A stretch of DNA of 64,000 nt, taken from Frigoriflavimonas asaccharolytica. Its GTDB lineage: Bacteria; Bacteroidota; Bacteroidia; Flavobacteriales; Weeksellaceae. Location: positions 124,001 to 188,000 of the forward strand of contig NZ_JABSNO010000001.1 of the NCBI RefSeq assembly GCF_013294015.1, written 5' to 3'. Below, piece after piece: positions 1 to 64,000 of this stretch; positions within the stretch are counted from its first letter, which is position 1, and each line of letters starts with the position of its first letter. The translations under genes and the position numbers were made by a program. The notes below the pieces were generated by a model, which did no database searches, was not told the origin of the DNA, and saw only the letters and a list, made by a program, of their open reading frames with translations.

Positions 1-1569
1 GGGCAAATAAAATTCAATAATGTTGGTTTAGAAATCGTAAAAATTGGCAGCAATTTTAGAAATTTAAACGATCCTATTTTGTTTACGAATAAAGGAATAA
101 AATTCAATGATTTTAAAGTAAATGATCCTTCTGGAAACTCACTCGTTTTTGATGGTAATATCCTGACCACCAATTATAAAGATTATGCATTTGATTTAGA
201 TTTGAACGCGAAAGATTTCAACGTGGTAGATTCCGAAGAAAATAAAGACAACATTATGTATGGAAAGCTTGCGATAGATGCAGCTTTAAAAATACGCGGA
301 GATATGAATTTGCCAAAGGTAAATGGAGACTTAAGCGTGGTTGATAATACAGATTTTACCTTCATTTTGCCAAGCTCTTCACCTTCTTTGCAAGATAGAG
401 ATGGCGTTGTAGAATTTATAGATCAAGATCAAGTTGCCTTGAATGGTACGATAAAGCAAGATTCCATCAACGCAGATACAGGTTTGAAAGGTTTGGATGT
501 GAATGTGAATATTGCCGTGAGCAAAGAAGCAAAAATGTCTATCATTATAGATAAAGCCAACGGAGATTTTGTAGCACTACAAGGTACCGCAAATTTAAAC
601 GGTGGAATAGATCCAAGTGGAAAAACAACTTTAACCGGAGTATATGAAGTTGAAAAAGGATCGTACGAAATGTCTGTAAGTTTATTAAAAAGAAAATTCG
701 ATATTCAAAAAGGTAGTACCATTACTTGGACAGGAGAACCAACTTCTGCACAAATGGATATAACCGCGATATATAAAACCGATGCTGCACCTTTAGATTT
801 GCTACAACAGCAACTTTCTGAGGGAGATTTGAATCAATATAAACAAAGAATTCCATTTGAAACTTTATTAATTTTAAAAGGTGAACTTTTGAAACCAGAA
901 ATTAGTTTTGATATCACTACCAACAAAACAAATAGTTCCGTCTCTAGCCAAGTATTAGAAAACACGGAGGCAAAATTGGCGCAATTGCGAACAGAGCCAT
1001 CAGAATTAAACAAACAGGTATTTGCGCTGCTTTTATTGAATAGATTTATTGGCGAAGATCCTTTTAGCAGTAGTACTGGTCTTTCTGGAGCTACACTAGC
1101 CAAGCAAAGTGTAAGTAGAATTTTGTCGGAACAATTAAACAATTTAGCATCCGATTTAATAGGCGGAGTAGAATTGAATTTCGATCTGGAATCCAGCGAA
1201 GATTATTCTACTGGAACTAGAAATGAAAGAACAGATTTAAATGTTGGCATCAGCAAAAGATTATTAAATGATAGATTAACAGTGTCTGTTGGTAGTAATT
1301 TTGGTGTAGAAGGAGAAGCACGCGCAAATGAAAAAACTTCAAGTATCGCGGGAGATGTAACGATAGATTATGCTTTATCAAAAGATGGAAGGTATAAATT
1401 GCGTGCATACAGAAAAAATCAATACCAGGTTTCTTTGCAAGGTCAAGTTATAGAAACTGGAGTTGGTTTTATTCTAACTATAGATTACAATAAATTTCGC
1501 GAAATTTTTCAAAGATCGAAAGTAGAAAAAGAAAATAAAAAAATAGAAAAAACCTCATCTTCTAAATAA
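1..1569 (+). CDS. tamB: TamB-like translocation/assembly protein, C-terminal part (gene starts before the window)
   Basis: The reading frame is open from the first base and ends at TAA 1567-1569, so only the last 522 codons or so are present. The protein is rich in beta-strand repeats (alternating hydrophobic residues with many Asn, Asp and Gly) and ends with the charged tail typical of DUF490/TamB C-terminal domains. TamB proteins span the periplasm as a hydrophobic groove and help insert outer-membrane proteins or move lipids. The stop is 14 bases before the start of an Omp85-family lipoprotein gene, the expected TamL partner, which supports the call. A TTG at 79 could be read as a start, but the open upstream frame argues against it. 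Confidence 0.85.
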   Translation, partial: GQIKFNNVGLEIVKIGSNFRNLNDPILFTNKGIKFNDFKVNDPSGNSLVFDGNILTTNYKDYAFDLDLNAKDFNVVDSEENKDNIMYGKLAIDAALKIRGDMNLPKVNGDLSVVDNTDFTFILPSSSPSLQDRDGVVEFIDQDQVALNGTIKQDSINADTGLKGLDVNVNIAVSKEAKMSIIIDKANGDFVALQGTANLNGGIDPSGKTTLTGVYEVEKGSYEMSVSLLKRKFDIQKGSTITWTGEPTSAQMDITAIYKTDAAPLDLLQQQLSEGDLNQYKQRIPFETLLILKGELLKPEISFDITTNKTNSSVSSQVLENTEAKLAQLRTEPSELNKQVFALLLLNRFIGEDPFSSSTGLSGATLAKQSVSRILSEQLNNLASDLIGGVELNFDLESSEDYSTGTRNERTDLNVGISKRLLNDRLTVSVGSNFGVEGEARANEKTSSIAGDVTIDYALSKDGRYKLRAYRKNQYQVSLQGQVIETGVGFILTIDYNKFREIFQRSKVEKENKKIEKTSSSK

Positions 1570-1583
1570 TTTCTAGATTAATT

Positions 1584-3914
1584 ATGAGTATTAAATCAAT
1601 AAAAAAAACTTCCCTGTCCATCATTTGTGGCGTATTTCTACTGTCAGGTATCAACTCCTGTAGTAATATGAAATATTTAAAAGAGGGAGAATATCTATAT
1701 ACAGGTGCAGATATTAAAATTGCGAACGACACAATTTCTAAAAAGGAAAGTTCTACTTTAAAAGGTAGATTAGAAGAAAACTTAACGCCAAAACCAAATT
1801 CTTCTTTTCTTGGTTTAAGACCGAGATTGTACATCTACAATATCACCAAAGAACCAAAAGTGAAAGGCAAAGGTTTGAGGAATTGGTTGAAATATAAAAT
1901 TGGAGAAGAACCAGTTCTTTTAAGCGATGTTGATAGAGAATTTAATGCAAAAATTTTAAAGAATTATTCCGAAAATAAAGGCTATTTCAACACAAAAACT
2001 TCTTATGATACCATTGTAAAAAATAAAAAAGCAGAGGTAGAATATGAAGTGAAAACTGGAAGCAGATATTTGATGAGCGATGTTCATTTTGTACCAGATT
2101 CCACCGCAATTAGCGATTATGTGCAAAATATTGCATCTAAATCTGTTCTAAAAAAAGGCAGACCTTTTGATTTGGACGTGATAAAATTTGAGCGAGAAAG
2201 GATTAATAATCATTTAAAAGAAAACGGATTTTATTACTTTAGTCCAGATAATATCATCGTACAAGCAGACAGCACAGTTACCAATAAAAATAAGGTAGAA
2301 ATGTTTGTGAAATTGAAAGACAATACGCCAAATCTATCTAAACAACAATTTACAATAGATAAAGTTGTCGTTTTTCCAGATTATAATATCGAAGATGTGA
2401 AAGGCGGAAAATACAACATTCCATACAACACAGATTCTTTGGAAATTGTTGATAATCTTTACATCGTAGATCCTAAAAATAGATTTAATCCCAAAATATT
2501 TGATAGAGCATTGTATTTCAACCGTGGAGATTTATACAATAGAACAGATCACAATTTATCGCTAAATAGACTCATAAGTCTAGGAGTATTTAAATTTGTG
2601 AAAAATGAATTCAAAATTTCAGATTCTGCCAACAATAAATTCGACACCTATTATTTACTTACGCCAAGACCTTTCAAATCACTAAGATTGGAAGCTCTAG
2701 CAAAGCAAAACTCTGCAAATTATGCAGGAAGCGAAGTGAATTTAAATTGGATTCATAGAAACGCTTTCAAAGGTGCAGAACAATTTAAAATGTCCGTTTA
2801 TGGAGCTTTTGATGTAGCAGTTGGCGGACAAAGAGATGCCAACAACATCATAAGAGTAGGTGCAAAAGCAGAACTTTCTATCCCTAGAATTATTGCTCCG
2901 TTTCAGTTCAATACTTCTAGCGCATTTGTACCAAGAACCAATGCATCTCTTAGTTATGAATTTCAAAACAGGACGCAACTCTACACTTTACAAAATTTGA
3001 ATGCTAGTTTCGGCTACCTTTGGAAAGAAAATGAGCGCAAAGAGCACGAGCTAAAAGTGATGGATATTACTTATGTTGCACCTGCAAATATTACAGAAAA
3101 ATACCAAGAACAAATAGATAAAAACCCAAGTTTGGGCAGAGTTACAGAAAAACAATTAATCTTCGGACCTACCTATTCCTACACATACACCAATACTGCT
3201 TCTCAAAAAACCAACACTTACTACTACAAAGGTTTTCTAGATTTGGCAGGAAATGTAACCGGATTGGTAACTGGAGCGGATGTAAAAAACGGCAATGAAA
3301 AATTAATAGGTGGAATTCCTTTCAGCCAATTTTTGAAAACGGAACATGACCTTAGATACTATAGAAAAATTGGAGAAAATAGTTCTATCGCAACCAGATT
3401 AATTGGTGGAGTTGCGATACCATATGGTAATTCTGAATTAATTCCATTCTCTCGTCAATTTTCTGTGGGAGGTGGGAATAGCATTCGTGCTTTCCGAGCC
3501 AGAAATTTAGGACCAGGAAGTTATGACCCAAGAACAGAAGATACAGATTTCTTTTTTGATCAAGCCGCAGATATAAAACTAGAGGCAAATCTTGAATATA
3601 GAGCCAATATTTATAAATTTTTAAACGCCGCAGTTTTTGCTGATGCCGGAAATATTTGGCTAGTAAATGAAGATGCTCAAAGACCAGGTGGAAAATTTTC
3701 TAAAGATTGGGTGAAAGAAATTGCCGTTGGAGCAGGAGTTGGTTTGCGTTTAGATTTTAATATTTTATTATTAAGATTAGATCTTGCAATGCCACTCAGA
3801 GTTCCGTATTATGAAGAAGGCGAAAGATGGAGGTTAAACCAAATAGATTTTGGCAGTAAAGAATGGAGGCAAGATAATTTAATCTTAAATATCGCAATCG
3901 GATATCCTTTCTAA
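1584..3914 (+). CDS. tamL: TamL: Omp85-family outer-membrane lipoprotein, partner of TamB
   Basis: This 776-residue protein starts with a lipoprotein-type signal peptide and a lipobox-like GINSC (Cys26). POTRA-like alpha/beta repeats follow in roughly the first 430 residues, and the C-terminal half is a 16-strand-type Omp85 barrel ending in Phe (AIGYPF). The motif SVGGGNSIRAFRARNLGPG near residue 630 is the conserved Omp85 barrel/L6-loop region. Bacteroidota carry a lipidated TamA variant called TamL next to tamB, and this arrangement matches. It probably sits in the outer membrane with its POTRA domains reaching TamB. A plain BamA/TamA paralogue is the alternative, but lipidation plus the tamB neighbour favours TamL. 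Confidence 0.88.
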   Translation: MSIKSIKKTSLSIICGVFLLSGINSCSNMKYLKEGEYLYTGADIKIANDTISKKESSTLKGRLEENLTPKPNSSFLGLRPRLYIYNITKEPKVKGKGLRNWLKYKIGEEPVLLSDVDREFNAKILKNYSENKGYFNTKTSYDTIVKNKKAEVEYEVKTGSRYLMSDVHFVPDSTAISDYVQNIASKSVLKKGRPFDLDVIKFERERINNHLKENGFYYFSPDNIIVQADSTVTNKNKVEMFVKLKDNTPNLSKQQFTIDKVVVFPDYNIEDVKGGKYNIPYNTDSLEIVDNLYIVDPKNRFNPKIFDRALYFNRGDLYNRTDHNLSLNRLISLGVFKFVKNEFKISDSANNKFDTYYLLTPRPFKSLRLEALAKQNSANYAGSEVNLNWIHRNAFKGAEQFKMSVYGAFDVAVGGQRDANNIIRVGAKAELSIPRIIAPFQFNTSSAFVPRTNASLSYEFQNRTQLYTLQNLNASFGYLWKENERKEHELKVMDITYVAPANITEKYQEQIDKNPSLGRVTEKQLIFGPTYSYTYTNTASQKTNTYYYKGFLDLAGNVTGLVTGADVKNGNEKLIGGIPFSQFLKTEHDLRYYRKIGENSSIATRLIGGVAIPYGNSELIPFSRQFSVGGGNSIRAFRARNLGPGSYDPRTEDTDFFFDQAADIKLEANLEYRANIYKFLNAAVFADAGNIWLVNEDAQRPGGKFSKDWVKEIAVGAGVGLRLDFNILLLRLDLAMPLRVPYYEEGERWRLNQIDFGSKEWRQDNLILNIAIGYPF

Positions 3915-3955
3915 AACAAAAATTGATAAAAATAATAAAACAATAAATTTTTTTT

Positions 3956-4025
3956 GGGCAGCTTAATCCGCCTTCCGTTCCCATTCTTTTTTTGCAAAAA
4001 AGGAATTCCACTCAAGTCGGGCTGC
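3956..4025 (+). repeat. Dispersed palindromic repeat, copy 1 (short form)
   Basis: It begins GGGCAGC and ends GGGCTGC, so the outer ends GCAGC/GCTGC can pair. Inside are the conserved left flank CTTCCGTTCCC and right flank TCCACTCAAGTCGGGCTGC. Between them is an 11-bp T/A-rich stem (3983-3993 with 3996-4006). The copy starts 42 bases after the tamL stop, is preceded by a T8 run, and is oriented with tamL. Three related copies lie elsewhere in the window. Confidence 0.85.
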
Positions 4026-4138
4026 AAAATAGCAAGTTTCTCTACGAAACGAAGTGATATTGAGAAACATAAAATATTCAAAATAAGATAAAAAAATTTT
4101 GCGAGCTTTGCATGAAAAAATTAATTATCATTGATGAT

Positions 4139-4308
4139 CCTCTGCAAAACGAAGTGGCTCTGCGAAACAATTTACGCAAAGAAAATAAATAAACTCTGCG
4201 TTCGAAAAGAAAAAACAGAAAAAATAAAAACGCATTCCTCTGCAAAACGAAGTGGCTCTGCGAAACAATTTACACAAAGAAAATTAAAAAATTCTGCGTT
4301 CAAAAACT
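4139..4308. repeat. Two-unit direct repeat, period 98 bases
   Basis: The phrase CCTCTGCAAAACGAAGTGG starts at 4139 and again at 4237. About 72 bases match almost perfectly between the units, through the TCTGCGAAACAATTTAC segment to CTGCGTTC. A weaker relative (TCTACGAAACGAAGTGAT) lies at about 4041-4058. The array fills the gap before the BrkB-like gene and ends 7 bases before its ATG, so it forms that gene's leader. An 81-codon open frame across it has no support as a gene. Confidence 0.8.
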
Positions 4309-4314
4309 ACCAAA

Positions 4315-5289
4315 ATGATCAAAAAATTAAAATTTTCCTGGGAAGTCATCAAAGAAGCATTTGGAGAGTTCAATAGATCTGCAGCAATAAAAGATTCTGC
4401 GGCCATCTCCTACTATTCAATTTTCTCAATTCCAGGTTTGTTGATCATCATTATTTGGGTTGCCGGAAATTTCTTCGGCGAAGAAGCAATTCGCGGACAG
4501 ATAACCTCCCAAATTGGTGGAATGATGGGAAAAGACACTGCAAAAAGTGTACAAGATTTAATTGCAAGCGCGTTGATAGATAAAGAAAATTTCATCATGA
4601 AAGCAGTTGGAGTCGGTTCTTTGTTATTTGCAGCTACTACCCTATTTTTTCAATTGCAACAATCTTTAAATCAACTTTGGGATGTAGAAGCAGCACCAAA
4701 AAAAGCATGGCTTAAATTTATATTAGACCGCGCAAATTCACTAGGAATGATCTTAGTAATAGGATTTTTAATGATTTCCACAATGCTGATGTCTACAATA
4801 ATCTCCCTTTTTAATGATTATATTACAAAACAATTAGGATTTGGAACCTACGTTTTAGTAGATGTCCTCAATTATGTAATCGGTTTTGGGATGGTGGTTT
4901 TGCTATTTGCATTAATGTTTAAAGTATTGCCAGATATAAAAATTACGTGGAAATCCGTTTGGATGGGTGCCCTTTTTACTTCAATATTATTTACTTTAGG
5001 TAAATTTTTGCTTTCATTTTATTTTGCACAATTCAAACCCACATCTGCATTTGGACAGGCCGGAACAATAATTTTAATTATGCTTTGGATCAATTATACC
5101 TGTTCTCTTATATTTTTTGGCGCAGAACTAACGAAAGTTTACACCTACAAGAAAGGTCTACCCGTAAAACTTGCCAATCACTCAAAATGGAGAGTTGTAG
5201 AATTGTATAAGAACAAAGTAGCGGAGGAAAAAGGAGAATTAACTTTAGATGAAAACAAATCTAAAAAACCAAAAGACACATTGATTTGA
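4315..5289 (+). CDS. YihY/BrkB-family inner-membrane protein
   Basis: The 324-residue protein has about six hydrophobic segments (near residues 35-52, 95-115, 142-163, 182-204, 217-240 and 251-275). The N-terminal phrase AAISYYSIFSIPGLL and the late AGTIILIMLWINYTCSLIFF segment are typical of YihY/BrkB family membrane proteins. Their transport role is unsettled; RNase BN was an early misassignment. The C-terminus is a short charged cytoplasmic tail. Its TGA stop overlaps the TTG start of the next gene by four bases, so the two are probably translationally coupled. The unusual leader is the 98-base repeat array just upstream. Confidence 0.85.
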   Translation: MIKKLKFSWEVIKEAFGEFNRSAAIKDSAAISYYSIFSIPGLLIIIIWVAGNFFGEEAIRGQITSQIGGMMGKDTAKSVQDLIASALIDKENFIMKAVGVGSLLFAATTLFFQLQQSLNQLWDVEAAPKKAWLKFILDRANSLGMILVIGFLMISTMLMSTIISLFNDYITKQLGFGTYVLVDVLNYVIGFGMVVLLFALMFKVLPDIKITWKSVWMGALFTSILFTLGKFLLSFYFAQFKPTSAFGQAGTIILIMLWINYTCSLIFFGAELTKVYTYKKGLPVKLANHSKWRVVELYKNKVAEEKGELTLDENKSKKPKDTLI

Positions 5290-6488
5290 AAAAAATAATA
5301 TTCGTAGGTGGTGGAGCATCAGCTTTCTTTTGCGCCGCAAATTTGGATGATACAAAATACAAAATTATCATTTTAGAGCAAAATGCAGATGTTTTGCAAA
5401 AAGTAAAAATTTCTGGCGGCGGTAGATGCAACGTTTCTCACGCTTGTTTTAATCCAAAAGAATTGGTGCAATTTTATCCAAGAGGAAGCCGAGAATTGCT
5501 GAGTGTATTTACAAAATTTCAACCTGGAGATACGATGGAATGGTTTGAAAGTAGAAATGTACCCTTGAAAATTGAAGAAGATGGCAGAATTTTTCCAGAA
5601 TCCAATTCGTCCCAATCCATCATAGATTGTATGCAAAAAGAAATTTCTGCAAAAAATATAGAGGTGAAAACGCAATCTGTAGTAAAGCAGATTATAACAA
5701 CTGAAAATGGCTACAAAATCATCACAAAAGAGGGAGAGTTTGATGCAGATTTTGTAGTTTTTACCCCAGGAAGTTCGCCAAAAACTTTAAAAATTATTGA
5801 AGAATTGGGACATTCCACCATTCCTGCAGTTCCTTCTTTGTTCACATTCAATATTAAAGATGAATTGATTTCAGATCTGCCCGGAACTTCATTTTTAAAT
5901 GCAGAAGTTGCCATACCAAAATTAAAAACCGACGAAAGCGGACCATTATTAATCACACATTGGGGACTTTCTGGACCTGCGATTCTCAAAATTTCCGCAT
6001 GGAAAGCCCGAGAATTAGCCGACTTAAAATATCAATTTGAAATCAAGGTGAATTTTCTTGGCATTGATAAAGAAGATGCAGAAGATTTGTTTAATGATTA
6101 CAAAAATGTAAACACAAAAAAAACAATCGGAAGTTCTAGAATTTTTGACATTACCAATAGATTTTGGCACCGTATTTTATGGTTGAGCAAGATAGATTTA
6201 GAAAAAAACATATCTCAACTTACCAAATCCGAAATTCAAAACTTATTAGAAAATCTATGCAATAGAAAACTAAAAGTGACTGGGAAATCTACCTATAAAG
6301 ATGAATTTGTGACTGCAGGTGGTGTAAATTTGAAAGAAATAAATTTTAAAAATATGCAAAGTAAAATTCTTCCTAATTTTTATTTGGCAGGAGAAGTTTT
6401 AAATATTGATGCGGTAACTGGAGGTTATAATTTTCAAGCCTGCTGGAGCGAAGCATGGTTAATTGCACAGGATTTGAATAGCTTGTAA
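5286..6488 (+). CDS. BaiN/HI0933-family FAD-dependent oxidoreductase
   Basis: This 400-residue flavoprotein opens with a dinucleotide-binding motif VGGGASAFFCA (residues 6-16). KISGGGRCNVS around residue 42 and a C-terminal AGEVLNIDAVTGGYNFQ motif are both diagnostic of the HI0933/YhiN/BaiN family. The substrate is not known for most members; some act on steroids or aminoacetone, so a specific reaction cannot be assigned. The start is TTG in a TTGA overlap with the upstream stop. No closer ATG keeps the FAD motif, so the TTG is well supported. It likely forms an operon with the BrkB-like gene. Confidence 0.85.
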   Translation: MKKIIFVGGGASAFFCAANLDDTKYKIIILEQNADVLQKVKISGGGRCNVSHACFNPKELVQFYPRGSRELLSVFTKFQPGDTMEWFESRNVPLKIEEDGRIFPESNSSQSIIDCMQKEISAKNIEVKTQSVVKQIITTENGYKIITKEGEFDADFVVFTPGSSPKTLKIIEELGHSTIPAVPSLFTFNIKDELISDLPGTSFLNAEVAIPKLKTDESGPLLITHWGLSGPAILKISAWKARELADLKYQFEIKVNFLGIDKEDAEDLFNDYKNVNTKKTIGSSRIFDITNRFWHRILWLSKIDLEKNISQLTKSEIQNLLENLCNRKLKVTGKSTYKDEFVTAGGVNLKEINFKNMQSKILPNFYLAGEVLNIDAVTGGYNFQACWSEAWLIAQDLNSL

Positions 6489-6555
6489 AGATGGAAATAA
6501 AATTTTTGAGTATAATGAGACATTATCATAACTCCTCGAAAAAAATAAATTGATT

Positions 6556-6990
6556 ATGAAAAAATTATTGATTGTACTGTTTGCCATTCACAGCAGTTTT
6601 GCCCTTAGTCAAGAAAAAAAGAAAACCACAGATTTTCCACCAAAACAAGCTGCAGTGGAACCTAAAGCAATTGAAATTAATGAAAGTAATTCTGCAGAGA
6701 AGTTGCCGATATTTCCAGGAGGAGTAATGAAATTCCGGGATAAGCTAGCAGAAAAAATTGATCCCAATAAAATTATTGGTAGTGGTAAATTAAGAGCAGT
6801 ATTGGTTTTTGATGTAGACACTGAGGGAGAAATTGCAGATATAAAAGTAAATGGGCAAAACACCAGTTTTAATGCAGAGATTCAAAAAGCTGTATTAAGA
6901 ATTAATGGAAAATGGATACCCGCAGAAATGAAAGGAAAGAAAGTAAAATATAAGTATACAATCCCAGTAATAATGATGTTTGAGTCCTAG
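6556..6990 (+). CDS. Secreted TonB-C-domain-like small protein
   Basis: With the ATG at 6556 (preferred over an in-frame TTG at 6550) the product is 144 residues. It has a signal peptide MKKLLIVLFAIHSSFALSQ, then a short Lys/Pro-rich linker and a C-terminal TonB-like fold: FPGGVMKFRDKL, then a strand pair VLVFDVDTEGEIADIKV and a conserved WIPAEMKGK. Such proteins occur in families in Flavobacteriia and lack the TonB membrane anchor, so they need not energise receptors. A frameshifted relative with the same WIPA motif lies at 9261-9640. The role is unknown. Confidence 0.65.
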   Translation: MKKLLIVLFAIHSSFALSQEKKKTTDFPPKQAAVEPKAIEINESNSAEKLPIFPGGVMKFRDKLAEKIDPNKIIGSGKLRAVLVFDVDTEGEIADIKVNGQNTSFNAEIQKAVLRINGKWIPAEMKGKKVKYKYTIPVIMMFES

Positions 6991-7045
6991 TTGAGCCAAA
7001 ATGAGCTGCTTCTAAAAATAAAACAGAACCTCTTCTACTCTATTT

Positions 7046-7894
7046 TTAATCAACTTTGTACAGGTTTAAATTAATAGGATTATTATTTTGCACTAATTGT
7101 TTTTGTGCGTTAATTTTCTCTTCTCTTTTGCTTTGCGAATAATCAATTTCTTTCCCATTTAGGTCAAATCTCTGACCACTAAAAACCCCAGGATTCATAT
7201 TCATAAATTGTTCCATAGCTCCAATTGGATTTTTATAAAATTCCTTCCACTTTTTGTTAAATTGATCAGCACTTACTTCATAAGACTTAAAAAATTGCTT
7301 ATCAGAAATGTAGCTTTCTGTATTATCAGTTTTAAAATTTTCTGTTAAAATAAATGAATAATGCTTCTTAGAATCGTTCATCTCAATAATTAATCCCGGC
7401 AGATTAGAAAAAATGTAGGGACCATCTTGAAACGGAATTTCCTGAGTAAACCACGCTTCCCAAATTCGCCCGCCAAATTCTAAAGTTGCTTTCTGACAGA
7501 TATATTTTTGAATTGTTTTGGTTTCATTAGTAAGTTTCCAATTTACGATTGGCTTTTGAACAACTTTATAAGGTTGAATTCCCACAAACTCTATAGAATA
7601 TTGCAAGTTCCTACTTTTATAAACATTATTTTTAAAATTACCTTTTGTAAGAGTCACCGTTTCTGGGCCTTTGTTATTTTTGGCAGCGGATATCATGGCA
7701 GAATCATACTTCACTGTTGAATTACTTACAAACTCAGAATGATCTTTGAAAATTTCTAATATCGTTTCTTCCGTTAGAATACTATCTATTTTTGTAGAAT
7801 CTGGTAAATATTTGTACGAATACATAAATCTGTGATTTTGAGAAAATAAAAATATTGAGGCTAAAAAGATTATTAACGTGAAGGTTTTAACCAT
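7046..7894 (-). CDS. GLPGLI family secreted protein
   Basis: The 282-residue product has an N-terminal signal peptide (MVKTFTLIIFLASIFLFSQ) and the family signature YIFSNLPGLIIEM near residue 170. This is a variant of GLPGLI with the first Gly replaced by Asn. The family is confined to Bacteroidota and has no established biochemical function; members are exported and often lie near TonB-dependent receptors. A second member with the canonical signature is at 58414-59256. The gene lies 23 bases downstream of the DUF2809 gene's stop (at 7918) on the same strand, so the two may be cotranscribed. Confidence 0.85.
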   Translation of the reverse strand: MVKTFTLIIFLASIFLFSQNHRFMYSYKYLPDSTKIDSILTEETILEIFKDHSEFVSNSTVKYDSAMISAAKNNKGPETVTLTKGNFKNNVYKSRNLQYSIEFVGIQPYKVVQKPIVNWKLTNETKTIQKYICQKATLEFGGRIWEAWFTQEIPFQDGPYIFSNLPGLIIEMNDSKKHYSFILTENFKTDNTESYISDKQFFKSYEVSADQFNKKWKEFYKNPIGAMEQFMNMNPGVFSGQRFDLNGKEIDYSQSKREEKINAQKQLVQNNNPINLNLYKVD

Positions 7895-7917
7895 AACTTA
7901 TTATAAATTTTTGAAAT

Positions 7918-8295
7918 TCATTTTATCTTTTTCTGTAGTTTAATATCTATCAACCAAACAATTGCAGCGCCAATTACATAGCACAAAATATCTATCCAGC
8001 TGAAAGAATTGCCCAAAACAATCATCGCAATTTTATTTTTCCCGAAACCTAAAACCTCGGCAAAATGAAAATATTGCAGAAATTCTATCACAAAAGAGAA
8101 GATTAAAACTCCGCTAATGGTTTTCGTTTTATCAACATCAAAAAAACTGAGGATAAAAGTATAGATAAAAGCCACCACCAAAACATCTCCAAAATAAGCC
8201 CGCAACCAAAATATTTCTTTGAAAACGGTTGCAATCAAAAACTCTACGATGAAAATTATGATTGTGACGATGAAATATTTAATATTAAATTTCAT
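7918..8295 (-). CDS. DUF2809 family membrane protein
   Basis: The protein has 125 residues and four hydrophobic segments. The phrase WLRAYFGDVLVVAFIYTF and the late SWIDILCYVIGA are recognisable as the DUF2809 pattern (charged residues next to membrane helices, an FxGDxLVV core and DxxxYxxG near the end). The function is unknown. The start follows a short A/T-rich gap shared with the divergent lipoprotein gene at 8334, so both promoters must lie within 38 bases or overlap the genes. Confidence 0.7.
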   Translation of the reverse strand: MKFNIKYFIVTIIIFIVEFLIATVFKEIFWLRAYFGDVLVVAFIYTFILSFFDVDKTKTISGVLIFSFVIEFLQYFHFAEVLGFGKNKIAMIVLGNSFSWIDILCYVIGAAIVWLIDIKLQKKIK

Positions 8296-8333
8296 TTAAT
8301 TAAATTACATTTGACAAAAATAACAAATAAACA

Positions 8334-8672
8334 ATGAAAAAAATTTTTTCTTTTTTGGTCTTACTTTCTTTATTTTCTTGTACTACAACTTTGGTTTCCC
8401 AAAGAAAACCTTTTCAAAAAGAAAACTTTAAAATAGGAAAATACCATCAATTCAAAACTGAAAATAAAGAATATTACGGAAAAATAGATTCCATATCTCA
8501 AGAAAAGGTCTATCTATCTTACAAAAGTAACCCAAAAGAAGTCGTAGAAATTAGCCAAATTCAAAAAGCAAAAAAATATTCAGTTGGGAAAACTCTTGCC
8601 TATCCAATTATAGGTTATGCAGTATTAGCAACTACAGCAATTATAATATTAACACAAGGAATTTCAGAATAA
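8334..8672 (+). CDS. Small lipoprotein, function unknown
   Basis: The 112-residue product begins MKKIFSFLVLLSLFSC, a clear lipoprotein signal with Cys16 as the acylation site. A central region with short beta-like segments (residues 35-80) follows, and a C-terminal hydrophobic stretch around residues 88-108 could be a membrane helix. I do not recognise the family. It is divergently transcribed from the DUF2809/GLPGLI pair. Confidence 0.6.
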   Translation: MKKIFSFLVLLSLFSCTTTLVSQRKPFQKENFKIGKYHQFKTENKEYYGKIDSISQEKVYLSYKSNPKEVVEISQIQKAKKYSVGKTLAYPIIGYAVLATTAIIILTQGISE

Positions 8673-8749
8673 ACGATGTAAAAGACTTTACGCACTAATT
8701 ATTTTCTAAGTAGAATTACCTTCATAAAAGCTAAATCTCTTTAAATTAA

Positions 8750-8983
8750 ATGATGACAACAATCAATGTTGCAATACATCCAAAATCTAAAGCACATTTT
8801 GATAAATTTAAGAAAGCTCTTGAACTTATAGAATTGAAATTTGAATTAAAAAAAGACTCTCATCAAGAATACAGCGAAGATATTATCCAAGAAATCGAGG
8901 AAGCGGAGGGAGAATTAAAAAGAGGTGATTCTATTCGCGTAAAAAGTAAGGAAGAATTAAAATCATTTCTTGCATCATTATGA
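8750..8983 (+). CDS. Antitoxin of a YoeB-type module (DUF2683-like)
   Basis: The 77-residue protein has a basic N-terminal strand (TTINVAIHPKSKAHFDKFKK) and a charged helical C-terminal part rich in Glu and Lys. The length and pattern fit small DUF2683-type antitoxins that pair with Txe/YoeB toxins in Flavobacteriia. Its TGA overlaps the ATG of the toxin reading frame by the usual ATGA coupling. Two adjacent ATGs (8750, 8753) are possible starts. Because the toxin frame is broken, this antitoxin may be an orphan here. Confidence 0.65.
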   Translation: MMTTINVAIHPKSKAHFDKFKKALELIELKFELKKDSHQEYSEDIIQEIEEAEGELKRGDSIRVKSKEELKSFLASL

Positions 8984-9254
8984 AATTTGAATTAGAATTC
9001 TCTAAAAAAGCAACCAAACAGATACACGTTTACAAAAGTCTGACGCTCAAAGTTATAAGAAGGTTTTGATTCTTTTAGATGAAATAAGTGAAAATCCTGA
9101 ATTTGGGACAGGAGAACCAGAGCAATTAAAAGGTAGTTTATCGGGATATTGGTCTCGGAGAATTAACAAAAAAGATCGGTTAATTTATAGAATTAATGAT
9201 GTTGAAATCATCATTTTCATCCTTTCTGCAAAAGGGCATTACGATGATAAATAA
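8980..9254 (+). pseudogene. YoeB/Txe-type toxin gene interrupted by a one-base frameshift
   Basis: From ATG 8980 the frame encodes MKFELEFSKKATKQIHVYK, then runs out of frame to TGA 9067-9069. The remainder of a YoeB-type toxin continues in the +2 frame to 9254: LLDEISENPEFGTGEPEQL, then LSGYWSRRINKKDRLIY and a terminal GHYDDK. Restoring one A in the AAAA run at 9034-9037 would give a 91-residue protein with the YoeB catalytic set (Glu, Arg, terminal His-Tyr). YoeB is a ribosome-dependent mRNA endonuclease. Either the toxin is inactivated, or this is a sequencing error in a homopolymer. Confidence 0.75.
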
Positions 9255-9260
9255 GTATTT

Positions 9261-9640
9261 ATGAAGAAATTTATTTTATTATATTTTCTAATCTTAGGTT
9301 GTCTTTTTTCAGCACAAATTAATCAAAACGAAGTTTTCGAGAGAGAGTTGATAAGGTTGCAACATTTCCAAATGGATTAGTCGCATTGAGAGATTCAATA
9401 TCTAAGAATTTTAATTCTAAAAATGTTAAGGAATTAGGAAAAATATCTTGTCAATTTTCATTTGTAATTGAAAAAGACGGAATTTTCACAGATGTCAAAT
9501 CTATAGGGAAAAATGAAAGTTTTAATCGTGAAATAATTAGAACGATTAAAGGCATTAACGTAAAATGGATTCCAGCACAAAAAGATGGAAGAATCGTTAA
9601 ATATCTTTTTATATGTCCCTTGACTATGTTTTTAAGATAG
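9261..9640 (+). pseudogene. Secreted TonB-C-like gene with a one-base frameshift
   Basis: ATG 9261 begins a signal peptide MKKFILLYFLILGCLFSAQ, but the frame ends early at TAG (9378-9380). The rest of the protein reads in the +2 frame from about 9345 to 9640, including VATFPNGLVALRDSI and VKWIPAQKDGRIVKY. It matches the TonB-C-like protein at 6556-6990 in layout (FPxG...WIPA). The shift maps to the GAGAGAGAG run at 9340-9348, and one extra base would give about 126 residues. It follows the frameshifted toxin directly. Confidence 0.7.
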
Positions 9641-9649
9641 AATTAGTTA

Positions 9650-12235
9650 TTATTTCCCAATCATCTTCTTAATAGAATTCAACTTCATCAAAGCTTCAAT
9701 TGGAGTCAAAGTATTGATGTCTATTTTGGTTAATTCTTCGCGGATATTTTCCAAAACTGGATCATCTAATTGGAAGAAAGAGAGTTGCATGCTTTCTTCG
9801 GTCACTTTTTTCACCCCTTTTTTAGAACTGTTATTTGGTCGGCTATCTTCCAAAGTTTTTAGAATTTCTTTGGCTCGGTTTAATACTGCAGCAGGCATTC
9901 CCGCCAATTTCGCAACGTGAATTCCAAAACTGTGTTCACTTCCGCCAGTTATTAATTTTCTTAAAAAAATAATGTTGTCTTTATTTTCCTGTATCGCCAC
10001 ATGAAAATTCTTGATTCTATCGAAAGACAAAGTCATTTCATTCAATTCATGATAATGCGTTGCGAAAAGTGTTTTCGCTTTTGTAGGATGTGCGTGCAGA
10101 TATTCGCCAATTGCCCAAGCTATAGAAACACCGTCATACGTGGAAGTTCCGCGACCAATTTCGTCCAAAAGAATCAAACTTCTATCCGAAATATTATTTA
10201 AAATACTTGCCGCTTCATTCATTTCTACCATGAAAGTAGATTCTCCCGTAGAAATATTGTCTGATGCGCCAACTCTGGTGAAAATCTTATCTAAAATCCC
10301 AATTTCTGCATGTTTTGCGGGCACAAAACTTCCTATTTGAGCGAGCAAACAAACCAATGCAGTTTGCCGAAGTATGGCAGATTTTCCCGCCATGTTTGGC
10401 CCCGTAATCATGATGACTTGCTGAGAATCTTTGTCCAAATACAAATCATTTGGAATGTACTTTTCGCCTAAATTTAAGGCTTTTTCTATGATGGGATGCC
10501 GCGCTTCTTTTAAATCTATAGCAAAACCATCGTTCAAAATTGGTTTGGTGTAAGATTCTGCTACAGAAAGTTCAGAAAGACCAACAGCGACATCTATTTG
10601 CGCAATAATTGCGGCATTTTCTTGAATTAAATCGATATAATTCATCACATTGTCGCAGCAATTTCTGTATAATTGATGTTCTAAAACGGAAATTTTATCT
10701 TCTGCGCCAAAAATTTGATCTTCATATTCCTTCAATTCTGCCGTGATGTAGCGTTCTGCATTCACCAAAGTTTGCTTGCGAATCCATTCTGGTGGAACCT
10801 TGTCTTTATGAGAATTTCTTACCTCAATATAATATCCAAAAACACCATTAAAACTAATTTTCAAACTAGAAATTCCGGTGCGTTCTGTTTCTCTTTCGCA
10901 CATTTCGTCTAGAAAACCTTTTCCTGTATTTTGTATATTTCGAAGTTGATCTAGTTCTTTAGATATTTCAGCTTTGATTACATTTCCCTTACTGATGTTT
11001 ACGGGAAGTTCCTCGTTTAGATGGTTTTCTAGAAATTCTATGAGTTCAGAAAGGTCATTCAAAGGTTCTATCCAAGTGAGAACATCGTGGTATTTTGCGA
11101 GTTCGGTTTTAATTTCTTTGATGCTTTTCAAACTTTCCCGAAGGTAACCGAGTTCTTTCGGTGAGATTTTTTCGGAGGCGAGTTTTCCCATCAATCGGTC
11201 TAAATCTGAGATGGATTTTAGATGATTTATTAATGAAAATTTTAGCGTTTCTTCTTTATTAAAAAATTCTACCAAGGCCAATCTTCGGTTTATTTCGGCA
11301 ACTGATTTTAAGGGTAAAATAATTCTACGTCTCATCAATCTTCCTCCCATTGCGGTAGAAGTTTTATCGATAATATCCAACAGAGATTTTCCGCCAGCCG
11401 AACTTGGATATACTATTTCTAGATTTCTCAATGTGAATTGGTCCATCATCAAGTAATCTTCTTGTGGAATTTTAGAAATTTTGGTGATGTGTTTCAGCAA
11501 AGCGTGATGCGTATCTTCTACCAAATAGGCAAAAATTGCTCCTGCAGCTGTAATTGCCAGTTGCAAATCTTCAATTCCAAAACCTTTCAGAGAATTGGTG
11601 TTAAAGTGATTTTGCAATTTTTCTTGCGCATAAGTAAATTGGTAAGCCCAATCTTCTAGTTTAAATGCGTTTTTATTTTTTAATTGTGTAGGAAGTTCTT
11701 TATTTCTTTGATAAATGATTTCGCTGGGATCAAAAGTATTCACAACGTGCAGTAATTTCTGCAAATTTCCTTCGCAAACCAACAGTTCTCCAGTGGAAAT
11801 ATCTACCAAAGCCAATCCGTATTTTTCTTTTTCTTTGTGAATGGAAAGTAGAAAATTGTTCTTTTTTGAATTTAAAACTTGATCGTTAAACGTAACTCCA
11901 GGAGTTATCAATTCTGTAACGCCCCGTTTTACAATACCTTTCACAGATTTTGGATCTTCCAATTGGTCGCAAATGGCAACTCGAAGTCCAGCTCTTACCA
12001 ATTTTGGCAAATAGGAATCTACAGAATGATGCGGAAAACCTGCCAATTCTATAAAACCTTCGCCATTTCTTCTTTTGGTGAGCACAATTCCCAAAATTTG
12101 GGAAGTTCTGATGGCATCTGTCCCAAAAGTTTCGTAAAAATCTCCCACACGAAACAGCAAAAGTGCATCCGGATATTTCGCCTTGATGGTGTTGTATTGT
12201 TTCATTAAAGGAGTTTCCGAAGTAGATTTTGCCAT
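9650..12235 (-). CDS. mutS: DNA mismatch repair protein MutS
   Basis: The protein has 861 residues if started at the MAKSTSETP methionine; an upstream ATG at 12265 would add ten atypical residues. The mismatch-reading Phe-x-Glu lies in GDFYETF (Phe33, Glu35). The core and clamp regions follow, and the ATPase has Walker A GPNMAGKS at 612-619 and Walker B LILLDEIGRGTSTYDG about 75 residues later. The C-terminus ends in a short helical tail. This is full-length MutS1, which recognises mismatches and recruits MutL. The gene stands alone on the minus strand and converges on the frameshifted gene at 9261-9640. Confidence 0.97.
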   Translation of the reverse strand: MAKSTSETPLMKQYNTIKAKYPDALLLFRVGDFYETFGTDAIRTSQILGIVLTKRRNGEGFIELAGFPHHSVDSYLPKLVRAGLRVAICDQLEDPKSVKGIVKRGVTELITPGVTFNDQVLNSKKNNFLLSIHKEKEKYGLALVDISTGELLVCEGNLQKLLHVVNTFDPSEIIYQRNKELPTQLKNKNAFKLEDWAYQFTYAQEKLQNHFNTNSLKGFGIEDLQLAITAAGAIFAYLVEDTHHALLKHITKISKIPQEDYLMMDQFTLRNLEIVYPSSAGGKSLLDIIDKTSTAMGGRLMRRRIILPLKSVAEINRRLALVEFFNKEETLKFSLINHLKSISDLDRLMGKLASEKISPKELGYLRESLKSIKEIKTELAKYHDVLTWIEPLNDLSELIEFLENHLNEELPVNISKGNVIKAEISKELDQLRNIQNTGKGFLDEMCERETERTGISSLKISFNGVFGYYIEVRNSHKDKVPPEWIRKQTLVNAERYITAELKEYEDQIFGAEDKISVLEHQLYRNCCDNVMNYIDLIQENAAIIAQIDVAVGLSELSVAESYTKPILNDGFAIDLKEARHPIIEKALNLGEKYIPNDLYLDKDSQQVIMITGPNMAGKSAILRQTALVCLLAQIGSFVPAKHAEIGILDKIFTRVGASDNISTGESTFMVEMNEAASILNNISDRSLILLDEIGRGTSTYDGVSIAWAIGEYLHAHPTKAKTLFATHYHELNEMTLSFDRIKNFHVAIQENKDNIIFLRKLITGGSEHSFGIHVAKLAGMPAAVLNRAKEILKTLEDSRPNNSSKKGVKKVTEESMQLSFFQLDDPVLENIREELTKIDINTLTPIEALMKLNSIKKMIGK

Positions 12236-12360
12236 AGAATTTTTAGTAAAAATGATAAAGGCCAAAATTACGAAAATGATTGTTGTTTCAGGAAAAAGAT
12301 TACAAACTCATGCAATATGCTGCATCTTGAGAATAAAAAATAATTTTTGTTTCAAATCGG

Positions 12361-12368
12361 TATATTTG
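12361..12368 (+). promoter_or_regulatory. Bacteroidota -7 box upstream of the bestrophin-like gene
   Basis: TATATTTG matches the TAnnTTTG consensus of the primary sigma factor in Bacteroidota. It lies 19 bases before the ATG at 12388, implying a transcript start near 12375. No clear -33 TTTG at consensus spacing was found. Confidence 0.55.
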
Positions 12369-12387
12369 CAAAATATTTTTAGAATTT

Positions 12388-13269
12388 ATGCGCGTTTATA
12401 ACACAAGAAACTTCATCAAGATACTTTTTAGTTTACATAAAAGCGATACGTTGAAGGTTTTGTTTCCAACAATGGTTTTAGTAGGTGTTTATTCTTATGG
12501 TATCTATTTTTTGGAAGTAGAATATTTGCATCTTACTTCAAAATCTGGAGTTGGAAGCGTGAGTTTGCTTCATTCTTTACTAGGTTTCGTTTTGTCTTTA
12601 TTGCTGGTTTTTCGTACGAATTCTGCCTATGATCGATGGTGGGAAGGCAGAAAGTTATGGGGCAAACTCGTAAATGACAGCCGAAATATTTCCATTAAAA
12701 TTGTAAATTTACTATCTAAAGAAACTTACGAAAATGAAAGAAATCAATTGGAGAAATATTTGAAGTTTTTTCCTCATTTTTTGGCAAAACATCTTTCTAA
12801 AGAATCTACCAGATTATCTTTGGATGCGGATTTTGTAGATTTAGAAGCTTCTTTGAAGCACCATTCTCCGTCAGAATTAGTATTTTTATTAAATAGAAAG
12901 ATTATTAAATTAAGGCAATCTGGTGCTATTTCAGATTTTGATGTCATTTATTTAGATAAAGAATTGTCTGGTTTATTAGATGTTTGTGGTGGATGCGAGC
13001 GCATAAAAAACACACCAATTCCATATTCCTATTCTTCTTTTATCAAAAAATTTATTGTATTATACGTTCTCGCTTTGCCAATTGCTTATGTTGTTAGCAT
13101 TGGATACTTTATGATTCCATTAACGGTTTTTATCTACTATGTTCTTATGAGTTTAGAAATTATTGCAGAGGAAATTGAAGATCCATTTAATAATGAAGAA
13201 AATGATATTCCGATGGAATCTATTGCACAAAATATTGAAAAGAACATAGAGCTAATTTTTAAAAAATAG
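12388..13269 (+). CDS. Bestrophin-like (UPF0187) membrane channel protein
   Basis: The 293-residue protein starts MRVYNTRNFIKILFSLHKSD and contains FRTNSAYDRWWEGRKLWG, the hallmark of bacterial bestrophins. Four hydrophobic segments lie near residues 27-45, 60-75, 218-240 and 240-258. Bacterial bestrophins form pentameric ion channels in the inner membrane; the characterised one conducts sodium. The C-terminal DPFNNEENDIP matches the conserved acidic DPF motif. The next gene begins 7 bases after its stop, so the two are likely cotranscribed. Confidence 0.9.
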   Translation: MRVYNTRNFIKILFSLHKSDTLKVLFPTMVLVGVYSYGIYFLEVEYLHLTSKSGVGSVSLLHSLLGFVLSLLLVFRTNSAYDRWWEGRKLWGKLVNDSRNISIKIVNLLSKETYENERNQLEKYLKFFPHFLAKHLSKESTRLSLDADFVDLEASLKHHSPSELVFLLNRKIIKLRQSGAISDFDVIYLDKELSGLLDVCGGCERIKNTPIPYSYSSFIKKFIVLYVLALPIAYVVSIGYFMIPLTVFIYYVLMSLEIIAEEIEDPFNNEENDIPMESIAQNIEKNIELIFKK

Positions 13270-13276
13270 TAAACTG

Positions 13277-13804
13277 ATGAAAAAATTAAAACTCGAAGAA
13301 TTAGGACGAATAGACATTCCTACCTTTAAAAAAACGGAGAAAATCCCTTTAGTTATCGTTTTGGATAATGTAAGAAGCATGCATAATGTGGGCGCAATTT
13401 TCCGCACTGGAGATGCATTTTTAATAGAAAAAATAGTGCTATGTGGCATCACTCCTATTCCACCGCATCGCGAAATACACAAAGCAGCTCTTGGCGCAAC
13501 GGAAAGTGTAGAGTGGATTTATGAGAAAAATATAGACGATGCTCTGATTAAATTGAGCAAAGAAAATTTTCAAATAATTGGAATTGAACAAACTACGAAC
13601 AGCAAAAAATTAAACGATTTCACAATTGAAAATCATTATAAATACGCTTTAGTTTTAGGAAATGAAGTTGATGGCTTGAGCGAAAATGCCCTCAATTTGT
13701 ACGATGAATTTCTAGAAATTCCACAATTGGGAACCAAACACTCTCTCAATGTTTCCGTTTGTGGTGGCATTGTGATGTGGGAATTTTTTAAAAATTTATC
13801 TTAA
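13277..13804 (+). CDS. TrmH/SpoU-family RNA 2'-O-methyltransferase
   Basis: This 175-residue SPOUT protein has the three family motifs. Motif 1 is LDNVRSMHNVGAIFRTGDAF (about residues 31-50), motif 2 is LVLGNEVDGLS (about 124-134), and motif 3 is LNVSVCGGIVMWEF (about 158-171). These build the knotted SAM site and the catalytic Arg/Asn positions. It lacks the N-terminal substrate-binding extension of RlmB, so the target (tRNA or rRNA) cannot be decided. It is probably expressed with the bestrophin-like gene. Confidence 0.88.
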   Translation: MKKLKLEELGRIDIPTFKKTEKIPLVIVLDNVRSMHNVGAIFRTGDAFLIEKIVLCGITPIPPHREIHKAALGATESVEWIYEKNIDDALIKLSKENFQIIGIEQTTNSKKLNDFTIENHYKYALVLGNEVDGLSENALNLYDEFLEIPQLGTKHSLNVSVCGGIVMWEFFKNLS

Positions 13805-13874
13805 TATCAGCTTTTTTAAAAACTTATTTATCCGTAGGTTATCATTAGTATAATTTATTTCCTAAATTAGCATC

Positions 13875-14528
13875 ATGTTTATCCGAGACTACATTTCCAA
13901 AGATTACCCTGCTTTTAATATCGAAGATTCTATAGACGACGCTTCAGAAATGGCCAAAGAATTTGGTTATTCCCACGTTTTTATAACTAAAAATGGAGAA
14001 TTGATGGGAGCATTAAGTCAAGAATTTTTAGAAGAAAGTCCGGCGGGAAATTTAGAAAGCCTGGAGATTCATTTTGAAAGATTTGCCATCTTAGACGATG
14101 GAAATGTGTTGGATAGTATTAAATTATTCTACACCTTTAATGCGAACATTGTCCCAATTATTAATTTAAATGAAAATTATCTCGGTTATATTTCTTGCGA
14201 AGATGTTTTTAGTGAGTTTAATAAATATCCGCTTTTTAGCGAAAGTGGGGCAGTTTTGACAATTCAAACGCAAGATTTGCATTATTCCTTATCAGAAATC
14301 ACACGATTGATAGAAAGTAATAATTCCAAGATTTATGGAATTTATGTGAGTACCATCAATAAAGACAACGTAGAAATTACGATGAAAATCAGCCATGAAA
14401 ATCTTACATCAATAGATGAAACTTTAGAAAGATATGGCTATACAATTGTGCACAAACATTATGCAGACGAAAAAGAAGAACTTATGAAAGACAGATTTGG
14501 ATTTTTTCAAAAATATTTAGAAGTTTAG
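13875..14528 (+). CDS. CBS-domain protein next to NAD kinase
   Basis: The 217-residue protein carries two CBS-type repeats in its first 130 residues (for example FITKNGELMGALS and NENYLGYISCEDVF), then an ACT-like C-terminal region. CBS pairs bind adenine nucleotides and usually regulate a partner. The stop is directly followed by the nadK ATG (spacing zero), suggesting tight coupling. A role in sensing adenylate or NAD state next to nadK is an inference only. Confidence 0.8.
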   Translation: MFIRDYISKDYPAFNIEDSIDDASEMAKEFGYSHVFITKNGELMGALSQEFLEESPAGNLESLEIHFERFAILDDGNVLDSIKLFYTFNANIVPIINLNENYLGYISCEDVFSEFNKYPLFSESGAVLTIQTQDLHYSLSEITRLIESNNSKIYGIYVSTINKDNVEITMKISHENLTSIDETLERYGYTIVHKHYADEKEELMKDRFGFFQKYLEV

Positions 14529-15398
14529 ATGATGACAGTTGCTATTTATACTCAAAAAAAAGATTTAGATACATTTTTGTATTTAAGCAAATTTATAACA
14601 GAAATGGAGCGCAGAAATATCCGCTGCATTCTCTATGGAGAAATGATCCAAACGATGAAGTTTTCTTCAGAATTTGAAACCTTTTCCAATAAACAAGATC
14701 TTCAAGAAAAAAAGGTGGAATTATTTTTTACTTTTGGAGGTGATGGCACTATTGTAACGTCGTTATTATATGTTCAAAATACAAATATTCCCATTGTAGG
14801 AGTAAATACTGGAAGATTAGGTTTTCTTTCTAGCTTCACAAAAGAAGAAGTTTTTTTAGAATTAGATGATATTTTAAATGGGAACACTACAATATCGGAG
14901 CGAACGGTAATGCAGATAGTTTCTCCCAAATTTGGCGTGTTTTTCCCCTATGCTTTAAATGATGTTACGATTTCCCGAAAAGAAACAACATCAATGATAA
15001 CCGTAGAATCGTATATCAACAACGAGTTTCTAAATGTTTTCTGGGGAGATGGTGTTATTATTTCTACCCCAACTGGTTCTACAGCATATGCTTTAAGCTG
15101 TGGAGGACCTATAATTTCGCCAGAAAGCAACAATTTTGGAGTTACCCCAATTGCGCCCCACAATTTAAATGTGCGACCATTAGTCGTTTGTGATTCTGTA
15201 GAATTTCGCTTAAAAGTAGAAAGCAGACATCCACAATACACATTATCTTTAGATTCCAGGTTGATACACATGAATACCGATGTAGAAATTGTAATTAAAA
15301 AAGCAGATTTCAAAATTTCTTTGGTACAACCGAACAATATTAACTTTTATGAAACCATTCGACAAAAATTATTGTGGGGAAAAGATAAAAGGAATTAA
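14529..15398 (+). CDS. nadK: NAD kinase
   Basis: NadK phosphorylates NAD to NADP with ATP or polyphosphate. The 289-residue protein shows the catalytic GGDGT at 70-74, NTGRLGF at 93-99, NDVTI around 144-148 and PTGSTAYAL at 181-189, all family signatures. It begins ATGATG directly after the stop of the CBS gene; either ATG could be used. The protein is full length and no defect is visible. A short GTG-initiated gene follows 35 bases later. Confidence 0.95.
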   Translation: MMTVAIYTQKKDLDTFLYLSKFITEMERRNIRCILYGEMIQTMKFSSEFETFSNKQDLQEKKVELFFTFGGDGTIVTSLLYVQNTNIPIVGVNTGRLGFLSSFTKEEVFLELDDILNGNTTISERTVMQIVSPKFGVFFPYALNDVTISRKETTSMITVESYINNEFLNVFWGDGVIISTPTGSTAYALSCGGPIISPESNNFGVTPIAPHNLNVRPLVVCDSVEFRLKVESRHPQYTLSLDSRLIHMNTDVEIVIKKADFKISLVQPNNINFYETIRQKLLWGKDKRN

Positions 15399-15433
15399 TT
15401 GATGATAATACAGTATCTAAAGTAAATATAATT

Positions 15434-15694
15434 GTGGAGAATTACAAGTATAAAGTTTTAGATAAAATAACGTACACTGAACTTGTGTATGGAAGAATAA
15501 ATAAAAAATTAAATTTAAATTATTCTAAAGAAAAAATTCAAGAATTGATTTCAAAGATAGTTTTTGAAACTCATGAAAGCCATTTTGTGAAAAAAGGAAA
15601 AAATATTTATATCACAAATCATGAAAAGAATATAGTTTTGACAATTAATATAAATACCAATAGAATAATAACCGCAACCACTATTAATATTTAA
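15434..15694 (+). CDS. DUF3781-like small protein
   Basis: The 86-residue frame starts with GTG. It contains ELVYGRINKKLNL, HESHFVKKGKNIYI and a terminal strand ending TATTINI, resembling DUF3781 in which a short helical part precedes a beta hairpin. No function is known. It lies on the same strand 35 bases after nadK and is more AT-rich than its neighbours. The GTG start is the only option that keeps the whole domain. Confidence 0.5.
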   Translation: MENYKYKVLDKITYTELVYGRINKKLNLNYSKEKIQELISKIVFETHESHFVKKGKNIYITNHEKNIVLTININTNRIITATTINI

Positions 15695-15827
15695 ATTTAA
15701 AATATTTGATTCCCTATTTATTTTTGATATTCAAACTGAAAATTCTAGGATAGACATTAAACATTCTATTTACTATATAAAATTCCCTAACTTTACGACA
15801 TTAAACTTTTAATTAAATACATACATT

Positions 15828-16895
15828 ATGAGCAGAAAATTTCCAGCTGGTGTTGCCACAGGACAAATGGTAACCGATATTTTTGATTTCGCAAAAGAAA
15901 ATAAATTTGCACTTCCCGCAGTAAATGTGATCGGATCTAGCAACGTGAACGCAACTATGGAAACTGCTGCAAAATTAAATGCTCCAGTTATAATACAGTT
16001 TTCTAATGGTGGTGCAGCTTTCAACGCTGGAAAAGGCTTAAGCAATGATGGCCAAAAAGCCGCAATTCTTGGAGGAATTGCTGGTGCAAAACATATTCAT
16101 ACTTTAGCTGAAGCTTATGGAGCAACCGTTATTCTTCACACAGATCATTGCGCAAAAAAATTGCTACCATGGATTGACGGATTGATGGATGCCAACGAAG
16201 CTTACCACAAACAATACGGAAAATCTCTTTATTCTTCTCACATGCTGGATCTTTCTGAAGAGCCAATAGAAGAAAACATGGAAATTTCTGCAAGATATTT
16301 CGAAAGAATGGCAAAAATTGGAATGACTTTAGAAATAGAACTAGGAATTACTGGTGGTGAAGAAGATGGCGTAGATAATTCTGATGTAGATTCTTCCAAA
16401 TTATATACACAACCAGATGAAGTTGCTTACGCTTACGAAAAACTAAAAGCAATTTCGCCAAACTTCACAATTGCTGCCGCTTTTGGTAACGTTCATGGTG
16501 TATACAAACCAGGAAACGTAAAACTAACACCAAAAATTCTTGATAATTCTCAAAAATTTGTAGAAGAAAAATTTGGTCTTGGAGCAAAACCAATTAATTT
16601 CGTTTTCCACGGCGGTTCTGGTTCTACAGAAGCAGAAATAAAAGAAGCAATCGGATATGGTGTAATTAAAATGAATATTGATACTGATTTACAATTCGCT
16701 TATACAGAAGGAATTAGAGATTACATGAATGAAAATTTAGACTATCTGAAATCTCAAATAGGAAATCCTGATGGAGCAGAGAAACCAAACAAAAAATATT
16801 ACGACCCAAGAGGTTGGATAAGAAAAGGCGAGGAAACTTTCAGCGCAAGATTAGAAAAAGCGTTTGAAGATCTGAACAATATAAATACACTTTAA
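15828..16895 (+). CDS. fbaA: Class II fructose-bisphosphate aldolase
   Basis: This zinc enzyme of glycolysis and gluconeogenesis splits fructose-1,6-bisphosphate. The 355 residues include HTDHCAKKLLPW with the catalytic Asp106 and zinc ligand His107. Further metal and phosphate-site motifs are EIELGITGGEEDG, FGNVHGVYKPG and FVFHGGSGS. The length and these motifs place it in the class IIA (E. coli FbaA) group. It is bounded by its own leader and a strong hairpin at 16910-16939, so it is probably a single-gene transcript. Confidence 0.96.
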   Translation: MSRKFPAGVATGQMVTDIFDFAKENKFALPAVNVIGSSNVNATMETAAKLNAPVIIQFSNGGAAFNAGKGLSNDGQKAAILGGIAGAKHIHTLAEAYGATVILHTDHCAKKLLPWIDGLMDANEAYHKQYGKSLYSSHMLDLSEEPIEENMEISARYFERMAKIGMTLEIELGITGGEEDGVDNSDVDSSKLYTQPDEVAYAYEKLKAISPNFTIAAAFGNVHGVYKPGNVKLTPKILDNSQKFVEEKFGLGAKPINFVFHGGSGSTEAEIKEAIGYGVIKMNIDTDLQFAYTEGIRDYMNENLDYLKSQIGNPDGAEKPNKKYYDPRGWIRKGEETFSARLEKAFEDLNNINTL

Positions 16896-16909
16896 TATAA
16901 ATAATAATT

Positions 16910-16939
16910 GATGAGAGAAAATTGATTTTCTCTCTCATC
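16910..16939 (+). terminator. Hairpin terminator of fbaA
   Basis: GATGAGAGAAAA can pair with TTTTCTCTCTCATC across a 4-base loop, with one bulge. The following TCATTTATCAAT motif occurs twice (16938-16949 and 16952-16963). The U-tract is weak. Confidence 0.6.
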
Positions 16940-16971
16940 ATTTATCAATAATCATTTATCAATTATAATAT

Positions 16972-17820
16972 ATGGCATTCGAATGGTTTAAAAGAAAGGC
17001 TCAAAATATTACAACGAGTACAGACGATAAAAAAGATGTACCAAAAGGGCTTTGGCATCAAACTCCATCAGGAAAAGTTGTAGAGCATGATGAACTTAAA
17101 AAAAACAATTATGTTTCTCCAGAAGATGGTTTTCATGTAAGAATAGGAAGTGCAGAATTTTACAATATGCTTTTTGATGATTCTAAATTCAAAGAATTAG
17201 ATGCAAAAGTAGAAAGTGTAGATATGCTAAATTTTGTAGATACCAAACCTTACGTAGATCGTTTGAAAGAAGTAAAAGCAAAAACTAAATTGACGGATTC
17301 TATCAGAAATGCTGTTGGAAAAGTGAACGGCACCGAGATGGTAATCTCATGTATGGATTTCTCATTCATCGGCGGATCTTTGGGTTCTGTAATGGGAGAG
17401 AAAATAAAAAGAGCTGTAGACTATTGCATTAAACATAAATTGCCTTATATGATTATTTGTCAATCTGGTGGAGCAAGAATGCAAGAAGCTACGTTTTCCT
17501 TAATGCAATTGGCGAAGGTGCAAAGTAAGTTGGCTCAGCTTTCAGAAGCTAAATTACCTTACATCGCATACTTGTGCGATCCTACTTTTGGGGGTATTAC
17601 TGCATCTTTTGCAATGACGGCAGACATCATCATGGCAGAACCAAGTGCTTTGATAGGTTTTGCAGGACCGCGTGTAATCCGTGAAACAATAGGTAGAGAT
17701 TTACCAGAAGGTTTTCAAACATCGGAATTTTTGCAAGAAAAAGGCTTTTTAGATTTTATCGTAAAGCGTACAGAAATAAAAGACAAGGTATCCAAAACGG
17801 TTGAAATGTTGATGGCATAA
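16972..17820 (+). CDS. accD: Acetyl-CoA carboxylase carboxyltransferase beta subunit, without zinc ribbon
   Basis: AccD and AccA transfer the carboxyl group from biotin to acetyl-CoA, the first step of fatty-acid synthesis. The 282-residue protein has the crotonase-like core, including [34 protein letters not shown] and [14 protein letters not shown]. The N-terminal segment aligns in register with the four-Cys zinc ribbon of E. coli AccD ([14 protein letters not shown], then [13 protein letters not shown]), but all four cysteines are replaced. I recall this as a trait of flavobacterial AccD, so it need not mean loss of function. Confidence 0.93.
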
Positions 17821-17866
17821 ATTGTGATCTGAGCTAGAAGCTTAATACACTTAATATTAGTATAAC

Positions 17867-17893
17867 AAATCTCATCTTTGGATGAGATTTTCT
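17867..17893 (+). terminator. Hairpin between accD and the DUF6973 gene
   Basis: AAATCTCATC (17867-17876) pairs perfectly with GATGAGATTT (17881-17890) across a TTTG loop, followed by TTCTTT. It ends just before the ATG at 17896, so it would serve accD termination and would also mask any ribosome site of the next gene if read through. Confidence 0.65.
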
Positions 17894-17895
17894 TT

Positions 17896-18405
17896 ATGAA
17901 AAAAGCATTTACCATATTTGTAAACACCATTAGAACCCTTACTTTTAAAAAGTTAGGTCTACTTTTAGGTACAACAATTCCAAATCCTTTATTTACTGCA
18001 ATAAGTTTTTATGCTACTCTGAAAGCATTTGTATTGGCAAAAAAATATTTCCCAAAAACCAATTCTTCCGACGGAATAGGCAATGCTTTTCGCCATGCAC
18101 TTTGGACGAGTTTAATTCTCATGTACTATTGTAAAATATCCTCCCCAAAAAAAGCCTTAAAATGGTGTAAAAAAATTACAGATTTACACGAAGAATTATT
18201 CCCAAATGAAGCGCTCCAAAAGCAAATGGATCTGCACAACAACAAGGTAGGCATGGATCTTTTCATGGAGATGGTACCAGGAATTCACCGACAGTTTTTT
18301 GAAAGTAGTTTTTTAATAGATGAACTATTTAAAAAAGTAAAAACGGCAAAAATTCTTACTAAAAATACAATCATTGCTGAAGCTGAATTAGTTTATTTGA
18401 AGTAA
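17896..18405 (+). CDS. DUF6973-like protein
   Basis: The ATG at 17896 gives 169 residues. A TTG at 17878 would lie inside the hairpin and is less likely. The core phrases GNAFRHALWTSLIL and MDLHNNKVGMDLF resemble DUF6973, with conserved His and Asn residues that look like an active or metal site (H in FRHALW, H in DLHNN). The N-terminus is basic with one hydrophobic stretch (about 20-45). The function is unknown. Confidence 0.55.
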   Translation: MKKAFTIFVNTIRTLTFKKLGLLLGTTIPNPLFTAISFYATLKAFVLAKKYFPKTNSSDGIGNAFRHALWTSLILMYYCKISSPKKALKWCKKITDLHEELFPNEALQKQMDLHNNKVGMDLFMEMVPGIHRQFFESSFLIDELFKKVKTAKILTKNTIIAEAELVYLK

Positions 18406-18466
18406 TTTTTTCTTTAAAAATCTACAACGTCCTATTTTTTAATTACATTTAACAAAATTTTTAAAA

Positions 18467-19870
18467 ATGGCATTAAGCAGAATCTGGGCGTCTTTTATTT
18501 TGGTAGCTATATTGGTAGCAAGCATCAAGTTTTTGTTTTTCCCAAACTATCAGGATATCTACAATGATATGGTGGTAGGAAGTGGCGGAGATACAGTGCA
18601 AATTGCTACAAAACCAATAGGAAATCTATCTCCAGAAATTCAGAAAAATTTAGCTTTAAGTTCTGATTATAAAGCAGATAGAATACAATACAAAGCAGAC
18701 GCGAAAAAGAAAGAAGTTGCAGTATACAGAATACAAGAAACAGATGGCGTAATAGGAACCAGCAATACAGCAGTGAAAATTTGTATCGGTTTAATTGGTA
18801 TTATGACGCTCTTTATGGGTTTCATGAGCATCGCCGAAAAAGCTGGAGGCATCAATTTATTATCGAGATTAATTCAACCATTTTTCTCAAAATTATTTCC
18901 AGAAATTCCAAAAAACCATCCCGCATTTGGTCACATGATGCTCAATTTCTCCGCAAATCTTCTCGGATTAGACAATGCTGCTACGCCTTTTGGCTTGAAA
19001 GCGATGGATAGTTTGCAAACCTTAAATCCTTCCAAAGATGAAGCTAGCAATTCCCAAATTATGTTTCTCTGTTTGCATGCAAGTGGTCTCACGCTGATTC
19101 CCGTTTCCATCATCGCCATTCGTGCTTCATTAAATGCGAGCAATCCTACGGATATTTTCTTGCCTTGTATGATTGCTACTTTTACCGCAACAATTGCATC
19201 CATGACGATCGTTTCCATCAAACAAAAAATAAATCTTTTTCAACCAATCATTCTTGCTTACGTCGGTGGTATTTCAGCCATTATCGCCTTATTAGTTGTT
19301 TATCTCGTTCAATTAAGTCGTGGCGAATTAGAAGTTTTTTCCAAAGTACTGAGCAACGGAATGATACTTTTTATCTTTTTAGCCATTATTCTAGGCGCGA
19401 TTTATAAAAAAATAGACATTTTTGGGTCATTTATAGAAGGAGCAAAAGAAGGATTTAATGTTTCTGTGAAAATTATTCCTTATTTGGTGGGTATGCTTAT
19501 TGCGATTTCATTGCTAAGAACATCAGGAGTTTTTGATGTTTTGATAGACGGAATGAAATGGCTTGCGATAACGCTCAACATGGACACTCGTTTTGTAGAT
19601 GGACTACCAACTGCGCTCATCAAACCACTTTCTGGTTCTGGCGCGCGTGGAATGATGGTAGATACGATGACAACTTTTGGCGCAGATAGTTTCGCCGGCA
19701 AACTTTCTGGTGTATTACAAGGAAGTTCAGATACTACTTTCTATGTGATCGCCGTTTATTTTGGAGCTGTGGGTATTAAAAACACCAGATATACTGTTGG
19801 CGCAATGTTGATGGCAGATTTGGTTGGCATAATCACTGCGGTTACTTTGGCGTATTTATTTTTTGGGTAG
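18467..19870 (+). CDS. Fused SpmA-SpmB-like nucleoside-recognition (Gate) membrane protein
   Basis: The 467-residue protein has two Gate (nucleoside recognition) halves. The first includes LLSRLIQPFFSKLFPEIP and GLDNAATPFGLKAMDSLQ (about residues 130-190), as in SpmA. The second includes EGFNVSVKIIPYLVGMLIA and PLSGSGARGMMVD (about 330-395), as in SpmB. In spore-formers these are separate spore-maturation genes; in Bacteroidota they are fused although no spores form. It is probably an inner-membrane transporter of unknown substrate. Residues 40-90 form a polar insertion between the first two helices. The dispersed repeat starts 8 bases after its stop. Confidence 0.82.
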   Translation: MALSRIWASFILVAILVASIKFLFFPNYQDIYNDMVVGSGGDTVQIATKPIGNLSPEIQKNLALSSDYKADRIQYKADAKKKEVAVYRIQETDGVIGTSNTAVKICIGLIGIMTLFMGFMSIAEKAGGINLLSRLIQPFFSKLFPEIPKNHPAFGHMMLNFSANLLGLDNAATPFGLKAMDSLQTLNPSKDEASNSQIMFLCLHASGLTLIPVSIIAIRASLNASNPTDIFLPCMIATFTATIASMTIVSIKQKINLFQPIILAYVGGISAIIALLVVYLVQLSRGELEVFSKVLSNGMILFIFLAIILGAIYKKIDIFGSFIEGAKEGFNVSVKIIPYLVGMLIAISLLRTSGVFDVLIDGMKWLAITLNMDTRFVDGLPTALIKPLSGSGARGMMVDTMTTFGADSFAGKLSGVLQGSSDTTFYVIAVYFGAVGIKNTRYTVGAMLMADLVGIITAVTLAYLFFG

Positions 19871-19878
19871 AATTTTTT

Positions 19879-20018
19879 GGGCAGCAATATGACTTTGTCG
19901 AATATCTATTTTTTACTTTTTTTGGCAGACATTTCCACCTTCCGTTCTCAATCTTTTTATTGGAGGTTTCGACAAGCTCAACCACCAATAAAAAGGATTT
20001 CCACTCAAGTCGGGCTGC
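19879..20018 (+). repeat. Dispersed palindromic repeat, copy 2 (long form, nested palindrome in the loop)
   Basis: It starts GGGCAGCAATAT at 19879. A second left arm GGCAGACATTT follows about 45 bases later, then the shared flanks CCTTCCGTTC and TTTCCACTCAAGTCGGGCTGC. The central stem TTTTTATTGG (19953-19962) pairs perfectly with CCAATAAAAA (19984-19993). Its loop holds GGTTTCGACAAGCTCAACC, itself a partly palindromic motif. The rest of the gap to 20272 holds only AT-rich sequence and a 17-codon frame from 20051 without support. Confidence 0.85.
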
Positions 20019-20272
20019 AAAGTTTCGCTTTATATTAAATTTATTTATCAATGGAAAACGATGTTAAAGATGATAAGATGATAAAAAAAATTCAATATCC
20101 TTGATAAAAACAAACGTCGTTTATTTATTAAAAAACTGCAATTAATACATACTTAAAAGCCTTAATGTTTAAAGCACTGATAGAGCTGTAAGCTTTAACA
20201 AGGCTGCAAAACCAAATTTTTTTTGAAACAAAACAAAACCCTCTTTAACAAGTTTAAACAAAAATTCCCCCA

Positions 20273-20665
20273 ATGATCCAAGACAAAGATTTTCTCATCC
20301 GTCAAATACAGCAGTTTACAGCCTTACTTTCAAAATTATTGCTAGGAAAAAACGAAGGCAAACCAGAAGAGATAGAATTGGTAATAGAAACCCAGTTGAA
20401 AGATATTTTCAAAACCACATTTCCAGATTTGCTGCAACTATCTTTAGAAGAAATTGTAGAAAAGGTAGAAGTTTTCAAACCTCATCAACAACCAGAATTA
20501 TACGAAATGCTCGGACATCTTTTCTATTTTAAAAACAAAGAAAATTTTAGCGAAAAGTTGGCTAAATATTCCATTTATTTCTACGAAATTTGGATTGCAA
20601 AAGCTCAAATCTATTCAATTCCTGTAAATGCGAGAATCGCAGAATTAAAAGAAAAGTTGACATAA
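20273..20665 (+). CDS. Helical protein of unknown function
   Basis: The 130-residue protein appears wholly alpha-helical, with amphipathic stretches and no membrane segment or signal (for example MIQDKDFLIRQIQQFTALLS and VFKPHQQPELYEMLGHLFYF). I do not recognise it with confidence; the opening resembles DUF6483-type proteins. It stands alone between a repeat-bearing gap and a convergent tonB gene. The 268 bases after its stop show no gene. Confidence 0.5.
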   Translation: MIQDKDFLIRQIQQFTALLSKLLLGKNEGKPEEIELVIETQLKDIFKTTFPDLLQLSLEEIVEKVEVFKPHQQPELYEMLGHLFYFKNKENFSEKLAKYSIYFYEIWIAKAQIYSIPVNARIAELKEKLT

Positions 20666-20933
20666 ATTTCCTGCAATTGGAATTGCAAAAACTATGTAAA
20701 AACAGCTCTCTTAATTTAGAAAATTTATAAGCTAATTTAGCTAATTCTCAACAGAATAAAAAAGGCATCCAGATCAAGTTTTTCTAGATTAATTAACTTT
20801 AGCTAAAAGAATAATTTGGCAAAAGCCGATTGAAATTTAATGTAAAAAATGAATAAACCCATTCATCGCAAATTATATGCGAGAATAAATAAGATTCGTC
20901 GTTAATAATTTTAGATTCAAAGTTGAAAATTCA

Positions 20934-21755
20934 TTAGAACGTAATTTTATAACTTCCTGTAGAACTGGTGTTTGCACGTTCCGCTTTCACGTATTTTTTT
21001 ACCCAAGCCACAGAAGTTGAAGCTACGCAAGCATCAGAAATTCCGCTAGATCGTCTTGCAGAAACTACGTTTCCGGCTTTGTCTACTGTAAAAGAAATAT
21101 TAATAGTTCCACTTGCAGTGCAATTATTAGCTGGTTGATTCCCACCTCTACCCATTGTACCAGGGATAAAATCTACCAACTTTCTGTCAATACCTATTTT
21201 ACTATCGCCATTGCCATCGCCACCAAGTGGATCTCCATCATTACCTACAGTTCCGTTTGTACCTTGTGAACCAGGATTTTGACCTCTACCTTTTAGTAAA
21301 TTTCCAATGGCCGCATTTCCTTTTCCATCACCAGATTTTTTGGTAGTTGTAGATTTGGTAGCAGTTGCAGATTTTTGAGAATTTTTTGAAGTTTCAGCTT
21401 TAGAATTTGTCTTTTTTTCTATGCTTTTTGGAGTAGAAATTTTGGTGTTATTTCCAGAAATTAGTTTCTCAGTAGAAGAATTTGCCGGCTGAGAAAATTG
21501 TTCTTGCGGTGTAACCATTTCACTAGCAGCAATACTACCTTCTTGGTTAGCTGGTTCTTCCACTTGGTTTCCATTCCTATTATCTCCAAAATTAATAAGC
21601 ATTGTAGTTACTGCTTCTGGTTCTACATCTGGTGTTTTTGAAAAAGTGTAAAAATAGATCAACAAAAATACCAGCAAAGAAACCAATGCCGTAATGATGG
21701 CGCTTTTTCTTTGATCTTCCGTTTCTTTTTGATTATTTTCTACAGCGTAATTCAT
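20934..21755 (-). CDS. tonB: TonB-family energy transducer
   Basis: The 273-residue protein has an N-terminal cytoplasmic stub, one membrane anchor (SAIITALVSLLVFLLIYFYTF, residues 18-38) and a long Ser/Thr/Lys/Gly-rich periplasmic linker. The C-terminal TonB-like domain includes GTINISFTVDKAGNVV and the terminal GSYKITF. It would carry energy from ExbB-ExbD to outer-membrane receptors. Its ATG overlaps the exbD stop by one base. It is the last gene of the exbB-X-exbD-tonB operon. The linker is Gly/Asn-rich rather than Pro-rich, common in Bacteroidota. Confidence 0.85.
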   Translation of the reverse strand: MNYAVENNQKETEDQRKSAIITALVSLLVFLLIYFYTFSKTPDVEPEAVTTMLINFGDNRNGNQVEEPANQEGSIAASEMVTPQEQFSQPANSSTEKLISGNNTKISTPKSIEKKTNSKAETSKNSQKSATATKSTTTKKSGDGKGNAAIGNLLKGRGQNPGSQGTNGTVGNDGDPLGGDGNGDSKIGIDRKLVDFIPGTMGRGGNQPANNCTASGTINISFTVDKAGNVVSARRSSGISDACVASTSVAWVKKYVKAERANTSSTGSYKITF

Positions 21756-22153
21756 TATTCTTGTTCTGTTGTTGCTATTGCAAGATTAAATTTGTGTGTT
21801 TCTGCAATTCCCATTGCAAAAATTACATCTTTATGTTTTGTATTCTCATCTGCTCGGATGGTAAATGTAGGATTTTGAACGCCTTTCAATTCATTTACTA
21901 AGTAATTTTCAAGGTTTTCCTTTGCAATTTCTTTATCGTTAACAAAATATTTGCCATCTTCGGTAATGCTTACAGAAGTAGGATCTTGCACATTCGGATC
22001 TCCAGCTGCAGATTGAGGCAATTTCACTTCGATCGCGCTTTGGCTGATTGCCGAACTCGTGATCATAAAAAATATAAGCAACAAGAAAATAATGTCCGTC
22101 ATAGAAGACATGCTAAATTCTGCGCTTACTTTATTTCTTCTTTTCAGTTCCAT
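21755..22153 (-). CDS. exbD: ExbD/TolR biopolymer transport protein
   Basis: The 132-residue protein has one N-terminal membrane helix (SMTDIIFLLLIFFMITSSA, about residues 16-34). The proton-path Asp lies in its MTDIIFLLL motif, and a periplasmic domain ends with IATTEQE. With ExbB it forms the proton-driven motor for TonB. Its stop overlaps the tonB start by one base, and it lies 44 bases after the unrecognised membrane-protein gene. Confidence 0.93.
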   Translation of the reverse strand: MELKRRNKVSAEFSMSSMTDIIFLLLIFFMITSSAISQSAIEVKLPQSAAGDPNVQDPTSVSITEDGKYFVNDKEIAKENLENYLVNELKGVQNPTFTIRADENTKHKDVIFAMGIAETHKFNLAIATTEQE

Positions 22154-22197
22154 ATTATGTTAGATTATACTCAACTATTTATTTATATACTTTAAAA

Positions 22198-22881
22198 TCA
22201 AAAATTTGTGAACCAAATGAAAAGCAAAATTATCCATTGACAAGCAATTGGAATTAAAATTATTTTTCTATCTGGTGCCGAAATATCTTGTAAACCTAGG
22301 TGCGTTTTTACTTTAATAATTTCAGCAAAATTCTGATTTTGATCACTAAAATCTACATCGTCTAGCTTTATTTTTTTCAGTCCAAACACAAGAACTCTTC
22401 TCAACCATTTGTTTTCGTTCTTTGCATTTTTTAATCCATGAATTATTCTTAATTGAGCTAGCGCAAAATCACCAGAGTTTCTCACGGTTTCTGTTTGCTT
22501 TTCTTGAAACTTTGCCAATATTCTATCCAAAAGTGGATTTAATAATTTTTCAGATTTATCGGTTATTAATTTGTTCGCAATTTTCGAAATAATATACTTA
22601 TTTCCAAGCGAAAAAAACAATATAGGACTTACGATTGCGCTTATATACCACAAAATAGAGCCTATTGGTCTTGACAAAAACATCGTTACTAAAAACGGAC
22701 TTGCACTTGCGTGTCCAGAGCTTCCTGCATCTATATCTTTTGACAATAGAAAAAATTCAATAATGAAAACCAACACAGTAGAAACTGATGCCAGAATATT
22801 TATTTTTACAAAACTCGCAAATGCACTGCCAGATAATTTTGCAAAATACTTGAAGTTTTCATTTTGGGAAGTCTTTTTCAA
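22198..22881 (-). CDS. Unrecognised membrane protein inside the exb operon
   Basis: The 227-residue protein has hydrophobic segments near residues 25-47, 75-100 and at the very C-terminus (ILIPIACQWIILLFIWF). Between them is a soluble basic/acidic central region (about 100-205). It starts 4 bases after the exbB stop and precedes exbD, so it is made together with the motor. I do not recognise the family. A role as an accessory or scaffold subunit of the ExbBD-TonB complex is a guess from position only. Confidence 0.7.
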   Translation of the reverse strand: MKKTSQNENFKYFAKLSGSAFASFVKINILASVSTVLVFIIEFFLLSKDIDAGSSGHASASPFLVTMFLSRPIGSILWYISAIVSPILFFSLGNKYIISKIANKLITDKSEKLLNPLLDRILAKFQEKQTETVRNSGDFALAQLRIIHGLKNAKNENKWLRRVLVFGLKKIKLDDVDFSDQNQNFAEIIKVKTHLGLQDISAPDRKIILIPIACQWIILLFIWFTNF

Positions 22882-22885
22882 TGTT

Positions 22886-23581
22886 CTATACTGGCTTATT
22901 CAATGCATCCAAAAATTCGTTGGTATGCGTTTGTATTTTCAAAACTAGGCGATCTACTTTTGTTACGATAATATTATAAAAGAAATAAGCAGGAATTCCT
23001 ACAAACAAACCAGCTGCAGTTGTTGCCATTGCTGTATAAATTCCAGAAGCCAAAAGTTTCGGACTAACGGCACCTGTCACGTTGGATATTTCAAAAAATG
23101 CCATGATCATACCGATTACAGTTCCTAAAAAGCCCAACATTGGTGCAGCTCCAGAAGCAGATGCCAATAAATTTAGATTTTTTTCTAGTTTTGAAACTTC
23201 TAATTGACCTTGATTTTGCATTGCATTAGATATATCAGAAATTGGCCTTCCAATTCTTGCCAATCCTTTTTCTATCATCCTTGCTTCCGGAGAATCTATG
23301 GTTTTACAATAGTCTATCCCTGTATCTATTTTGCCATCTTGCACAAAATCTTTTATGTTTTCTAAAAAATTAGGCGTCAATTTAGAGGCTCTTTTAATGA
23401 AAAAATATCTTTCTAAAAAAATATAAAGCGCCAAAATACCGAGTAGAAAAATGGCAACCATAATGATATTGCTTACCAAACCACCACCAAAGAGAATTTC
23501 CCAAAGTGAGAATATTTGTTTTTCTGGGACAATTTTTGTGGAATTTATAGCACTTTGTGCAGTTTGAAGACTGTCTTGCAT
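22886..23581 (-). CDS. exbB: ExbB/TolQ/MotA-family proton channel protein
   Basis: The 231-residue protein has three membrane helices (about residues 36-54, 140-165 and 175-205). It shows the family pattern GAAPMLGFLGTVIGMIMAFF and LASGIYTAMATTAAGLFVGI. It forms the pentameric stator-like part of the Exb motor and is the first gene of the operon. A hairpin upstream (23606-23637) separates it from the acidic-protein gene, so it should have its own promoter. TolQ is the alternative name, but the TonB at the end of the operon favours ExbB. Confidence 0.93.
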   Translation of the reverse strand: MQDSLQTAQSAINSTKIVPEKQIFSLWEILFGGGLVSNIIMVAIFLLGILALYIFLERYFFIKRASKLTPNFLENIKDFVQDGKIDTGIDYCKTIDSPEARMIEKGLARIGRPISDISNAMQNQGQLEVSKLEKNLNLLASASGAAPMLGFLGTVIGMIMAFFEISNVTGAVSPKLLASGIYTAMATTAAGLFVGIPAYFFYNIIVTKVDRLVLKIQTHTNEFLDALNKPV

Positions 23582-23605
23582 AGTATTTTATTAATAGTGT
23601 ATAAC

Positions 23606-23637
23606 GCAAAAAGACCATTTTTAGTATGGCTTTTTGC
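23606..23637 (-). terminator. Hairpin after the acidic-protein gene
   Basis: On the minus strand GCAAAAAG pairs with CTTTTTGC, and CCAT pairs with ATGG inside it, leaving a 7-base loop. It lies 28 bases beyond the stop of the gene at 23665-24126 and 25 bases before exbB. Confidence 0.55.
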
Positions 23638-23664
23638 AATTTTTAGATATTTTTATATTGAAAA

Positions 23665-24126
23665 TTAATCCTCGTCAATTTCAATTTCGTCGGGTTGAAA
23701 ATGGCACTTCAACTTAAAACGAATTGGCTCTTCATTGTGAGTATAAAAATCGTCAACTTCGCCCTCCCATATTAGTTCTAACTCTCCTTTTTCGTCTTGG
23801 GAGAATGTTAATTTATTATGATGAAGATAAGCATCTTCATCATCATGCACATCTATTTCTGTATATTCTGTTTCGCTAGAATCATTAATAATAAATGTTT
23901 TTCCTGCTAATTCCGCAGAATCTACGGGAAAATCTACTATGTGAAAAGATAATTGCGGAAAATTGTAGTGCAAAGAATCATCATCTATATGATCTAGGTT
24001 TTCATCGGTATCAATTTCTAATTCGAGCAGATATTCCTCGTTCAAGTATACGGATTTGCAATAAGAATGTTGAATTTGGTATTTCAAAGTCTCCTCTGGA
24101 TGATATATTTTTAAGATGCCTTTCAT
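23665..24126 (-). CDS. Acidic soluble protein of unknown function
   Basis: The 153-residue protein has no signal or membrane segment and is strongly acidic (many Asp/Glu, ending PDEIEIDED). It appears to be mostly beta-strand. I do not recognise the family. It has its own downstream hairpin and a 233-base AT-rich upstream gap in which I see no gene. Confidence 0.55.
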   Translation of the reverse strand: MKGILKIYHPEETLKYQIQHSYCKSVYLNEEYLLELEIDTDENLDHIDDDSLHYNFPQLSFHIVDFPVDSAELAGKTFIINDSSETEYTEIDVHDDEDAYLHHNKLTFSQDEKGELELIWEGEVDDFYTHNEEPIRFKLKCHFQPDEIEIDED

Positions 24127-24352
24127 GATGAGAATTTTGTAAATATTAAATTATAGAAAATTCTAGATTCATGATGAATAAGATTATTTTCACAATTGGT
24201 GAGATTCATTTTATTTAAAATTGTTAAATATTAAAATTTAAAACTGTCCCTACAAAGATAAAAAATAGATTGATTGTAGAAAATTTTTAAAAAATAATTT
24301 AAAACTATTTAATTCATAGAGATAACATCAACTTTCATCACAATTTATTCCG

Positions 24353-24360
24353 TATTTTTG
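24353..24360 (+). promoter_or_regulatory. -7 box for the DUF885 lipoprotein gene
   Basis: TATTTTTG fits TAnnTTTG. It overlaps the GTG at 24360, so transcription should begin near 24367 and the GTG cannot be the start codon; the ATG at 24378 is preferred. Confidence 0.6.
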
Positions 24361-24377
24361 TGAGAATACTTAAACAT

Positions 24378-26180
24378 ATGAAAAATAAATTCATTCCCTT
24401 TTCAGTAATAATATCATTATTATTTCTAATATTCTCTTGTAAAAAAGAGAGTACCGTTAATATTGAAGAAATAAAATCTTCTGCAGTCCTGGATAGTATT
24501 GCGTCTAAATATTATAATCAATATTTGCAGTTTTATCCCCTAGAAGCAACTGCACAAGGTGAAAATAAGTATAATGATTTGCTTACGAATACTATTGATT
24601 CAAACTTCATTTCTAAAGAAATTTCCTTCTACAAGAGTATTCAAGAAGAATTGAAAAATTTGAATTACAACCAATTACCAGAAGATGATAAAGTGGTTTA
24701 TGATGTTTTAGATTATACTTTGAAGGATAAAATTGAAAGATACACCTTCCATCCAGAATATATTCCGTTCACGCAATTTGGTGGTTTGCCTCTAGATTTT
24801 CCACTTTTGGGAAGTGGAGATGGCAATCAACCTTTTAAAAATGATAAAGATTACGACAATTGGTTGCGAAGAATGGAGAAATTCCCAGACTGGATGGATA
24901 CTGCGATTGCAAACTTTAAAATTGGAATTCAAAATAAGCAGGTGCTTCCAAAAAAACTGGTGGTGAAAATGATTGCACAAATGAAAGGCGAAGAAATCAT
25001 TAATAAAAATCTATCTAAAAATATTTTCTACGGCCCAATTAGAAATTTATCTAGCAATCTTACTGTAGCTCAAAAAGAAAATTACAGAACATTGTACAAA
25101 GACGCCATCAACAATAAAATTATACCATCTTATACTAAAATGGCGGAATTTCTTGAAAAAGAATATTTACCAAACGCAAGAGACACAGATGGAATCGGAG
25201 CTTTACCAAATGGAAAGGATGCCTACAATTACTATGCGAAAAGTTGGACAACTACCAATACAAATGTAGAAGACATCAACAAAATTGGTGTGCAGCAGGT
25301 GAATATGTTGCGTGCAGAAATGGAAAAAGTGAAAGAAACTGTCGGTTTTAAAGGTACTTTGGAAGAATTTCTAACGGATGTAAAAACCAACCCAAAAGCG
25401 ATGCCTTACAAAACTGCAAAAGAGGTGATAGATTCTTTTAATGGAATTTTGAAAACAATAGATCCAAAATTAAAAACCATGTTTAGCGTGACGCCAAAAA
25501 CAGGATTTGAAATTCGACAAACAGAAAAATTTCGGGAAGCTACAGCAAGTGCAGAGTACATTCCAGGAACACCAGATGGAAAACGCAAAGGTATTTTCTA
25601 CATTCCAATCCCAGATCCTACGAAAATAAATGTAACCAGCGGAATGGAATCTCTCTTTTTGCACGAGGCAATTCCGGGACATCATTATCAAGTTTCTTTG
25701 CAACAAGAGAACACAAAAATTCCGAAATTCATGCGCTTTGGTTGGTTTGGAGCATATGGAGAAGGTTGGGCGCACTATTGCGAAACTTTGGGTCCAGAAT
25801 TGGGATTGTACACAGATCCTTACCAAAAAATGGGCTATTTGAGCGATCAAATGCTTCGTGCAGTACGTTTGGTAATAGATACTGGTTTGCATACCGGAAC
25901 GATGAACAGAGAAGAAGCGATAAAATATTTCTTAAACAATGTTGCCTACGATGAAGCGGGTGCAACTGCAGAAGTTGAAAGATACATGGCAATGCCAGGA
26001 CAAGCTTTGGGATATAAAATTGGAGCATTAAAAATACGTGAATTGCGCGAAAAATATTCTAAAGATTTAGGCAAAAAATTTAATCTTGCAGAATTTCATG
26101 ATGAAATATTGAGTCAGGGTTGTCTTCCACTTTCAGTTTTAGAAAGAAAAATGACGCTTTGGGCGAAAAGTAAGGAGTAG
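24378..26180 (+). CDS. DUF885 family lipoprotein, putative zinc peptidase
   Basis: With the ATG at 24378 the product has 600 residues. A lipoprotein signal ends LLFLIFSC. The metallopeptidase motif HEAIPGHH (429-436) is the DUF885 signature, and GWAHYCETLGPELGLY downstream probably supplies the third ligand. Members are predicted exported metallopeptidases with unestablished substrates. Its last codons (LWAKSKE, stop) are echoed at 26803-26830 beyond a toxin-antitoxin pair, which suggests the pair inserted at this gene's 3' end. The box at 24353 fixes the start. Confidence 0.88.
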   Translation: MKNKFIPFSVIISLLFLIFSCKKESTVNIEEIKSSAVLDSIASKYYNQYLQFYPLEATAQGENKYNDLLTNTIDSNFISKEISFYKSIQEELKNLNYNQLPEDDKVVYDVLDYTLKDKIERYTFHPEYIPFTQFGGLPLDFPLLGSGDGNQPFKNDKDYDNWLRRMEKFPDWMDTAIANFKIGIQNKQVLPKKLVVKMIAQMKGEEIINKNLSKNIFYGPIRNLSSNLTVAQKENYRTLYKDAINNKIIPSYTKMAEFLEKEYLPNARDTDGIGALPNGKDAYNYYAKSWTTTNTNVEDINKIGVQQVNMLRAEMEKVKETVGFKGTLEEFLTDVKTNPKAMPYKTAKEVIDSFNGILKTIDPKLKTMFSVTPKTGFEIRQTEKFREATASAEYIPGTPDGKRKGIFYIPIPDPTKINVTSGMESLFLHEAIPGHHYQVSLQQENTKIPKFMRFGWFGAYGEGWAHYCETLGPELGLYTDPYQKMGYLSDQMLRAVRLVIDTGLHTGTMNREEAIKYFLNNVAYDEAGATAEVERYMAMPGQALGYKIGALKIRELREKYSKDLGKKFNLAEFHDEILSQGCLPLSVLERKMTLWAKSKE

Positions 26181-26184
26181 AAAA
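26157..26184 (+). repeat. Direct repeat copy 1: 3' end of the DUF885 gene
   Basis: The pattern is CTTTGGGCGA, two variable bases, AGTA, one variable base, then GGAGTAGAAAA. It matches 26803-26830 at 25 of 28 positions. It encodes the last residues LWAKSKE and the stop of DUF885. Confidence 0.75.
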
Positions 26185-26207
26185 AGTTGGAAGTTGGAAG
26201 TTGGAAG
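26185..26207. repeat. Heptanucleotide tandem repeat
   Basis: AGTTGGA occurs three times in a row (26185-26205) and a partial fourth unit starts, immediately after the DUF885 gene. It is a short low-complexity tract that could vary in copy number. Confidence 0.7.
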
Positions 26208-26278
26208 AAAGCAATCTCGTTCTAAAAATTTTGTAGCTTTGTTCTATGATTTTTATCTTAATTTAATAAATTAACAAT

Positions 26279-26494
26279 ATGACTACTTTTAATGTGAGCA
26301 TACCAGAAAATAAAATTCCTTTTTTTAAAGAGTTTTTAAATCTTTTAGGGGCAGATTACGAAGAAAAAAATGAAATTTTTGAATTATCAAATCAACAAAA
26401 ACAAATTCTTGACGAAAGACTAAAAGCAGATAAAAAAGATTTTATCCCTGCAAGAGAAGCACTTAATAAACTTCGCCAAAAATATGAGTTATAA
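26279..26494 (+). CDS. Antitoxin of a ParE-type module
   Basis: The 71-residue protein starts with an N-terminal strand (TTFNVSIPENKIPFFKEF). A helical, charged C-terminal part (residues 37-70) follows, rich in Lys, Glu and Arg, typical of small antitoxins that wrap a RelE/ParE toxin. Its last 11 bases overlap the toxin gene, so they are coupled. The family is not named with confidence; the pairing gives the role. Such antitoxins often repress their own promoter. Confidence 0.7.
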   Translation: MTTFNVSIPENKIPFFKEFLNLLGADYEEKNEIFELSNQQKQILDERLKADKKDFIPAREALNKLRQKYEL

Positions 26495-26780
26495 ACTCGT
26501 TATTCTTGCTAGAGCACAAGAAGAAATAGATGAAGCTTATGAATATTATGAAAAGATTTCCCAATCTGTAATGCAAACTTTCGATGGTCAATTAGAAGTA
26601 GTTTACAATGCTTTAGAAACAAATCCATTTTTCCAATTTCGTTACAAAAATTTAAGAGCACTACCATTTAAATCTTTTCCTTACATGGCATTTTTTGACA
26701 TTGACGAACAAGAAAAAATGGTGTACATTTATTCAGTTTTTAATACTTACCAAGATCCTGAAAAATATCCCAATCTTTAA
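26484..26780 (+). CDS. RelE/ParE-family toxin
   Basis: The 98-residue protein has the RelE/ParE layout. Two helices follow the first strand (LARAQEEIDEAYEYYEKI), then PFKSFPYMAFFDIDEQ and VYIYSVFNTYQDPEKYPNL form the C-terminal sheet. ParE toxins block DNA gyrase and RelE types cleave mRNA; without the RelE catalytic residues clearly in place, ParE-like is the safer call. The frame is intact, unlike the YoeB-type toxin at 8980. The whole module sits between two copies of the DUF885 gene's 3' end. Confidence 0.8.
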   Translation: MSYKLVILARAQEEIDEAYEYYEKISQSVMQTFDGQLEVVYNALETNPFFQFRYKNLRALPFKSFPYMAFFDIDEQEKMVYIYSVFNTYQDPEKYPNL

Positions 26781-26802
26781 GATTTAAAAAAAAAAAATAG
26801 AA

Positions 26803-26830
26803 CTTTGGGCGACGAGTATGGAGTAGAAAA
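26803..26830 (+). repeat. Direct repeat copy 2: relic of a DUF885 gene end
   Basis: This matches 26157-26184 at 25 of 28 positions and still reads LWATSME plus stop in the same phase. It lies 646 bases from copy 1, after the toxin gene and a long A-run. It marks the far edge of the inserted cassette. Confidence 0.75.
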
Positions 26831-26854
26831 TTTTACATTACATAATATTAGAAA

Positions 26855-27388
26855 ATGGCAGATAAAATTATTTTAAAAATTAGTAGTATTTTTTCAATAG
26901 ATATGGACTTTGCAATTGAGGACTTAAATAATGTATTGAAATTACAACTAAAAACACTTGATAAAATAGTTAATTATGAAGAATATGATGATAAAGTAGA
27001 ACTGATTCTTGATAAAATGATAATTTCAGCAAAGAATAATATACCATATTTAAATGCTGCTAAAGAACTTAATGATTTATGTTCGAAACATTATCAATGG
27101 GATACTTTCGAGTTGGAATTAGATAAAACTAAAAATCAAGAATTTGTAGAGCTTTTCAATTCGTTCATAAAATATAAATACGAAAATTCGAGGAAAAAAG
27201 AAAAGTTACGAAACAGATTGATTTTAGATGGCTCTACAATATCTTTAATTACATATTTTAATTTAAAGGAAAAAAGATTTGCAATAGAATCGCCGAATCA
27301 GAAATCTCATCCAAAATTGGTTAGAATTTTAAAAGAATTAATGCAACATTTTAATGCAAATTTTTCTATAAATTCAAAAAAAATGTGA
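26855..27388 (+). CDS. Unrecognised protein
   Basis: The 177-residue product has no signal or membrane segment, is Lys/Asn/Ile-rich and very AT-rich. It is predicted mainly helical at the N-terminus (residues 18-80), with a final alpha/beta part (LILDGSTISLITYFNLKEKR). I do not recognise it. It lies just beyond the toxin-antitoxin cassette, which with its composition suggests accessory DNA. Confidence 0.45.
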   Translation: MADKIILKISSIFSIDMDFAIEDLNNVLKLQLKTLDKIVNYEEYDDKVELILDKMIISAKNNIPYLNAAKELNDLCSKHYQWDTFELELDKTKNQEFVELFNSFIKYKYENSRKKEKLRNRLILDGSTISLITYFNLKEKRFAIESPNQKSHPKLVRILKELMQHFNANFSINSKKM

Positions 27389-27414
27389 TTGAATTTTAAT
27401 TTGTTATCAAAGTT

Positions 27415-27783
27415 ATGAATAGAGCTATTTATTTTCTAATTCTATTTTCATTTTTGGTTTCCTGCAAAAAAGACGAAACCAAAACACTAGAATTTAAAGA
27501 TTGTGTAGTGGAATATCCAAGCTATGGAAGCGGTGAAAAAGAACTTTATGCCGGCCATTCGATTTCAAACAAATGGGAAATTGAATCTGCAAATCGCAAA
27601 TTAGCATTGTGTTTAAGTGAAAAGTATCTTGAAAAACCTGACCAAGAAATTAAACTTAAAATATTGGAAATTTATAATAGTAAAGAAGAATATTTTGAAC
27701 ACAATTCTCCAAAAAACATCGAATTTAATACAATTCTGAAAAATCGAAATGAAATTTTCGATCCAAATATTTTAATTGAATAA
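27415..27783 (+). CDS. Small lipoprotein, unknown function
   Basis: The 122-residue product begins MNRAIYFLILFSFLVSCKK, a clear lipoprotein signal with Cys17. The rest is polar, with a short beta-like region and a helical end. I do not recognise the family. It lies 26 bases after the preceding orphan gene and probably shares its transcript. Confidence 0.5.
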   Translation: MNRAIYFLILFSFLVSCKKDETKTLEFKDCVVEYPSYGSGEKELYAGHSISNKWEIESANRKLALCLSEKYLEKPDQEIKLKILEIYNSKEEYFEHNSPKNIEFNTILKNRNEIFDPNILIE

Positions 27784-27791
27784 GTTTTAAT

Positions 27792-27950
27792 GAATTGAAA
27801 GAAGCCGAAGATTTAATTAGACAAAATTATCTTGAAAGTTTAGGCATCATCTTTTTTCGTATTTCTGATTTAGATGTAAAAATAAATTTAGATTCAGTGA
27901 TGCAGAATTTGGAGGATTTTATTATTCAAAAGTTTGCATTTGGATTGTAA
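27792..27950 (+). pseudogene. Remnant of a DUF559-type endonuclease-fold gene (C-terminal end only)
   Basis: This frame reads LIRQNYLESLGIIFFRISD, then a segment ending NLEDFI, before TAA 27948-27950. The pattern YLxxLGxxxxRxSxxDV...L..V...L is the C-terminal end of the DUF559 restriction-endonuclease-like fold. The catalytic core is absent and no credible start codon is present, so it is a decayed 3' fragment. The stretch from here to 28120 holds nothing else I can support. Confidence 0.5.
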
Positions 27951-28120
27951 AACGATCCCACCTTTTTTACTTCAGAAAAAATCTACCATTTCAAAGAAAA
28001 GGAATTTTGTAAAATATTTTAGCCAAACAAAATCCCATCTTGGCTTCCTCTATTTAAAAAAATTGCACTGTTTCTTAAATAATTACCATTAATCCATTAC
28101 ATCTAAATTTACCTTCACTT

Positions 28121-28136
28121 TTTGACAAATATCAAA
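28121..28136. promoter_or_regulatory. Inverted repeat, candidate operator for the efflux operon
   Basis: TTTGA and TCAAA flank a six-base spacer in a perfect palindrome-like site. Its centre is about 41-42 bases before the transcript start predicted from the -7 box at 28158, where a Crp/Fnr-type activator would sit. A Crp/Fnr-type gene lies just after the operon. The link is an inference. Confidence 0.4.
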
Positions 28137-28157
28137 GGATTCTATTTTCACATATTT

Positions 28158-28165
28158 TACCTTTG
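28158..28165 (+). promoter_or_regulatory. -7 box of the efflux operon
   Basis: TACCTTTG matches TAnnTTTG and lies 21 bases before the tolC-type ATG at 28187, giving a transcript start near 28170. Confidence 0.55.
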
Positions 28166-28186
28166 TAGCTACAAATAAGTAATAAA

Positions 28187-29593
28187 ATGAAAACTTTTAG
28201 AAATTACCTTGTCAGATTAATGATCTTTTTACCATTGGTTTTTTCAGCGCAACAAGCACCAAGTTTGCAAGAATTAATTAATGCCGCAATGCAAAATGAT
28301 GGAACTTTAACTCAACAAAATCTAGAAAATAAATTTACCAAATTGGATGATGAAAAATTGAAAGATATTTTTCTTCCAAAAGTAGATATTTCAGGTAAAG
28401 CTGGGTATTTATATACTTCTGCGCATCTCACATCACCAGAAATCACCTTACCAGCAATTCCATCTTTATTTGCAGGAATTACAATTCCCGAAGGTTCATT
28501 CTCTAATACGCTAAATATTTCTGGGCTTTCCACATCTGCGAAAGCGGAAGCAAGTATTTTGCTTTATTCCGGTGGAAAAGTAAAATATCTGAAGGAAGCC
28601 AACCGCGAAAAAAACATTTCAGAAAATTTATTAATGCAAAAAACGCGCGACGAAATCATCACAGAAATTTCTAAAGCGTATGATCAAATGGCTTTGGTGC
28701 AAGAATCTAAAAAAGTATTAGATGAAGCAAAAAAACGATTAGACATTAATAAAAAAACCGCGGATAAAGCTTTGGGTTATGGATTGATAACGCCTTATGA
28801 TAGAAAAAAGATTGAACTAGCACAAGCTATTTTAGATTCCAAAATCGTAGAGTATGAAGGAAAAAAGGAATTGCTCATTACTCAAATTCATCTTTTAACG
28901 GAAATAGATCGGGATAGAATTGCTTTGATTAAACCTCAACTAGAAACTATTTCTTATGAAGTTTTAGATCAAAATATAGAAAATCGTGTGGAAATACAAG
29001 CATTGAATCATGGAATTTATGCCACAGATTTTAAAATTAAAGCCGAAGAAAGATGGTGGATTCCCAAAGTTCAGGCGCAAACTTCATTGAGTTATTTCGG
29101 TCTTTTTAACAATAGCATTAGTACATCCAAAGATATAATTCCCAATTCTGGAAAAAAATTAGATTTAAATCCTTCCAGCATCAATATTTTTCCACTTTTT
29201 CAAGCGGGAGTTGGTTTTAAATGGGATGTTTTCGATGGAAATGAAGGGAAACATAAAGTAGAAACGGCAAAAATTGAAAAAGAAATTTTAGAAAATAAAA
29301 AAAGCGATGCTTCTAAGAAATTGAACCTCAATCTAGCCAACAATCAAACCAATTATACCATTGCAAATTCCCAAATAGCCTTAAAGAAAAAAGCGCTGGA
29401 TATTGCAAAAGAAGGTTTGGGCCAAGTGGAAAATGAATTTAGATATGGCACCAAAACTTCCGCCGCTTTGATAGAAGCAGAAAATGATTTGCAAAATGCA
29501 GAATTAGAATATCAAACCGCTGTTTTTAACCAAAGAAGAAGCGCCATCGAACTGATGAAATCTACACAAGATTTGCAAGTGGAAAGACTTTAA
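28187..29593 (+). CDS. TolC-family outer-membrane efflux protein
   Basis: This 468-residue outer-membrane factor has a signal peptide (MIFLPLVFSAQQ region) and long coiled-coil helical hairpins (about residues 120-240 and 330-460). The TolC-type repeat includes GLGQVENEFRYGTKTSAALI near the end. It forms the trimeric exit duct for the adaptor and permease encoded next. It is the first gene of a three-gene export operon. A second TolC-family gene lies at 36479-37828. Confidence 0.9.
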   Translation: MKTFRNYLVRLMIFLPLVFSAQQAPSLQELINAAMQNDGTLTQQNLENKFTKLDDEKLKDIFLPKVDISGKAGYLYTSAHLTSPEITLPAIPSLFAGITIPEGSFSNTLNISGLSTSAKAEASILLYSGGKVKYLKEANREKNISENLLMQKTRDEIITEISKAYDQMALVQESKKVLDEAKKRLDINKKTADKALGYGLITPYDRKKIELAQAILDSKIVEYEGKKELLITQIHLLTEIDRDRIALIKPQLETISYEVLDQNIENRVEIQALNHGIYATDFKIKAEERWWIPKVQAQTSLSYFGLFNNSISTSKDIIPNSGKKLDLNPSSINIFPLFQAGVGFKWDVFDGNEGKHKVETAKIEKEILENKKSDASKKLNLNLANNQTNYTIANSQIALKKKALDIAKEGLGQVENEFRYGTKTSAALIEAENDLQNAELEYQTAVFNQRRSAIELMKSTQDLQVERL

Positions 29594-29680
29594 ATAAATA
29601 AAAAAATTATTTTATAATAGACATAAGAACCGGAGATAAAAGTAAAATTCTGCTTCGTTTCACACAAAAAAACAAACAAA

Positions 29681-30640
29681 ATGAAAAATTCAATAATTAA
29701 ATTTTTAGCAATACTTCTTGCATTTACGTTTTTCAGTTGCAAAAAGTCTGAAACAGAATCTGCAATTGGTGGAAAAACCAAGAAGGAAATCGTTTCGTTT
29801 TCACCCAAATTATCTGGTAGAATTTTAAATATTTATGTAGAAGAAGGTCAAACCGTGAAAACAGGAGATACTTTAGCCGTTCTAGATATTCCCGAAGTTT
29901 CTGCAAAAATAGCACAGGCAAAAGGCGCAACATCTTCTGCAATTGCACAAGTAGAAATGGCAAAAAACGGCGCAACAGGAAACCAACTCAATCAACTGAA
30001 AGCCAAACAAAAAGGTTTGCAAGAGCAATTTAATTTTGCTCAAAAATCTTTCAATAGAGCCAAAAATATGTACAATGACCAATTGCTTTCACCGCAAAAT
30101 TATGATGAATATTTTGCAAAATACCAAGGTGCAAAAGCACAATTAGATGCTGTGAATGCAGAACTTCGTGAAGTGCAAATGGGAACTCGTGTAGAAAAAA
30201 TTGAAATGGCTCAAGGTCAAGAAAATCAGGCGAGAGGAGTATTGCAAGAAGCAAATGTTGCCTTTTCCGAGAGATACATTATCGCTACAAATGACATGGA
30301 AATAGAGACAATTGCTTTAAATAAAGGAGAATTGGCAACTGCAGGTTATCCGCTTTTTTCAGGATATATTCCTGCTTCGTCTTATTTCCGTTTCACAATT
30401 CCAGAAACAAAAATAGGAAAATACCAAAAAGGAATGCAAGTAACATTGGTTGTAAACTACAGTAAAAAGGAAATTAAAGGAAAAATTGTGGCTATAAAAC
30501 AACTAGCAAAATACGCAGATATCACCTCTGCATTCCCGGATTATGAACCAGAAGAAGCGATTTATGAAATAAAAGTAGTTCCGGAAAATCAAAATTTAGC
30601 AAAAGATATTTTGGTGAATTCTAATGTGACTTTAAAATAG
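29681..30640 (+). CDS. HlyD-family periplasmic adaptor, lipidated
   Basis: The 319-residue protein has a lipoprotein signal ending AFTFFSC. A biotinyl-lipoyl-like half motif follows (SPKLSGRILNIYVEEGQTVK, residues 45-64), then a coiled-coil hairpin (about 85-175) and the second lipoyl and barrel parts (IIATNDMEIETIALNKGELA). It bridges the TolC duct and an inner-membrane permease. It lies 87 bases after tolC and 27 bases before the permease gene. Lipidated adaptors are common in Gram-negatives. Confidence 0.9.
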   Translation: MKNSIIKFLAILLAFTFFSCKKSETESAIGGKTKKEIVSFSPKLSGRILNIYVEEGQTVKTGDTLAVLDIPEVSAKIAQAKGATSSAIAQVEMAKNGATGNQLNQLKAKQKGLQEQFNFAQKSFNRAKNMYNDQLLSPQNYDEYFAKYQGAKAQLDAVNAELREVQMGTRVEKIEMAQGQENQARGVLQEANVAFSERYIIATNDMEIETIALNKGELATAGYPLFSGYIPASSYFRFTIPETKIGKYQKGMQVTLVVNYSKKEIKGKIVAIKQLAKYADITSAFPDYEPEEAIYEIKVVPENQNLAKDILVNSNVTLK

Positions 30641-30667
30641 CAGAAAGCATAACTACAAATTTACAAA

Positions 30668-31885
30668 ATGAAACAAATTAGATATTTATTAAAAAGGGAG
30701 TTTAAGCTGTTTTTAACCAACAGAACTTTATTATCGGTTTTCTTTGTGGCGCCTATTTTCTATGCATTGCTTATTGGGTTTACCTACCAAGCTGGGAAAG
30801 TAGAGCATATTCCCGTGATTGTAGTAAACCATGATAACACACCTCTATCTAACCAGGTTTTGGAGATGCTGCAAGATAGCAAATCTTTGAAGGTGTTGAG
30901 CTACATCCACGAACCTGCTAATTTAAAAGATGAAACCATCAAAACAGAAGCGGCTGCAGTAATTATAATTCCAGAACGTTTTGAAGCGATGATGCTGCAA
31001 AAAAAATATCCAGAAGTAAATGTTTATGTGAATACTTCTAATGTTTTGACGGCAAATTTTGCAACAAAAGCCATTCAGCAAACTTTAGGAACATTTTCTG
31101 CAGGTGCAGAAATTAAAGCTTTGCAAAAGAAAGGATTGAGCTTGGATATTGCGAAAACTCAATATGAACCATTTAAAGCTAATTACATCACGCTTTTTAA
31201 TACTACCAGTAATTACCTTGTTTTTATGTGGCCTGCAATGATGGCGGTTGTTCTGCAACAGGTAATTCTTCTGGCAATGGCAGTTTCATTTTCGGAAGAA
31301 TTTAAACGAAAATCTTTCTTAAAAGATTTTGCGGGCAAAGAAAAATATGCCGTTTTTGTGATGGCTATCAAATGTTTGCCAATTTGGGTTTTTGCAAATT
31401 TGAATATATTATTTTTCTATTTTTGCAGCCTTTACTTCAAAATTCCCGTTCCAGATAATGTTTGGAATTTCTTTCTTATCACTGCAGCATTTGTAGTTGC
31501 AGCTACCAACTTAGGGGTTTTGGTAAGTATTTTAATTCCAGATGCTCTAAAGGCAACGCAAGTTTTGATGGTCATTGCTTCACCTGCATTCATCATTAGT
31601 GGATTTACGTGGCCTACTTATGCAATGCCAGCATTTATTAAAAGTTTTACGTCTATTATCCCATTAACACCCTATTTGGAAGCATTAAAAATTATGGTTG
31701 TACAAAATGGTTCCGATCTTTTAACCAAAAAATATTTTGTGCATCTGCTCATTTTAGGCTTTATCTACTTTATTTTAGCTTGGATTGCTTTAAAGATTAA
31801 AATTCATTTTCTTTTCAAAAAATTTAAAATTTCACAAGACATAGAGGAAATAGAATTGGCTAAAATAATCTCTTCGGAAGAATAA
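30668..31885 (+). CDS. ABC-2 type transporter permease
   Basis: The 405-residue inner-membrane protein has an N-terminal helix (about residues 22-40) and a large periplasmic loop with the pattern VVNHDNTPLSNQVLEML. Five helices follow (about residues 175-365). It ends in a charged tail. This is the YhiI/YbhR/YbhS-type permease that works with HlyD and TolC. No ATPase gene is in the operon or elsewhere in the window, so a shared or distant ATPase is needed. A hairpin at 31921-31953 closes the operon. Confidence 0.88.
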   Translation: MKQIRYLLKREFKLFLTNRTLLSVFFVAPIFYALLIGFTYQAGKVEHIPVIVVNHDNTPLSNQVLEMLQDSKSLKVLSYIHEPANLKDETIKTEAAAVIIIPERFEAMMLQKKYPEVNVYVNTSNVLTANFATKAIQQTLGTFSAGAEIKALQKKGLSLDIAKTQYEPFKANYITLFNTTSNYLVFMWPAMMAVVLQQVILLAMAVSFSEEFKRKSFLKDFAGKEKYAVFVMAIKCLPIWVFANLNILFFYFCSLYFKIPVPDNVWNFFLITAAFVVAATNLGVLVSILIPDALKATQVLMVIASPAFIISGFTWPTYAMPAFIKSFTSIIPLTPYLEALKIMVVQNGSDLLTKKYFVHLLILGFIYFILAWIALKIKIHFLFKKFKISQDIEEIELAKIISSEE

Positions 31886-31920
31886 GAAATTAATTTTTTT
31901 GAAAAATCTTTCAAATGATG

Positions 31921-31953
31921 GAAGCGTCTTTATATTAAATTAAAGACGCTTTC
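31921..31953 (+). terminator. Terminator of the efflux operon
   Basis: GAAGCGTCTTTA pairs with TAAAGACGCTTTC (about 11 pairs) around an AT loop 35 bases after the permease stop. Confidence 0.65.
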
Positions 31954-32092
31954 GTATGTTTTTGGCATAAATTCAGGTTTTCCGTTTAGTCCTCTTTTTT
32001 AATATAGATTCATGTAGAACCTGCTGTAAAGAGGTTTGCCGCTCCGAGATTTTATAATTTGAATTGCTTTTTAAAATTCCAGTTTCTTTAAG

Positions 32093-32100
32093 TATTTTTG
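32093..32100 (+). promoter_or_regulatory. -7 box of the Crp/Fnr-type gene
   Basis: TATTTTTG matches TAnnTTTG and lies 13 bases before the GTG at 32114, so the leader would be only about 8 bases, close to leaderless. Confidence 0.45.
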
Positions 32101-32113
32101 TAAAAACAAAAGT

Positions 32114-32674
32114 GTGAAACTCCTCGAAAAAATTTCTAAATACAGCATCATAGACGAAGTAACGGAAGACTTTTTTCGCAACGAAACCCAAACAAAAACT
32201 TTTCAGAAAGGCGAATTGCTAAGTCAGCAAAATACCTACAACCGAAATGTATACTATATGGAAAAGGGTTTGGCGCGCACTTTCTATTTTGAAAAAGGCA
32301 AAGACATCACCACCAATTTTTATTCGGAAGAGAAATCTTTTGCCAATATTGATACAGTATTTAATAATGTTCCTTCTTATTACAATATAGAAACTTTGGA
32401 AGAAAGCATTGTTACCTTTTGCGATTACAAAAAATTGGAAGAATTATGTTCTATTTCTTTACCATCGGCCAACTTTAGCAGATTTCTACTTGGGAATTTG
32501 ATGACGCAAATGACGAAACGCATCAATTCTCTGCAACACATGACGGCAAAAGAAAAATACATTCAGCTTTTAGAAGAAAATCCCAATATTATTCTTCGCG
32601 CACCTTTAGGAATGATTGCTACCTATCTCGGAATTTCACAAGAAACTTTGAGCAGAATTCGGAGTGAAATTTAA
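32114..32674 (+). CDS. Crp/Fnr-family transcriptional regulator
   Basis: The 186-residue protein has a cyclic-nucleotide-binding-type beta roll (about residues 10-125), a dimerisation helix (about 125-150) and a winged-helix end with the recognition helix in MIATYLGISQETLSRIRSEI. No iron-sulfur cysteines of the FNR type are visible, so a different ligand is likely. The start is GTG. It follows the efflux operon on the same strand, and a TTTGA-N6-TCAAA site lies before that operon, so it may regulate it (inference). Confidence 0.85.
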   Translation: MKLLEKISKYSIIDEVTEDFFRNETQTKTFQKGELLSQQNTYNRNVYYMEKGLARTFYFEKGKDITTNFYSEEKSFANIDTVFNNVPSYYNIETLEESIVTFCDYKKLEELCSISLPSANFSRFLLGNLMTQMTKRINSLQHMTAKEKYIQLLEENPNIILRAPLGMIATYLGISQETLSRIRSEI

Positions 32675-32708
32675 TTCAAAAAAAAAATTTAGCTCTTTTT
32701 TAGAAAAT

Positions 32709-33326
32709 TTACCCAAACAACATCCCCGTGATATAATCTCCATCTTGATTTCCTCTCGCAGGAGAATATTCTCTTCCATAATAGATAATTTGCAAATGCA
32801 ATTTGTTCCAAGATTCTTTTGGGAACAGATTTTTGGCGTCTTTTTCAGTTTCTTCTACGTTTTTTCCTTTCGTTAGTTTCCACTGCTTCATCAATCTGTG
32901 AATGTGCGTATCTACAGGAAAAGCGGGAACTCCAAATGCTTGGCTCATCACTACAGACGCAGTTTTGTGCCCAACTCCGGGAAGTGCTTCCAATTCTTCA
33001 AAGGTTTGGGGTACAATTCCGTTATGATTTTCAACCAAAAGCTCCGCCATTTTCTTTAAATTTTTAGATTTGACGTTGGATAGTCCAATCTGTTTGATGA
33101 GTTCTTTTATTTCAAAATCTTCCAATTTTGCCATAAGAAAAGCACTTGGAGCTTTTGCAAATAATTCTGGAGAAATTTCATTCACTTTCTTATCTGTTGT
33201 TTGTGCAGAAAGCGCAACTGCCACCAAAAGTTGAAATGGATTTTGATGATCCAAGGGAATTCCTACAGTTGGATAGCATTTTTCTAATTCTTCAAAAACT
33301 ATTTTCGCTCTTTGCTTTTTCGTCAT
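32709..33326 (-). CDS. nth: Endonuclease III family DNA glycosylase without the iron-sulfur cysteines
   Basis: Starting at the MTKKQRAK methionine gives 205 residues; an ATG at 33347 would add seven. It has the helix-hairpin-helix LEALPGVGHKTASVV with catalytic Lys121 and the Asp139 in FPVDTHIHR. It removes oxidised pyrimidines in base-excision repair. The C-terminus reads GREYSPARGNQDGDYITGM, and the only Cys in the protein is Cys17. The C-x6-C-x2-C-x5-C cluster of E. coli Nth is absent. Cluster-less homologues are known, so activity is plausible. Confidence 0.9.
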   Translation of the reverse strand: MTKKQRAKIVFEELEKCYPTVGIPLDHQNPFQLLVAVALSAQTTDKKVNEISPELFAKAPSAFLMAKLEDFEIKELIKQIGLSNVKSKNLKKMAELLVENHNGIVPQTFEELEALPGVGHKTASVVMSQAFGVPAFPVDTHIHRLMKQWKLTKGKNVEETEKDAKNLFPKESWNKLHLQIIYYGREYSPARGNQDGDYITGMLFG

Positions 33327-33358
33327 TTTATGATTAAATTTATACAAAAATAAACATT

Positions 33359-33805
33359 ATGCTAAACGTAGGCGATTCTTTACCAAAATTTGATAGTTTA
33401 AACCAAGATGGAATTTCTGTTTCTTCCAAGGATTTCCAAGGAAAGAAATTGGTGATTTTCTTTTATCCAAAAGCGAATACACCTGGTTGTACCGCAGAAG
33501 CTTGTGACATCAATAATAACATAAGTGAATTGAATAAGGCAGGTTTTGAAATTTTAGGAATATCTGCAGATTCTGTAGAAAAGCAAAAGAAATTTCATGA
33601 AAAATTTTCTTTCAAATATGATTTACTAGCAGACGAAAACCATGACATTTTGGAGAAATTTAACGTTTGGCAATTGAAGAAATTTATGGGAAAAGAATAT
33701 ATGGGAATTGTGAGATCCACTTTTATCTTTGATGAAAAAGGAATTTGCACCAGAGTAATAGAAAAAGTGAAAACTAAAGAAGCTGCGGCGCAAATCCTCG
33801 AATAG
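33359..33805 (+). CDS. bcp: Thioredoxin-dependent peroxiredoxin (Bcp/PrxQ type)
   Basis: The 148-residue protein has the peroxidatic Cys44 and resolving Cys49 in PKANTPGCTAEACDI, the one-helix arrangement of Bcp/PrxQ. The AhpC/TSA fold continues through FKYDLLADENHDILEKFNVW and the VRSTFIFDEKG strand pair. It reduces hydroperoxides using thioredoxin. It is divergent from nth, with 32 bases between the coding ends if nth starts at 33326, so their promoters are compact. Confidence 0.93.
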   Translation: MLNVGDSLPKFDSLNQDGISVSSKDFQGKKLVIFFYPKANTPGCTAEACDINNNISELNKAGFEILGISADSVEKQKKFHEKFSFKYDLLADENHDILEKFNVWQLKKFMGKEYMGIVRSTFIFDEKGICTRVIEKVKTKEAAAQILE

Positions 33806-33815
33806 GAGTAGAAGA

Positions 33816-34523
33816 TTATCTTCTATTCATGCTCTTTTGCAATTTTTTTTTCGCTTGTTCCCTAGCATCCTTGCTATCTATCGCATCTTGAACTTTTTTT
33901 GCTTCGGCATCTTTCATTTGCTTTTCTATAACGGCATTGTGCGGATTGTTTGTGCAGGTCTTATCATAGATTTCATTATAAGCACCATTATCTTTAGTAG
34001 AAATTATATTTCCAGTTTTTTTATCAATAATCAGTTCATAATGATTTTTCGCGAGCGGGCAATTTGTAGTTGTTATTTTTGCCAATTCTACAATATAATT
34101 ATCTTTATTGATGATGTAATTTCCAGCTAAATTTTTAAATTCTAAATCCATAAAATAACCACCCAAAATTCCAACAATAGCAGCTTCTTCGGGAGTATTT
34201 ATCGTTCCTAAAAAAGATTTTAACTCTCTAGAATCCTTAATGTATTTCGTAGAATTCCCGGCTAGATAAGCGATGTAATAAAATTGATCTTCATTTTTTA
34301 TTAGCTGAAAGCCAAACTCTTGCGGTTCAAAATCAATTTTTTTTCCGTAAGATTTTACTGTGGAAGATCTTCCATATTCGTTAGAAATCAACATCCATGA
34401 AGTGATATTTTTCTCAGGTTTTATTTCTTTTAAAAGAGATTCGCTATCTGCAAAAGTAGTTTTTTGTTGTCCAATAGCATTCGCAAAGAAAATTAGGCTT
34501 AGAAAAAGCAATATATTTTTCAT
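33816..34523 (-). CDS. Secreted protein of unknown function
   Basis: The MKNILLFLSLIFFANAIGQ start (34523) gives 235 residues with a signal peptide; an earlier ATG at 34571 would place an unrelated segment before it. The mature part has a beta-rich middle and a C-terminal Lys/Asp/Ala-rich helix (DAEAKKVQDAIDSKDAREQA). Two cysteines (in TTNCPLAKNHYEL and in DKTCTNNPH) may form a disulfide. I do not recognise it. It converges with bcp, leaving 10 bases between the genes. Confidence 0.55.
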   Translation of the reverse strand: MKNILLFLSLIFFANAIGQQKTTFADSESLLKEIKPEKNITSWMLISNEYGRSSTVKSYGKKIDFEPQEFGFQLIKNEDQFYYIAYLAGNSTKYIKDSRELKSFLGTINTPEEAAIVGILGGYFMDLEFKNLAGNYIINKDNYIVELAKITTTNCPLAKNHYELIIDKKTGNIISTKDNGAYNEIYDKTCTNNPHNAVIEKQMKDAEAKKVQDAIDSKDAREQAKKKLQKSMNRR

Positions 34524-34593
34524 AAAATTTTTAATGATTTTTATAGGGGTTGCAAAAATTCCGCCATTCAAGAAAAATATAATTCTAAAAGAT

Positions 34594-35679
34594 CTACATA
34601 AATTGATCTCCGTTCTTTTGAACTTTCAGATCTTGGATATATTCTTTGATTAATTGATCATTTTCTTTCGGACAAATAAGCAGAGCATTGTCCGTATCTA
34701 CCACTATATAATCTTGCAGCCCATCTATTACAATTGCTTTATGTTTGTTTTGAACTCTTACAATTGTACCAGTAGAATTGTATTGCATTACGTATTTAGA
34801 CTTTATTGCGTTTGCATTATCGTCCTTTTCAGCATTTTCATATACGGAAGTCCAAGTTCCAAGATCGCTCCAACCCAAATCTGCAGGAATTACGAATACA
34901 TTTTTTGCTTTTTCTAAAATTCCATTATCTATAGAAATTTTCGCAACTTTCGGATAGATGCGGGCAATACAAGATGTTTCTCCCTCTTCGTTGTAGGTAC
35001 ATTCTTCAAATTCTTTGTGCATATCTGGCAAAAATTTTGAGAAAGCTTTTTGTACAGTTTTTAAATTCCAGATAAAAATTCCAGCGTTCCAAAGAAAATC
35101 TCCACTATCTAAAAAAGTTTGCGCAATTTCTAAACTAGGTTTCTCGGTGAAAGTTTTTACTTGAAAAATTTCTGTATCTTCTTTGTTAATATATTGAATA
35201 TAACCATATCCCGTATCTGGTCTGGTTGGTTCTATGCCAAGCGTAATCAAATAATCATTTTCCGCGGCCAATTGGAACCCAAAATCTACTTTACTCAAAA
35301 ACGCTTCTTCCTTCATTATCAAATGATCTGCTGGCAAAATAACGACATTTGCATTTGCATCTAGATTTGCAATTTTATTAGTCATATACAAAATACAAGC
35401 AGCAGTATTTTTCATCATCGGTTCTCCAACGATGTTTCCTGCCGGTATATTTGGCAATTGTTCTTGAGATAGTTGTATATACTCAACATTTGTGATTACA
35501 AATATTTGGCTATCTGGAATCAATTTGCTTATTCTATCATAGGTTTGCCGTATCATCGTTCTACCAGTACCTAGAATATCCTGAAATTGTTTTGGGAATT
35601 TTTGCGTGCTCATTGGCCAAAATCTACTTCCAATTCCACCTGCCATTATTACGCAGTAATTTTTTGATTTTGTAATCAT
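34594..35679 (-). CDS. manC: Mannose-1-phosphate guanylyltransferase
   Basis: The 361-residue nucleotidyltransferase has the signature MAGGIGSRFWPMSTQKFPKQF (about residues 12-32) and sugar-site motifs FTEKPSLEIAQTFLDSGDFLWN and PADLGWSDLGTW. It makes GDP-mannose for glycans. The C-terminal isomerase domain of bifunctional enzymes is absent, which is normal here. The ATG overlaps the sprT-like stop by one base, so it is the last gene of a tolC-sprT-manC operon. An unusual pairing for GDP-mannose synthesis. Confidence 0.93.
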   Translation of the reverse strand: MITKSKNYCVIMAGGIGSRFWPMSTQKFPKQFQDILGTGRTMIRQTYDRISKLIPDSQIFVITNVEYIQLSQEQLPNIPAGNIVGEPMMKNTAACILYMTNKIANLDANANVVILPADHLIMKEEAFLSKVDFGFQLAAENDYLITLGIEPTRPDTGYGYIQYINKEDTEIFQVKTFTEKPSLEIAQTFLDSGDFLWNAGIFIWNLKTVQKAFSKFLPDMHKEFEECTYNEEGETSCIARIYPKVAKISIDNGILEKAKNVFVIPADLGWSDLGTWTSVYENAEKDDNANAIKSKYVMQYNSTGTIVRVQNKHKAIVIDGLQDYIVVDTDNALLICPKENDQLIKEYIQDLKVQKNGDQFM

Positions 35680-36479
35680 TAACTTATTTTTTTTACTTTT
35701 ATTAATGGTGGAAATATATAAGATTTTCCATTTTGCTCACTAAGACAAAGATAATTAATTCTTCTCTTCTTTTCTAATTTGTAGTTGATATTATCATGTG
35801 AAAATTTATCTCCAATTACCAAATCTTGTACAAAAGCCAATTCACTTTTTTGCAAATTACCTGATTCTCCAATGGATGAAAATTCACTTTGTATTACCTT
35901 TTCAACTTTTACCAACGGACGAAAAATATATTCTTGCCCCGTTAATATTTTGGAGCAAAGAAAGTTTTTTCGTCTTTTACTTTGCAATTTATATTGAATT
36001 TCTCTGAAATGAAAAACCTCACCTATCTGCAAGTTCTCTATAAATGTTTCATTTTCTGATAAAAAATCAGGATAAAAATGCCTCTTTAATCCTGTACTTG
36101 CCGCAAAGTTTGCTTTTGGATTTATAGCATACTCCAAAATTAAATGTTGTACGTTTTCAGAATAGATAGAAATAGTTTCTAGCAAAAGCTTCCGAAATGT
36201 ATCTTTCCATTCTTTACCGTGTGGCGCTATTCTCCTTCCAAATCTTTCAAATGCTAAAAGATGAGCCATTTCATGCGTGAAAACGAAAAAGAAAAGTTCT
36301 GGTTGCAAATTATAATTAATGGTGATAATGAATTTATTATCCCCAACTTTTTGATAATCACCTAACTTTGAACTTCTATCCCTAGTAATTTTTATATGAA
36401 TGACGTACTTTCCAAACCAAGTTTTTATTGGTGGCAGAGCGTTTTCTGGAAGGTATTTTTCTAATATATCTAACTGCAT
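35679..36479 (-). CDS. SprT-like metalloprotease-domain protein with a duplicated C-terminal module
   Basis: The 266-residue protein has an N-terminal SprT-like domain with HEMAH (69-73) and a further ligand in PHGKEW (His87). This is followed by two copies of a 50-residue module, residues 146-195 and 216-265, that align without gaps at 24 identical positions. Shared motifs are YKL, KRR, NxLC and YIFxPLxKV. Each module has one Cys, so it is not a standard four-Cys zinc finger. SprT proteins act on DNA-protein crosslinks in eukaryotes; the bacterial role is unclear. It overlaps both operon neighbours by one base. Confidence 0.82.
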   Translation of the reverse strand: MQLDILEKYLPENALPPIKTWFGKYVIHIKITRDRSSKLGDYQKVGDNKFIITINYNLQPELFFFVFTHEMAHLLAFERFGRRIAPHGKEWKDTFRKLLLETISIYSENVQHLILEYAINPKANFAASTGLKRHFYPDFLSENETFIENLQIGEVFHFREIQYKLQSKRRKNFLCSKILTGQEYIFRPLVKVEKVIQSEFSSIGESGNLQKSELAFVQDLVIGDKFSHDNINYKLEKKRRINYLCLSEQNGKSYIFPPLIKVKKIS

Positions 36480-37828
36480 TACAAACTAAAAGGTATGCCT
36501 GCGTAGAAATTCATCAATTTTAAACTAAAAAGATAGTTGTATTTAGTTTGCGCTACAGAACCTTGCGCATTCGCTAAATTATTTCGGGCAATATTCACTT
36601 CGTAAATTGTACTTCTACCAGCTGCGTAGCTTTTTTCTGCAAAATCTAGGGATAGTCTACTGCTATTTTCTACTTCTAGCGCTGTTGTATAATTTTGATA
36701 ATTGCTTTCTGCATCAAATTGCGCTCGTTGTACATTTTGTAGAACAGTTTGCTTTTGTATTTCTAAATTATTTTTAGCTACATCTTCGTTTATTTTAGAT
36801 TGCTGCACTTGCAATCTCGTAATACCCTTATTAAAAATAGGAATACTTGCTGTTAAGCCTACTTGCTGTCCAAAATTGTCTTTATATTGTGTAAAAAATC
36901 CTCTTTCACTTGTTCCATTTCCAAAGGCGTCTACTCCACCGAAATTTGTAGTTAAAGAGTTGAAATAATTTGTGCCAAAACCAGCAGTCGCAGAAATAGA
37001 AGGCCAAAATGCAGTTTTAGTGATTTCGGTTTGCGCTTCTGCAGCGTGAATTCTATATTCTGCAGCTTTCAAAACTGGTTGAAACGCGAACACTGTTTCC
37101 AAAATATCTTCCGCAGATTGCAACGGTGGTGTAATTTCCGAATCTACTTGCACAGCAACCACATCAAAAGTTTTGTAATCTTCTAAACGTAACAATTGAG
37201 CTAAAGTGAAGATGCTTCTATCTGTATTTATTTTGGCATTGGTTACATTTTGCTTTTCTCTAGCAACAGTTGCTTCTGCTTCTGCTAAAATTGTGCGGGC
37301 TGTTGTACCAACGGTTGTGGTTATTTTCGCTCTGTTATATTGTTTTTGGGCATTATCCAAAGCACTATTAGCTATAATCTGTATTTCTTTGTTCAATAAT
37401 ATTTGTAGATATTGCTGTGCAACTTGTAAAGAAATATCATTTTTTATTTGTTCCAAATCTTGTTCATTGGCTTGCAAATCAAAATTACTTCTTTTGATGG
37501 TTTTATCTAATCTCCCATAATTAAAAAGCAACATGTTTGCTCCAATATTGGCATTATTACTGAAATTATCATTTCTTCTTGCTGTACCAAATACATCTAA
37601 ACCTTGACCAAAAGAGGAATTGGTATTAAAATTTCCCACAACGGAAGGAAGATATTCTCGCTTAGCAATTTCAAGATTATTTTGTTGAGTTTTGGTATTG
37701 TATTGTGAGCTAATAATTTGCAAGTTATTCTGTACAGCATAATCCACGGCTTCTCGCAAAGTCCATTGTTTTTGAGCTTGAATCTGAATTAATAAAAATC
37801 CTGATAGAAGAATCAGTAGTTTTTTCAT
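36479..37828 (-). CDS. TolC-family outer-membrane protein, operon with sprT-like and manC
   Basis: The 449-residue outer-membrane factor has a signal peptide (MKKLLILLSGFLLIQIQAQ) and two long helical hairpins (about residues 90-220 and 310-440) with TolC repeats such as AGRSTIYEVNIARNNLANAQ. It is the first gene of its transcript, but no adaptor or pump gene accompanies it here. Instead sprT-like and manC follow with TAATG overlaps. It must work with a pump encoded elsewhere or have an independent export role. Confidence 0.88.
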   Translation of the reverse strand: MKKLLILLSGFLLIQIQAQKQWTLREAVDYAVQNNLQIISSQYNTKTQQNNLEIAKREYLPSVVGNFNTNSSFGQGLDVFGTARRNDNFSNNANIGANMLLFNYGRLDKTIKRSNFDLQANEQDLEQIKNDISLQVAQQYLQILLNKEIQIIANSALDNAQKQYNRAKITTTVGTTARTILAEAEATVAREKQNVTNAKINTDRSIFTLAQLLRLEDYKTFDVVAVQVDSEITPPLQSAEDILETVFAFQPVLKAAEYRIHAAEAQTEITKTAFWPSISATAGFGTNYFNSLTTNFGGVDAFGNGTSERGFFTQYKDNFGQQVGLTASIPIFNKGITRLQVQQSKINEDVAKNNLEIQKQTVLQNVQRAQFDAESNYQNYTTALEVENSSRLSLDFAEKSYAAGRSTIYEVNIARNNLANAQGSVAQTKYNYLFSLKLMNFYAGIPFSL

Positions 37829-37926
37829 TGGAACGTTTAGAAATATTAGACGATTAATTTTATTAAAAGTTACAAAAATCTGATTTATTTAATGGAAAAT
37901 ATAAAAGTTTTACAGAATTTTGCTTT

Positions 37927-39165
37927 ATGACAAAAGAGAGATATAAAAAAGCTGTGGAATGGTTGTTTGTACAAAATCCAAATTATCAGGTACAAGGTTT
38001 AAAAGCTTATAAACCGGGACTAGATAATATAACAGCGCTTTGCAAATATTTTGGAAATCCACAGGATAAAATCAAAACTATCCATATTGGAGGCACAAAT
38101 GGAAAAGGATCTACATGCAATATGCTTGCTTCTATTCTGCAAGAATCTGGGCTTAAAGTTGGCTTATATACATCTCCGCATCTTATAGACTTCACAGAAA
38201 GGATAAAAATAAATGGCAAAAACGCTGATGAAGACTTTGTATATAATTTCATTTCAAAATTAAAAAATTTACCTGAGAATATTCGCCCCTCTTTTTTCGA
38301 ATTTACCACCATTATGGCATTTGAATATTTTTATCAAAATAAAGTTGATATTGCCATCATAGAGGTTGGTTTGGGCGGCAGATTAGATTCCACGAATATC
38401 ATTAATCCAATAATTAGCGCTATCACCAATGTAGATTTGGATCATCAAAACATTTTAGGAAATACCTTGGAAGAAATTTCTTTTGAAAAAGCAGGTATTA
38501 TAAAAAATAATATAACCGTTGTTTCTGGTGAAGAAAAACCATTGGTGAAAAACATTTTTATAAACAAAGCAAAAGAAATTGACGCTCCTTTTTTAGACGC
38601 CACAATTTTTGATATAAAGTTAAGCACGGATCTGAAAGGAAATTATCAGAAAAAAAATCTAAAAGTTGTTTTGGGTCTAGTACAACAATTGCAAATTTTA
38701 AATTTTGCAATATCAAATGAAAATATAGAGACTGGTCTATTGAATGTTCAGAACAACACCAATTTCATGGGAAGATGGCAACAAATTTCTGAAAACCCAC
38801 TGATAATTTGCGACACAGCTCACAATTTAGCAGGTATGGAGATTGTGCTATCTCAATTAAAAGAAATTGACAGACCAAAACATTTGCTTTTGGGTTTCGT
38901 AGAAGACAAAGAATTAGATGGTCTATTAAGAATTCTACCGAAGGAATATTTCTACTATTTCGTGAAACCAAACGTGGAACGCGGCAGAAATCCTGAAGAA
39001 TATGAAGTAGATTTAAAAAAATATAAAATAAATTACAAATTTTTTAAATCTGCAACAGAAGGATATCTATCTGTAAAACAATCTCTTAAAAAAGATGAAA
39101 TGCTTTTTTTTGGTGGAAGCAATTTTATTGTTGGAGAAATTTTGCAAAATATTTTGGAGATGTGA
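37927..39165 (+). CDS. folC: Folylpolyglutamate synthase / dihydrofolate synthase
   Basis: FolC adds glutamate to dihydropteroate and folates. The 412-residue Mur-ligase-type protein has the P-loop IGGTNGKGSTC (54-64), IIEVGLGGRLDSTN, VDLDHQNILGNTLEEIS and the C-terminal ICDTAHNLAGMEIV. All four motif groups are present, so it is intact. It is transcribed toward the tRNA-Val gene, whose promoter overlaps its last codons. Confidence 0.94.
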   Translation: MTKERYKKAVEWLFVQNPNYQVQGLKAYKPGLDNITALCKYFGNPQDKIKTIHIGGTNGKGSTCNMLASILQESGLKVGLYTSPHLIDFTERIKINGKNADEDFVYNFISKLKNLPENIRPSFFEFTTIMAFEYFYQNKVDIAIIEVGLGGRLDSTNIINPIISAITNVDLDHQNILGNTLEEISFEKAGIIKNNITVVSGEEKPLVKNIFINKAKEIDAPFLDATIFDIKLSTDLKGNYQKKNLKVVLGLVQQLQILNFAISNENIETGLLNVQNNTNFMGRWQQISENPLIICDTAHNLAGMEIVLSQLKEIDRPKHLLLGFVEDKELDGLLRILPKEYFYYFVKPNVERGRNPEEYEVDLKKYKINYKFFKSATEGYLSVKQSLKKDEMLFFGGSNFIVGEILQNILEM

Positions 39166-39183
39166 AATATTGCTGTATATTTG
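39153..39183 (+). promoter_or_regulatory. Promoter of tRNA-Val
   Basis: TTTG (39153-39156) and TATATTTG (39176-39183), with a 19-base spacer, match the Bacteroidota -33/-7 consensus. The predicted start is near 39190, 8 bases before the tRNA. The -33 part lies inside the end of folC. Confidence 0.7.
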
Positions 39184-39197
39184 CACCACGAAAAAAG

Positions 39198-39275
39198 GGG
39201 TTTTTAGCTCAGTTGGTTCAGAGCATCTCGTTTACACCGAGAGGGTCGGGGGTTCGAATCCCTCAAGACCCACCA
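39198..39275 (+). tRNA. tRNA-Val, anticodon TAC
   Basis: The acceptor arm GGGTTTT pairs with AAGACCC, and the D arm is GCTC...GAGC. The anticodon stem TCTCG/CGAGA holds the loop TTTACAC, giving anticodon TAC. The T arm is GGGGG/CCCTC around TTCGAAT. The CCA end is encoded (39273-39275). A promoter and a terminator bracket it, so it is a stand-alone tRNA gene. Confidence 0.95.
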
Positions 39276-39284
39276 TTTTTTACA

Positions 39285-39313
39285 AAATCTCACAGCAATG
39301 TGAGATTTTTTTT
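39285..39313 (+). terminator. tRNA-Val terminator
   Basis: AAATCTCACA pairs perfectly with TGTGAGATTT across a GCAA tetraloop, followed by a T-run, 9 bases after the tRNA. Confidence 0.85.
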
Positions 39314-39660
39314 GTTTACCCAGTTTTACACTTTTCATTCTTTTTTTACGCTCAAGAATTTTGAAAAATTTGTAATTGGAAGTAATCCCTAATTAAAGGA
39401 ATTTGTAGAAAGTCAATTGCAAAAGCGATGGATTGAGAAATATAAGTTTAAGAAGAATTAGACGCTTTAATTTAAGCGCTTATTCATGAGAAAAAAAAAT
39501 TGGTGAAGTAAAACTAGAAACAAATATTAAATTGGCTTCAGGTTGGTTAGATCAAGAGCAACCTGGTGTAAAATGGGAAGTGCTGTGGTTTTAATTTCTC
39601 AACACCCACAATCTTCTAAAATTTGAGAGCAATTCGAGATTTTTATTTGTTATAAAACTT
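39314..39660. other. Gene-poor stretch with a short coding remnant
   Basis: No intact gene is seen between the tRNA terminator and the glycosyltransferase stop. A plus-strand frame at 39490-39594 reads LASGWLDQEQPGVKWEVLWF before TAA; it has a protein-like composition but no start codon and a stop just upstream, so it looks like the 3' end of a decayed gene of unknown family. An imperfect palindrome (CGCTTTAATTTAAGCG) lies near 39463-39478. Confidence 0.45.
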
Positions 39661-40638
39661 TTAAGAAAGTGCTTTTTCAACTTTCTCTAAAATCTCTTGT
39701 ATTCTTATTTCATGCAAACAAGCCCAATCTCCACGATAGCATTCCTTATCGCCAAAAACAGAGCATGGTCTGCACGTTAAATCTTTTACCTGCACAACAT
39801 CTTCCAGTTTTTGTCCGTAACCGAGAAACCCCGCAAATGGATGTGTAGAGCCCCAAATTGAAACGCATCTTGTTCCCATCAAACTGGCGAGATGCATATT
39901 TGCAGAATCCATAGAAATCATTAATTTTAATTCAGAAATTAACTCCAGTTCTGCTTTTAAAGAAAGTTTACCTGCAACACTTTGAGAATTAGGAATCAGT
40001 TCTTCCCAATCTTTCAATATTTCAACTTCGCTTTCTCCTCCTCCAAAGAAATAGAGAGCATGATTTTCTGATAGTTTTTGGGCAAGTTCAAAAGATTTTT
40101 CTAGCGGAAGCATTTTACCAAAATGTTGAGCAAATGGGGCAATACCAATTCCAGCTTTTTGAGCACTTTTCGGTCTTAACAAATGCGATAACTCAAGATT
40201 AAGGCCCATGCTCCGAAAAACATCTGCATATCTTTCTACAGTACGTTTTAACTGTTTTTTATCTAAATTCCAAACATCAGTAAGTACAGCCTTTTCTTCT
40301 TTATCTTTATCAATCTTAAAAACAGAATAACCTTTTGATTTGAAGATTTTATTCAAAATTTTAGTTCGAATTACATCATGAAAATCTGCAATATGCGTCG
40401 GTTGGTACTTTGCAATGAGTTGATTTGCTAACTTCCTCATCCCGAAAAACCCTTTGTACTGATCTAAATCTACACCAACGAAATCTACATTTTCAATATC
40501 TGAAAACAGGTCTGAAAAATTCTCGCGAGAAACGATGATAATTTTCACCTCAGGATTCTGCTCCAGAAACTCTCTGAAGACGGGCGCCAACATTGCGACA
40601 TCTCCAAAAGCCGAAAATCGATATGCAAGTATGGTCAT
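39661..40638 (-). CDS. Glycosyltransferase family 9 (heptosyltransferase-like)
   Basis: The 325-residue protein, starting at the ATG that overlaps the sufE stop, has the GT9 layout. N-terminal YRFSAFGDVAMLAPVFREF is followed by a middle GIGIAPFAQHFGKMLPLEK and the nucleotide-sugar site MISMDSANMHLASLMGTRCV with WGSTHPFAGFLGYG. GT9 enzymes add heptose or related sugars to lipopolysaccharide cores. The final CRPCSVFGDKECYRGDWACL is a Cys-rich end seen in many members. A TTG just upstream is a less likely start. Confidence 0.88.
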   Translation of the reverse strand: MTILAYRFSAFGDVAMLAPVFREFLEQNPEVKIIIVSRENFSDLFSDIENVDFVGVDLDQYKGFFGMRKLANQLIAKYQPTHIADFHDVIRTKILNKIFKSKGYSVFKIDKDKEEKAVLTDVWNLDKKQLKRTVERYADVFRSMGLNLELSHLLRPKSAQKAGIGIAPFAQHFGKMLPLEKSFELAQKLSENHALYFFGGGESEVEILKDWEELIPNSQSVAGKLSLKAELELISELKLMISMDSANMHLASLMGTRCVSIWGSTHPFAGFLGYGQKLEDVVQVKDLTCRPCSVFGDKECYRGDWACLHEIRIQEILEKVEKALS

Positions 40639-41057
40639 CAAGATTTTAGTTGATAAGCAACAGCATAAAATTTTATTTGTTTCGTCATTGCCATCAAACC
40701 ATTGGCTCTAGAAGGCGAAAGAAATTCTTGCAAACCAATTTCTGAAATAAAATCAAAATCAGATTTTAAAATTTCGTCTGTAGAATGTCCGCTATATATA
40801 GAAACAAGAAGCGAAACGATGCCCTTTGGTAAAATACCATCAGAATCTGCGACAAAAAATAGTTTTCCATCTTTAAATTCAGAGTCAATCCAAACTTTAG
40901 ATTGGCAACCTTTTATAAGATTTGCATCGGTTTTCACTTCTTCAGAAAGTGGTGGTAATTGTTTGCCGAGATCTATGATGTACTCATATTTTTGCTCCCA
41001 ATCTTCCAAAAATGCAAATTCGCTTACTATTTCGTCTTGTTTTTCTTTAATCGTCAT
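40638..41057 (-). CDS. sufE: SufE-family sulfur-transfer protein
   Basis: SufE accepts sulfur from the cysteine desulfurase SufS and passes it to SufB. The 139-residue protein has the sulfur-accepting Cys51 in LIKGCQSKVW and the later SPSRANGLMAM motif. It is unlinked to the suf operon at 53.5-58.2 kb and sits with glycosyltransferases, overlapping the GT9 start by one base. No sufS gene is in the window. Confidence 0.9.
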   Translation of the reverse strand: MTIKEKQDEIVSEFAFLEDWEQKYEYIIDLGKQLPPLSEEVKTDANLIKGCQSKVWIDSEFKDGKLFFVADSDGILPKGIVSLLVSIYSGHSTDEILKSDFDFISEIGLQEFLSPSRANGLMAMTKQIKFYAVAYQLKS

Positions 41058-41081
41058 AGCACAAAGTTAAGAATTTTCCGA

Positions 41082-42179
41082 CTAAGAATTTTCTTTTACA
41101 ACTTTTTCAAAAAGTTCTTTTATTTTTAATTCTTCTTCTTCCCAGCACAATTTCTTTCCCGCATTTTCTAAATCCAGTTTGTAGTATTTTCTGCCATTTT
41201 TCAATACCGTTTCTATTTTTTCCGCAATATTTTTTGGTTCGTGATTTTCTACAATTTCTCCAACATTAAATTCATTTTTGATGCGCATCATTTCGGGGAA
41301 ATTAATCATCACCAAAGGAACTTTTGCCTGAATATAATCCGATACCTTATTGGGAAGAGAATAAAGATAACTTACTCCTCCATTTTCTTCCAGACTTAAA
41401 CCAACATCTGCGGTTTTAGTCACTTTTCGCATATCTTCGGGTAACATTTGCCCCAGAAACTGAACTTTTTTTTCTAGATTTTTACTCAAGACCAAACCCT
41501 CAAATTCCTTGCGTTTTGGGCCGTCTCCTATTATTTTGAAAACAACATTCTCCAAATATTTCATCGCTTCTATAGCTTGTGGCAAACCACGTGATTGATT
41601 AATAACACCTTGATAAAGAATAACTTTAGGCCTATTTTCTGGAAATACTATATCATCAATAATTCTTTTTGGAATATTTCTAACAACAATTGGTTTTATT
41701 TGATACTTTTCTTGAAACCATTCGGAATAACTTTCGCTTTCCGTCATCATATATTTAATTTTCGGCAAATATTTTCTTTCTAATAAACGCCAAATTTTTT
41801 GTGTAAATCTTCCCTGTATTGCTGGCATTTCCGTAAAAATTTCGTGGCTATCAAATACTAAAGGAATATTTAATTTTTTGGAAACGAGGAAATTTGGAAC
41901 TAATATATCTAGATCATTCGCCAGAAGAATCGTTTTTTTATCAGCAGATTTTAATAAATATTTGTAAAGTTTTACGTTAAATTCTAAGTAAGCTGTTTTT
42001 AAAGATGTAGATTTTAAGGAAAGCCTTTTCGTAGGATAATCTCTCTTCAAAAACGGCAATCCATTCCAATTGTTGCCAACCAATTCTACTTGATAACCAT
42101 GATCCATTAATGTTTTGCAAACCTTTTCTACACGCTGATCCGTAGATAGATTATTAAAAACACTTACTAAAACTTTCAT
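41082..42179 (-). CDS. Glycosyltransferase family 4 protein
   Basis: The 365-residue GT-B enzyme has an N-terminal Rossmann half (KVLVSVFNNLSTDQRVEKVC) and a C-terminal half with VILYQGVINQSRGLPQAIEA, FKIIGDGPKRKEF and the donor-site YSLPNKVSDYIQAKVPLVM. It probably transfers a sugar for envelope glycans. It lies 24 bases upstream of sufE on the same strand, making a three-gene group with sufE and the GT9 gene. Confidence 0.88.
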   Translation of the reverse strand: MKVLVSVFNNLSTDQRVEKVCKTLMDHGYQVELVGNNWNGLPFLKRDYPTKRLSLKSTSLKTAYLEFNVKLYKYLLKSADKKTILLANDLDILVPNFLVSKKLNIPLVFDSHEIFTEMPAIQGRFTQKIWRLLERKYLPKIKYMMTESESYSEWFQEKYQIKPIVVRNIPKRIIDDIVFPENRPKVILYQGVINQSRGLPQAIEAMKYLENVVFKIIGDGPKRKEFEGLVLSKNLEKKVQFLGQMLPEDMRKVTKTADVGLSLEENGGVSYLYSLPNKVSDYIQAKVPLVMINFPEMMRIKNEFNVGEIVENHEPKNIAEKIETVLKNGRKYYKLDLENAGKKLCWEEEELKIKELFEKVVKENS

Positions 42180-42337
42180 AAATAAAATTTAAAAATATTA
42201 TTTTAATTGTTCACAAATTTACAATTAAAGTTTTCTGCCAGAACGTCATTATTTCTTTTTTGGTAAAGTATTTGTTAAATTATCTGTAGATAAGGATAAA
42301 AAACTTACCTTTATCTTAATAACGAGACTTTTTTAAT

Positions 42338-44863
42338 ATGGATTATAAATTTTCAAAAGGCTTGGACGATGTTTTTAAACAAAGTAAAAGCGAAGCAAAA
42401 AAACTAAACAGCGAATTTCTGAATACAGAGCATTTGCTTTTAGGCATTATAAAAACACAAAATTCTGCAAAAGACATGTTGGTCAATTTACAAGTGGACC
42501 TTACACAAATTCGTAGAAAGATAGAAACTCTTAGTGCTGTAAATTTAAATATATTTAATGATAAAGCATTGAGCATTTCTTTCACAAAAATGGCAGATCA
42601 AGCAGTGAAACGTTCTGAATTGGAATGCAGACAATACAAAGGCACAGAAATAAACACTGTCCATTTACTTTTAGGAATTCTTTATAAATACGAAGATCCT
42701 ACATCCAATATTTTAGGTGCTTACGAAGTAGATTATGAAAGAATTTCTAGAGAATACCAAAATATGCTGAAAAATTCTGGGCAACTACCAACAATGAGTG
42801 CCTACGAAGACGATGAGGAAAGAGAAGATTTTGGACAGATGAAAAAACCGCCATCCAACGTTGGAAGTGGCAAAAGCAAAACGCCAACTTTAGATAATTT
42901 CGGAAGAGATTTAACGCTTCTTGCAAAAGATGGAAAACTAGATCCTGTAATAGGACGAGAAAAAGAAATTGAAAGAGTTTCTCAAATTTTATCTCGTAGA
43001 AAAAAGAACAATCCGCTATTAATTGGAGAACCAGGAGTTGGTAAATCTGCAATTGCGGAAGGTTTGGCTTTAAGAATTCATCAGAAAAAAGTTTCTAGAG
43101 TTTTATTCGGCAAAAGAGTAATAACGCTAGACCTTGCAAGTTTGGTTGCGGGTACAAAATACCGTGGACAGTTTGAAGAGCGCATGAAAGCCATCATGAC
43201 AGAACTAGAAAAAAGCCGAGATGTAATTTTATTTATAGATGAATTGCACACCATTGTTGGTGCAGGAAGTTCTACAGGAAGTTTAGATGCTTCCAATATG
43301 TTCAAACCAGCTTTGGCACGTGGAGAAATACAATGTATTGGTGCTACAACTTTGGATGAATACAGACAATACATAGAAAAAGATGGCGCGCTAGAAAGAC
43401 GTTTCCAAAAGGTGATGGTAGAACCAACTTCTATTGAAGAAACAGTGCAAATTCTACAACAAATAAAAGATAAATACGAAGATCATCACAACGTAACATA
43501 TACAGACGAAGCACTTTTAGCTTGTGTAAATCTTACAGCAAGATACATTACAGATCGATTTTTACCAGACAAAGCAATTGATGCAATGGACGAATCTGGA
43601 GCAAGAGTGTACATCAAAAACATGAAAGTTCCGACGGAAATCATCGATTATGAAAATAAAATTGAAGAAATAAAATCTCTAAAACAGAAAGCTGTAAAAG
43701 CACAAGATTATCTAGAAGCGAGAAAGTTGAAAGATGAGGAAGAACGTTTTCAAAAAGAATTGTCTTCTTACCAAGAAACTTGGGACAAAGATGTGAAAGA
43801 GAAAAAAGAAGTAGTAACGGAAGAAAGCGTTGCCGAAGTAGTATCTATGATGAGCGGAATTCCTGTAACCAAAGTTGGTAAAAACGAATTGGATAAGCTC
43901 GCACACATGGACGAGAAACTAAACGGAAAAGTGATCGGACAAGAAGAAGCTGTGAAAAAAGTGGTGAAAGCCATCCAAAGAAATCGTGCCGGATTGAAAG
44001 ATCCAAACAGACCAATTGGAACATTTATTTTCTTAGGAACTACCGGAGTTGGAAAAACAGAGCTTGCAAAAGTAATGGCAAAACAACTTTTTGATTCCGA
44101 CGAATCGCTCATCAGAATTGATATGAGTGAATACATGGAAAAATTTGCAATTTCTAGGTTAGTTGGTGCTCCTCCAGGATATGTAGGCTATGAAGAAGGT
44201 GGACAATTGACAGAAGCTGTTCGTAGAAAACCTTATGCCGTTGTACTTTTAGACGAAATTGAAAAAGCGCATCCAGATGTTTACAATATTTTGTTGCAGA
44301 TTTTAGACGAAGGTTTTGTAACTGATTCTTTAGGCAGAAAAATAGATTTTAGAAATACAATCATAATCCTTACTTCCAATATTGGAACCAGAGATTTAAA
44401 AGATTTCGGCGACGGTGTAGGTTTCGGAACTGCAACGAAGAAAACAAATACTGATATAAGAGCGAGAAGCACGATAGAAAATGCCTTGAAAAAAGCTTTT
44501 GCACCAGAATTTTTGAACAGAATTGATGATATCGTAATATTTAATAATCTAGAAAAAGAACATATCTCGAAAATCATCGATCTAGAGCTAGCAAAATTAT
44601 ACGGAAGACTCAATAAATTAGGTTACACTGTAGAATTAACAGATGAAGCCAAAGATTTCATCGCAGAAAAAGGTTGGGACAAAGATTTTGGAGCCAGACC
44701 ATTGAAGCGTGCAATTCAAAAATATATAGAAGATTTGCTGGCAGAAATGCTCGTAAATAAAGAATTTGAAGAAGGAGAAACCATCCTTTTAAAAATGAAC
44801 GAAGAAAAAACTGGTTTGATTGGTGAAGTAGAAAAAACGAAACCAAAAGAAAAAGCAGAATAA
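42338..44863 (+). CDS. clpC: ClpC-type AAA+ chaperone ATPase
   Basis: The 841-residue Clp/Hsp100 protein has an N-terminal double repeat (residues 1-145) and first AAA domain Walker A GEPGVGKS (230-237). A middle domain with a UVR-like stretch (EARKLKDEEERFQKEL, about 460) follows, then the second AAA domain with GTTGVGKT (567-574) and the C-terminal DKDFGARPLKRAIQ. It unfolds proteins for ClpP or acts in stress repair. A terminator and then the dispersed repeat follow it. Confidence 0.95.
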   Translation: MDYKFSKGLDDVFKQSKSEAKKLNSEFLNTEHLLLGIIKTQNSAKDMLVNLQVDLTQIRRKIETLSAVNLNIFNDKALSISFTKMADQAVKRSELECRQYKGTEINTVHLLLGILYKYEDPTSNILGAYEVDYERISREYQNMLKNSGQLPTMSAYEDDEEREDFGQMKKPPSNVGSGKSKTPTLDNFGRDLTLLAKDGKLDPVIGREKEIERVSQILSRRKKNNPLLIGEPGVGKSAIAEGLALRIHQKKVSRVLFGKRVITLDLASLVAGTKYRGQFEERMKAIMTELEKSRDVILFIDELHTIVGAGSSTGSLDASNMFKPALARGEIQCIGATTLDEYRQYIEKDGALERRFQKVMVEPTSIEETVQILQQIKDKYEDHHNVTYTDEALLACVNLTARYITDRFLPDKAIDAMDESGARVYIKNMKVPTEIIDYENKIEEIKSLKQKAVKAQDYLEARKLKDEEERFQKELSSYQETWDKDVKEKKEVVTEESVAEVVSMMSGIPVTKVGKNELDKLAHMDEKLNGKVIGQEEAVKKVVKAIQRNRAGLKDPNRPIGTFIFLGTTGVGKTELAKVMAKQLFDSDESLIRIDMSEYMEKFAISRLVGAPPGYVGYEEGGQLTEAVRRKPYAVVLLDEIEKAHPDVYNILLQILDEGFVTDSLGRKIDFRNTIIILTSNIGTRDLKDFGDGVGFGTATKKTNTDIRARSTIENALKKAFAPEFLNRIDDIVIFNNLEKEHISKIIDLELAKLYGRLNKLGYTVELTDEAKDFIAEKGWDKDFGARPLKRAIQKYIEDLLAEMLVNKEFEEGETILLKMNEEKTGLIGEVEKTKPKEKAE

Positions 44864-44889
44864 TTTTCAGAATTTAACAGAAATAAATC

Positions 44890-44923
44890 AACCCTTTCGA
44901 TCCAATCGCAAAGGGTTTTTTTT
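44890..44923 (+). terminator. clpC terminator
   Basis: AACCCTTT pairs with AAAGGGTT, with CGAT/ATCG pairing inside and a T8 run after. It lies 27 bases after the stop. Confidence 0.85.
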
Positions 44924-44932
44924 AAATTATTT

Positions 44933-45006
44933 GGGCGCTTGTATCTGTCTTCCGTTCCCACTTTTTTTCTTTACAAGAAAAAAGAGTTCCACTCAAGCCA
45001 GAGCGC
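44933..45006 (+). repeat. Dispersed palindromic repeat, copy 3 (diverged short form)
   Basis: It starts GGGCGCT and ends AGAGCGC, so the outer stem is GCGCT/AGCGC rather than the GCAGC/GCTGC of copies 1, 2 and 4: both sides changed together. Left flank CTTCCGTTCCC and right flank TCCACTCAAG are kept. The inner stem runs from about 44961 to 44986 with loop TAC. It is in clpC orientation, 70 bases after the clpC stop. Confidence 0.8.
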
Positions 45007-45106
45007 AAATTCTCGCAAATTTCCAAATGTTCGCAAGTTTATAATGAATCTAAAAATTTTAATTAAAATTGAAAATATTTGCACAAAAAAAACTTTTATA
45101 AAACCT

Positions 45107-45114
45107 TATCTTTG
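45107..45114 (+). promoter_or_regulatory. -7 box before the thioesterase gene
   Basis: TATCTTTG matches TAnnTTTG, 17 bases before the ATG at 45131. A TTTG at 45078-45081 is 25 bases upstream, a longer spacer than usual. Confidence 0.5.
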
Positions 45115-45130
45115 CTAAAAATAATTATTT

Positions 45131-45670
45131 ATGTCTATTTTTCATTATAAATTTCATGTTCGTTGGAGCGATATAGACGCCAACAAACATTTGGCAAACT
45201 CCTCTTATGTAGAATATTGCGCCCAAACTAGAATGGCCTTCATGAATGAAAATCATATGGGTTTAAGAGAATTAAACAGATGGGGAATTGGCCCTGTAAT
45301 TTTGCACGAGAGTTATTCGTTTTTTAAAGAAATTTTGGCAGATCAAACGGTTTTTGTAACGGCAGAAATCGCAGGAATGTCCGAAGATGCAAGCATATAC
45401 AGCTTTATTCATAAATTTTATTTTCCAGATGGCACTCATTGCGCTACTGCTGAAGCTACGGGAGTTTGGATAGATATGATGCTGCGAAAATCTACCACTC
45501 CACCAGATGACATTTTGGAGGTAATGCAAGAGTTTTCAAACGAAAATACCAAAATTTTAACGCGCCAAGATTTAAAAGATTTACCTTTTAAACCAGAAAA
45601 TGTAGAAGCCTTTCACAAAAGAAACACTTTTACCTGGAAAAAAGATAAAGACGAGAATAAAGGAGAATAA
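45131..45670 (+). CDS. Hot-dog fold acyl-CoA thioesterase
   Basis: The 179-residue protein has the 4HBT signature FHVRWSDIDANKHLANSSYV (residues 8-27) with the Asp that activates water, followed by the long hot-dog helix and strands. Such enzymes hydrolyse acyl-CoA or act on 4-hydroxybenzoyl-like thioesters; the substrate is not readable from sequence. The C-terminal 40 residues are an extra basic tail. It has its own -7 box. Confidence 0.85.
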   Translation: MSIFHYKFHVRWSDIDANKHLANSSYVEYCAQTRMAFMNENHMGLRELNRWGIGPVILHESYSFFKEILADQTVFVTAEIAGMSEDASIYSFIHKFYFPDGTHCATAEATGVWIDMMLRKSTTPPDDILEVMQEFSNENTKILTRQDLKDLPFKPENVEAFHKRNTFTWKKDKDENKGE

Positions 45671-45838
45671 ACTTTGTTTATTCCCTATTTTATTAAAACT
45701 AATAAAACATTCACTTTCAAAAGGTTGAGTTTATTTAAATTTATTTTTAATAAAACGCTCAATGACCTTAATTACTTAAAAACCTTACTATTGAAAATTC
45801 ACAATTCAATTTTAAACAATCTTAAATTTTAATAAAAA

Positions 45839-46891
45839 ATGCTCGAAGATAAATCTCAAAAACTAACATCCGTAGAACAACTTGGCGAATTTGGCTTGAT
45901 AAAACACATCACTCAAAATTTTGGAATTAAAAATTCTACCACAGAATTAGGAATTGGCGATGATGCCACCATCATTAATCCAGAAAATAAAAAAGTAGTC
46001 ATTTCTACAGATATTCTAGCAGAAGGTGTGCATTTTAATTTGGGCTATGTTCCGCTAAAACATCTTGGATATAAAGCAGTAACCGTGAATTTAAGCGATA
46101 TTGCCGCCATGAACGCAACACCAACGCAAATTTTGGTTTCTATTGCGGCATCCAACAGATTTCCGGTGGAAGCTTTTGAAGAAATTTATGATGGAATTGC
46201 TCTTGCTTGCGATAAATATAAAGTAGATTTGGTAGGTGGAGATACCACCAGTTCGCAAAGTGGCTTGTTGATTTCCATCACGGCGATTGGAATAGAAAAT
46301 TCTGAAAATTTAGTAAAAAGAAGCACTGCAAAACCGAATGATTTACTGGTAGTTACCGGAGATTTGGGTGGAGCTTATGCAGGTTTGCAAATTTTGGAAA
46401 GAGAACATACCGTATTTTTGGCAGACCCAAATATGCAACCAGAAATGGAAGGTTATGATTATATTTTGGAACGTCAATTAAAACCAGAAGCAAGAACAGA
46501 CATCAAAGCAATTTTGGAAGAATTGGCCATAAAACCAACATCTATGATTGATGTTTCCGATGGTTTGGCTTCGGAAATTTTGCATCTTTCAGATCAATCC
46601 AAATGTGGATTTAGATTGTATGAAGAAAAAATACCGATGGATTCTTTGACGATTTCTACAGCCGAAGAATTGAACTTAAATCCTGTAATGTGTGCATTAA
46701 ACGGTGGCGAAGATTACGAATTGCTTTTCACTATTGCTCCAGAAGATTTTGAAAAAATAAAAAACCATCCAGATTTCACGATCATCGGTCATGCAACAGA
46801 TTTGGACCAGGGAAATATGATGGTTGCAAGAGGAAGCGGAGAATTGATCACTTTGCGAGCGCAAGGTTGGGATGCTTTTTTGAATAGATAA
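45839..46891 (+). CDS. thiL: Thiamine-monophosphate kinase
   Basis: ThiL phosphorylates thiamine phosphate to the active cofactor. The 350-residue protein has the AIRS-like motifs GIGDDATII, STDILAEGVHFNLGY, KAVTVNLSDIAAM, LVGGDTTSSQSG and MIDVSDGLASEILHLS. The final GGEDYELLFT completes the set. The frame is intact and alone in its transcript unit. Confidence 0.94.
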   Translation: MLEDKSQKLTSVEQLGEFGLIKHITQNFGIKNSTTELGIGDDATIINPENKKVVISTDILAEGVHFNLGYVPLKHLGYKAVTVNLSDIAAMNATPTQILVSIAASNRFPVEAFEEIYDGIALACDKYKVDLVGGDTTSSQSGLLISITAIGIENSENLVKRSTAKPNDLLVVTGDLGGAYAGLQILEREHTVFLADPNMQPEMEGYDYILERQLKPEARTDIKAILEELAIKPTSMIDVSDGLASEILHLSDQSKCGFRLYEEKIPMDSLTISTAEELNLNPVMCALNGGEDYELLFTIAPEDFEKIKNHPDFTIIGHATDLDQGNMMVARGSGELITLRAQGWDAFLNR

Positions 46892-46897
46892 AATTCT

Positions 46898-46905
46898 TAT
46901 CTTTG
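46898..46905 (+). promoter_or_regulatory. -7 box after thiL
   Basis: TATCTTTG just past the thiL stop could drive the membrane-protein gene at 46980, with a leader of about 70 bases. Confidence 0.35.
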
Positions 46906-46979
46906 AGTATATAATAATTTTAGCGGTAATTTTCAAGAATCGTTCGTAATCAAAAGTAAACTAATTAATTAAAGCTAAA

Positions 46980-47576
46980 ATGATAAAATTAATTGTCTTA
47001 ATAATAGCTTTCATTATACTATTTTTACTTTTTGTAACAATTGTAATTTTTGCTTTTATAAAAAAAACTAAAAGATTATTTATACTTTCTATTATTTCAT
47101 TTGTAATTTTACTTTCAACTGGAATTTACACGTTATATCTTGGTTTGCAAAAAGGAAAGGAAAAAACAATTCAAATTGCAAAAAATATTTTTCCACCTTT
47201 TGACAGTGGTACTCCAGACACAGAAGCAAATAAAAAGAATTTTAGGGATTTCATTAAAGTAGATATTACATCAGATGTGAAAAATATTTATTGTTTTGAT
47301 GATGCAATTGGACAAGATGCTGATTATATGTTTGCATTTAGTTGCGATTCTTTAACAGCTAATAAAATTATTGAAAGACACGAATTAAAAAAAGATAGTG
47401 TAATTGGAAATAATCCTGATAATATGCAACACGATTTTTTTTGGTGGGACAAAAAACGAATAAATAAACTTCAAAGTTATTCTTGGGATTCAGATTATGA
47501 AAGAAAAAATTTGCACAAACTTTTTTGGTTTGACGAAAAAAATGAAAAAGCCTATTATTTTGAATATGACTTGTAA
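46980..47576 (+). CDS. Two-helix membrane protein of unknown function
   Basis: The 198-residue protein has two N-terminal membrane helices (about residues 2-28 and 34-56) and then a soluble domain of about 140 residues with several Trp, Asp and Lys residues (for example NMQHDFFWWDKKRINKL). It is Lys/Ile/Phe-rich with a high AT content compared with thiL, so it could be accessory DNA. I do not recognise the family. Confidence 0.5.
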   Translation: MIKLIVLIIAFIILFLLFVTIVIFAFIKKTKRLFILSIISFVILLSTGIYTLYLGLQKGKEKTIQIAKNIFPPFDSGTPDTEANKKNFRDFIKVDITSDVKNIYCFDDAIGQDADYMFAFSCDSLTANKIIERHELKKDSVIGNNPDNMQHDFFWWDKKRINKLQSYSWDSDYERKNLHKLFWFDEKNEKAYYFEYDL

Positions 47577-47760
47577 AAAACAATCGCTAACATCGTTTGG
47601 CAATATGCCGGGTTTAGTACTAAATCATACCGATAGCTATCAGGATTTTGCTGTCTTTGAAATTCAGATGTAGTAGAAAGTTTGTGGCTTCTTTAGCAGT
47701 CTCATAGCCAAGCTGAAAAATTACATGAGCATCATAACTTTAAATACAGAAAATTCTTAA
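47577..47760. other. Intergenic stretch resembling a decayed repeat
   Basis: Just after the membrane-protein stop the sequence reads CGCTAACATCGTTTGGCAA, then TATGCCGGGTTTAGTACTAA. This is more GC-rich than its surroundings and looks like part of a dispersed repeat of the kind seen after accessory genes in Bacteroidota. No second copy is in the window, so the call rests on resemblance only. No open frame is supported. Confidence 0.3.
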
Positions 47761-47967
47761 ATGAATAAATCTCTTTTGAAGAAAGTGAAAACCTTACAAC
47801 TTTTTGATGAAAGCGTTTCAGCTGAAATTATTGGATTTAAGATTGATAAAACGTCAATTTTTGCAGACAAATATCGGAAAGAAATTTTTGAGAGAATTTC
47901 CAAAATAAAATCTGGTGGAGTGAAAATTTATACTTCAAAAGAAGTTTTAGATTCTATTTTAAAATAA
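47761..47967 (+). CDS. Small basic protein of unknown function
   Basis: The 68-residue frame ends with a strand-helix pattern KIYTSKEVLDSILK, reminiscent of short antitoxin tails, but no toxin gene adjoins it. The N-terminal half may be a fragment of a longer gene. It is followed directly by a strong bidirectional hairpin. The call as a real gene is weak. Confidence 0.35.
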   Translation: MNKSLLKKVKTLQLFDESVSAEIIGFKIDKTSIFADKYRKEIFERISKIKSGGVKIYTSKEVLDSILK

Positions 47968-48006
47968 AAAAACCGCTGCAAATTAAGTTTCGCAACGGTT
48001 TTTTTT
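47967..48006. terminator. Bidirectional terminator between the small gene and pepT
   Basis: AACCGCTGC can pair with GCAACGGTT with one mismatch, flanked by an A-run on the left and a T8 run on the right, so it could stop transcription from both sides. Confidence 0.75.
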
Positions 48007-48042
48007 AAATCTTGATATTTGTCTCTCGATTCTTTATAAATC

Positions 48043-49293
48043 CTACTTCTTCGCCTGTGCAATATTCACAATCACATGCATCGCTTTCACCATACTTTCC
48101 AAAGGTACATATTCATAAGGTCCGTGGAAATTTAAACCTCCAGCGAAAATATTTGGACAAGGTAAACCCATGTAAGAAAGTTGTGCGCCATCTGTTCCAC
48201 CACGAATTGCTTTGATGTCTGGTTCTATATTCGCATCTTTCATCGCTTGTTCTGCAATGTCTGCAATGTGCATTTTGCCTTCAAACTGCTGTTTCATGTT
48301 TCTGTATTGCTCCTTTATTTCTACTTCTGCAACGCCTTCTCCATATTTTTGATTGAATTTTGCAACCGTTTCTCGCATTACATCTTCTCTTTTGGAGAAT
48401 TTTTCTGCATCGTGATCTCGGATAATGTATTGAATTCTAGCTTCGGAAACATCAGATTTCAAATCTGCTAAATGATAGAATCCTTCAAAACCTTTTGTAG
48501 TTGCAGGTGTTTCATTTGCAGGCATCATTTGGATAAATTCTGCAGCCAAAAGACTTGCATTACGCATTTTCCCAAAAGCGTAACCAGGATGAACGCTCAA
48601 TCCATGAATTTGTACCACTGCTCCAGAAGCATTGAAATTTTCATATTCCAATTCTCCTACAGTTCCGCCATCCATTGTGTAAGCCCATTCTGCACCGAAT
48701 TTTTTTACATCAAAAAGATGCGCACCACGTCCAATTTCTTCATCTGGTGGAAATCCTACGGCTATTTTAGAGTGATTAATTTCTGGATGTGCTATTAGAA
48801 ACTCCATTGCGGTTACAATTTCTGCACAACCTGCTTTATCATCTGCACCAAGAAGCGTAGTTCCATCGGTTGTTATCAATGTTTGTCCGATATAATTTTT
48901 TAGACTTTCAAATTTATTGGGAGAAAGTATGAAACCGGTTTCTTTATTCAATAATAAATCTTTACCATCATAATTTTCCCAAATTTGTGGTTTCACATTT
49001 TCACCCGAGAAATCTGGCGAAGTATCATAATGAGAAATAAAACCAACAACTGGCTGTTCTTCTCCATTATTTGCGGGCAGATTTGCCATCACGTAGCCAT
49101 TGTCATCAATCGAAACATCTTCTAATCCAATGTTTTTCAAATCTTCTGTGATGAAATTTGCTATTTCCCATTGTCTTTCTGTAGATGGGCAAGTTTCGCT
49201 TTCGGCATCGCTGGTGGAATATATTTTTACATAAGAAAGAAAACGATTGAGGAGTTTATCTTTCCATTCTTGGTTGAATTCTATTGATTGCAT
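48043..49293 (-). CDS. pepT: Peptidase T (tripeptide aminopeptidase)
   Basis: The 416-residue M20 zinc peptidase has GFISHYDTSPDFSG with the first ligand His and Asp, LLGADDKAGCAEIV with the bridging Asp, and FPPDEEIGRGAHLF with the catalytic Glu pair. The C-terminal RGGTDGAQLSYMGLPCPNIF completes the set. It removes N-terminal residues from tripeptides in the cytosol. It ends 37 bases from the shared terminator and appears monocistronic. Confidence 0.95.
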   Translation of the reverse strand: MQSIEFNQEWKDKLLNRFLSYVKIYSTSDAESETCPSTERQWEIANFITEDLKNIGLEDVSIDDNGYVMANLPANNGEEQPVVGFISHYDTSPDFSGENVKPQIWENYDGKDLLLNKETGFILSPNKFESLKNYIGQTLITTDGTTLLGADDKAGCAEIVTAMEFLIAHPEINHSKIAVGFPPDEEIGRGAHLFDVKKFGAEWAYTMDGGTVGELEYENFNASGAVVQIHGLSVHPGYAFGKMRNASLLAAEFIQMMPANETPATTKGFEGFYHLADLKSDVSEARIQYIIRDHDAEKFSKREDVMRETVAKFNQKYGEGVAEVEIKEQYRNMKQQFEGKMHIADIAEQAMKDANIEPDIKAIRGGTDGAQLSYMGLPCPNIFAGGLNFHGPYEYVPLESMVKAMHVIVNIAQAKK

Positions 49294-49413
49294 AAAATGT
49301 TTTGTTTAATTACAAATTTAATTATTATTGATGAGGATATAGAAAATTTGGATGCTTATTTATACTCTTCTACTAAAGAAAATTATTACTAATTAAATAT
49401 TTCTATCCAAACC

Positions 49414-49442
49414 AAAAAACCCCAACTTAAAAAAAGTTGAGG
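49414..49442 (-). terminator. rpmA terminator
   Basis: On the minus strand CCTCAACTT pairs with AAGTTGGGG (one G-T pair) followed by a T-run, 26 bases after the rpmA stop. Confidence 0.8.
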
Positions 49443-49467
49443 TAATTTATATAATGAAACGCTTTAA

Positions 49468-49725
49468 TTAAGCGTTTGCTTCAATAGATACGAAAGATCT
49501 ATCGTTTCTCTTTTTTCTGAAAACTACAGTACCATCAATCAATGCGTGTAAAGTATGGTCTTTTCCCATACCTACATTTTCACCTGGATGATGCGTTGTA
49601 CCTCTTTGTCTTACGATGATGTTTCCTGCAATAGCAGCTTGTCCACCGAAGATTTTCACGCCCAATCTCTTGGAATGCGATTCTCTACCATTTTTGGAAC
49701 TACCTACTCCTTTTTTATGTGCCAT
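49468..49725 (-). CDS. rpmA: 50S ribosomal protein L27
   Basis: This 85-residue protein starts [20 protein letters not shown] and has [20 protein letters not shown], the L27 signature. It begins directly with the mature MAHKKG end, so no N-terminal cleavage sequence as in Firmicutes is present. It follows rplU by 24 bases in the standard L21-L27 operon. Confidence 0.97.
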
Positions 49726-49749
49726 GACGTTTTATTTTACTTTTAATAA

Positions 49750-50169
49750 TTAATCTGCAGTTTCGATTTCTGGTTTATCTTCAACCTTTTTCTCTACTGC
49801 CTCTTTTTTTGCTTTAGGTGCTGCTTTCACAGTTTCCTTTTTTGCAGAATCTTTGCTATCAAACCCGGTAATACCTGTGATTTGAATTTGAGTAAGAGAT
49901 TGTCTGTGACCATTTTTCTTGGTATAACCTTTTCTTCTCTTCTTTTTGAAAACGATTACCTTATCGGCTTTCAAATGATTTAGGATTTCTACGTCTACTA
50001 GGACGTCTTTGATAGCTGGGGCGCCTAGTGTGATTGCTCCGTTCACAGTCATAAGAACTTTATCAAAAGATAATTTGTCTCCTACTTCTCCTTTCAAACG
50101 GTTTACAAACAACTTCTGGTCTTGCTCAACTTTATATTGAAGCCCTGCTATTTCTACAATTGCAAACAT
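49750..50169 (-). CDS. rplU: 50S ribosomal protein L21 with a C-terminal extension
   Basis: The 139-residue protein has the L21 core (MFAIVEIAGLQYKVEQDQKL to YTKKNGHRQSLTQIQITGI, about 100 residues). An extension of about 36 residues rich in Lys, Ala and Glu follows (for example KKETVKAAPKAKKEAVEKK), probably disordered. L21 binds 23S rRNA. It has its own -7 box upstream and leads rpmA. Confidence 0.96.
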   Translation of the reverse strand: MFAIVEIAGLQYKVEQDQKLFVNRLKGEVGDKLSFDKVLMTVNGAITLGAPAIKDVLVDVEILNHLKADKVIVFKKKRRKGYTKKNGHRQSLTQIQITGITGFDSKDSAKKETVKAAPKAKKEAVEKKVEDKPEIETAD

Positions 50170-50201
50170 TGTTTATGTATTTAGTTAATTAATTCGAGGT
50201 G

Positions 50202-50209
50202 CAAAGATA
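50202..50209 (-). promoter_or_regulatory. -7 box of rplU-rpmA
   Basis: On the minus strand TATCTTTG fits TAnnTTTG, 32 bases before the rplU ATG, giving a leader of about 26 bases. Confidence 0.6.
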
Positions 50210-50292
50210 ATAATTATTTTTAGATTGTGGATAACTTTGATGAAATTTTTTAGAAGAGTTTTTTGCTATTTTTGATTTCAGAATAAAATAAA

Positions 50293-51390
50293 ATGAAAAG
50301 AGACCTCTACATAGATTTTGCCAAAGGATTGGCTACACTTTCTGTGATTTTTATACATACCACTTATTGGTCTGGGCAATTTTACGTGCCTGGAGAACTA
50401 AGGATTTTATCTTTGCTTTTTGATGTGGTTTTGTTCTATGCTTTAAGCGGAATTACTTCCAGTGGAAATATAGAAAAAACGATGTATAGATTGCTGAAAT
50501 TACAAATAACCTACATGATTTTTGTAACTGTACTATTCTTTGCAGACTACTTTTTTAAGGTTTTGGGAATGCAATTTTTTGGACAAAATTGGTTGATGGA
50601 TTACTATGGAACTTTCGGTGGTAAATTGGTACCGAAATCTATTTCCATGCAACCACAGTGGGAAAATTTGGGCAATTGGTATCTTCATCAATATAGCAAT
50701 GCAGATACCTTTCCCGTAGTGATGGGAAGTTTTTGGTACCTAAAAGTATATTTTATCTTAGCACTTTTTGGAACTTTGATTGTTAAATTTTTCTCTCAGC
50801 ATATTCCTCATATCATCGTTTTGTGTTTTGTTTTGTGCGCTATTTTCAATATTTTTCCGCAATATTATCCTTCTGGTCAAGTTGGCTATGTTACATTTTA
50901 TTTAGCCATTTTTCTAATTGGAAATCAAATGAAAGGCAAGAAAATTCCCGCCAAATGGATTGCTCCTTTTTATCTAGTTGTAATTTCTATATTAGTTGGT
51001 CTTTTTTGGTTTTATGATACAGGTCTATTTTACCAATTGAACAAGCAAAAATTTCCACCAAAATGGTCTTATATGCTGTATCTCTCCTTCTGTTTGCTCA
51101 CTCTTTTTGTGGGCTACAACAGATTAAAAATTGAAAAAAACAGTTTGATTACTTACATTGGAAAGAATGCTATATTTTATTATTTCGCTCAAGGTATTAC
51201 TTCCTCCCTTATATATTTTGTTGTTGTTCCGTTAAAGGATTCAATGGAATGGTATTTATTATTGCCAATAGTGTTTTCAATTAATTTAATAATGGTAATT
51301 CCGTTGGCAGAAGGCTTAAAAAAATTGGATGATATTGTTTGGAAAATTTTGGAATTTTTAAGAAAAAAAACCGTTTCACAGAAAATATGA
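50293..51390 (+). CDS. Acyltransferase-3-like membrane protein
   Basis: The 365-residue protein has about ten hydrophobic segments. It opens with MKRDLYIDFAKGLATLSVIF, the pattern of acyltransferase-3 (OafB/WecH-like) proteins where an Arg/Asp and then a His follow (IHTTYW). These enzymes usually add acetyl or succinyl groups to surface glycans or lipids. The target is unknown. Its stop lies inside a hairpin shared with the opposite gene. Confidence 0.8.
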   Translation: MKRDLYIDFAKGLATLSVIFIHTTYWSGQFYVPGELRILSLLFDVVLFYALSGITSSGNIEKTMYRLLKLQITYMIFVTVLFFADYFFKVLGMQFFGQNWLMDYYGTFGGKLVPKSISMQPQWENLGNWYLHQYSNADTFPVVMGSFWYLKVYFILALFGTLIVKFFSQHIPHIIVLCFVLCAIFNIFPQYYPSGQVGYVTFYLAIFLIGNQMKGKKIPAKWIAPFYLVVISILVGLFWFYDTGLFYQLNKQKFPPKWSYMLYLSFCLLTLFVGYNRLKIEKNSLITYIGKNAIFYYFAQGITSSLIYFVVVPLKDSMEWYLLLPIVFSINLIMVIPLAEGLKKLDDIVWKILEFLRKKTVSQKI

Positions 51391-51397
51391 AACGGTT
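51369..51397. terminator. Hairpin spanning the end of the acyltransferase gene
   Basis: AACCGTTTCA pairs perfectly with TGAAACGGTT around a 9-base loop. The A8 run on the left becomes a T-run on the minus strand, so it is best read as the terminator of the minus gene at 51424-51660, placed inside the opposing gene's last codons. Confidence 0.75.
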
Positions 51398-51423
51398 GAT
51401 ATATTTTTAAAGACTTACAAATA

Positions 51424-51660
51424 CTAGTCTTTTTTACCATTACCTCTCGCAAATAAGGCGATAATGATAATCAAAACAAGGCCACCGATAACCCAGTAAA
51501 TAGGATTTGTATAAAACTCCTCAGTTTTGGTAGTGGTAGTAGTAGTATTCACAACTTTGCTAGTAGAATCTTGCGCAAAGGAATATACACTCGCTAAAAC
51601 CATAATTGCCATCAATTTCATTTTCGATAAAGAGCTTTGTAGATAATTTAAATTTTTCAT
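51424..51660 (-). CDS. Small secreted/membrane protein
   Basis: The 78-residue product has an N-terminal signal-like segment (KMKLMAIMVLASVYSFAQDS), a Thr-rich stretch (VVNTTTTTTKTEEF) and a C-terminal membrane helix (YWVIGGLVLIIIIALFARG). It probably spans the inner membrane once. The family is not recognised. It converges with the acyltransferase gene. Confidence 0.55.
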   Translation of the reverse strand: MKNLNYLQSSLSKMKLMAIMVLASVYSFAQDSTSKVVNTTTTTTKTEEFYTNPIYWVIGGLVLIIIIALFARGNGKKD

Positions 51661-51828
51661 GATACTTTAATTTTGTTCCATTCATATTTTCAAATTAAAT
51701 GCCAATCTATCATCTTAATCGCATATACCTAGAATATTGAAAAGAATAAGGATAGTGTTGAAATATTTTAAATTTTTGTTTAATAATGTTCAGAATAGCG
51801 TAATTTTGTATCATCTCAAATAATATCT

Positions 51829-52497
51829 GTGGATCCATTTAATTTAGAACAAGCAAAAACCAGAAAAACTGGTTTAGACCGATTTTTCAGCCTCTTTTTC
51901 AAATCATTTTTGAAAGGGCTCATCATCATTGGACCTATAGCTGCAACCATTTATGTACTTTATTTTATATTCAATACCTTAGATAATATTATTCCCTTTG
52001 ATCTTATTTTACCAGAAAATATGAATCTTCATGGTTTGGGACTGATAACTTTAATTGCTTTTATTGCAGGTATTGGTTTTTTCTTTAATAAATTCATGTT
52101 TGGTAAATACCTCTTCACAAGTATAGACCAGCTTTTGGAAAAAACACCGGGCGTAAAACATATATATGCTCCAACCAAAGATGTGATGGCATCTTTTGTA
52201 GGTGATAAAAAAAAATTTAACCGTCCTGTTTGGGTGAAAACAAATGCGAACCCAGAAATTTGGAGAATAGGATTTCTAACCCAAGATGAAATGGGCGATG
52301 TGGAAAAATATAATTATGTAGCCGTTTATTTGCCACATTCTTACGCAATTTCTGGTTGGGTAATCGTAACAGAGGAAACCAATATAAAACCCGTAATTGG
52401 TATGACTGCAGCTGCTGCCATGAAGTTTGCAGTGAGTGGTGGTGTTGCAGGATTTCATACAGATGAGCCAATTTTCCGTTCTCAAGAAGAAATTTAA
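51829..52497 (+). CDS. DUF502 family membrane protein
   Basis: The 222-residue protein starts with GTG and has two N-terminal helices (about residues 30-52 and 68-86). The DUF502 motifs that follow are GVKHIYAPTKDVMASFVG, IGFLTQDEM and VAVYLPHSYAISGWVIV, with GMTAAAAMKFAVSGGVAG near the end. The function is unknown; related LCV-like proteins in plants are in the endomembrane. No ATG fits, so GTG is accepted. Confidence 0.82.
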   Translation: MDPFNLEQAKTRKTGLDRFFSLFFKSFLKGLIIIGPIAATIYVLYFIFNTLDNIIPFDLILPENMNLHGLGLITLIAFIAGIGFFFNKFMFGKYLFTSIDQLLEKTPGVKHIYAPTKDVMASFVGDKKKFNRPVWVKTNANPEIWRIGFLTQDEMGDVEKYNYVAVYLPHSYAISGWVIVTEETNIKPVIGMTAAAAMKFAVSGGVAGFHTDEPIFRSQEEI

Positions 52498-52530
52498 AAG
52501 TATCTCGTTTTTCATTTTGTTAATTTTTTT

Positions 52531-52538
52531 TATATTTG
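52531..52538 (+). promoter_or_regulatory. -7 box before the DUF3078 gene
   Basis: TATATTTG matches TAnnTTTG and lies 16 bases before the ATG at 52555, implying a short leader. Confidence 0.5.
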
Positions 52539-52554
52539 GATTTTAAAATACAAT

Positions 52555-53469
52555 ATGAAAAAATTACTACTTTCTACAATTTCCTTATTTGGGATTCTTG
52601 CATTTGCTCAACAAAACGGAGATGCGAAAACAGAAGATTCTATCAAAGCGTGGTCTATACGTGGCGAAAATACATTAATGCTCAATCAAGCTTCTTTTTC
52701 CAATTGGATTGGTGGTGGTGCGAATAATGTTGGTTTTATAGCGGGGATAAATTACAATATGACGTACGAAAAAGGTGATGATCTTTGGGAAAATATCGTA
52801 ATTCTTGGCTACGGACAAAACAATACAGAAGGTCTTGGAAATAGAAAAACCCAAGATGCCATCAATCTTTCTACAAATTATGGAAGGAAAATTTCTAAAA
52901 ATTGGTATGCTTCTGGAGGAGCAAGTTTGCAAACACAATTTGCAGAAGGTTTTGAAGATGGAAACAATCCTTCTGCCTTCAAGTTATCCAATTTTATGGC
53001 GCCAGGTTTTGTAAATTTAGGAGCGGGCTTTACCTACAGACCGAACGATAATTTCACGATGACACTTCGCCCAGCCAATGCCAGATGGACTTTTGTACTA
53101 GATAAAGATTTGCAATTAGCTGGAAACTACGGTTTGAAAAACAACGGAGATTCATCTCTTTTTCAATTTGGTTTTTTAGGAACAGCTTTGTATAAAGTGC
53201 AATTGATGGAAAACATTTCTTTAACTAATACCGCCTCCGTTTTCACAAATTATTTAGATCATCCAGATAGATTGGTGCTTGGTTATGGCGGAATTTTGAA
53301 TATGAAAATCAATAGATATATTTCTGCAAATATAACGGCAGATGTAATTTATGATCACAATCAAATACAGAAAACGCAAGTGAAGCAAACTTTGGGAATT
53401 GGTTTTGCCTATAATATCATTAAGGGAAAAGATCGATCTGAAAATAAAAAAAATCAAATGTGGAAATAA
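52555..53469 (+). CDS. DUF3078 family secreted protein, probable outer-membrane beta-barrel
   Basis: The 304-residue protein has a signal peptide (MKKLLLSTISLFGILAFAQQ). Aromatic/Gly-rich beta strands typical of DUF3078 follow, such as NQASFSNWIGGGANNVGFIA and MTLRPANARWTFVLDKDL. The C-terminal strand region (TLGIGFAYNIIKGKD) is followed by a short charged tail. Members are predicted outer-membrane proteins of Bacteroidota with no assigned function. It converges with sufD at a shared hairpin. Confidence 0.82.
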   Translation: MKKLLLSTISLFGILAFAQQNGDAKTEDSIKAWSIRGENTLMLNQASFSNWIGGGANNVGFIAGINYNMTYEKGDDLWENIVILGYGQNNTEGLGNRKTQDAINLSTNYGRKISKNWYASGGASLQTQFAEGFEDGNNPSAFKLSNFMAPGFVNLGAGFTYRPNDNFTMTLRPANARWTFVLDKDLQLAGNYGLKNNGDSSLFQFGFLGTALYKVQLMENISLTNTASVFTNYLDHPDRLVLGYGGILNMKINRYISANITADVIYDHNQIQKTQVKQTLGIGFAYNIIKGKDRSENKKNQMWK

Positions 53470-53493
53470 TTCATTCTAAAAAATAGCAAAAAA

Positions 53494-53525
53494 AAAGCGG
53501 GATTCAAAAATTTGAATCCCGCTTT
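53494..53525. terminator. Shared terminator of the DUF3078 gene and sufD
   Basis: A perfect 15-bp stem, AAAGCGGGATTCAAA with TTTGAATCCCGCTTT, has a 2-base gap and A-rich sequence on the left (a T-run for the minus strand). It lies between two convergent genes and should stop both transcripts. Confidence 0.85.
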
Positions 53526-53550
53526 CATTAATATCTATTGTATCTTTAAA

Positions 53551-54858
53551 TTACAAATCTAAATTTACTTCTAATTTTTGTGCCAAGAGTTGAGAAACTT
53601 TTAATTTTAAAGATTCTATTTTAATATTTTGCATTGCATCATTTGCAAAAGCATACAAAAGCATTGCTTCTGCTTCTTTTTTAGAAATTCCTCTTGCTCT
53701 TAAATAAAACAGCGCATCTTCATTTAATCTACCAACTGTACAACCGTGGGAACATTTCACATCGTCTGCAAAGATTTCCAGTTGTGGTTTGGTGTCAATT
53801 TTTGCGCCTTCATCTAGCAAAATATTATTATTTTGTTGATAAGCATTTGTTTTTTGCGCAATTTTTTCTACAAAAACTTTTCCGTTAAAAACTCCGTGAG
53901 AATTATCTTTATAAATTCCTTTATAGTTTTGATAACTTTCGCAATTAGGCGTTTTGTGGTGAACTGCAGTGTGATGATCTACCAATTGATTTTTAGAAAT
54001 CATGGTAATTCCATTCATGAAAGAATTGATATTTTCTCCATTGTGAATGAAATCTAGGTTGTTTCTCACCAATTTTCCGCCGAAAGAAAAAGTATTTACG
54101 GTTGCCAAACTATCTCTTTCTTGTTTCGCGAAAGTATGATCTACCATATAAGAAGTGTCGCTGTCATTTTGCAATTTGTGCCAATCTGCTTTCGCATTTT
54201 GATGTACAAAAATCTCTGTCACAGCATTTGTAAGCACAAAACCGGCATCCAAATTGTGATGTGATTCTATAATTTCTACTTGAGCGCCTTCTTCTGCTAT
54301 CAATAAATTTCTAATGTTATAAAAAGAGTTAGTTTGTTGATTATCAGAAATATAAAAGATATGAATTGGCTTTGGCAATACTTCATTTTTGCCAACTTTT
54401 AAGAAAAATCCTTCTTCAGCAAATGCTAAATTCAAATCTGTAAAAGCAAGATTATTATTGGCTAAAGTATTGAAATATTTTGCAATTATTTCTTGATGAG
54501 CATCATCTTTTAATGCATTTTTCATCGTCAGCATTTCTACATTTCTATTAGAAACTGTAGAAAAATCTTTACAGAAAAAACCATTTATAAAGACCATTCT
54601 ATCAGAATCTTCTTCACCAAGACTTAAATTTTGCAATTTTTCTTCCGTTAGTGAATTATTTTCCGAAGGAAAAAAGTTGTAATCTTTCTCCGTAATTTCT
54701 TTCAGATTGGTGTATTTGTACTCTTCATCTTTTTTTGTTGGAAAACCTTTATCTAAAAACTGATTGAGCGCAAATCCTCTTTTATCGTTTAAAAAAATTG
54801 AGTTTGCTTGACTAGAAAATTTTGAAAAACCTTCTTGAATATTATCTAATAATGCCAT
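53551..54858 (-). CDS. sufD: SufD, Fe-S cluster scaffold complex subunit
   Basis: The 435-residue protein is related to SufB. It has the beta-helix core (for example EGAQVEIIESHHNL and GKLVRNNLDFIHNGENINSF) and the C-terminal ADDVKCSHGCTVGRLNEDAL with the conserved Cys and His. With SufB and SufC it builds and hands over iron-sulfur clusters. It is the last gene of the suf operon, separated from sufC by a 265-base gap that holds the dispersed repeat. Confidence 0.95.
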   Translation of the reverse strand: MALLDNIQEGFSKFSSQANSIFLNDKRGFALNQFLDKGFPTKKDEEYKYTNLKEITEKDYNFFPSENNSLTEEKLQNLSLGEEDSDRMVFINGFFCKDFSTVSNRNVEMLTMKNALKDDAHQEIIAKYFNTLANNNLAFTDLNLAFAEEGFFLKVGKNEVLPKPIHIFYISDNQQTNSFYNIRNLLIAEEGAQVEIIESHHNLDAGFVLTNAVTEIFVHQNAKADWHKLQNDSDTSYMVDHTFAKQERDSLATVNTFSFGGKLVRNNLDFIHNGENINSFMNGITMISKNQLVDHHTAVHHKTPNCESYQNYKGIYKDNSHGVFNGKVFVEKIAQKTNAYQQNNNILLDEGAKIDTKPQLEIFADDVKCSHGCTVGRLNEDALFYLRARGISKKEAEAMLLYAFANDAMQNIKIESLKLKVSQLLAQKLEVNLDL

Positions 54859-54941
54859 ATTTTCTTTGATATACTAATTATAGATTAGTTTTTATTGTGA
54901 TTGCTTTGATTTTGAATTACCTCTCCTACCTTAATCTCTTT

Positions 54942-55072
54942 GCAGCCCGACTTGAGTGAAGCTCTTTTTATGATTTTTTGACAAAAAAAGCATAAAAAAG
55001 CGGGAACGGAAGGCGGAGATTGCTGCCATAAAAATTAATATTTTGTTTTTCGAAGAGGTTAAATTGCTGCCC
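54942..55072 (-). repeat. Dispersed palindromic repeat, copy 4 (long form), inside the suf operon
   Basis: Read on the minus strand it starts GGGCAGCAATTT, has a second left arm GGCAGCAATCT, then CGCCTTCCGTTCCC. A central stem (GCTTTTTTATG with CATAAAAAGAGC) encloses a T7/A6 pair, and CACTCAAGTCGGGCTGC ends it. Like copy 2 it carries an extra left arm of about 45 bases with a shared TTCGA. It begins 52 bases after the sufC stop, in sufC orientation, and lies before sufD. Confidence 0.85.
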
Positions 55073-55123
55073 AAATCATTTTAATTTGAATATTGTTTTA
55101 ATTTGGCGCAATTCGTAAATAAA

Positions 55124-55867
55124 TTAATTTAACAACCAATCGTAGCCTTTTTCTTCCAACTCCAACGCAAGAGATTTATCGCCAGTTTTGATGATTTTCC
55201 CATCTGCTAAAACGTGTACAAAATCTGGTTCAATATAGTCTAATAGCCTTTGATAGTGGGTAATAAGAAGAACTGCGTTTCCTTCGTTTTTAAAGGTATT
55301 TACGCCATCTGCAACAATTCTTAATGCATCAATATCCAATCCAGAATCTGTTTCGTCTAAAATTGCTAACTTTGGATTAAGCATCATCATTTGCAAAATT
55401 TCGTTGCGCTTTTTTTCGCCACCAGAAAATCCTTCGTTTAGCGAACGTGCAAGAAATTCTTTTTTAATTTCTAATTTTTCTGTTTTTTCACGTACCAAAG
55501 CGAGCATTTCTTTTGCGGGCATACTTTCTTGTCCGTTTGCTTTTCTGGTTTCGTTGATAGCAGCTTTCATAAAATTCATTACAGAAACTCCTGGAATTTC
55601 TATAGGATATTGGAAAGACATGAAAATACCTTTGTGCGCTCTATCTTCTGGTGAATCTTCGATGATGTTTTCGCCTTCAAAAAGGATTTCTCCTTCAGTG
55701 ATTTCGTAATCTTCTTTACCTGCAATCACAGAGGAAAGTGTGGATTTTCCGGCACCATTTGGTCCCATGATTGCGTGTATTTCGCCTGGTTTAATTTCCA
55801 GATTGATTCCTTTTAAAATTTCTACGCCTTCTTCAATTTGAGCGTGTAAGTTGTTTATTTTTAACAT
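55124..55867 (-). CDS. sufC: SufC ATPase
   Basis: The 247-residue ABC-type ATPase has Walker A IMGPNGAGKSTLSS (residues 34-47), signature LNEGFSGGEKKRNEI (about 143-157) and Walker B LAILDETDSGLDID. SufC is not a transporter; it drives SufB-SufD assembly. It is separated from sufB by a four-helix-bundle gene and from sufD by the dispersed repeat. Confidence 0.96.
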   Translation of the reverse strand: MLKINNLHAQIEEGVEILKGINLEIKPGEIHAIMGPNGAGKSTLSSVIAGKEDYEITEGEILFEGENIIEDSPEDRAHKGIFMSFQYPIEIPGVSVMNFMKAAINETRKANGQESMPAKEMLALVREKTEKLEIKKEFLARSLNEGFSGGEKKRNEILQMMMLNPKLAILDETDSGLDIDALRIVADGVNTFKNEGNAVLLITHYQRLLDYIEPDFVHVLADGKIIKTGDKSLALELEEKGYDWLLN

Positions 55868-55878
55868 AATTATGTTTA

Positions 55879-55893
55879 GTTTAATATAGTTTT
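55879..55893. repeat. 15-base inverted repeat, sufC side of the inserted gene
   Basis: GTTTAATATAGTTTT is the exact reverse complement of 56341-56355. The two bracket the four-helix-bundle gene, as ends of an inserted element would. No clear target duplication is visible. Confidence 0.65.
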
Positions 55894-55944
55894 ATTTGGT
55901 TTGAAGTTGTTTTATATTGTTCTAACCGTCTAAAATTTATAATC

Positions 55945-56334
55945 TTATTTAAATTTATTTCCTTTAAAATCTCTATTTTGAAGATAGGTCATGAAATTTT
56001 TAATTTTCACACTTAATATTTCACATCTCAACTTTAAATCTATGAATTCTTCCTCAGTGATAAAGTCATTATCAAAACACCGATAGATTTGTGATCTTAC
56101 TTCTCCTGCTGACCCTTTGGAAATAGATAAAAATTGTTTGAATTCTGCATTTCCATCCCTTTCAAATCCTTCAGCAATGTTATCCATAATAGATCCAACT
56201 GCTCCCTTTATTTGAGTTTTTAATTTATAATCTGTTTTAAAGATGTCACGGTCTGCAATTTTACAAATATCTTTGCTTAAAACTCGCGAAAGTTTCCAGA
56301 TTTCTAAATCTTCAAACCTAGTTACTGTTGCCAT
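55945..56334 (-). CDS. Four-helix-bundle protein (S23/IVP family) inserted in the suf operon
   Basis: The 129-residue all-helical protein has the family phrases FEDLEIWKLSRVLSKDIC, LKTQIKGAVGSIMDNIAEGF and FLSISKGSAGEVRSQIYRC. It belongs to the group first found in 23S rRNA intervening sequences, and the family is scattered through Bacteroidota genomes. Function is unknown; a nucleic-acid link is suggested by the family name only. It sits between sufB and sufC with AT-rich gaps and is bracketed by 15-base inverted repeats. It has no known link to Fe-S assembly. Confidence 0.9.
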   Translation of the reverse strand: MATVTRFEDLEIWKLSRVLSKDICKIADRDIFKTDYKLKTQIKGAVGSIMDNIAEGFERDGNAEFKQFLSISKGSAGEVRSQIYRCFDNDFITEEEFIDLKLRCEILSVKIKNFMTYLQNRDFKGNKFK

Positions 56335-56340
56335 TCTTTA

Positions 56341-56355
56341 AAAACTATATTAAAC
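56341..56355. repeat. 15-base inverted repeat, sufB side of the inserted gene
   Basis: AAAACTATATTAAAC is the reverse complement of 55879-55893. Next to it, AT-rich phrases with CAATTT and CAATTG recur, so it may be part of a longer degenerate repeat. Confidence 0.65.
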
Positions 56356-56384
56356 AATTTAAAACAAAATCAAACAATTGAATT

Positions 56385-57830
56385 TTACCCAACACTTCCC
56401 TCTAGCGAAATCTCTAACAATTTTTGTGCTTCTATTGCGAATTCCATTGGTAATTTATTCAAAACTTCTTTGCTGAAACCGTTTACAATGAGCGCGATGG
56501 CTTTTTCTGTAGAAATTCCTCTTTGGTTGCAATAGAAAATTTGATCTTCTCCAATTTTTGAAGTTGTTGCTTCATGCTCTAGTTGTGCTGTTGGATTTTT
56601 AATCTCTATATAAGGAAAGGTGTGTGCTCCACAATCATTCCCCATCAATAATGAATCACATTGAGAAAAATTTCTAGCATTGGTTGCAGATGGCATTACT
56701 TTTACCAATCCGCGGTAAGAATTGTTGGATTTTCCCGCAGAAACTCCTTTAGAAATAATAGTAGACTTGGTGTTTTTTCCGATGTGGATCATCTTGGTAC
56801 CTGTATCTGCATATTGGTGGTTGTTTGTAACCGCTATGCTGTAAAATTCCCCGATAGAATTATCACCTTTCAAGATACAGCTAGGATATTTCCACGTAAC
56901 GGCAGAACCTGTTTCTACTTGTGTCCAAGAAATTTTTGCATTTCTTTCGCACAAACCTCTTTTGGTTACAAAATTGAAAACACCTCCTTTTCCTTCGTCG
57001 TTTCCAGGATACCAATTTTGCACGGTAGAATATTTAATTTCTGCATCATCAAGAGCAATTAATTCCACCACTGCTGCATGCAATTGGTTTTCATCTCTTG
57101 CAGGTGCTGTGCAACCTTCGAGATATGAAACGTAGCTTCCTTCGTCTGCAATTACCAAAGTTCTTTCGAATTGACCCGTTCCAGATTGATTTATTCTAAA
57201 ATAGGTAGAGAGTTCCATTGGACATTTTACACCTTTTGGAATGTAGCAAAAACTTCCATCGGAAAATACGGCAGAATTTAATGCTGCATAATAATTATCT
57301 CCACGCGGAACCACTTTTCCCATGTATTTCTTCACCAAATCTGGATATTCTTTTATCGCTTCAGATATTGAACAGAATAAAATTCCTTTTTCCTTTAGAG
57401 TTTTTGAAAACGTGGTTTTAACAGAAACGGAATCTATTACGATATCTACGGCAACATTTGCAAGACGTTTTTGCTCTTCTATATTGATACCTAATTTTGC
57501 AAATGTGGCTAAAAGATCTGGATCTACCTCATCTAAACTTGCCAATTCTGGTTTTACTTTTGGCGCGGCATAATATTGTAGCGCTTGCAAATCTGGCTTT
57601 TCGTAAGAAATATTTGCCCAATCTGGCTCTACCATTTTTTCCCAAATGCGGTAAGATTCCAACCTCCAGTTTGTCATCCATTCTGGCTCTTCTTTCTTCG
57701 CAGAAATAGCGCGCACAATATCTTCATTCAATCCAGTAGGGAATTCTTCATATTCCATAATGGTTTCCCAACCGAATTCATATTTCTGGTTTTCTAAATC
57801 TACTCTTAAATCGTCTTCTGTATACTTCAT
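56385..57830 (-). CDS. sufB: SufB, Fe-S cluster scaffold
   Basis: The 481-residue protein is the main scaffold of the SufBCD complex. It has [40 protein letters not shown] and [20 protein letters not shown], the last carrying the cluster-site Cys/His region. It accepts sulfur from SufE/SufS. It is second in the operon after sufA, with a 21-base gap, and precedes the inserted four-helix-bundle gene. Confidence 0.97.
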
Positions 57831-57851
57831 TTTCTTTTATTAAAAGATTGA

Positions 57852-58181
57852 CTAAAGAGAAAAACTTTCTCCACATCCGCAAGTTCTGCTTGCGTTTGGA
57901 TTATTAAAAACAAAGCCTTTCCCATTTAATCCTCCCGAATATTCTAAAATTGTTCCTGCTAAATAAAGAATTGATTTCTTTTCAATAATTACTTTAATGC
58001 CATTATCTTCAAAAATTTGATCTCCTTCTAATTTTTCATTATCAAATTTCAAAACGTATTCCAATCCAGAACAACCACCACTTTTCACTCCTACACGAAT
58101 ATAATCTTGTGTAGGATCAAAGCCATCTTCCGTCATTAATTCCATGGCTTTTTGCTTTGCGTAATCTGATACTTTTATCAT
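57852..58181 (-). CDS. sufA: SufA/IscA-type Fe-S carrier
   Basis: The 109-residue A-type carrier has the three conserved cysteines: Cys37 in KSGGCSGLEY, and Cys101 and Cys103 in SRTCGCGESF. It transfers clusters from SufBCD to target proteins. It is the first gene of the suf operon and has a consensus promoter just upstream. Confidence 0.95.
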   Translation of the reverse strand: MIKVSDYAKQKAMELMTEDGFDPTQDYIRVGVKSGGCSGLEYVLKFDNEKLEGDQIFEDNGIKVIIEKKSILYLAGTILEYSGGLNGKGFVFNNPNASRTCGCGESFSL

Positions 58182-58209
58182 TATTTTTATTTAGACTGAT
58201 TTTAGATTA

Positions 58210-58241
58210 CAAAAATACAAACTATATAATTCATATTCAAA
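58210..58241 (-). promoter_or_regulatory. Promoter of the suf operon
   Basis: On the minus strand TTTG (58241-58238) is followed after 20 bases by TATTTTTG (58217-58210), fitting the Bacteroidota -33/-7 consensus. The start would be near 58203, about 22 bases before the sufA ATG. Confidence 0.7.
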
Positions 58242-58413
58242 TTTCAACGGATTATTAACATCACTTTGGCTTAATTTTAGTCTAATAAAGCAATAGATAA
58301 TAACTATTACATTTAAAGAAAATTATTTATAAAAAATTTGAGAAGAAGATTTAACTTTGAATGAAATTAACAATCCTACCTAAAATTAAACAATTTATCA
58401 GAATTTATAAATT

Positions 58414-59256
58414 ATGAAAAAACTTACGCTATTATTTCTCGCAATTGCTTTCCAATTATCTTTTGCACAAACCAATCGATTTATTTATCAAGTGACGATG
58501 AAACCAGATGCTAATGATAAAGCTTCTGAATTTACAGAAAAAGCTTATTTAGATATTTCCCCAACAAAATCTATGTTTTATGGAGAAAAAAGGATGCTTC
58601 GAGATTCTTTGATAAGCAGGAATATAAAAACTGGGAATTGGGACCGCAGTCAATTTGAAGATTTGAGATCGAAGATTGATTTTTTGGTAATAAAAGATCT
58701 TGGAACGCAAAAAACCAGCATCCAACAAAGAATTGCTCGAGATAATTTTGAATATGAAGAAGATCGCAAAATGGTTTGGAAGATTTTGCCAGAAACTACA
58801 AAAATTGGAGAATACAAGGTGCAAAAAGCAGAAACAGAATTCGCCGGAAGAACTTGGATAGCCTATTTTGCTCAAGAACTGCCTTATCAAGATGGTCCTT
58901 ATAAATTTTCTGGACTGCCTGGTTTGATTGTAAAAGTTGAAGATGCAGATGGAGATTACAGTTTTGATTTACAAGAAACGAAAAAAATTGCCCAAATGGC
59001 AGAATTTCAAACTTTTGGAAGTACTGTAAAATTAAAAAGGACAGATTTCAAAAAACAATTGGCAAAGTATGAAAAAGACCCAATAGCAACGATTCAATCT
59101 CAATCTCAGGGACAAGGCTTTGGAGGAGGCAGAGGTAGAGGAAATGGCGGTGGCGGTGGTGGAAACAGAACACAAGATCCACAGAGACAAAAAGAAACAG
59201 AAAAAAGAATGAAAGACGAAATTGCAAAAAATAATAATCCTATAGAAAAAGAATAA
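58414..59256 (+). CDS. GLPGLI family secreted protein with a Gly-rich tail
   Basis: The 280-residue protein has a signal peptide (MKKLTLLFLAIAFQLSFAQ) and the signature YKFSGLPGLIVKVEDADGDY near residue 165. The region around residues 230-255 is strongly Gly-rich, followed by a charged tail. The first GLPGLI protein (7046-7894) has no such tail. A weak hairpin at 59260-59277 follows the stop. The function is unknown. Confidence 0.87.
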   Translation: MKKLTLLFLAIAFQLSFAQTNRFIYQVTMKPDANDKASEFTEKAYLDISPTKSMFYGEKRMLRDSLISRNIKTGNWDRSQFEDLRSKIDFLVIKDLGTQKTSIQQRIARDNFEYEEDRKMVWKILPETTKIGEYKVQKAETEFAGRTWIAYFAQELPYQDGPYKFSGLPGLIVKVEDADGDYSFDLQETKKIAQMAEFQTFGSTVKLKRTDFKKQLAKYEKDPIATIQSQSQGQGFGGGRGRGNGGGGGGNRTQDPQRQKETEKRMKDEIAKNNNPIEKE

Positions 59257-59259
59257 AAT

Positions 59260-59277
59260 ATTGAGAGAAATCTCAAT
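59260..59277 (+). terminator. Possible weak terminator after the GLPGLI gene
   Basis: ATTGAGA pairs with TCTCAAT around a GAAA loop, followed by TCTTT. Confidence 0.45.
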
Positions 59278-59322
59278 TCTTTAGAAATATTGCTATCTTT
59301 ATTATGTTTAAAATTTTAAAAA

Positions 59323-59652
59323 ATGAAAAACATAATTTGGATAGCTTTTTTATTGGTATCAATTTCTTGCAGCAAAAAATCTTTGTACGTATTAGATAAA
59401 AATCAACCGATTGTAGATTTACCTACAAATCCTGAGTTTTATAACAAAATGAAATCTTTCAATGCCTCAATGGAAAGGCAAGAGAAACAGACAATATATT
59501 TATTTAAAAATAAAGAAATTAAGAAAAATGACATCCAAAAATTATTTGAAAATAAAAAAGTAAACTTAATGGAAATGGAAGTTGATAGCAAAAAAATTGA
59601 AAATTTAGGTTTCGATTCAAGTAAAGTAAAAAAGGTTTATATTTTTAAATAA
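59323..59652 (+). CDS. Small lipoprotein, unknown function
   Basis: The 109-residue product begins MKNIIWIAFLLVSISCSKK, with a lipoprotein Cys at 16. The rest is Lys-rich with a predicted alpha/beta pattern. I do not recognise it. It leads a run of four same-strand genes with small gaps (to 61676), possibly one transcript. Confidence 0.5.
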   Translation: MKNIIWIAFLLVSISCSKKSLYVLDKNQPIVDLPTNPEFYNKMKSFNASMERQEKQTIYLFKNKEIKKNDIQKLFENKKVNLMEMEVDSKKIENLGFDSSKVKKVYIFK

Positions 59653-59665
59653 AATTTAATTATTA

Positions 59666-60178
59666 ATGAATTTAGAAACTATTCAATCTCACATTGATGC
59701 CTACAAAAGCAATAATCAAATATTAGACGCTGCATCTCATATTATCTCATCTTTTAATCTCGATCATGAAAATTTTGCAGGCTTAGATTTTCGCGAAGAA
59801 TTATCTGCAAATTCTATTTTACTAACAGCAGAAGGAGCTTTAGGGGAATCTCAAATCGTACGAATTCCAAGAAATCTTTTTGATTTTGATTTAAAATTAG
59901 TTTTAAATCTCTTAGCTCACGAAATGTTGCACGTAAGGCAAAAAGCACCAGGAAACTTTATTGTGGAAAGAAATGAACGTGAGTTTCAAGCGTATTACGA
60001 AATGCTCTTCCACAAAATTTTTCCACAAATTCCAGATGCATCGCATTTTAGCCAAAAGCAATTTGCTGAAAAAGCTTTAGAATATTACAAAAGAATGGGA
60101 GAAAATTCTGACCTACAAATAAAATATGCAGAACAAAAAATTGAGGTAGAAAAGCATTTAGAAAAAATAACGATATAA
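59666..60178 (+). CDS. Unrecognised protein with an HExxH-like motif
   Basis: The 170-residue protein has no signal peptide. Its central motif LLAHEMLHVRQKAPGNFIVE (about residues 89-108) contains HEMLH, a zinc-peptidase-type HExxH. Glu residues in VERNEREFQAYYEM downstream are placed as a possible third ligand. It may be a small metallopeptidase; the family is not recognised. It lies between two lipoprotein genes. Confidence 0.5.
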   Translation: MNLETIQSHIDAYKSNNQILDAASHIISSFNLDHENFAGLDFREELSANSILLTAEGALGESQIVRIPRNLFDFDLKLVLNLLAHEMLHVRQKAPGNFIVERNEREFQAYYEMLFHKIFPQIPDASHFSQKQFAEKALEYYKRMGENSDLQIKYAEQKIEVEKHLEKITI

Positions 60179-60197
60179 ATTAATACTTTTTGAATAG

Positions 60198-61304
60198 ATG
60201 AAAAAAACTCTGGCACTTTTTTGTATTATTTTTCTAATAATCAGTTGCAAAAAAACTGAACAAAAACAAACCACTATTAACGGAAATATTCCAAATCTTC
60301 CAGATGGAACTATGTATTTGTGGGAAGAAGGAGGTCCAGTAAACACCATTGATAGTACTACGACAAGCAATGGAAAATTTAAACTAACACATCAATGGGA
60401 TGAAAATAAAGAACCTGTTTCTATTGGTGTTTACCATCTTGATAAAAAAGGTGTAAAAAGGTTGTTTGCTTTTAAAACAAATGCGACATATAGAAACGCT
60501 GGTTGGGGAACTTCTGCCTTTTATTCTGATTCAATAATTACAATTAATGGTGATTTAACTTATGATGAAGACATTCCCGGTTACAAATTATCTGATAATA
60601 TTAAAAACGTTACTGGTCCTCCTTTAAAAGGCGGAAAACAGACAGAAGCGTATTATGATATCAATGGAGATCTTTTCGAGAAAATTGATAAAAAAACTAT
60701 AGAAGCTGTTGCACAGAAAATAATAGAATATCCAAATTCCTATCATCTTTTGTATGTGATCGTCCAAAATAAAAATAATTTTACCGCACAAAAAATAGAG
60801 GAATTTTTAAAATTATTTAAAGGCGAGATTACACAAAGCACTTCTTACAAAAAATTGTCTGCTTACAATCAAAAGAGATTAACTTCAAAAAAGACATCTT
60901 TACCGTTATTGGAAAATGACAAAGGTCTAAAAACAGAAATTCTCGATAAAAAATACAAAAAACATTTGGTGATTTTCTGGCCAAGTTGGTGCCGACCTTG
61001 CCGAGCAGAAATTCCTTCATTGAAAAAAACATATGCAAAAGAGAAAGATAATGTAGAGTTTGTTTCAATTTCTATAGATGATGATAAAACAGATTGGAAC
61101 AAAGCACTAAAAGCAGAAAACATGGAATGGAAGAAACTTCTTGTTGATAGAAAAGACGCAGCTTATGAAGCGCTTCAAATTCAATTAAAACTAAATAGCA
61201 CCATTTCTTATACGGTTTTAATAGATAATAATTTGAAAATTTTAGCATCTTCTGTTGGTTTATCAAGCGAAGAAGAAATAGTTAAATTAATTCAAGCGAA
61301 ATAA
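60198..61304 (+). CDS. TlpA-like thioredoxin-family lipoprotein with DUF4369-type N-terminal domain
   Basis: The 368-residue protein has a lipoprotein signal ending IIFLIISC. A DUF4369-type N-terminal domain with IPNLPDGTMYLWEEGGPVN (about residues 31-49) follows, and then a C-terminal thioredoxin fold whose active site is FWPSWCRPCRAEIPSL (Cys-x-x-Cys). It probably reduces disulfides or helps cytochrome maturation in the periplasm. It follows the HExxH gene by 19 bases. Confidence 0.85.
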   Translation: MKKTLALFCIIFLIISCKKTEQKQTTINGNIPNLPDGTMYLWEEGGPVNTIDSTTTSNGKFKLTHQWDENKEPVSIGVYHLDKKGVKRLFAFKTNATYRNAGWGTSAFYSDSIITINGDLTYDEDIPGYKLSDNIKNVTGPPLKGGKQTEAYYDINGDLFEKIDKKTIEAVAQKIIEYPNSYHLLYVIVQNKNNFTAQKIEEFLKLFKGEITQSTSYKKLSAYNQKRLTSKKTSLPLLENDKGLKTEILDKKYKKHLVIFWPSWCRPCRAEIPSLKKTYAKEKDNVEFVSISIDDDKTDWNKALKAENMEWKKLLVDRKDAAYEALQIQLKLNSTISYTVLIDNNLKILASSVGLSSEEEIVKLIQAK

Positions 61305-61337
61305 TGCAAAATTTTATATTACAAATATGCTAATTAA

Positions 61338-61676
61338 ATGAAAAACCTTATCTCCTGGCAAGATTTTGAAAAAATAGACATCCGAACAGGAACTATTATT
61401 GATGCGCAAGATTTCCCAAAAGCCAAAAAAGCAGCATACCAATTGGAAATAGATTTTGGAATTTTGGGTATTAAAAAATCTTCTGCACAGATAACAGATT
61501 TGTACAAAAAAGAAGATTTAATTGGTTTGCAAATTCTTGCCATCGTTAATTTTCCACCAAAACAAATCGCCAATTTTATGAGTGAATGTTTAGTTTTAGG
61601 TGTTTATGGAGAAAATAACGAAGTAAGCTTGATTCATCCCGGATTGAAAACAGAAAATGGAAGCAAACTGGGATAA
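61338..61676 (+). CDS. tRNA-binding/CsaA-like protein
   Basis: The 112-residue protein has the OB-fold phrases FEKIDIRTGTIIDAQDFPKA, LQILAIVNFPPKQIANFMSE and VSLIHPGLKTENGSKLG, as in CsaA and YgjH. The family binds tRNA and has chaperone-like effects in Bacillus. The protein is intact and short, with a 33-base gap after the TlpA-like gene. Confidence 0.82.
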   Translation: MKNLISWQDFEKIDIRTGTIIDAQDFPKAKKAAYQLEIDFGILGIKKSSAQITDLYKKEDLIGLQILAIVNFPPKQIANFMSECLVLGVYGENNEVSLIHPGLKTENGSKLG

Positions 61677-61813
61677 GTAATTTTTCACCAATTAATTGAT
61701 TATAATCTGCTAAATAAAAAAGTAGACAAATCTGCTAAATAAGCAAGATTATTTTTCCAATATATATTTCAGTGATCAAATAATATCCTTAATTTAATTT
61801 TTAATACACACCA

Positions 61814-62506
61814 ATGATTCATAAAATTCCCTTAGAAAAAATATTGTTTTTAGATATAGAAACGGTTCCGCTTGCTTCAGATTGGGCAGCATTAGATGAA
61901 ACCGAACAAAAATTGTGGGATAAGAAAACTAGATTCCAACGCAAAGATGGGATTTCTGGTGAGGAGTTTTATGAAAGAGCAGGTATAATGGCAGAATTTG
62001 GGAAAATAATCTGCATAACCGTAGGTATGGCAGAGAAAAATAATACGCTGAAAATAAAAAGCTTCTATGGAGATGATGAGAAAAAACTACTCTTAGAATT
62101 TGGAGAAATTTTCAACAGCCCGCGTTTGCAAGATGTAATGCTATGCGCACACAACGGAAAAGAATTTGATTTCCCTTGGATTGCACGCAGATTTTTAATT
62201 AATGGTATGTTGCCACCACTACCCTTTCAACTTTTCGGAAAAAAACCATGGGAAATTCCACATATCGATACCATGGAACTCTGGAAATTTGGAGATTACA
62301 AAAGTTTCGTGTCTTTAGAATTACTTGCGCACGTTTTCGGAATTCCCACGCCAAAGGACGATATAGACGGATCTATGGTTGCATCTATCTACTATATAGA
62401 GAAAGACTTATTTAGAATTGTTCAATATTGTGAAAAAGATGTCTTAACTTTGGCAAATATCTTTCGAAAGATGCGGCAAGAAGATATATTCACAATTAGC
62501 GAATAA
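61814..62506 (+). CDS. DnaQ-like 3'-5' exonuclease
   Basis: The 230-residue protein has the RNase-H-like exonuclease motifs: FLDIETVPLASDW (DxE), CAHNGKEFDFPWIARRFLIN and the late YCEKDVLTLANIF. It resembles predicted PolB-like 3'-5' exonucleases with no polymerase domain. The likely role is DNA or RNA trimming or repair. It shares a strand with the DUF59 gene 6 bases later, so the two are probably cotranscribed. Confidence 0.82.
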   Translation: MIHKIPLEKILFLDIETVPLASDWAALDETEQKLWDKKTRFQRKDGISGEEFYERAGIMAEFGKIICITVGMAEKNNTLKIKSFYGDDEKKLLLEFGEIFNSPRLQDVMLCAHNGKEFDFPWIARRFLINGMLPPLPFQLFGKKPWEIPHIDTMELWKFGDYKSFVSLELLAHVFGIPTPKDDIDGSMVASIYYIEKDLFRIVQYCEKDVLTLANIFRKMRQEDIFTISE

Positions 62507-62512
62507 GAAAAA

Positions 62513-62842
62513 ATGAATTATACAGACGATCAAATATCAGAAATTGGAGAGAAAATAATTGTAGCTTTAAAAACAATTTACGATCCAGAAATTCCTGTAG
62601 ACATCTATGAATTAGGCTTAATTTATGACGTGCAAATTTCTGAAATAGGCGAGGTGAAAACCATCATGACTTTAACGACTCCAAACTGCCCTGTTGCAGA
62701 AAGTCTACCACAAGAAGTGAAAGAAAAAATTGCAGAAGTAGATGGTGTAAAGGAAGTTGATTTGGAATTAACCTTCGAGCCTAGTTGGAATAAAGATATG
62801 ATGAGCGAAGAAGCAAAATTTGAATTAGGGATTTTGTTCTAG
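62513..62842 (+). CDS. DUF59/MIP18 family Fe-S assembly protein (SufT-like)
   Basis: The 109-residue protein has the DUF59 core IYDPEIPVDIYELGLIYDV (residues 22-40) and TLTTPNCPVAESLPQEV with a conserved Cys. The end is EPSWNKDMMSEEAK. Such proteins help insert Fe-S clusters into target enzymes and are often in suf operons, but here it is 4.3 kb away beside the exonuclease. PaaD-like is an alternative, less likely without paa genes. Confidence 0.85.
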   Translation: MNYTDDQISEIGEKIIVALKTIYDPEIPVDIYELGLIYDVQISEIGEVKTIMTLTTPNCPVAESLPQEVKEKIAEVDGVKEVDLELTFEPSWNKDMMSEEAKFELGILF

Positions 62843-62849
62843 TTTAATT

Positions 62850-63698
62850 TTAGAAATGAAAAATATCTTTCGCCAAATTATATGCTCTCTCAAAATGCAA
62901 TAAATTTTGGCGAATATCGATCTTTTCAAGGCTCATAAAATTAAAAACTTTTTCCGTCGGCATGTTTCCTGTGAGATCATCCGTCGCCAAAGGACAACCA
63001 CCAATTCCCTTTATAGCACTATCAAAACTACGGCAACCCGCATCATAAGCAGCTTTTAGTTTTGGGTAAGATTCTTCATACTTATTGTGGAAATGAGCAC
63101 CAAAATTCAACTCTGGAAATTTAGCTAGTAAATCTGTAAAAACCTGCTTTATTTGTGTTGTCGTTGCTGTGCCGGTTGTGTCTGAAATCAAAACATTTTG
63201 AATACCAGCATCGTAAAAGCGTTCTGTCCAAAAATCCAATTCTTTTATATCCCAATTTTCGCCATACGGATTTCCAAAGGCCATAGATAAATAAACGTTT
63301 AAAGATTTATTTTCATCTTTCGCCAATTGGTTTATTTTCAAAACATCCGCAAAAGCCTCTTCCTGCCCTTTGTTCGTATTTCTCTGCTGGAAAGTTTCTG
63401 ATATAGAAAACGGAAAACCCATTATATCTACTTGCTCATGCATCATCGCTTTTTCCGCACCACGATAGTTTGCAACTATTACAGATAGTTGTGTATTAGA
63501 AAGACTTTTGTCTATATTATCTAGCACTTCGCCAGAATCTGCCATTTGTGGTATTGTTCTGGCAGACACGAAACTACCACAATCTAACACATCAAATTTT
63601 ACTTCCATCAATGCATTGATGTAGTCTATTTTCTTTGCCGTTGGTATGAAATCATTCCAACCCTGCATCGCGTCTCTAGGACATTCTGTGAGAAACAT
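62850..63698 (-). CDS. Hydroxymethylglutaryl-CoA lyase
   Basis: The 282-residue TIM-barrel enzyme begins MFLTECPRDAMQGW and has metal-site motifs VLISDTTGTATTTQIKQ, FGAHFHNKYEESY and the active-site Cys loop GIGGCPLATDDLTGN. It cleaves HMG-CoA to acetoacetate and acetyl-CoA, as in leucine degradation. It converges with the DUF59 gene, with 7 bases between the two. Confidence 0.92.
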   Translation of the reverse strand: MFLTECPRDAMQGWNDFIPTAKKIDYINALMEVKFDVLDCGSFVSARTIPQMADSGEVLDNIDKSLSNTQLSVIVANYRGAEKAMMHEQVDIMGFPFSISETFQQRNTNKGQEEAFADVLKINQLAKDENKSLNVYLSMAFGNPYGENWDIKELDFWTERFYDAGIQNVLISDTTGTATTTQIKQVFTDLLAKFPELNFGAHFHNKYEESYPKLKAAYDAGCRSFDSAIKGIGGCPLATDDLTGNMPTEKVFNFMSLEKIDIRQNLLHFERAYNLAKDIFHF

Positions 63699-63924
63699 TT
63701 AATTTTGATTTTCGTAAAGATACTATTTTTTTAAATTTAAGAAACTGGAAATAAAAAAGAATTTTAATGCATTAAGCCTCCTTCGCAAACTTCTACAATA
63801 CCACTCTTTTTAATCTCCAATATGCCTATTGATACCAAAAAGAAGAAAAAGGTTTAATGATTTCAATAAAAATAATGAAATTTAGGCATCTATCTTATCA
63901 TTTTTTAATGAATTAGATAAAAGA
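63699..63924. other. Intergenic stretch with nothing supported
   Basis: AT-rich sequence. A 12-codon frame near 63824 (MPIDTKKKKKV) has no support as a gene. No promoter of the HMG-CoA lyase gene can be fixed with confidence. Confidence 0.35.
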
Positions 63925-64000
63925 CTACAAACCAACAACAATCCCAACATTTGGCACAAAACCACCATTGAAAATAGAGGTTTGCGCATCATATAGCACA
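63925..64000 (-). CDS. C-terminal end of a probable outer-membrane protein (gene continues past the window)
   Basis: On the minus strand the frame from the window edge reads QTSIFNGGFVPNVGIVVGL before TAG (63927-63925). The alternating hydrophobic/Gly pattern and Gly-Leu end resemble the last strand of an outer-membrane beta-barrel. Only about 24 residues are visible, so the family cannot be given. Confidence 0.45.
   Translation of the reverse strand, partial: VLYDAQTSIFNGGFVPNVGIVVGL

Follow-up and report, generated by a model that had tools for sequence, protein, structure and literature searches.

A four-helix-bundle gene of the S23 family bracketed by inverted short-repeat arrays between sufB and sufC of a flavobacterium

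Introduction

What is a gene of the S23 family doing in the middle of a suf operon, and what are the inverted repeats that enclose it? The question is raised by a stretch of 64,000 nucleotides of Frigoriflavimonas asaccharolytica (contig NZ_JABSNO010000001.1, positions 124,001 to 188,000 of the forward strand), hereafter the window, whose numbering is used throughout. A sequence-only reading had described the gene and its flanking repeats as a 477-base unit resembling a non-autonomous mobile cassette. S23 proteins are presented as having no known function in the portion of PMC4990558 used here, and four helix bundle proteins appear as table entries in an excerpt of PMC5524665. In Coxiella, the 23S intervening sequence (IVS) that encodes an S23 protein is 428 nt long, is closed by a 28-bp terminal stem and is excised by RNase III; tandem GACAGAT heptamers, two or three depending on the strain, precede the S23 ORF (PMC4990558, same portion).

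Results

The suf locus and its S23 gene

The suf genes of the window are arranged on the minus strand in the order sufA-sufB-S23-sufC-sufD. The S23 gene (55945–56334, minus strand) encodes a protein of 129 aa belonging to the S23, or 23S rRNA-intervening-sequence-protein (four helix bundle), family, as judged from its matches to the PF05635 (E 5.3e-29) and TIGR02436 (E 2.9e-26) profiles. The claim that a gene of this family splits sufB from sufC was thus borne out. Upstream lie a sufA-like gene (57852–58181) and the host gene sufB (56385–57830), and downstream the host gene sufC (55124–55867) and sufD (53551–54858), all on the minus strand. The suf names come from reading of the translations and agree with the aligned relatives; sufB served as a query against relatives, and relatives of sufD and of the sufA-like gene were aligned. 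The start of each S23 ORF was taken as the last M before the domain.

PF05635 is the sole domain found in the window S23 protein by the domain search, which returned no nuclease domain. The only solved relative found was 2gsc, named XCC0516 (E 1e-7); a Xanthomonas S23 protein is described as a homopentamer in the portion of PMC4990558 used here. The host genome contains two PF05635 genes, the window copy and a second one (L001) located at the ugd/rmlB junction with GCTTTAG units. sufC was matched in all 148 genomes of the family that were searched, the host's included; the host was the sole member of its genus in the genome sets covered. In five genomes of genus g17 (G063, G093, G103, G119 and G124), an in-frame TAA was counted inside the sufC match. 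A search for known RNA families yielded a single match, within sufC and below threshold (a snoRNA, E 0.4), and this candidate was dismissed.

Inverted arms around the window S23 gene

The perfect 15-base inverted copies of the sequence-only reading are present at 55879–55893 (plus strand) and 56341–56355 (minus strand). They are 100% complementary, 447 nt apart and span 477 nt overall. With a first-order Markov null built on the real flanks (77 and 50 nt, 20,000 draws), the probability of a pair of at least 15 nt was 0.00095. Both copies are embedded in longer arms, each of which is an array of a degenerate 10-base unit, GTTTNANNTN. The upstream arm (56336–56375, minus strand) comprises four units, GTTTGATTTT GTTTTAAATT GTTTAATATA GTTTTTAAAG on the coding strand, and the downstream arm (55879–55928, plus strand), inverted with respect to the upstream one, comprises five, GTTTAATATA GTTTTATTTG GTTTGAAGTT GTTTTATATT GTTCTAACCG. 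Sequence, periodicity and pattern matches define these arms, with period-10 z values of 3.6 upstream and 3.9 downstream against plain shuffles. The 15-mers are the best-agreeing stretch of the longer arms and not termini by themselves.

A pattern of three GTTTNANNTN units with at most two mismatches has 35 matches in the host genome compared to 9 for the reversed pattern, the window matching by construction since the pattern was derived from it. As RNA the two arms pair weakly (-22.6 kcal/mol) because their units are A/T-rich. Folding of the whole unit gave -92.3 kcal/mol, compared to -87.2 ± 5.3 kcal/mol for shuffles.

Inverted arms are common around S23 genes

The upstream flank of each S23 gene was aligned with the reverse complement of its downstream flank, with a fixed cut-off score of 30 or more. 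From 115 ORFs, removal of 7 duplicates left 108, and removal of one with an N in its flank left 107 Flavobacteriales genes. These are a sample (32 loci, 59 more from the matches listed, and the suf loci) of best-scoring or hand-picked genes, many of them orthologues at one site, and are not independent. Inverted flanks had a median score of 34, compared to medians of 18 and 16 for direct and mismatched pairings. The same three comparisons on 61 mechanically called ORFs of the window, one of them the S23 gene, gave 19, 18 and 18. The cut-off was reached by inverted flanks in 69 of the 107 S23 genes compared to 0 of 39 control ORFs from suf loci, and by direct comparison in 10 of the 107; the remaining 38 fell below 30 in the inverted comparison. 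Inverted flanking repeats at other S23 copies, as the mobile-cassette reading would have them, are therefore common, and it is the expectation of the same 15-mers that failed: each copy has its own unit. A universal 15-mer, or one terminal repeat shared by all copies, was rejected since the units differ between copies.

The survey was extended to other bacteria with the best 80 of 382 contig matches, of which 75 loci had a usable S23 ORF and gave 84 ORFs, many of them from Bacteroidota. The medians were 27 (inverted), 16 (direct) and 15 (mismatched). Scores of at least 30 were found for 38 of these 84 ORFs in the inverted and 11 in the direct comparison, compared to a single one of the 61 control ORFs drawn from these loci; 46 lay below 30 inverted. 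According to the record titles, loci scoring above 30 belong to Planctomycetota (L229, L233), Proteobacteria (L287, L252, L234), Acidobacteria (L266), Atribacterota (L237), Omnitrophota (L240), Microgenomates/Roizmanbacteria (L283, L278) and many Bacteroidota. Among plasmids, which gave 15 matches, 7 of the 10 loci fetched have clear inverted arms with scores of 40–55 (L398, L399, L401, L402, L403, L405 and L407, the S23 frame of the last being a tblastn match with no annotated gene); L404 and L406 show no clear inverted arms, and L400, from a cyanobacterial plasmid, has direct rather than inverted arrays. No match was obtained by tblastn in 50,697 phage records, and the idea of phage cargo was abandoned.

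Both arms were significantly periodic in 56 of the 107 Flavobacteriales genes. Among arms with z > 3, the period was 7 in 77 arms, 8 in 30, 14 in 23, 6 in 7, and 12 and 15 in 2 each; a period of 10 was found in 2 arms, both those of the window. Four S23 genes (L179, L196, L201, L205) have 6-nt, AGGTTA-like arms that resemble telomere repeats, a rare case of a period divisible by three. The arms of the 107 genes also pair as RNA, with a median of -37.6 kcal/mol compared to -22.9 kcal/mol for mismatched arms, a value close to that of the window arms; for control ORFs (n = 60) the two values were -19.0 and -18.6 kcal/mol.

The search of 59 genomes found at least one PF05635 gene in 40, counting the host, and up to 13 per genome among the matches listed. 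Taking as neighbour the longest ORF within 800 nt of the S23 gene, the upstream neighbour is codirectional with it in 95 of 108 cases, opposite in 9 and unclear in 4; for the downstream neighbour the figures are 101, 6 and 1. Junctions that recur, named from translations, are sufA-B, sufB-C, sufC-D, fadB-fadA, fadA-acyl-CoA dehydrogenase, rmlB-rmlA, groES-groEL, carA-carB, a split metH and kdpA-kdpB. From these alignments, the inverted-arm architecture appears to be a general design of S23 genes, recurring at operon junctions in many bacteria. Since the family sits in unrelated operons and most relatives' sufB-sufC junctions lack the gene (see below), a role in Fe-S assembly is not supported; the sequence-only reading had described the family as having no known one.

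In two cyanobacterial plasmids an S23 gene lies between annotated cas6 and cas4 (L400, 1492–1851; L401, 1480–1848). The 23S rRNA IVP is named in a figure legend on CRISPR-associated proteins in the excerpt of PMC10910872, and such cas6-cas4 genes might explain the place of the family in that legend.

Close pairs of relatives' S23 genes with finite dS gave dN/dS values of 0.05–0.19, with one exception of 0.34 at very low divergence; many other pairs were saturated, and the window gene is without a close enough relative. These ratios indicate that the S23 protein is kept under purifying selection in the relatives.

Turnover at the sufB-sufC junction

Seventy suf loci were compared, 30 being the best sufC matches and 40 picked to span genera; 11 were without an adjacent sufB. 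An S23 gene is present in 12 of the 59 readable sufB-sufC junctions, the window's included, and 47 are without one, so that suf operons lacking the gene, which the mobile-cassette reading called for among relatives, proved to be the majority. Five of the 12 genes, including that of the window, are of the window type. The other seven are of a second type with GRTAATNT arms, and three of these are split.

Genus g22, with 14 genomes, displays five states of the junction. It is empty in L116, holds a window-type S23 gene in L111 and a second-type gene in L115, L117, L378, L379 and L381. Six junctions carry gene-less TTAGA arrays (L375, L376, L377, L380, L383, L384), and the chimera L382 fuses the gene-less array with the right end of a second-type S23. 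These states interleave on the sufB+sufC tree, where the gene-less L375 is sister to the S23-bearing L115 with a support of 0.97. The pattern could owe something to insertion, to loss or to interspecies recombination at the junction. On this comparison, turnover of the contents of the junction is well supported.

The repeat unit tends to follow the S23 clade

Most repeat units are 7 or 8 nt long. They vary from locus to locus, and on the S23 tree, from which proteins shorter than 85 aa were excluded, a change of protein clade tends to bring a change of unit. The window S23 protein groups with those of L105, L106, L107 and L111 (support 0.951), all located at sufB-sufC with GTTTAAA-like 7-mers. 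On nearby branches, GTTTAAA- or GTTCAAA-like units accompany S23 genes upstream of sufB (L099, L210) and at another site (L194). The clade of the window protein comprises sufB-sufC copies alone; this would fit an old insertion passed on by descent and lost in places, whose unit has lengthened to 10 nt. L001 clusters with the groES-groEL S23 proteins of relatives, which have the same kind of unit; support is 0.858 for the smallest clade (with L157 and L163) and 0.66 for the wider one.

For pairs of S23 genes at different sites across genomes, an arm similarity of at least 30 was found in 31 of 184 pairs with at least 50% protein identity and in 17 of 5,020 pairs below it. Where the two different-site copies belong to a single genome, shared arms were seen in 1 of 131 pairs. 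Over all different-site pairs, arm similarity and protein identity correlate with rho 0.068, the largest of 500 permutations being 0.088; the signal is confined to pairs above 50% identity, and some of the pairs counted as different-site have unassigned flanks. With so weak a rank correlation, recognition by the S23 protein of the repeat of its own clade is favoured, not proved.

Gene-less arrays

Arrays of S23-linked units also occur on their own. In the host genome, a pattern of three GCNNTAG units has 22 matches compared to 3 for the reversed pattern; this count and that of GTTTNANNTN include the arms of the host's two S23 genes. Compact, inverted, gene-less arrays lie between two ORFs at L298, L331 and L335, and L325 is an array in a single orientation. 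L335 is the groES-groEL junction of the host, with arrays on both sides and no gene. An S23 gene is present there in L019, L157 and L163, whose neighbouring genes are 81–94% identical to those of L335.

Across 29 genomes, GCNNTAG is abundant in G025 (62 matches, 0 for the reversed control), G033 (85, 0), G003 (48, 7) and G000 (22, 3), and less so in G031 (15, 6). All five carry the S23 clade that has GCNNTAG-type units. G002 is a clear exception, with 79 matches (control 0) and a single weak S23 match (E 1.6e-5) among the matches listed; arrays may outlive their S23 gene. G017 (15, 4) is a milder exception, G004 (14, 10) and G034 (11, 5) are near the control, and the remaining 20 genomes have at most 3 matches. 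Reversed-pattern controls reach 10–14 matches in single genomes.

AAGANNC gave 11–39 matches in the six carA-carB-clade genomes tested (controls 2–14) and none in 13 genomes. It is also present in G031 (53), G003 (26), G012 (23) and G000 (14), where no cognate S23 gene was found among those examined, a partial set in G003, G012 and G031. AAGANNC arrays occur in the host (e.g. C17:12836–12870 and C21:24111–24131), and neither host S23 gene has an AAGANNC unit.

Comparison with known systems

The comparison with insertions in 23S rRNA genes, put forward in the sequence-only reading, fits. Like the Coxiella burnetii 23S IVS as described in the portion of PMC4990558 used here, the window unit contains an S23 gene and places its sense strand in the host transcript; its ends are complementary, with the weak pairing as RNA given above; the two are of comparable size (428 nt in Coxiella, 477 in the window), and tandem short repeats, heptamers in Coxiella, precede the gene. 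Unlike the 23S IVS, the window element is within a protein-coding operon, sitting between sufB and sufC and not in an rRNA gene, and its repeats lie on both sides as inverted arrays. The unit of S23 elements, in further contrast, changes from clade to clade and is also found in copies without the gene. The Coxiella S23 gene is reported there to be decaying, unlike the relatives of the window gene with their signs of purifying selection. A 28-nt 23S motif, searched with up to four substitutions and no positive control, had no match in the loci assembled for the survey.

The system also resembles REPINs and RAYT genes as presented in the excerpt of PMC3116915: a gene lies beside its own repeat, gene-less inverted doublets lie between genes and several distinct repeat families coexist in one genome. 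Dispersed, inverted, gene-less doublets of an S23-linked repeat are present in the host at L298, L331 and L335. However, the S23 protein is a helical bundle and not a tyrosine transposase like RAYT, and its unit is a short tandem array, mostly of 7–8 nt, unlike the one palindromic REP of a REPIN.

The arrays are of the same kind as the intergenic heptamer direct repeats (TAACTGA) of MacGregor (2015, PMC4679880). In the portion of that article used here, these arrays are common to distant lineages, a mechanism of transfer is said not to be evident, and the S1, Csp and CsrA families are named as candidate binders; the terms 23S, intervening sequence, TIGR02436 and helix bundle are absent from its main text. 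TAACTGA arrays were found in 18 of 395 Bacteroidota genomes searched. Of at least 24 sites listed, 20 distinct ones were fetched, and an S23 gene directly adjoins two: in L358 the unit is on both sides, and in L348 clearly on one side only.

The Avd accessory protein of diversity-generating retroelements, a partner of reverse transcriptase, belongs to a related protein family (excerpt of PMC10053308). In contrast, no reverse transcriptase was detected in the host genome, whose assembly is 99.7% complete (PF00078, no match at E ≤ 0.001), and a reading of the element as one of these retroelements was rejected. None of the papers listed by searches of the PMC library connects S23 genes with inverted arrays of short repeats inside operons.

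Discussion

We regard the 477-base unit as probably an S23 element, that is, a small gene bracketed by inverted short-repeat arrays that match the clade of its protein. Such elements would be maintained as follows. The S23 protein would bind the repeat of its own clade, and the gene and its gene-less arrays would spread as a family, in the manner proposed for RAYT genes and REPINs. In the mRNA the two arms would pair, and RNase III may excise the insert, as shown for the S23-coding IVS of 23S rRNA. We propose that an insert removable from the mRNA would make insertion into essential operons tolerable. A repeat-binding S23 protein would in this way maintain, and occasionally spread, its own bracketed gene together with gene-less arrays.

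The arms and the gene could instead be a resident module for mRNA processing or regulation, which stays put and tunes the sufB/sufC ratio, its sequence being immobile. The codirectional placement of S23 genes, the pairing of arms as RNA across the set, the purifying selection and the S23 clades fixed across genera at groES-groEL, carA-carB, fadB-fadA and sufB-sufC are all consistent with such a module. We nevertheless consider it unlikely, since a single genus has unrelated S23 types, gene-less arrays or nothing at the same junction, the same clade and unit occur at different operons, and the host operons have unrelated functions. Less likely still is transport in trans, in which a Y1 (IS200/RAYT-type) transposase or some other host machinery would recognise the arms and move the unit as a passenger, the S23 protein taking no part. 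The host does have five PF01797 matches, three of them strong, and gene-less inverted arrays do resemble REPINs. Yet the unit tracks the S23 clade and not the genome, and the three strong matches, searched with about 1.5 kb on either side, lack both host array patterns, for which reason Y1 transposases were also discarded as partners of the arrays.

A classical transposon or MITE, ending in 15-bp repeats and flanked by a target duplication, would fit the perfect 15-nt inverted pair, but the unit contains no transposase, the 15-mers belong to longer arrays and other copies have other repeats; we give this reading very little credence. Chance, in the form of AT-rich slippage repeats beside an unrelated gene, is hardly credible: the flanks are indeed AT-rich and the stem of the window is weak, but the Markov null stands against it, and the survey contradicts it with 0/39 and 1/61 controls compared to 69/107 and 38/84 S23 genes. 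Returning to the S23 element, the mobile cassette of the sequence-only reading was right in direction. Turnover, the lack of the gene at most relatives' junctions and the inverted flanking repeats of other S23 copies argue for it. Its boundary, however, is an array and not a 15-bp terminal repeat, and the window copy clades with four sufB-sufC copies and so may be old and inherited. Restated, the claim is partly supported: the unit would be a member, perhaps an old one, of a large class of S23 elements whose inverted arrays go with the clade.

These comparisons suggest a link between the S23 family and mobile repeats of a widespread class. A bolder reading, which we put forward tentatively and think somewhat less probable than its opposite, is that S23 proteins are the master genes of bacteria-wide mobile repeats that lack a classical transposase. 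Each clade would recognise its own repeat of 6–10 nt and would place copies of itself and of palindromic arrays without the gene at operon junctions, where they would be tolerated through excision from the mRNA. If true, this reading would also account for how both 23S rRNA intervening sequences and the heptamer arrays seen in Bacteroidota, Beggiatoaceae and cyanobacteria arose. With array and cognate gene paired, the function of S23 proteins and the transfer of heptamer arrays become one question of binding. For annotators, the class of S23 elements would account for four helix bundle genes that interrupt suf, groES-groEL, carA-carB, fadB-fadA, metH, kdp and cas operons and have no part in those pathways.

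Other genes occupy the same junction in relatives. GxxExxY (TIGR04256) genes are found at 3 of the 59 readable sufB-sufC junctions (L086, L093, L102) and are multicopy, with 7 places in the host's own genome. Their flanks (n = 33) gave medians of 32 (inverted), 22 (direct) and 18 (mismatched), with 11 inverted and 7 direct scores above the 99th percentile of mismatched pairs. No GxxExxY locus among those tested has two significantly periodic arms, and some flanks contain 10-nt units, e.g. TTTCACGGAT or CACAGAGTTA. They are perhaps a second class with repeats of its own. Further small genes between sufB and sufC (L050, L053, L055, L056, L391; L039; L043, L098, L394) look by eye acetyltransferase-like, flavin-reductase-like and transthyretin-like.
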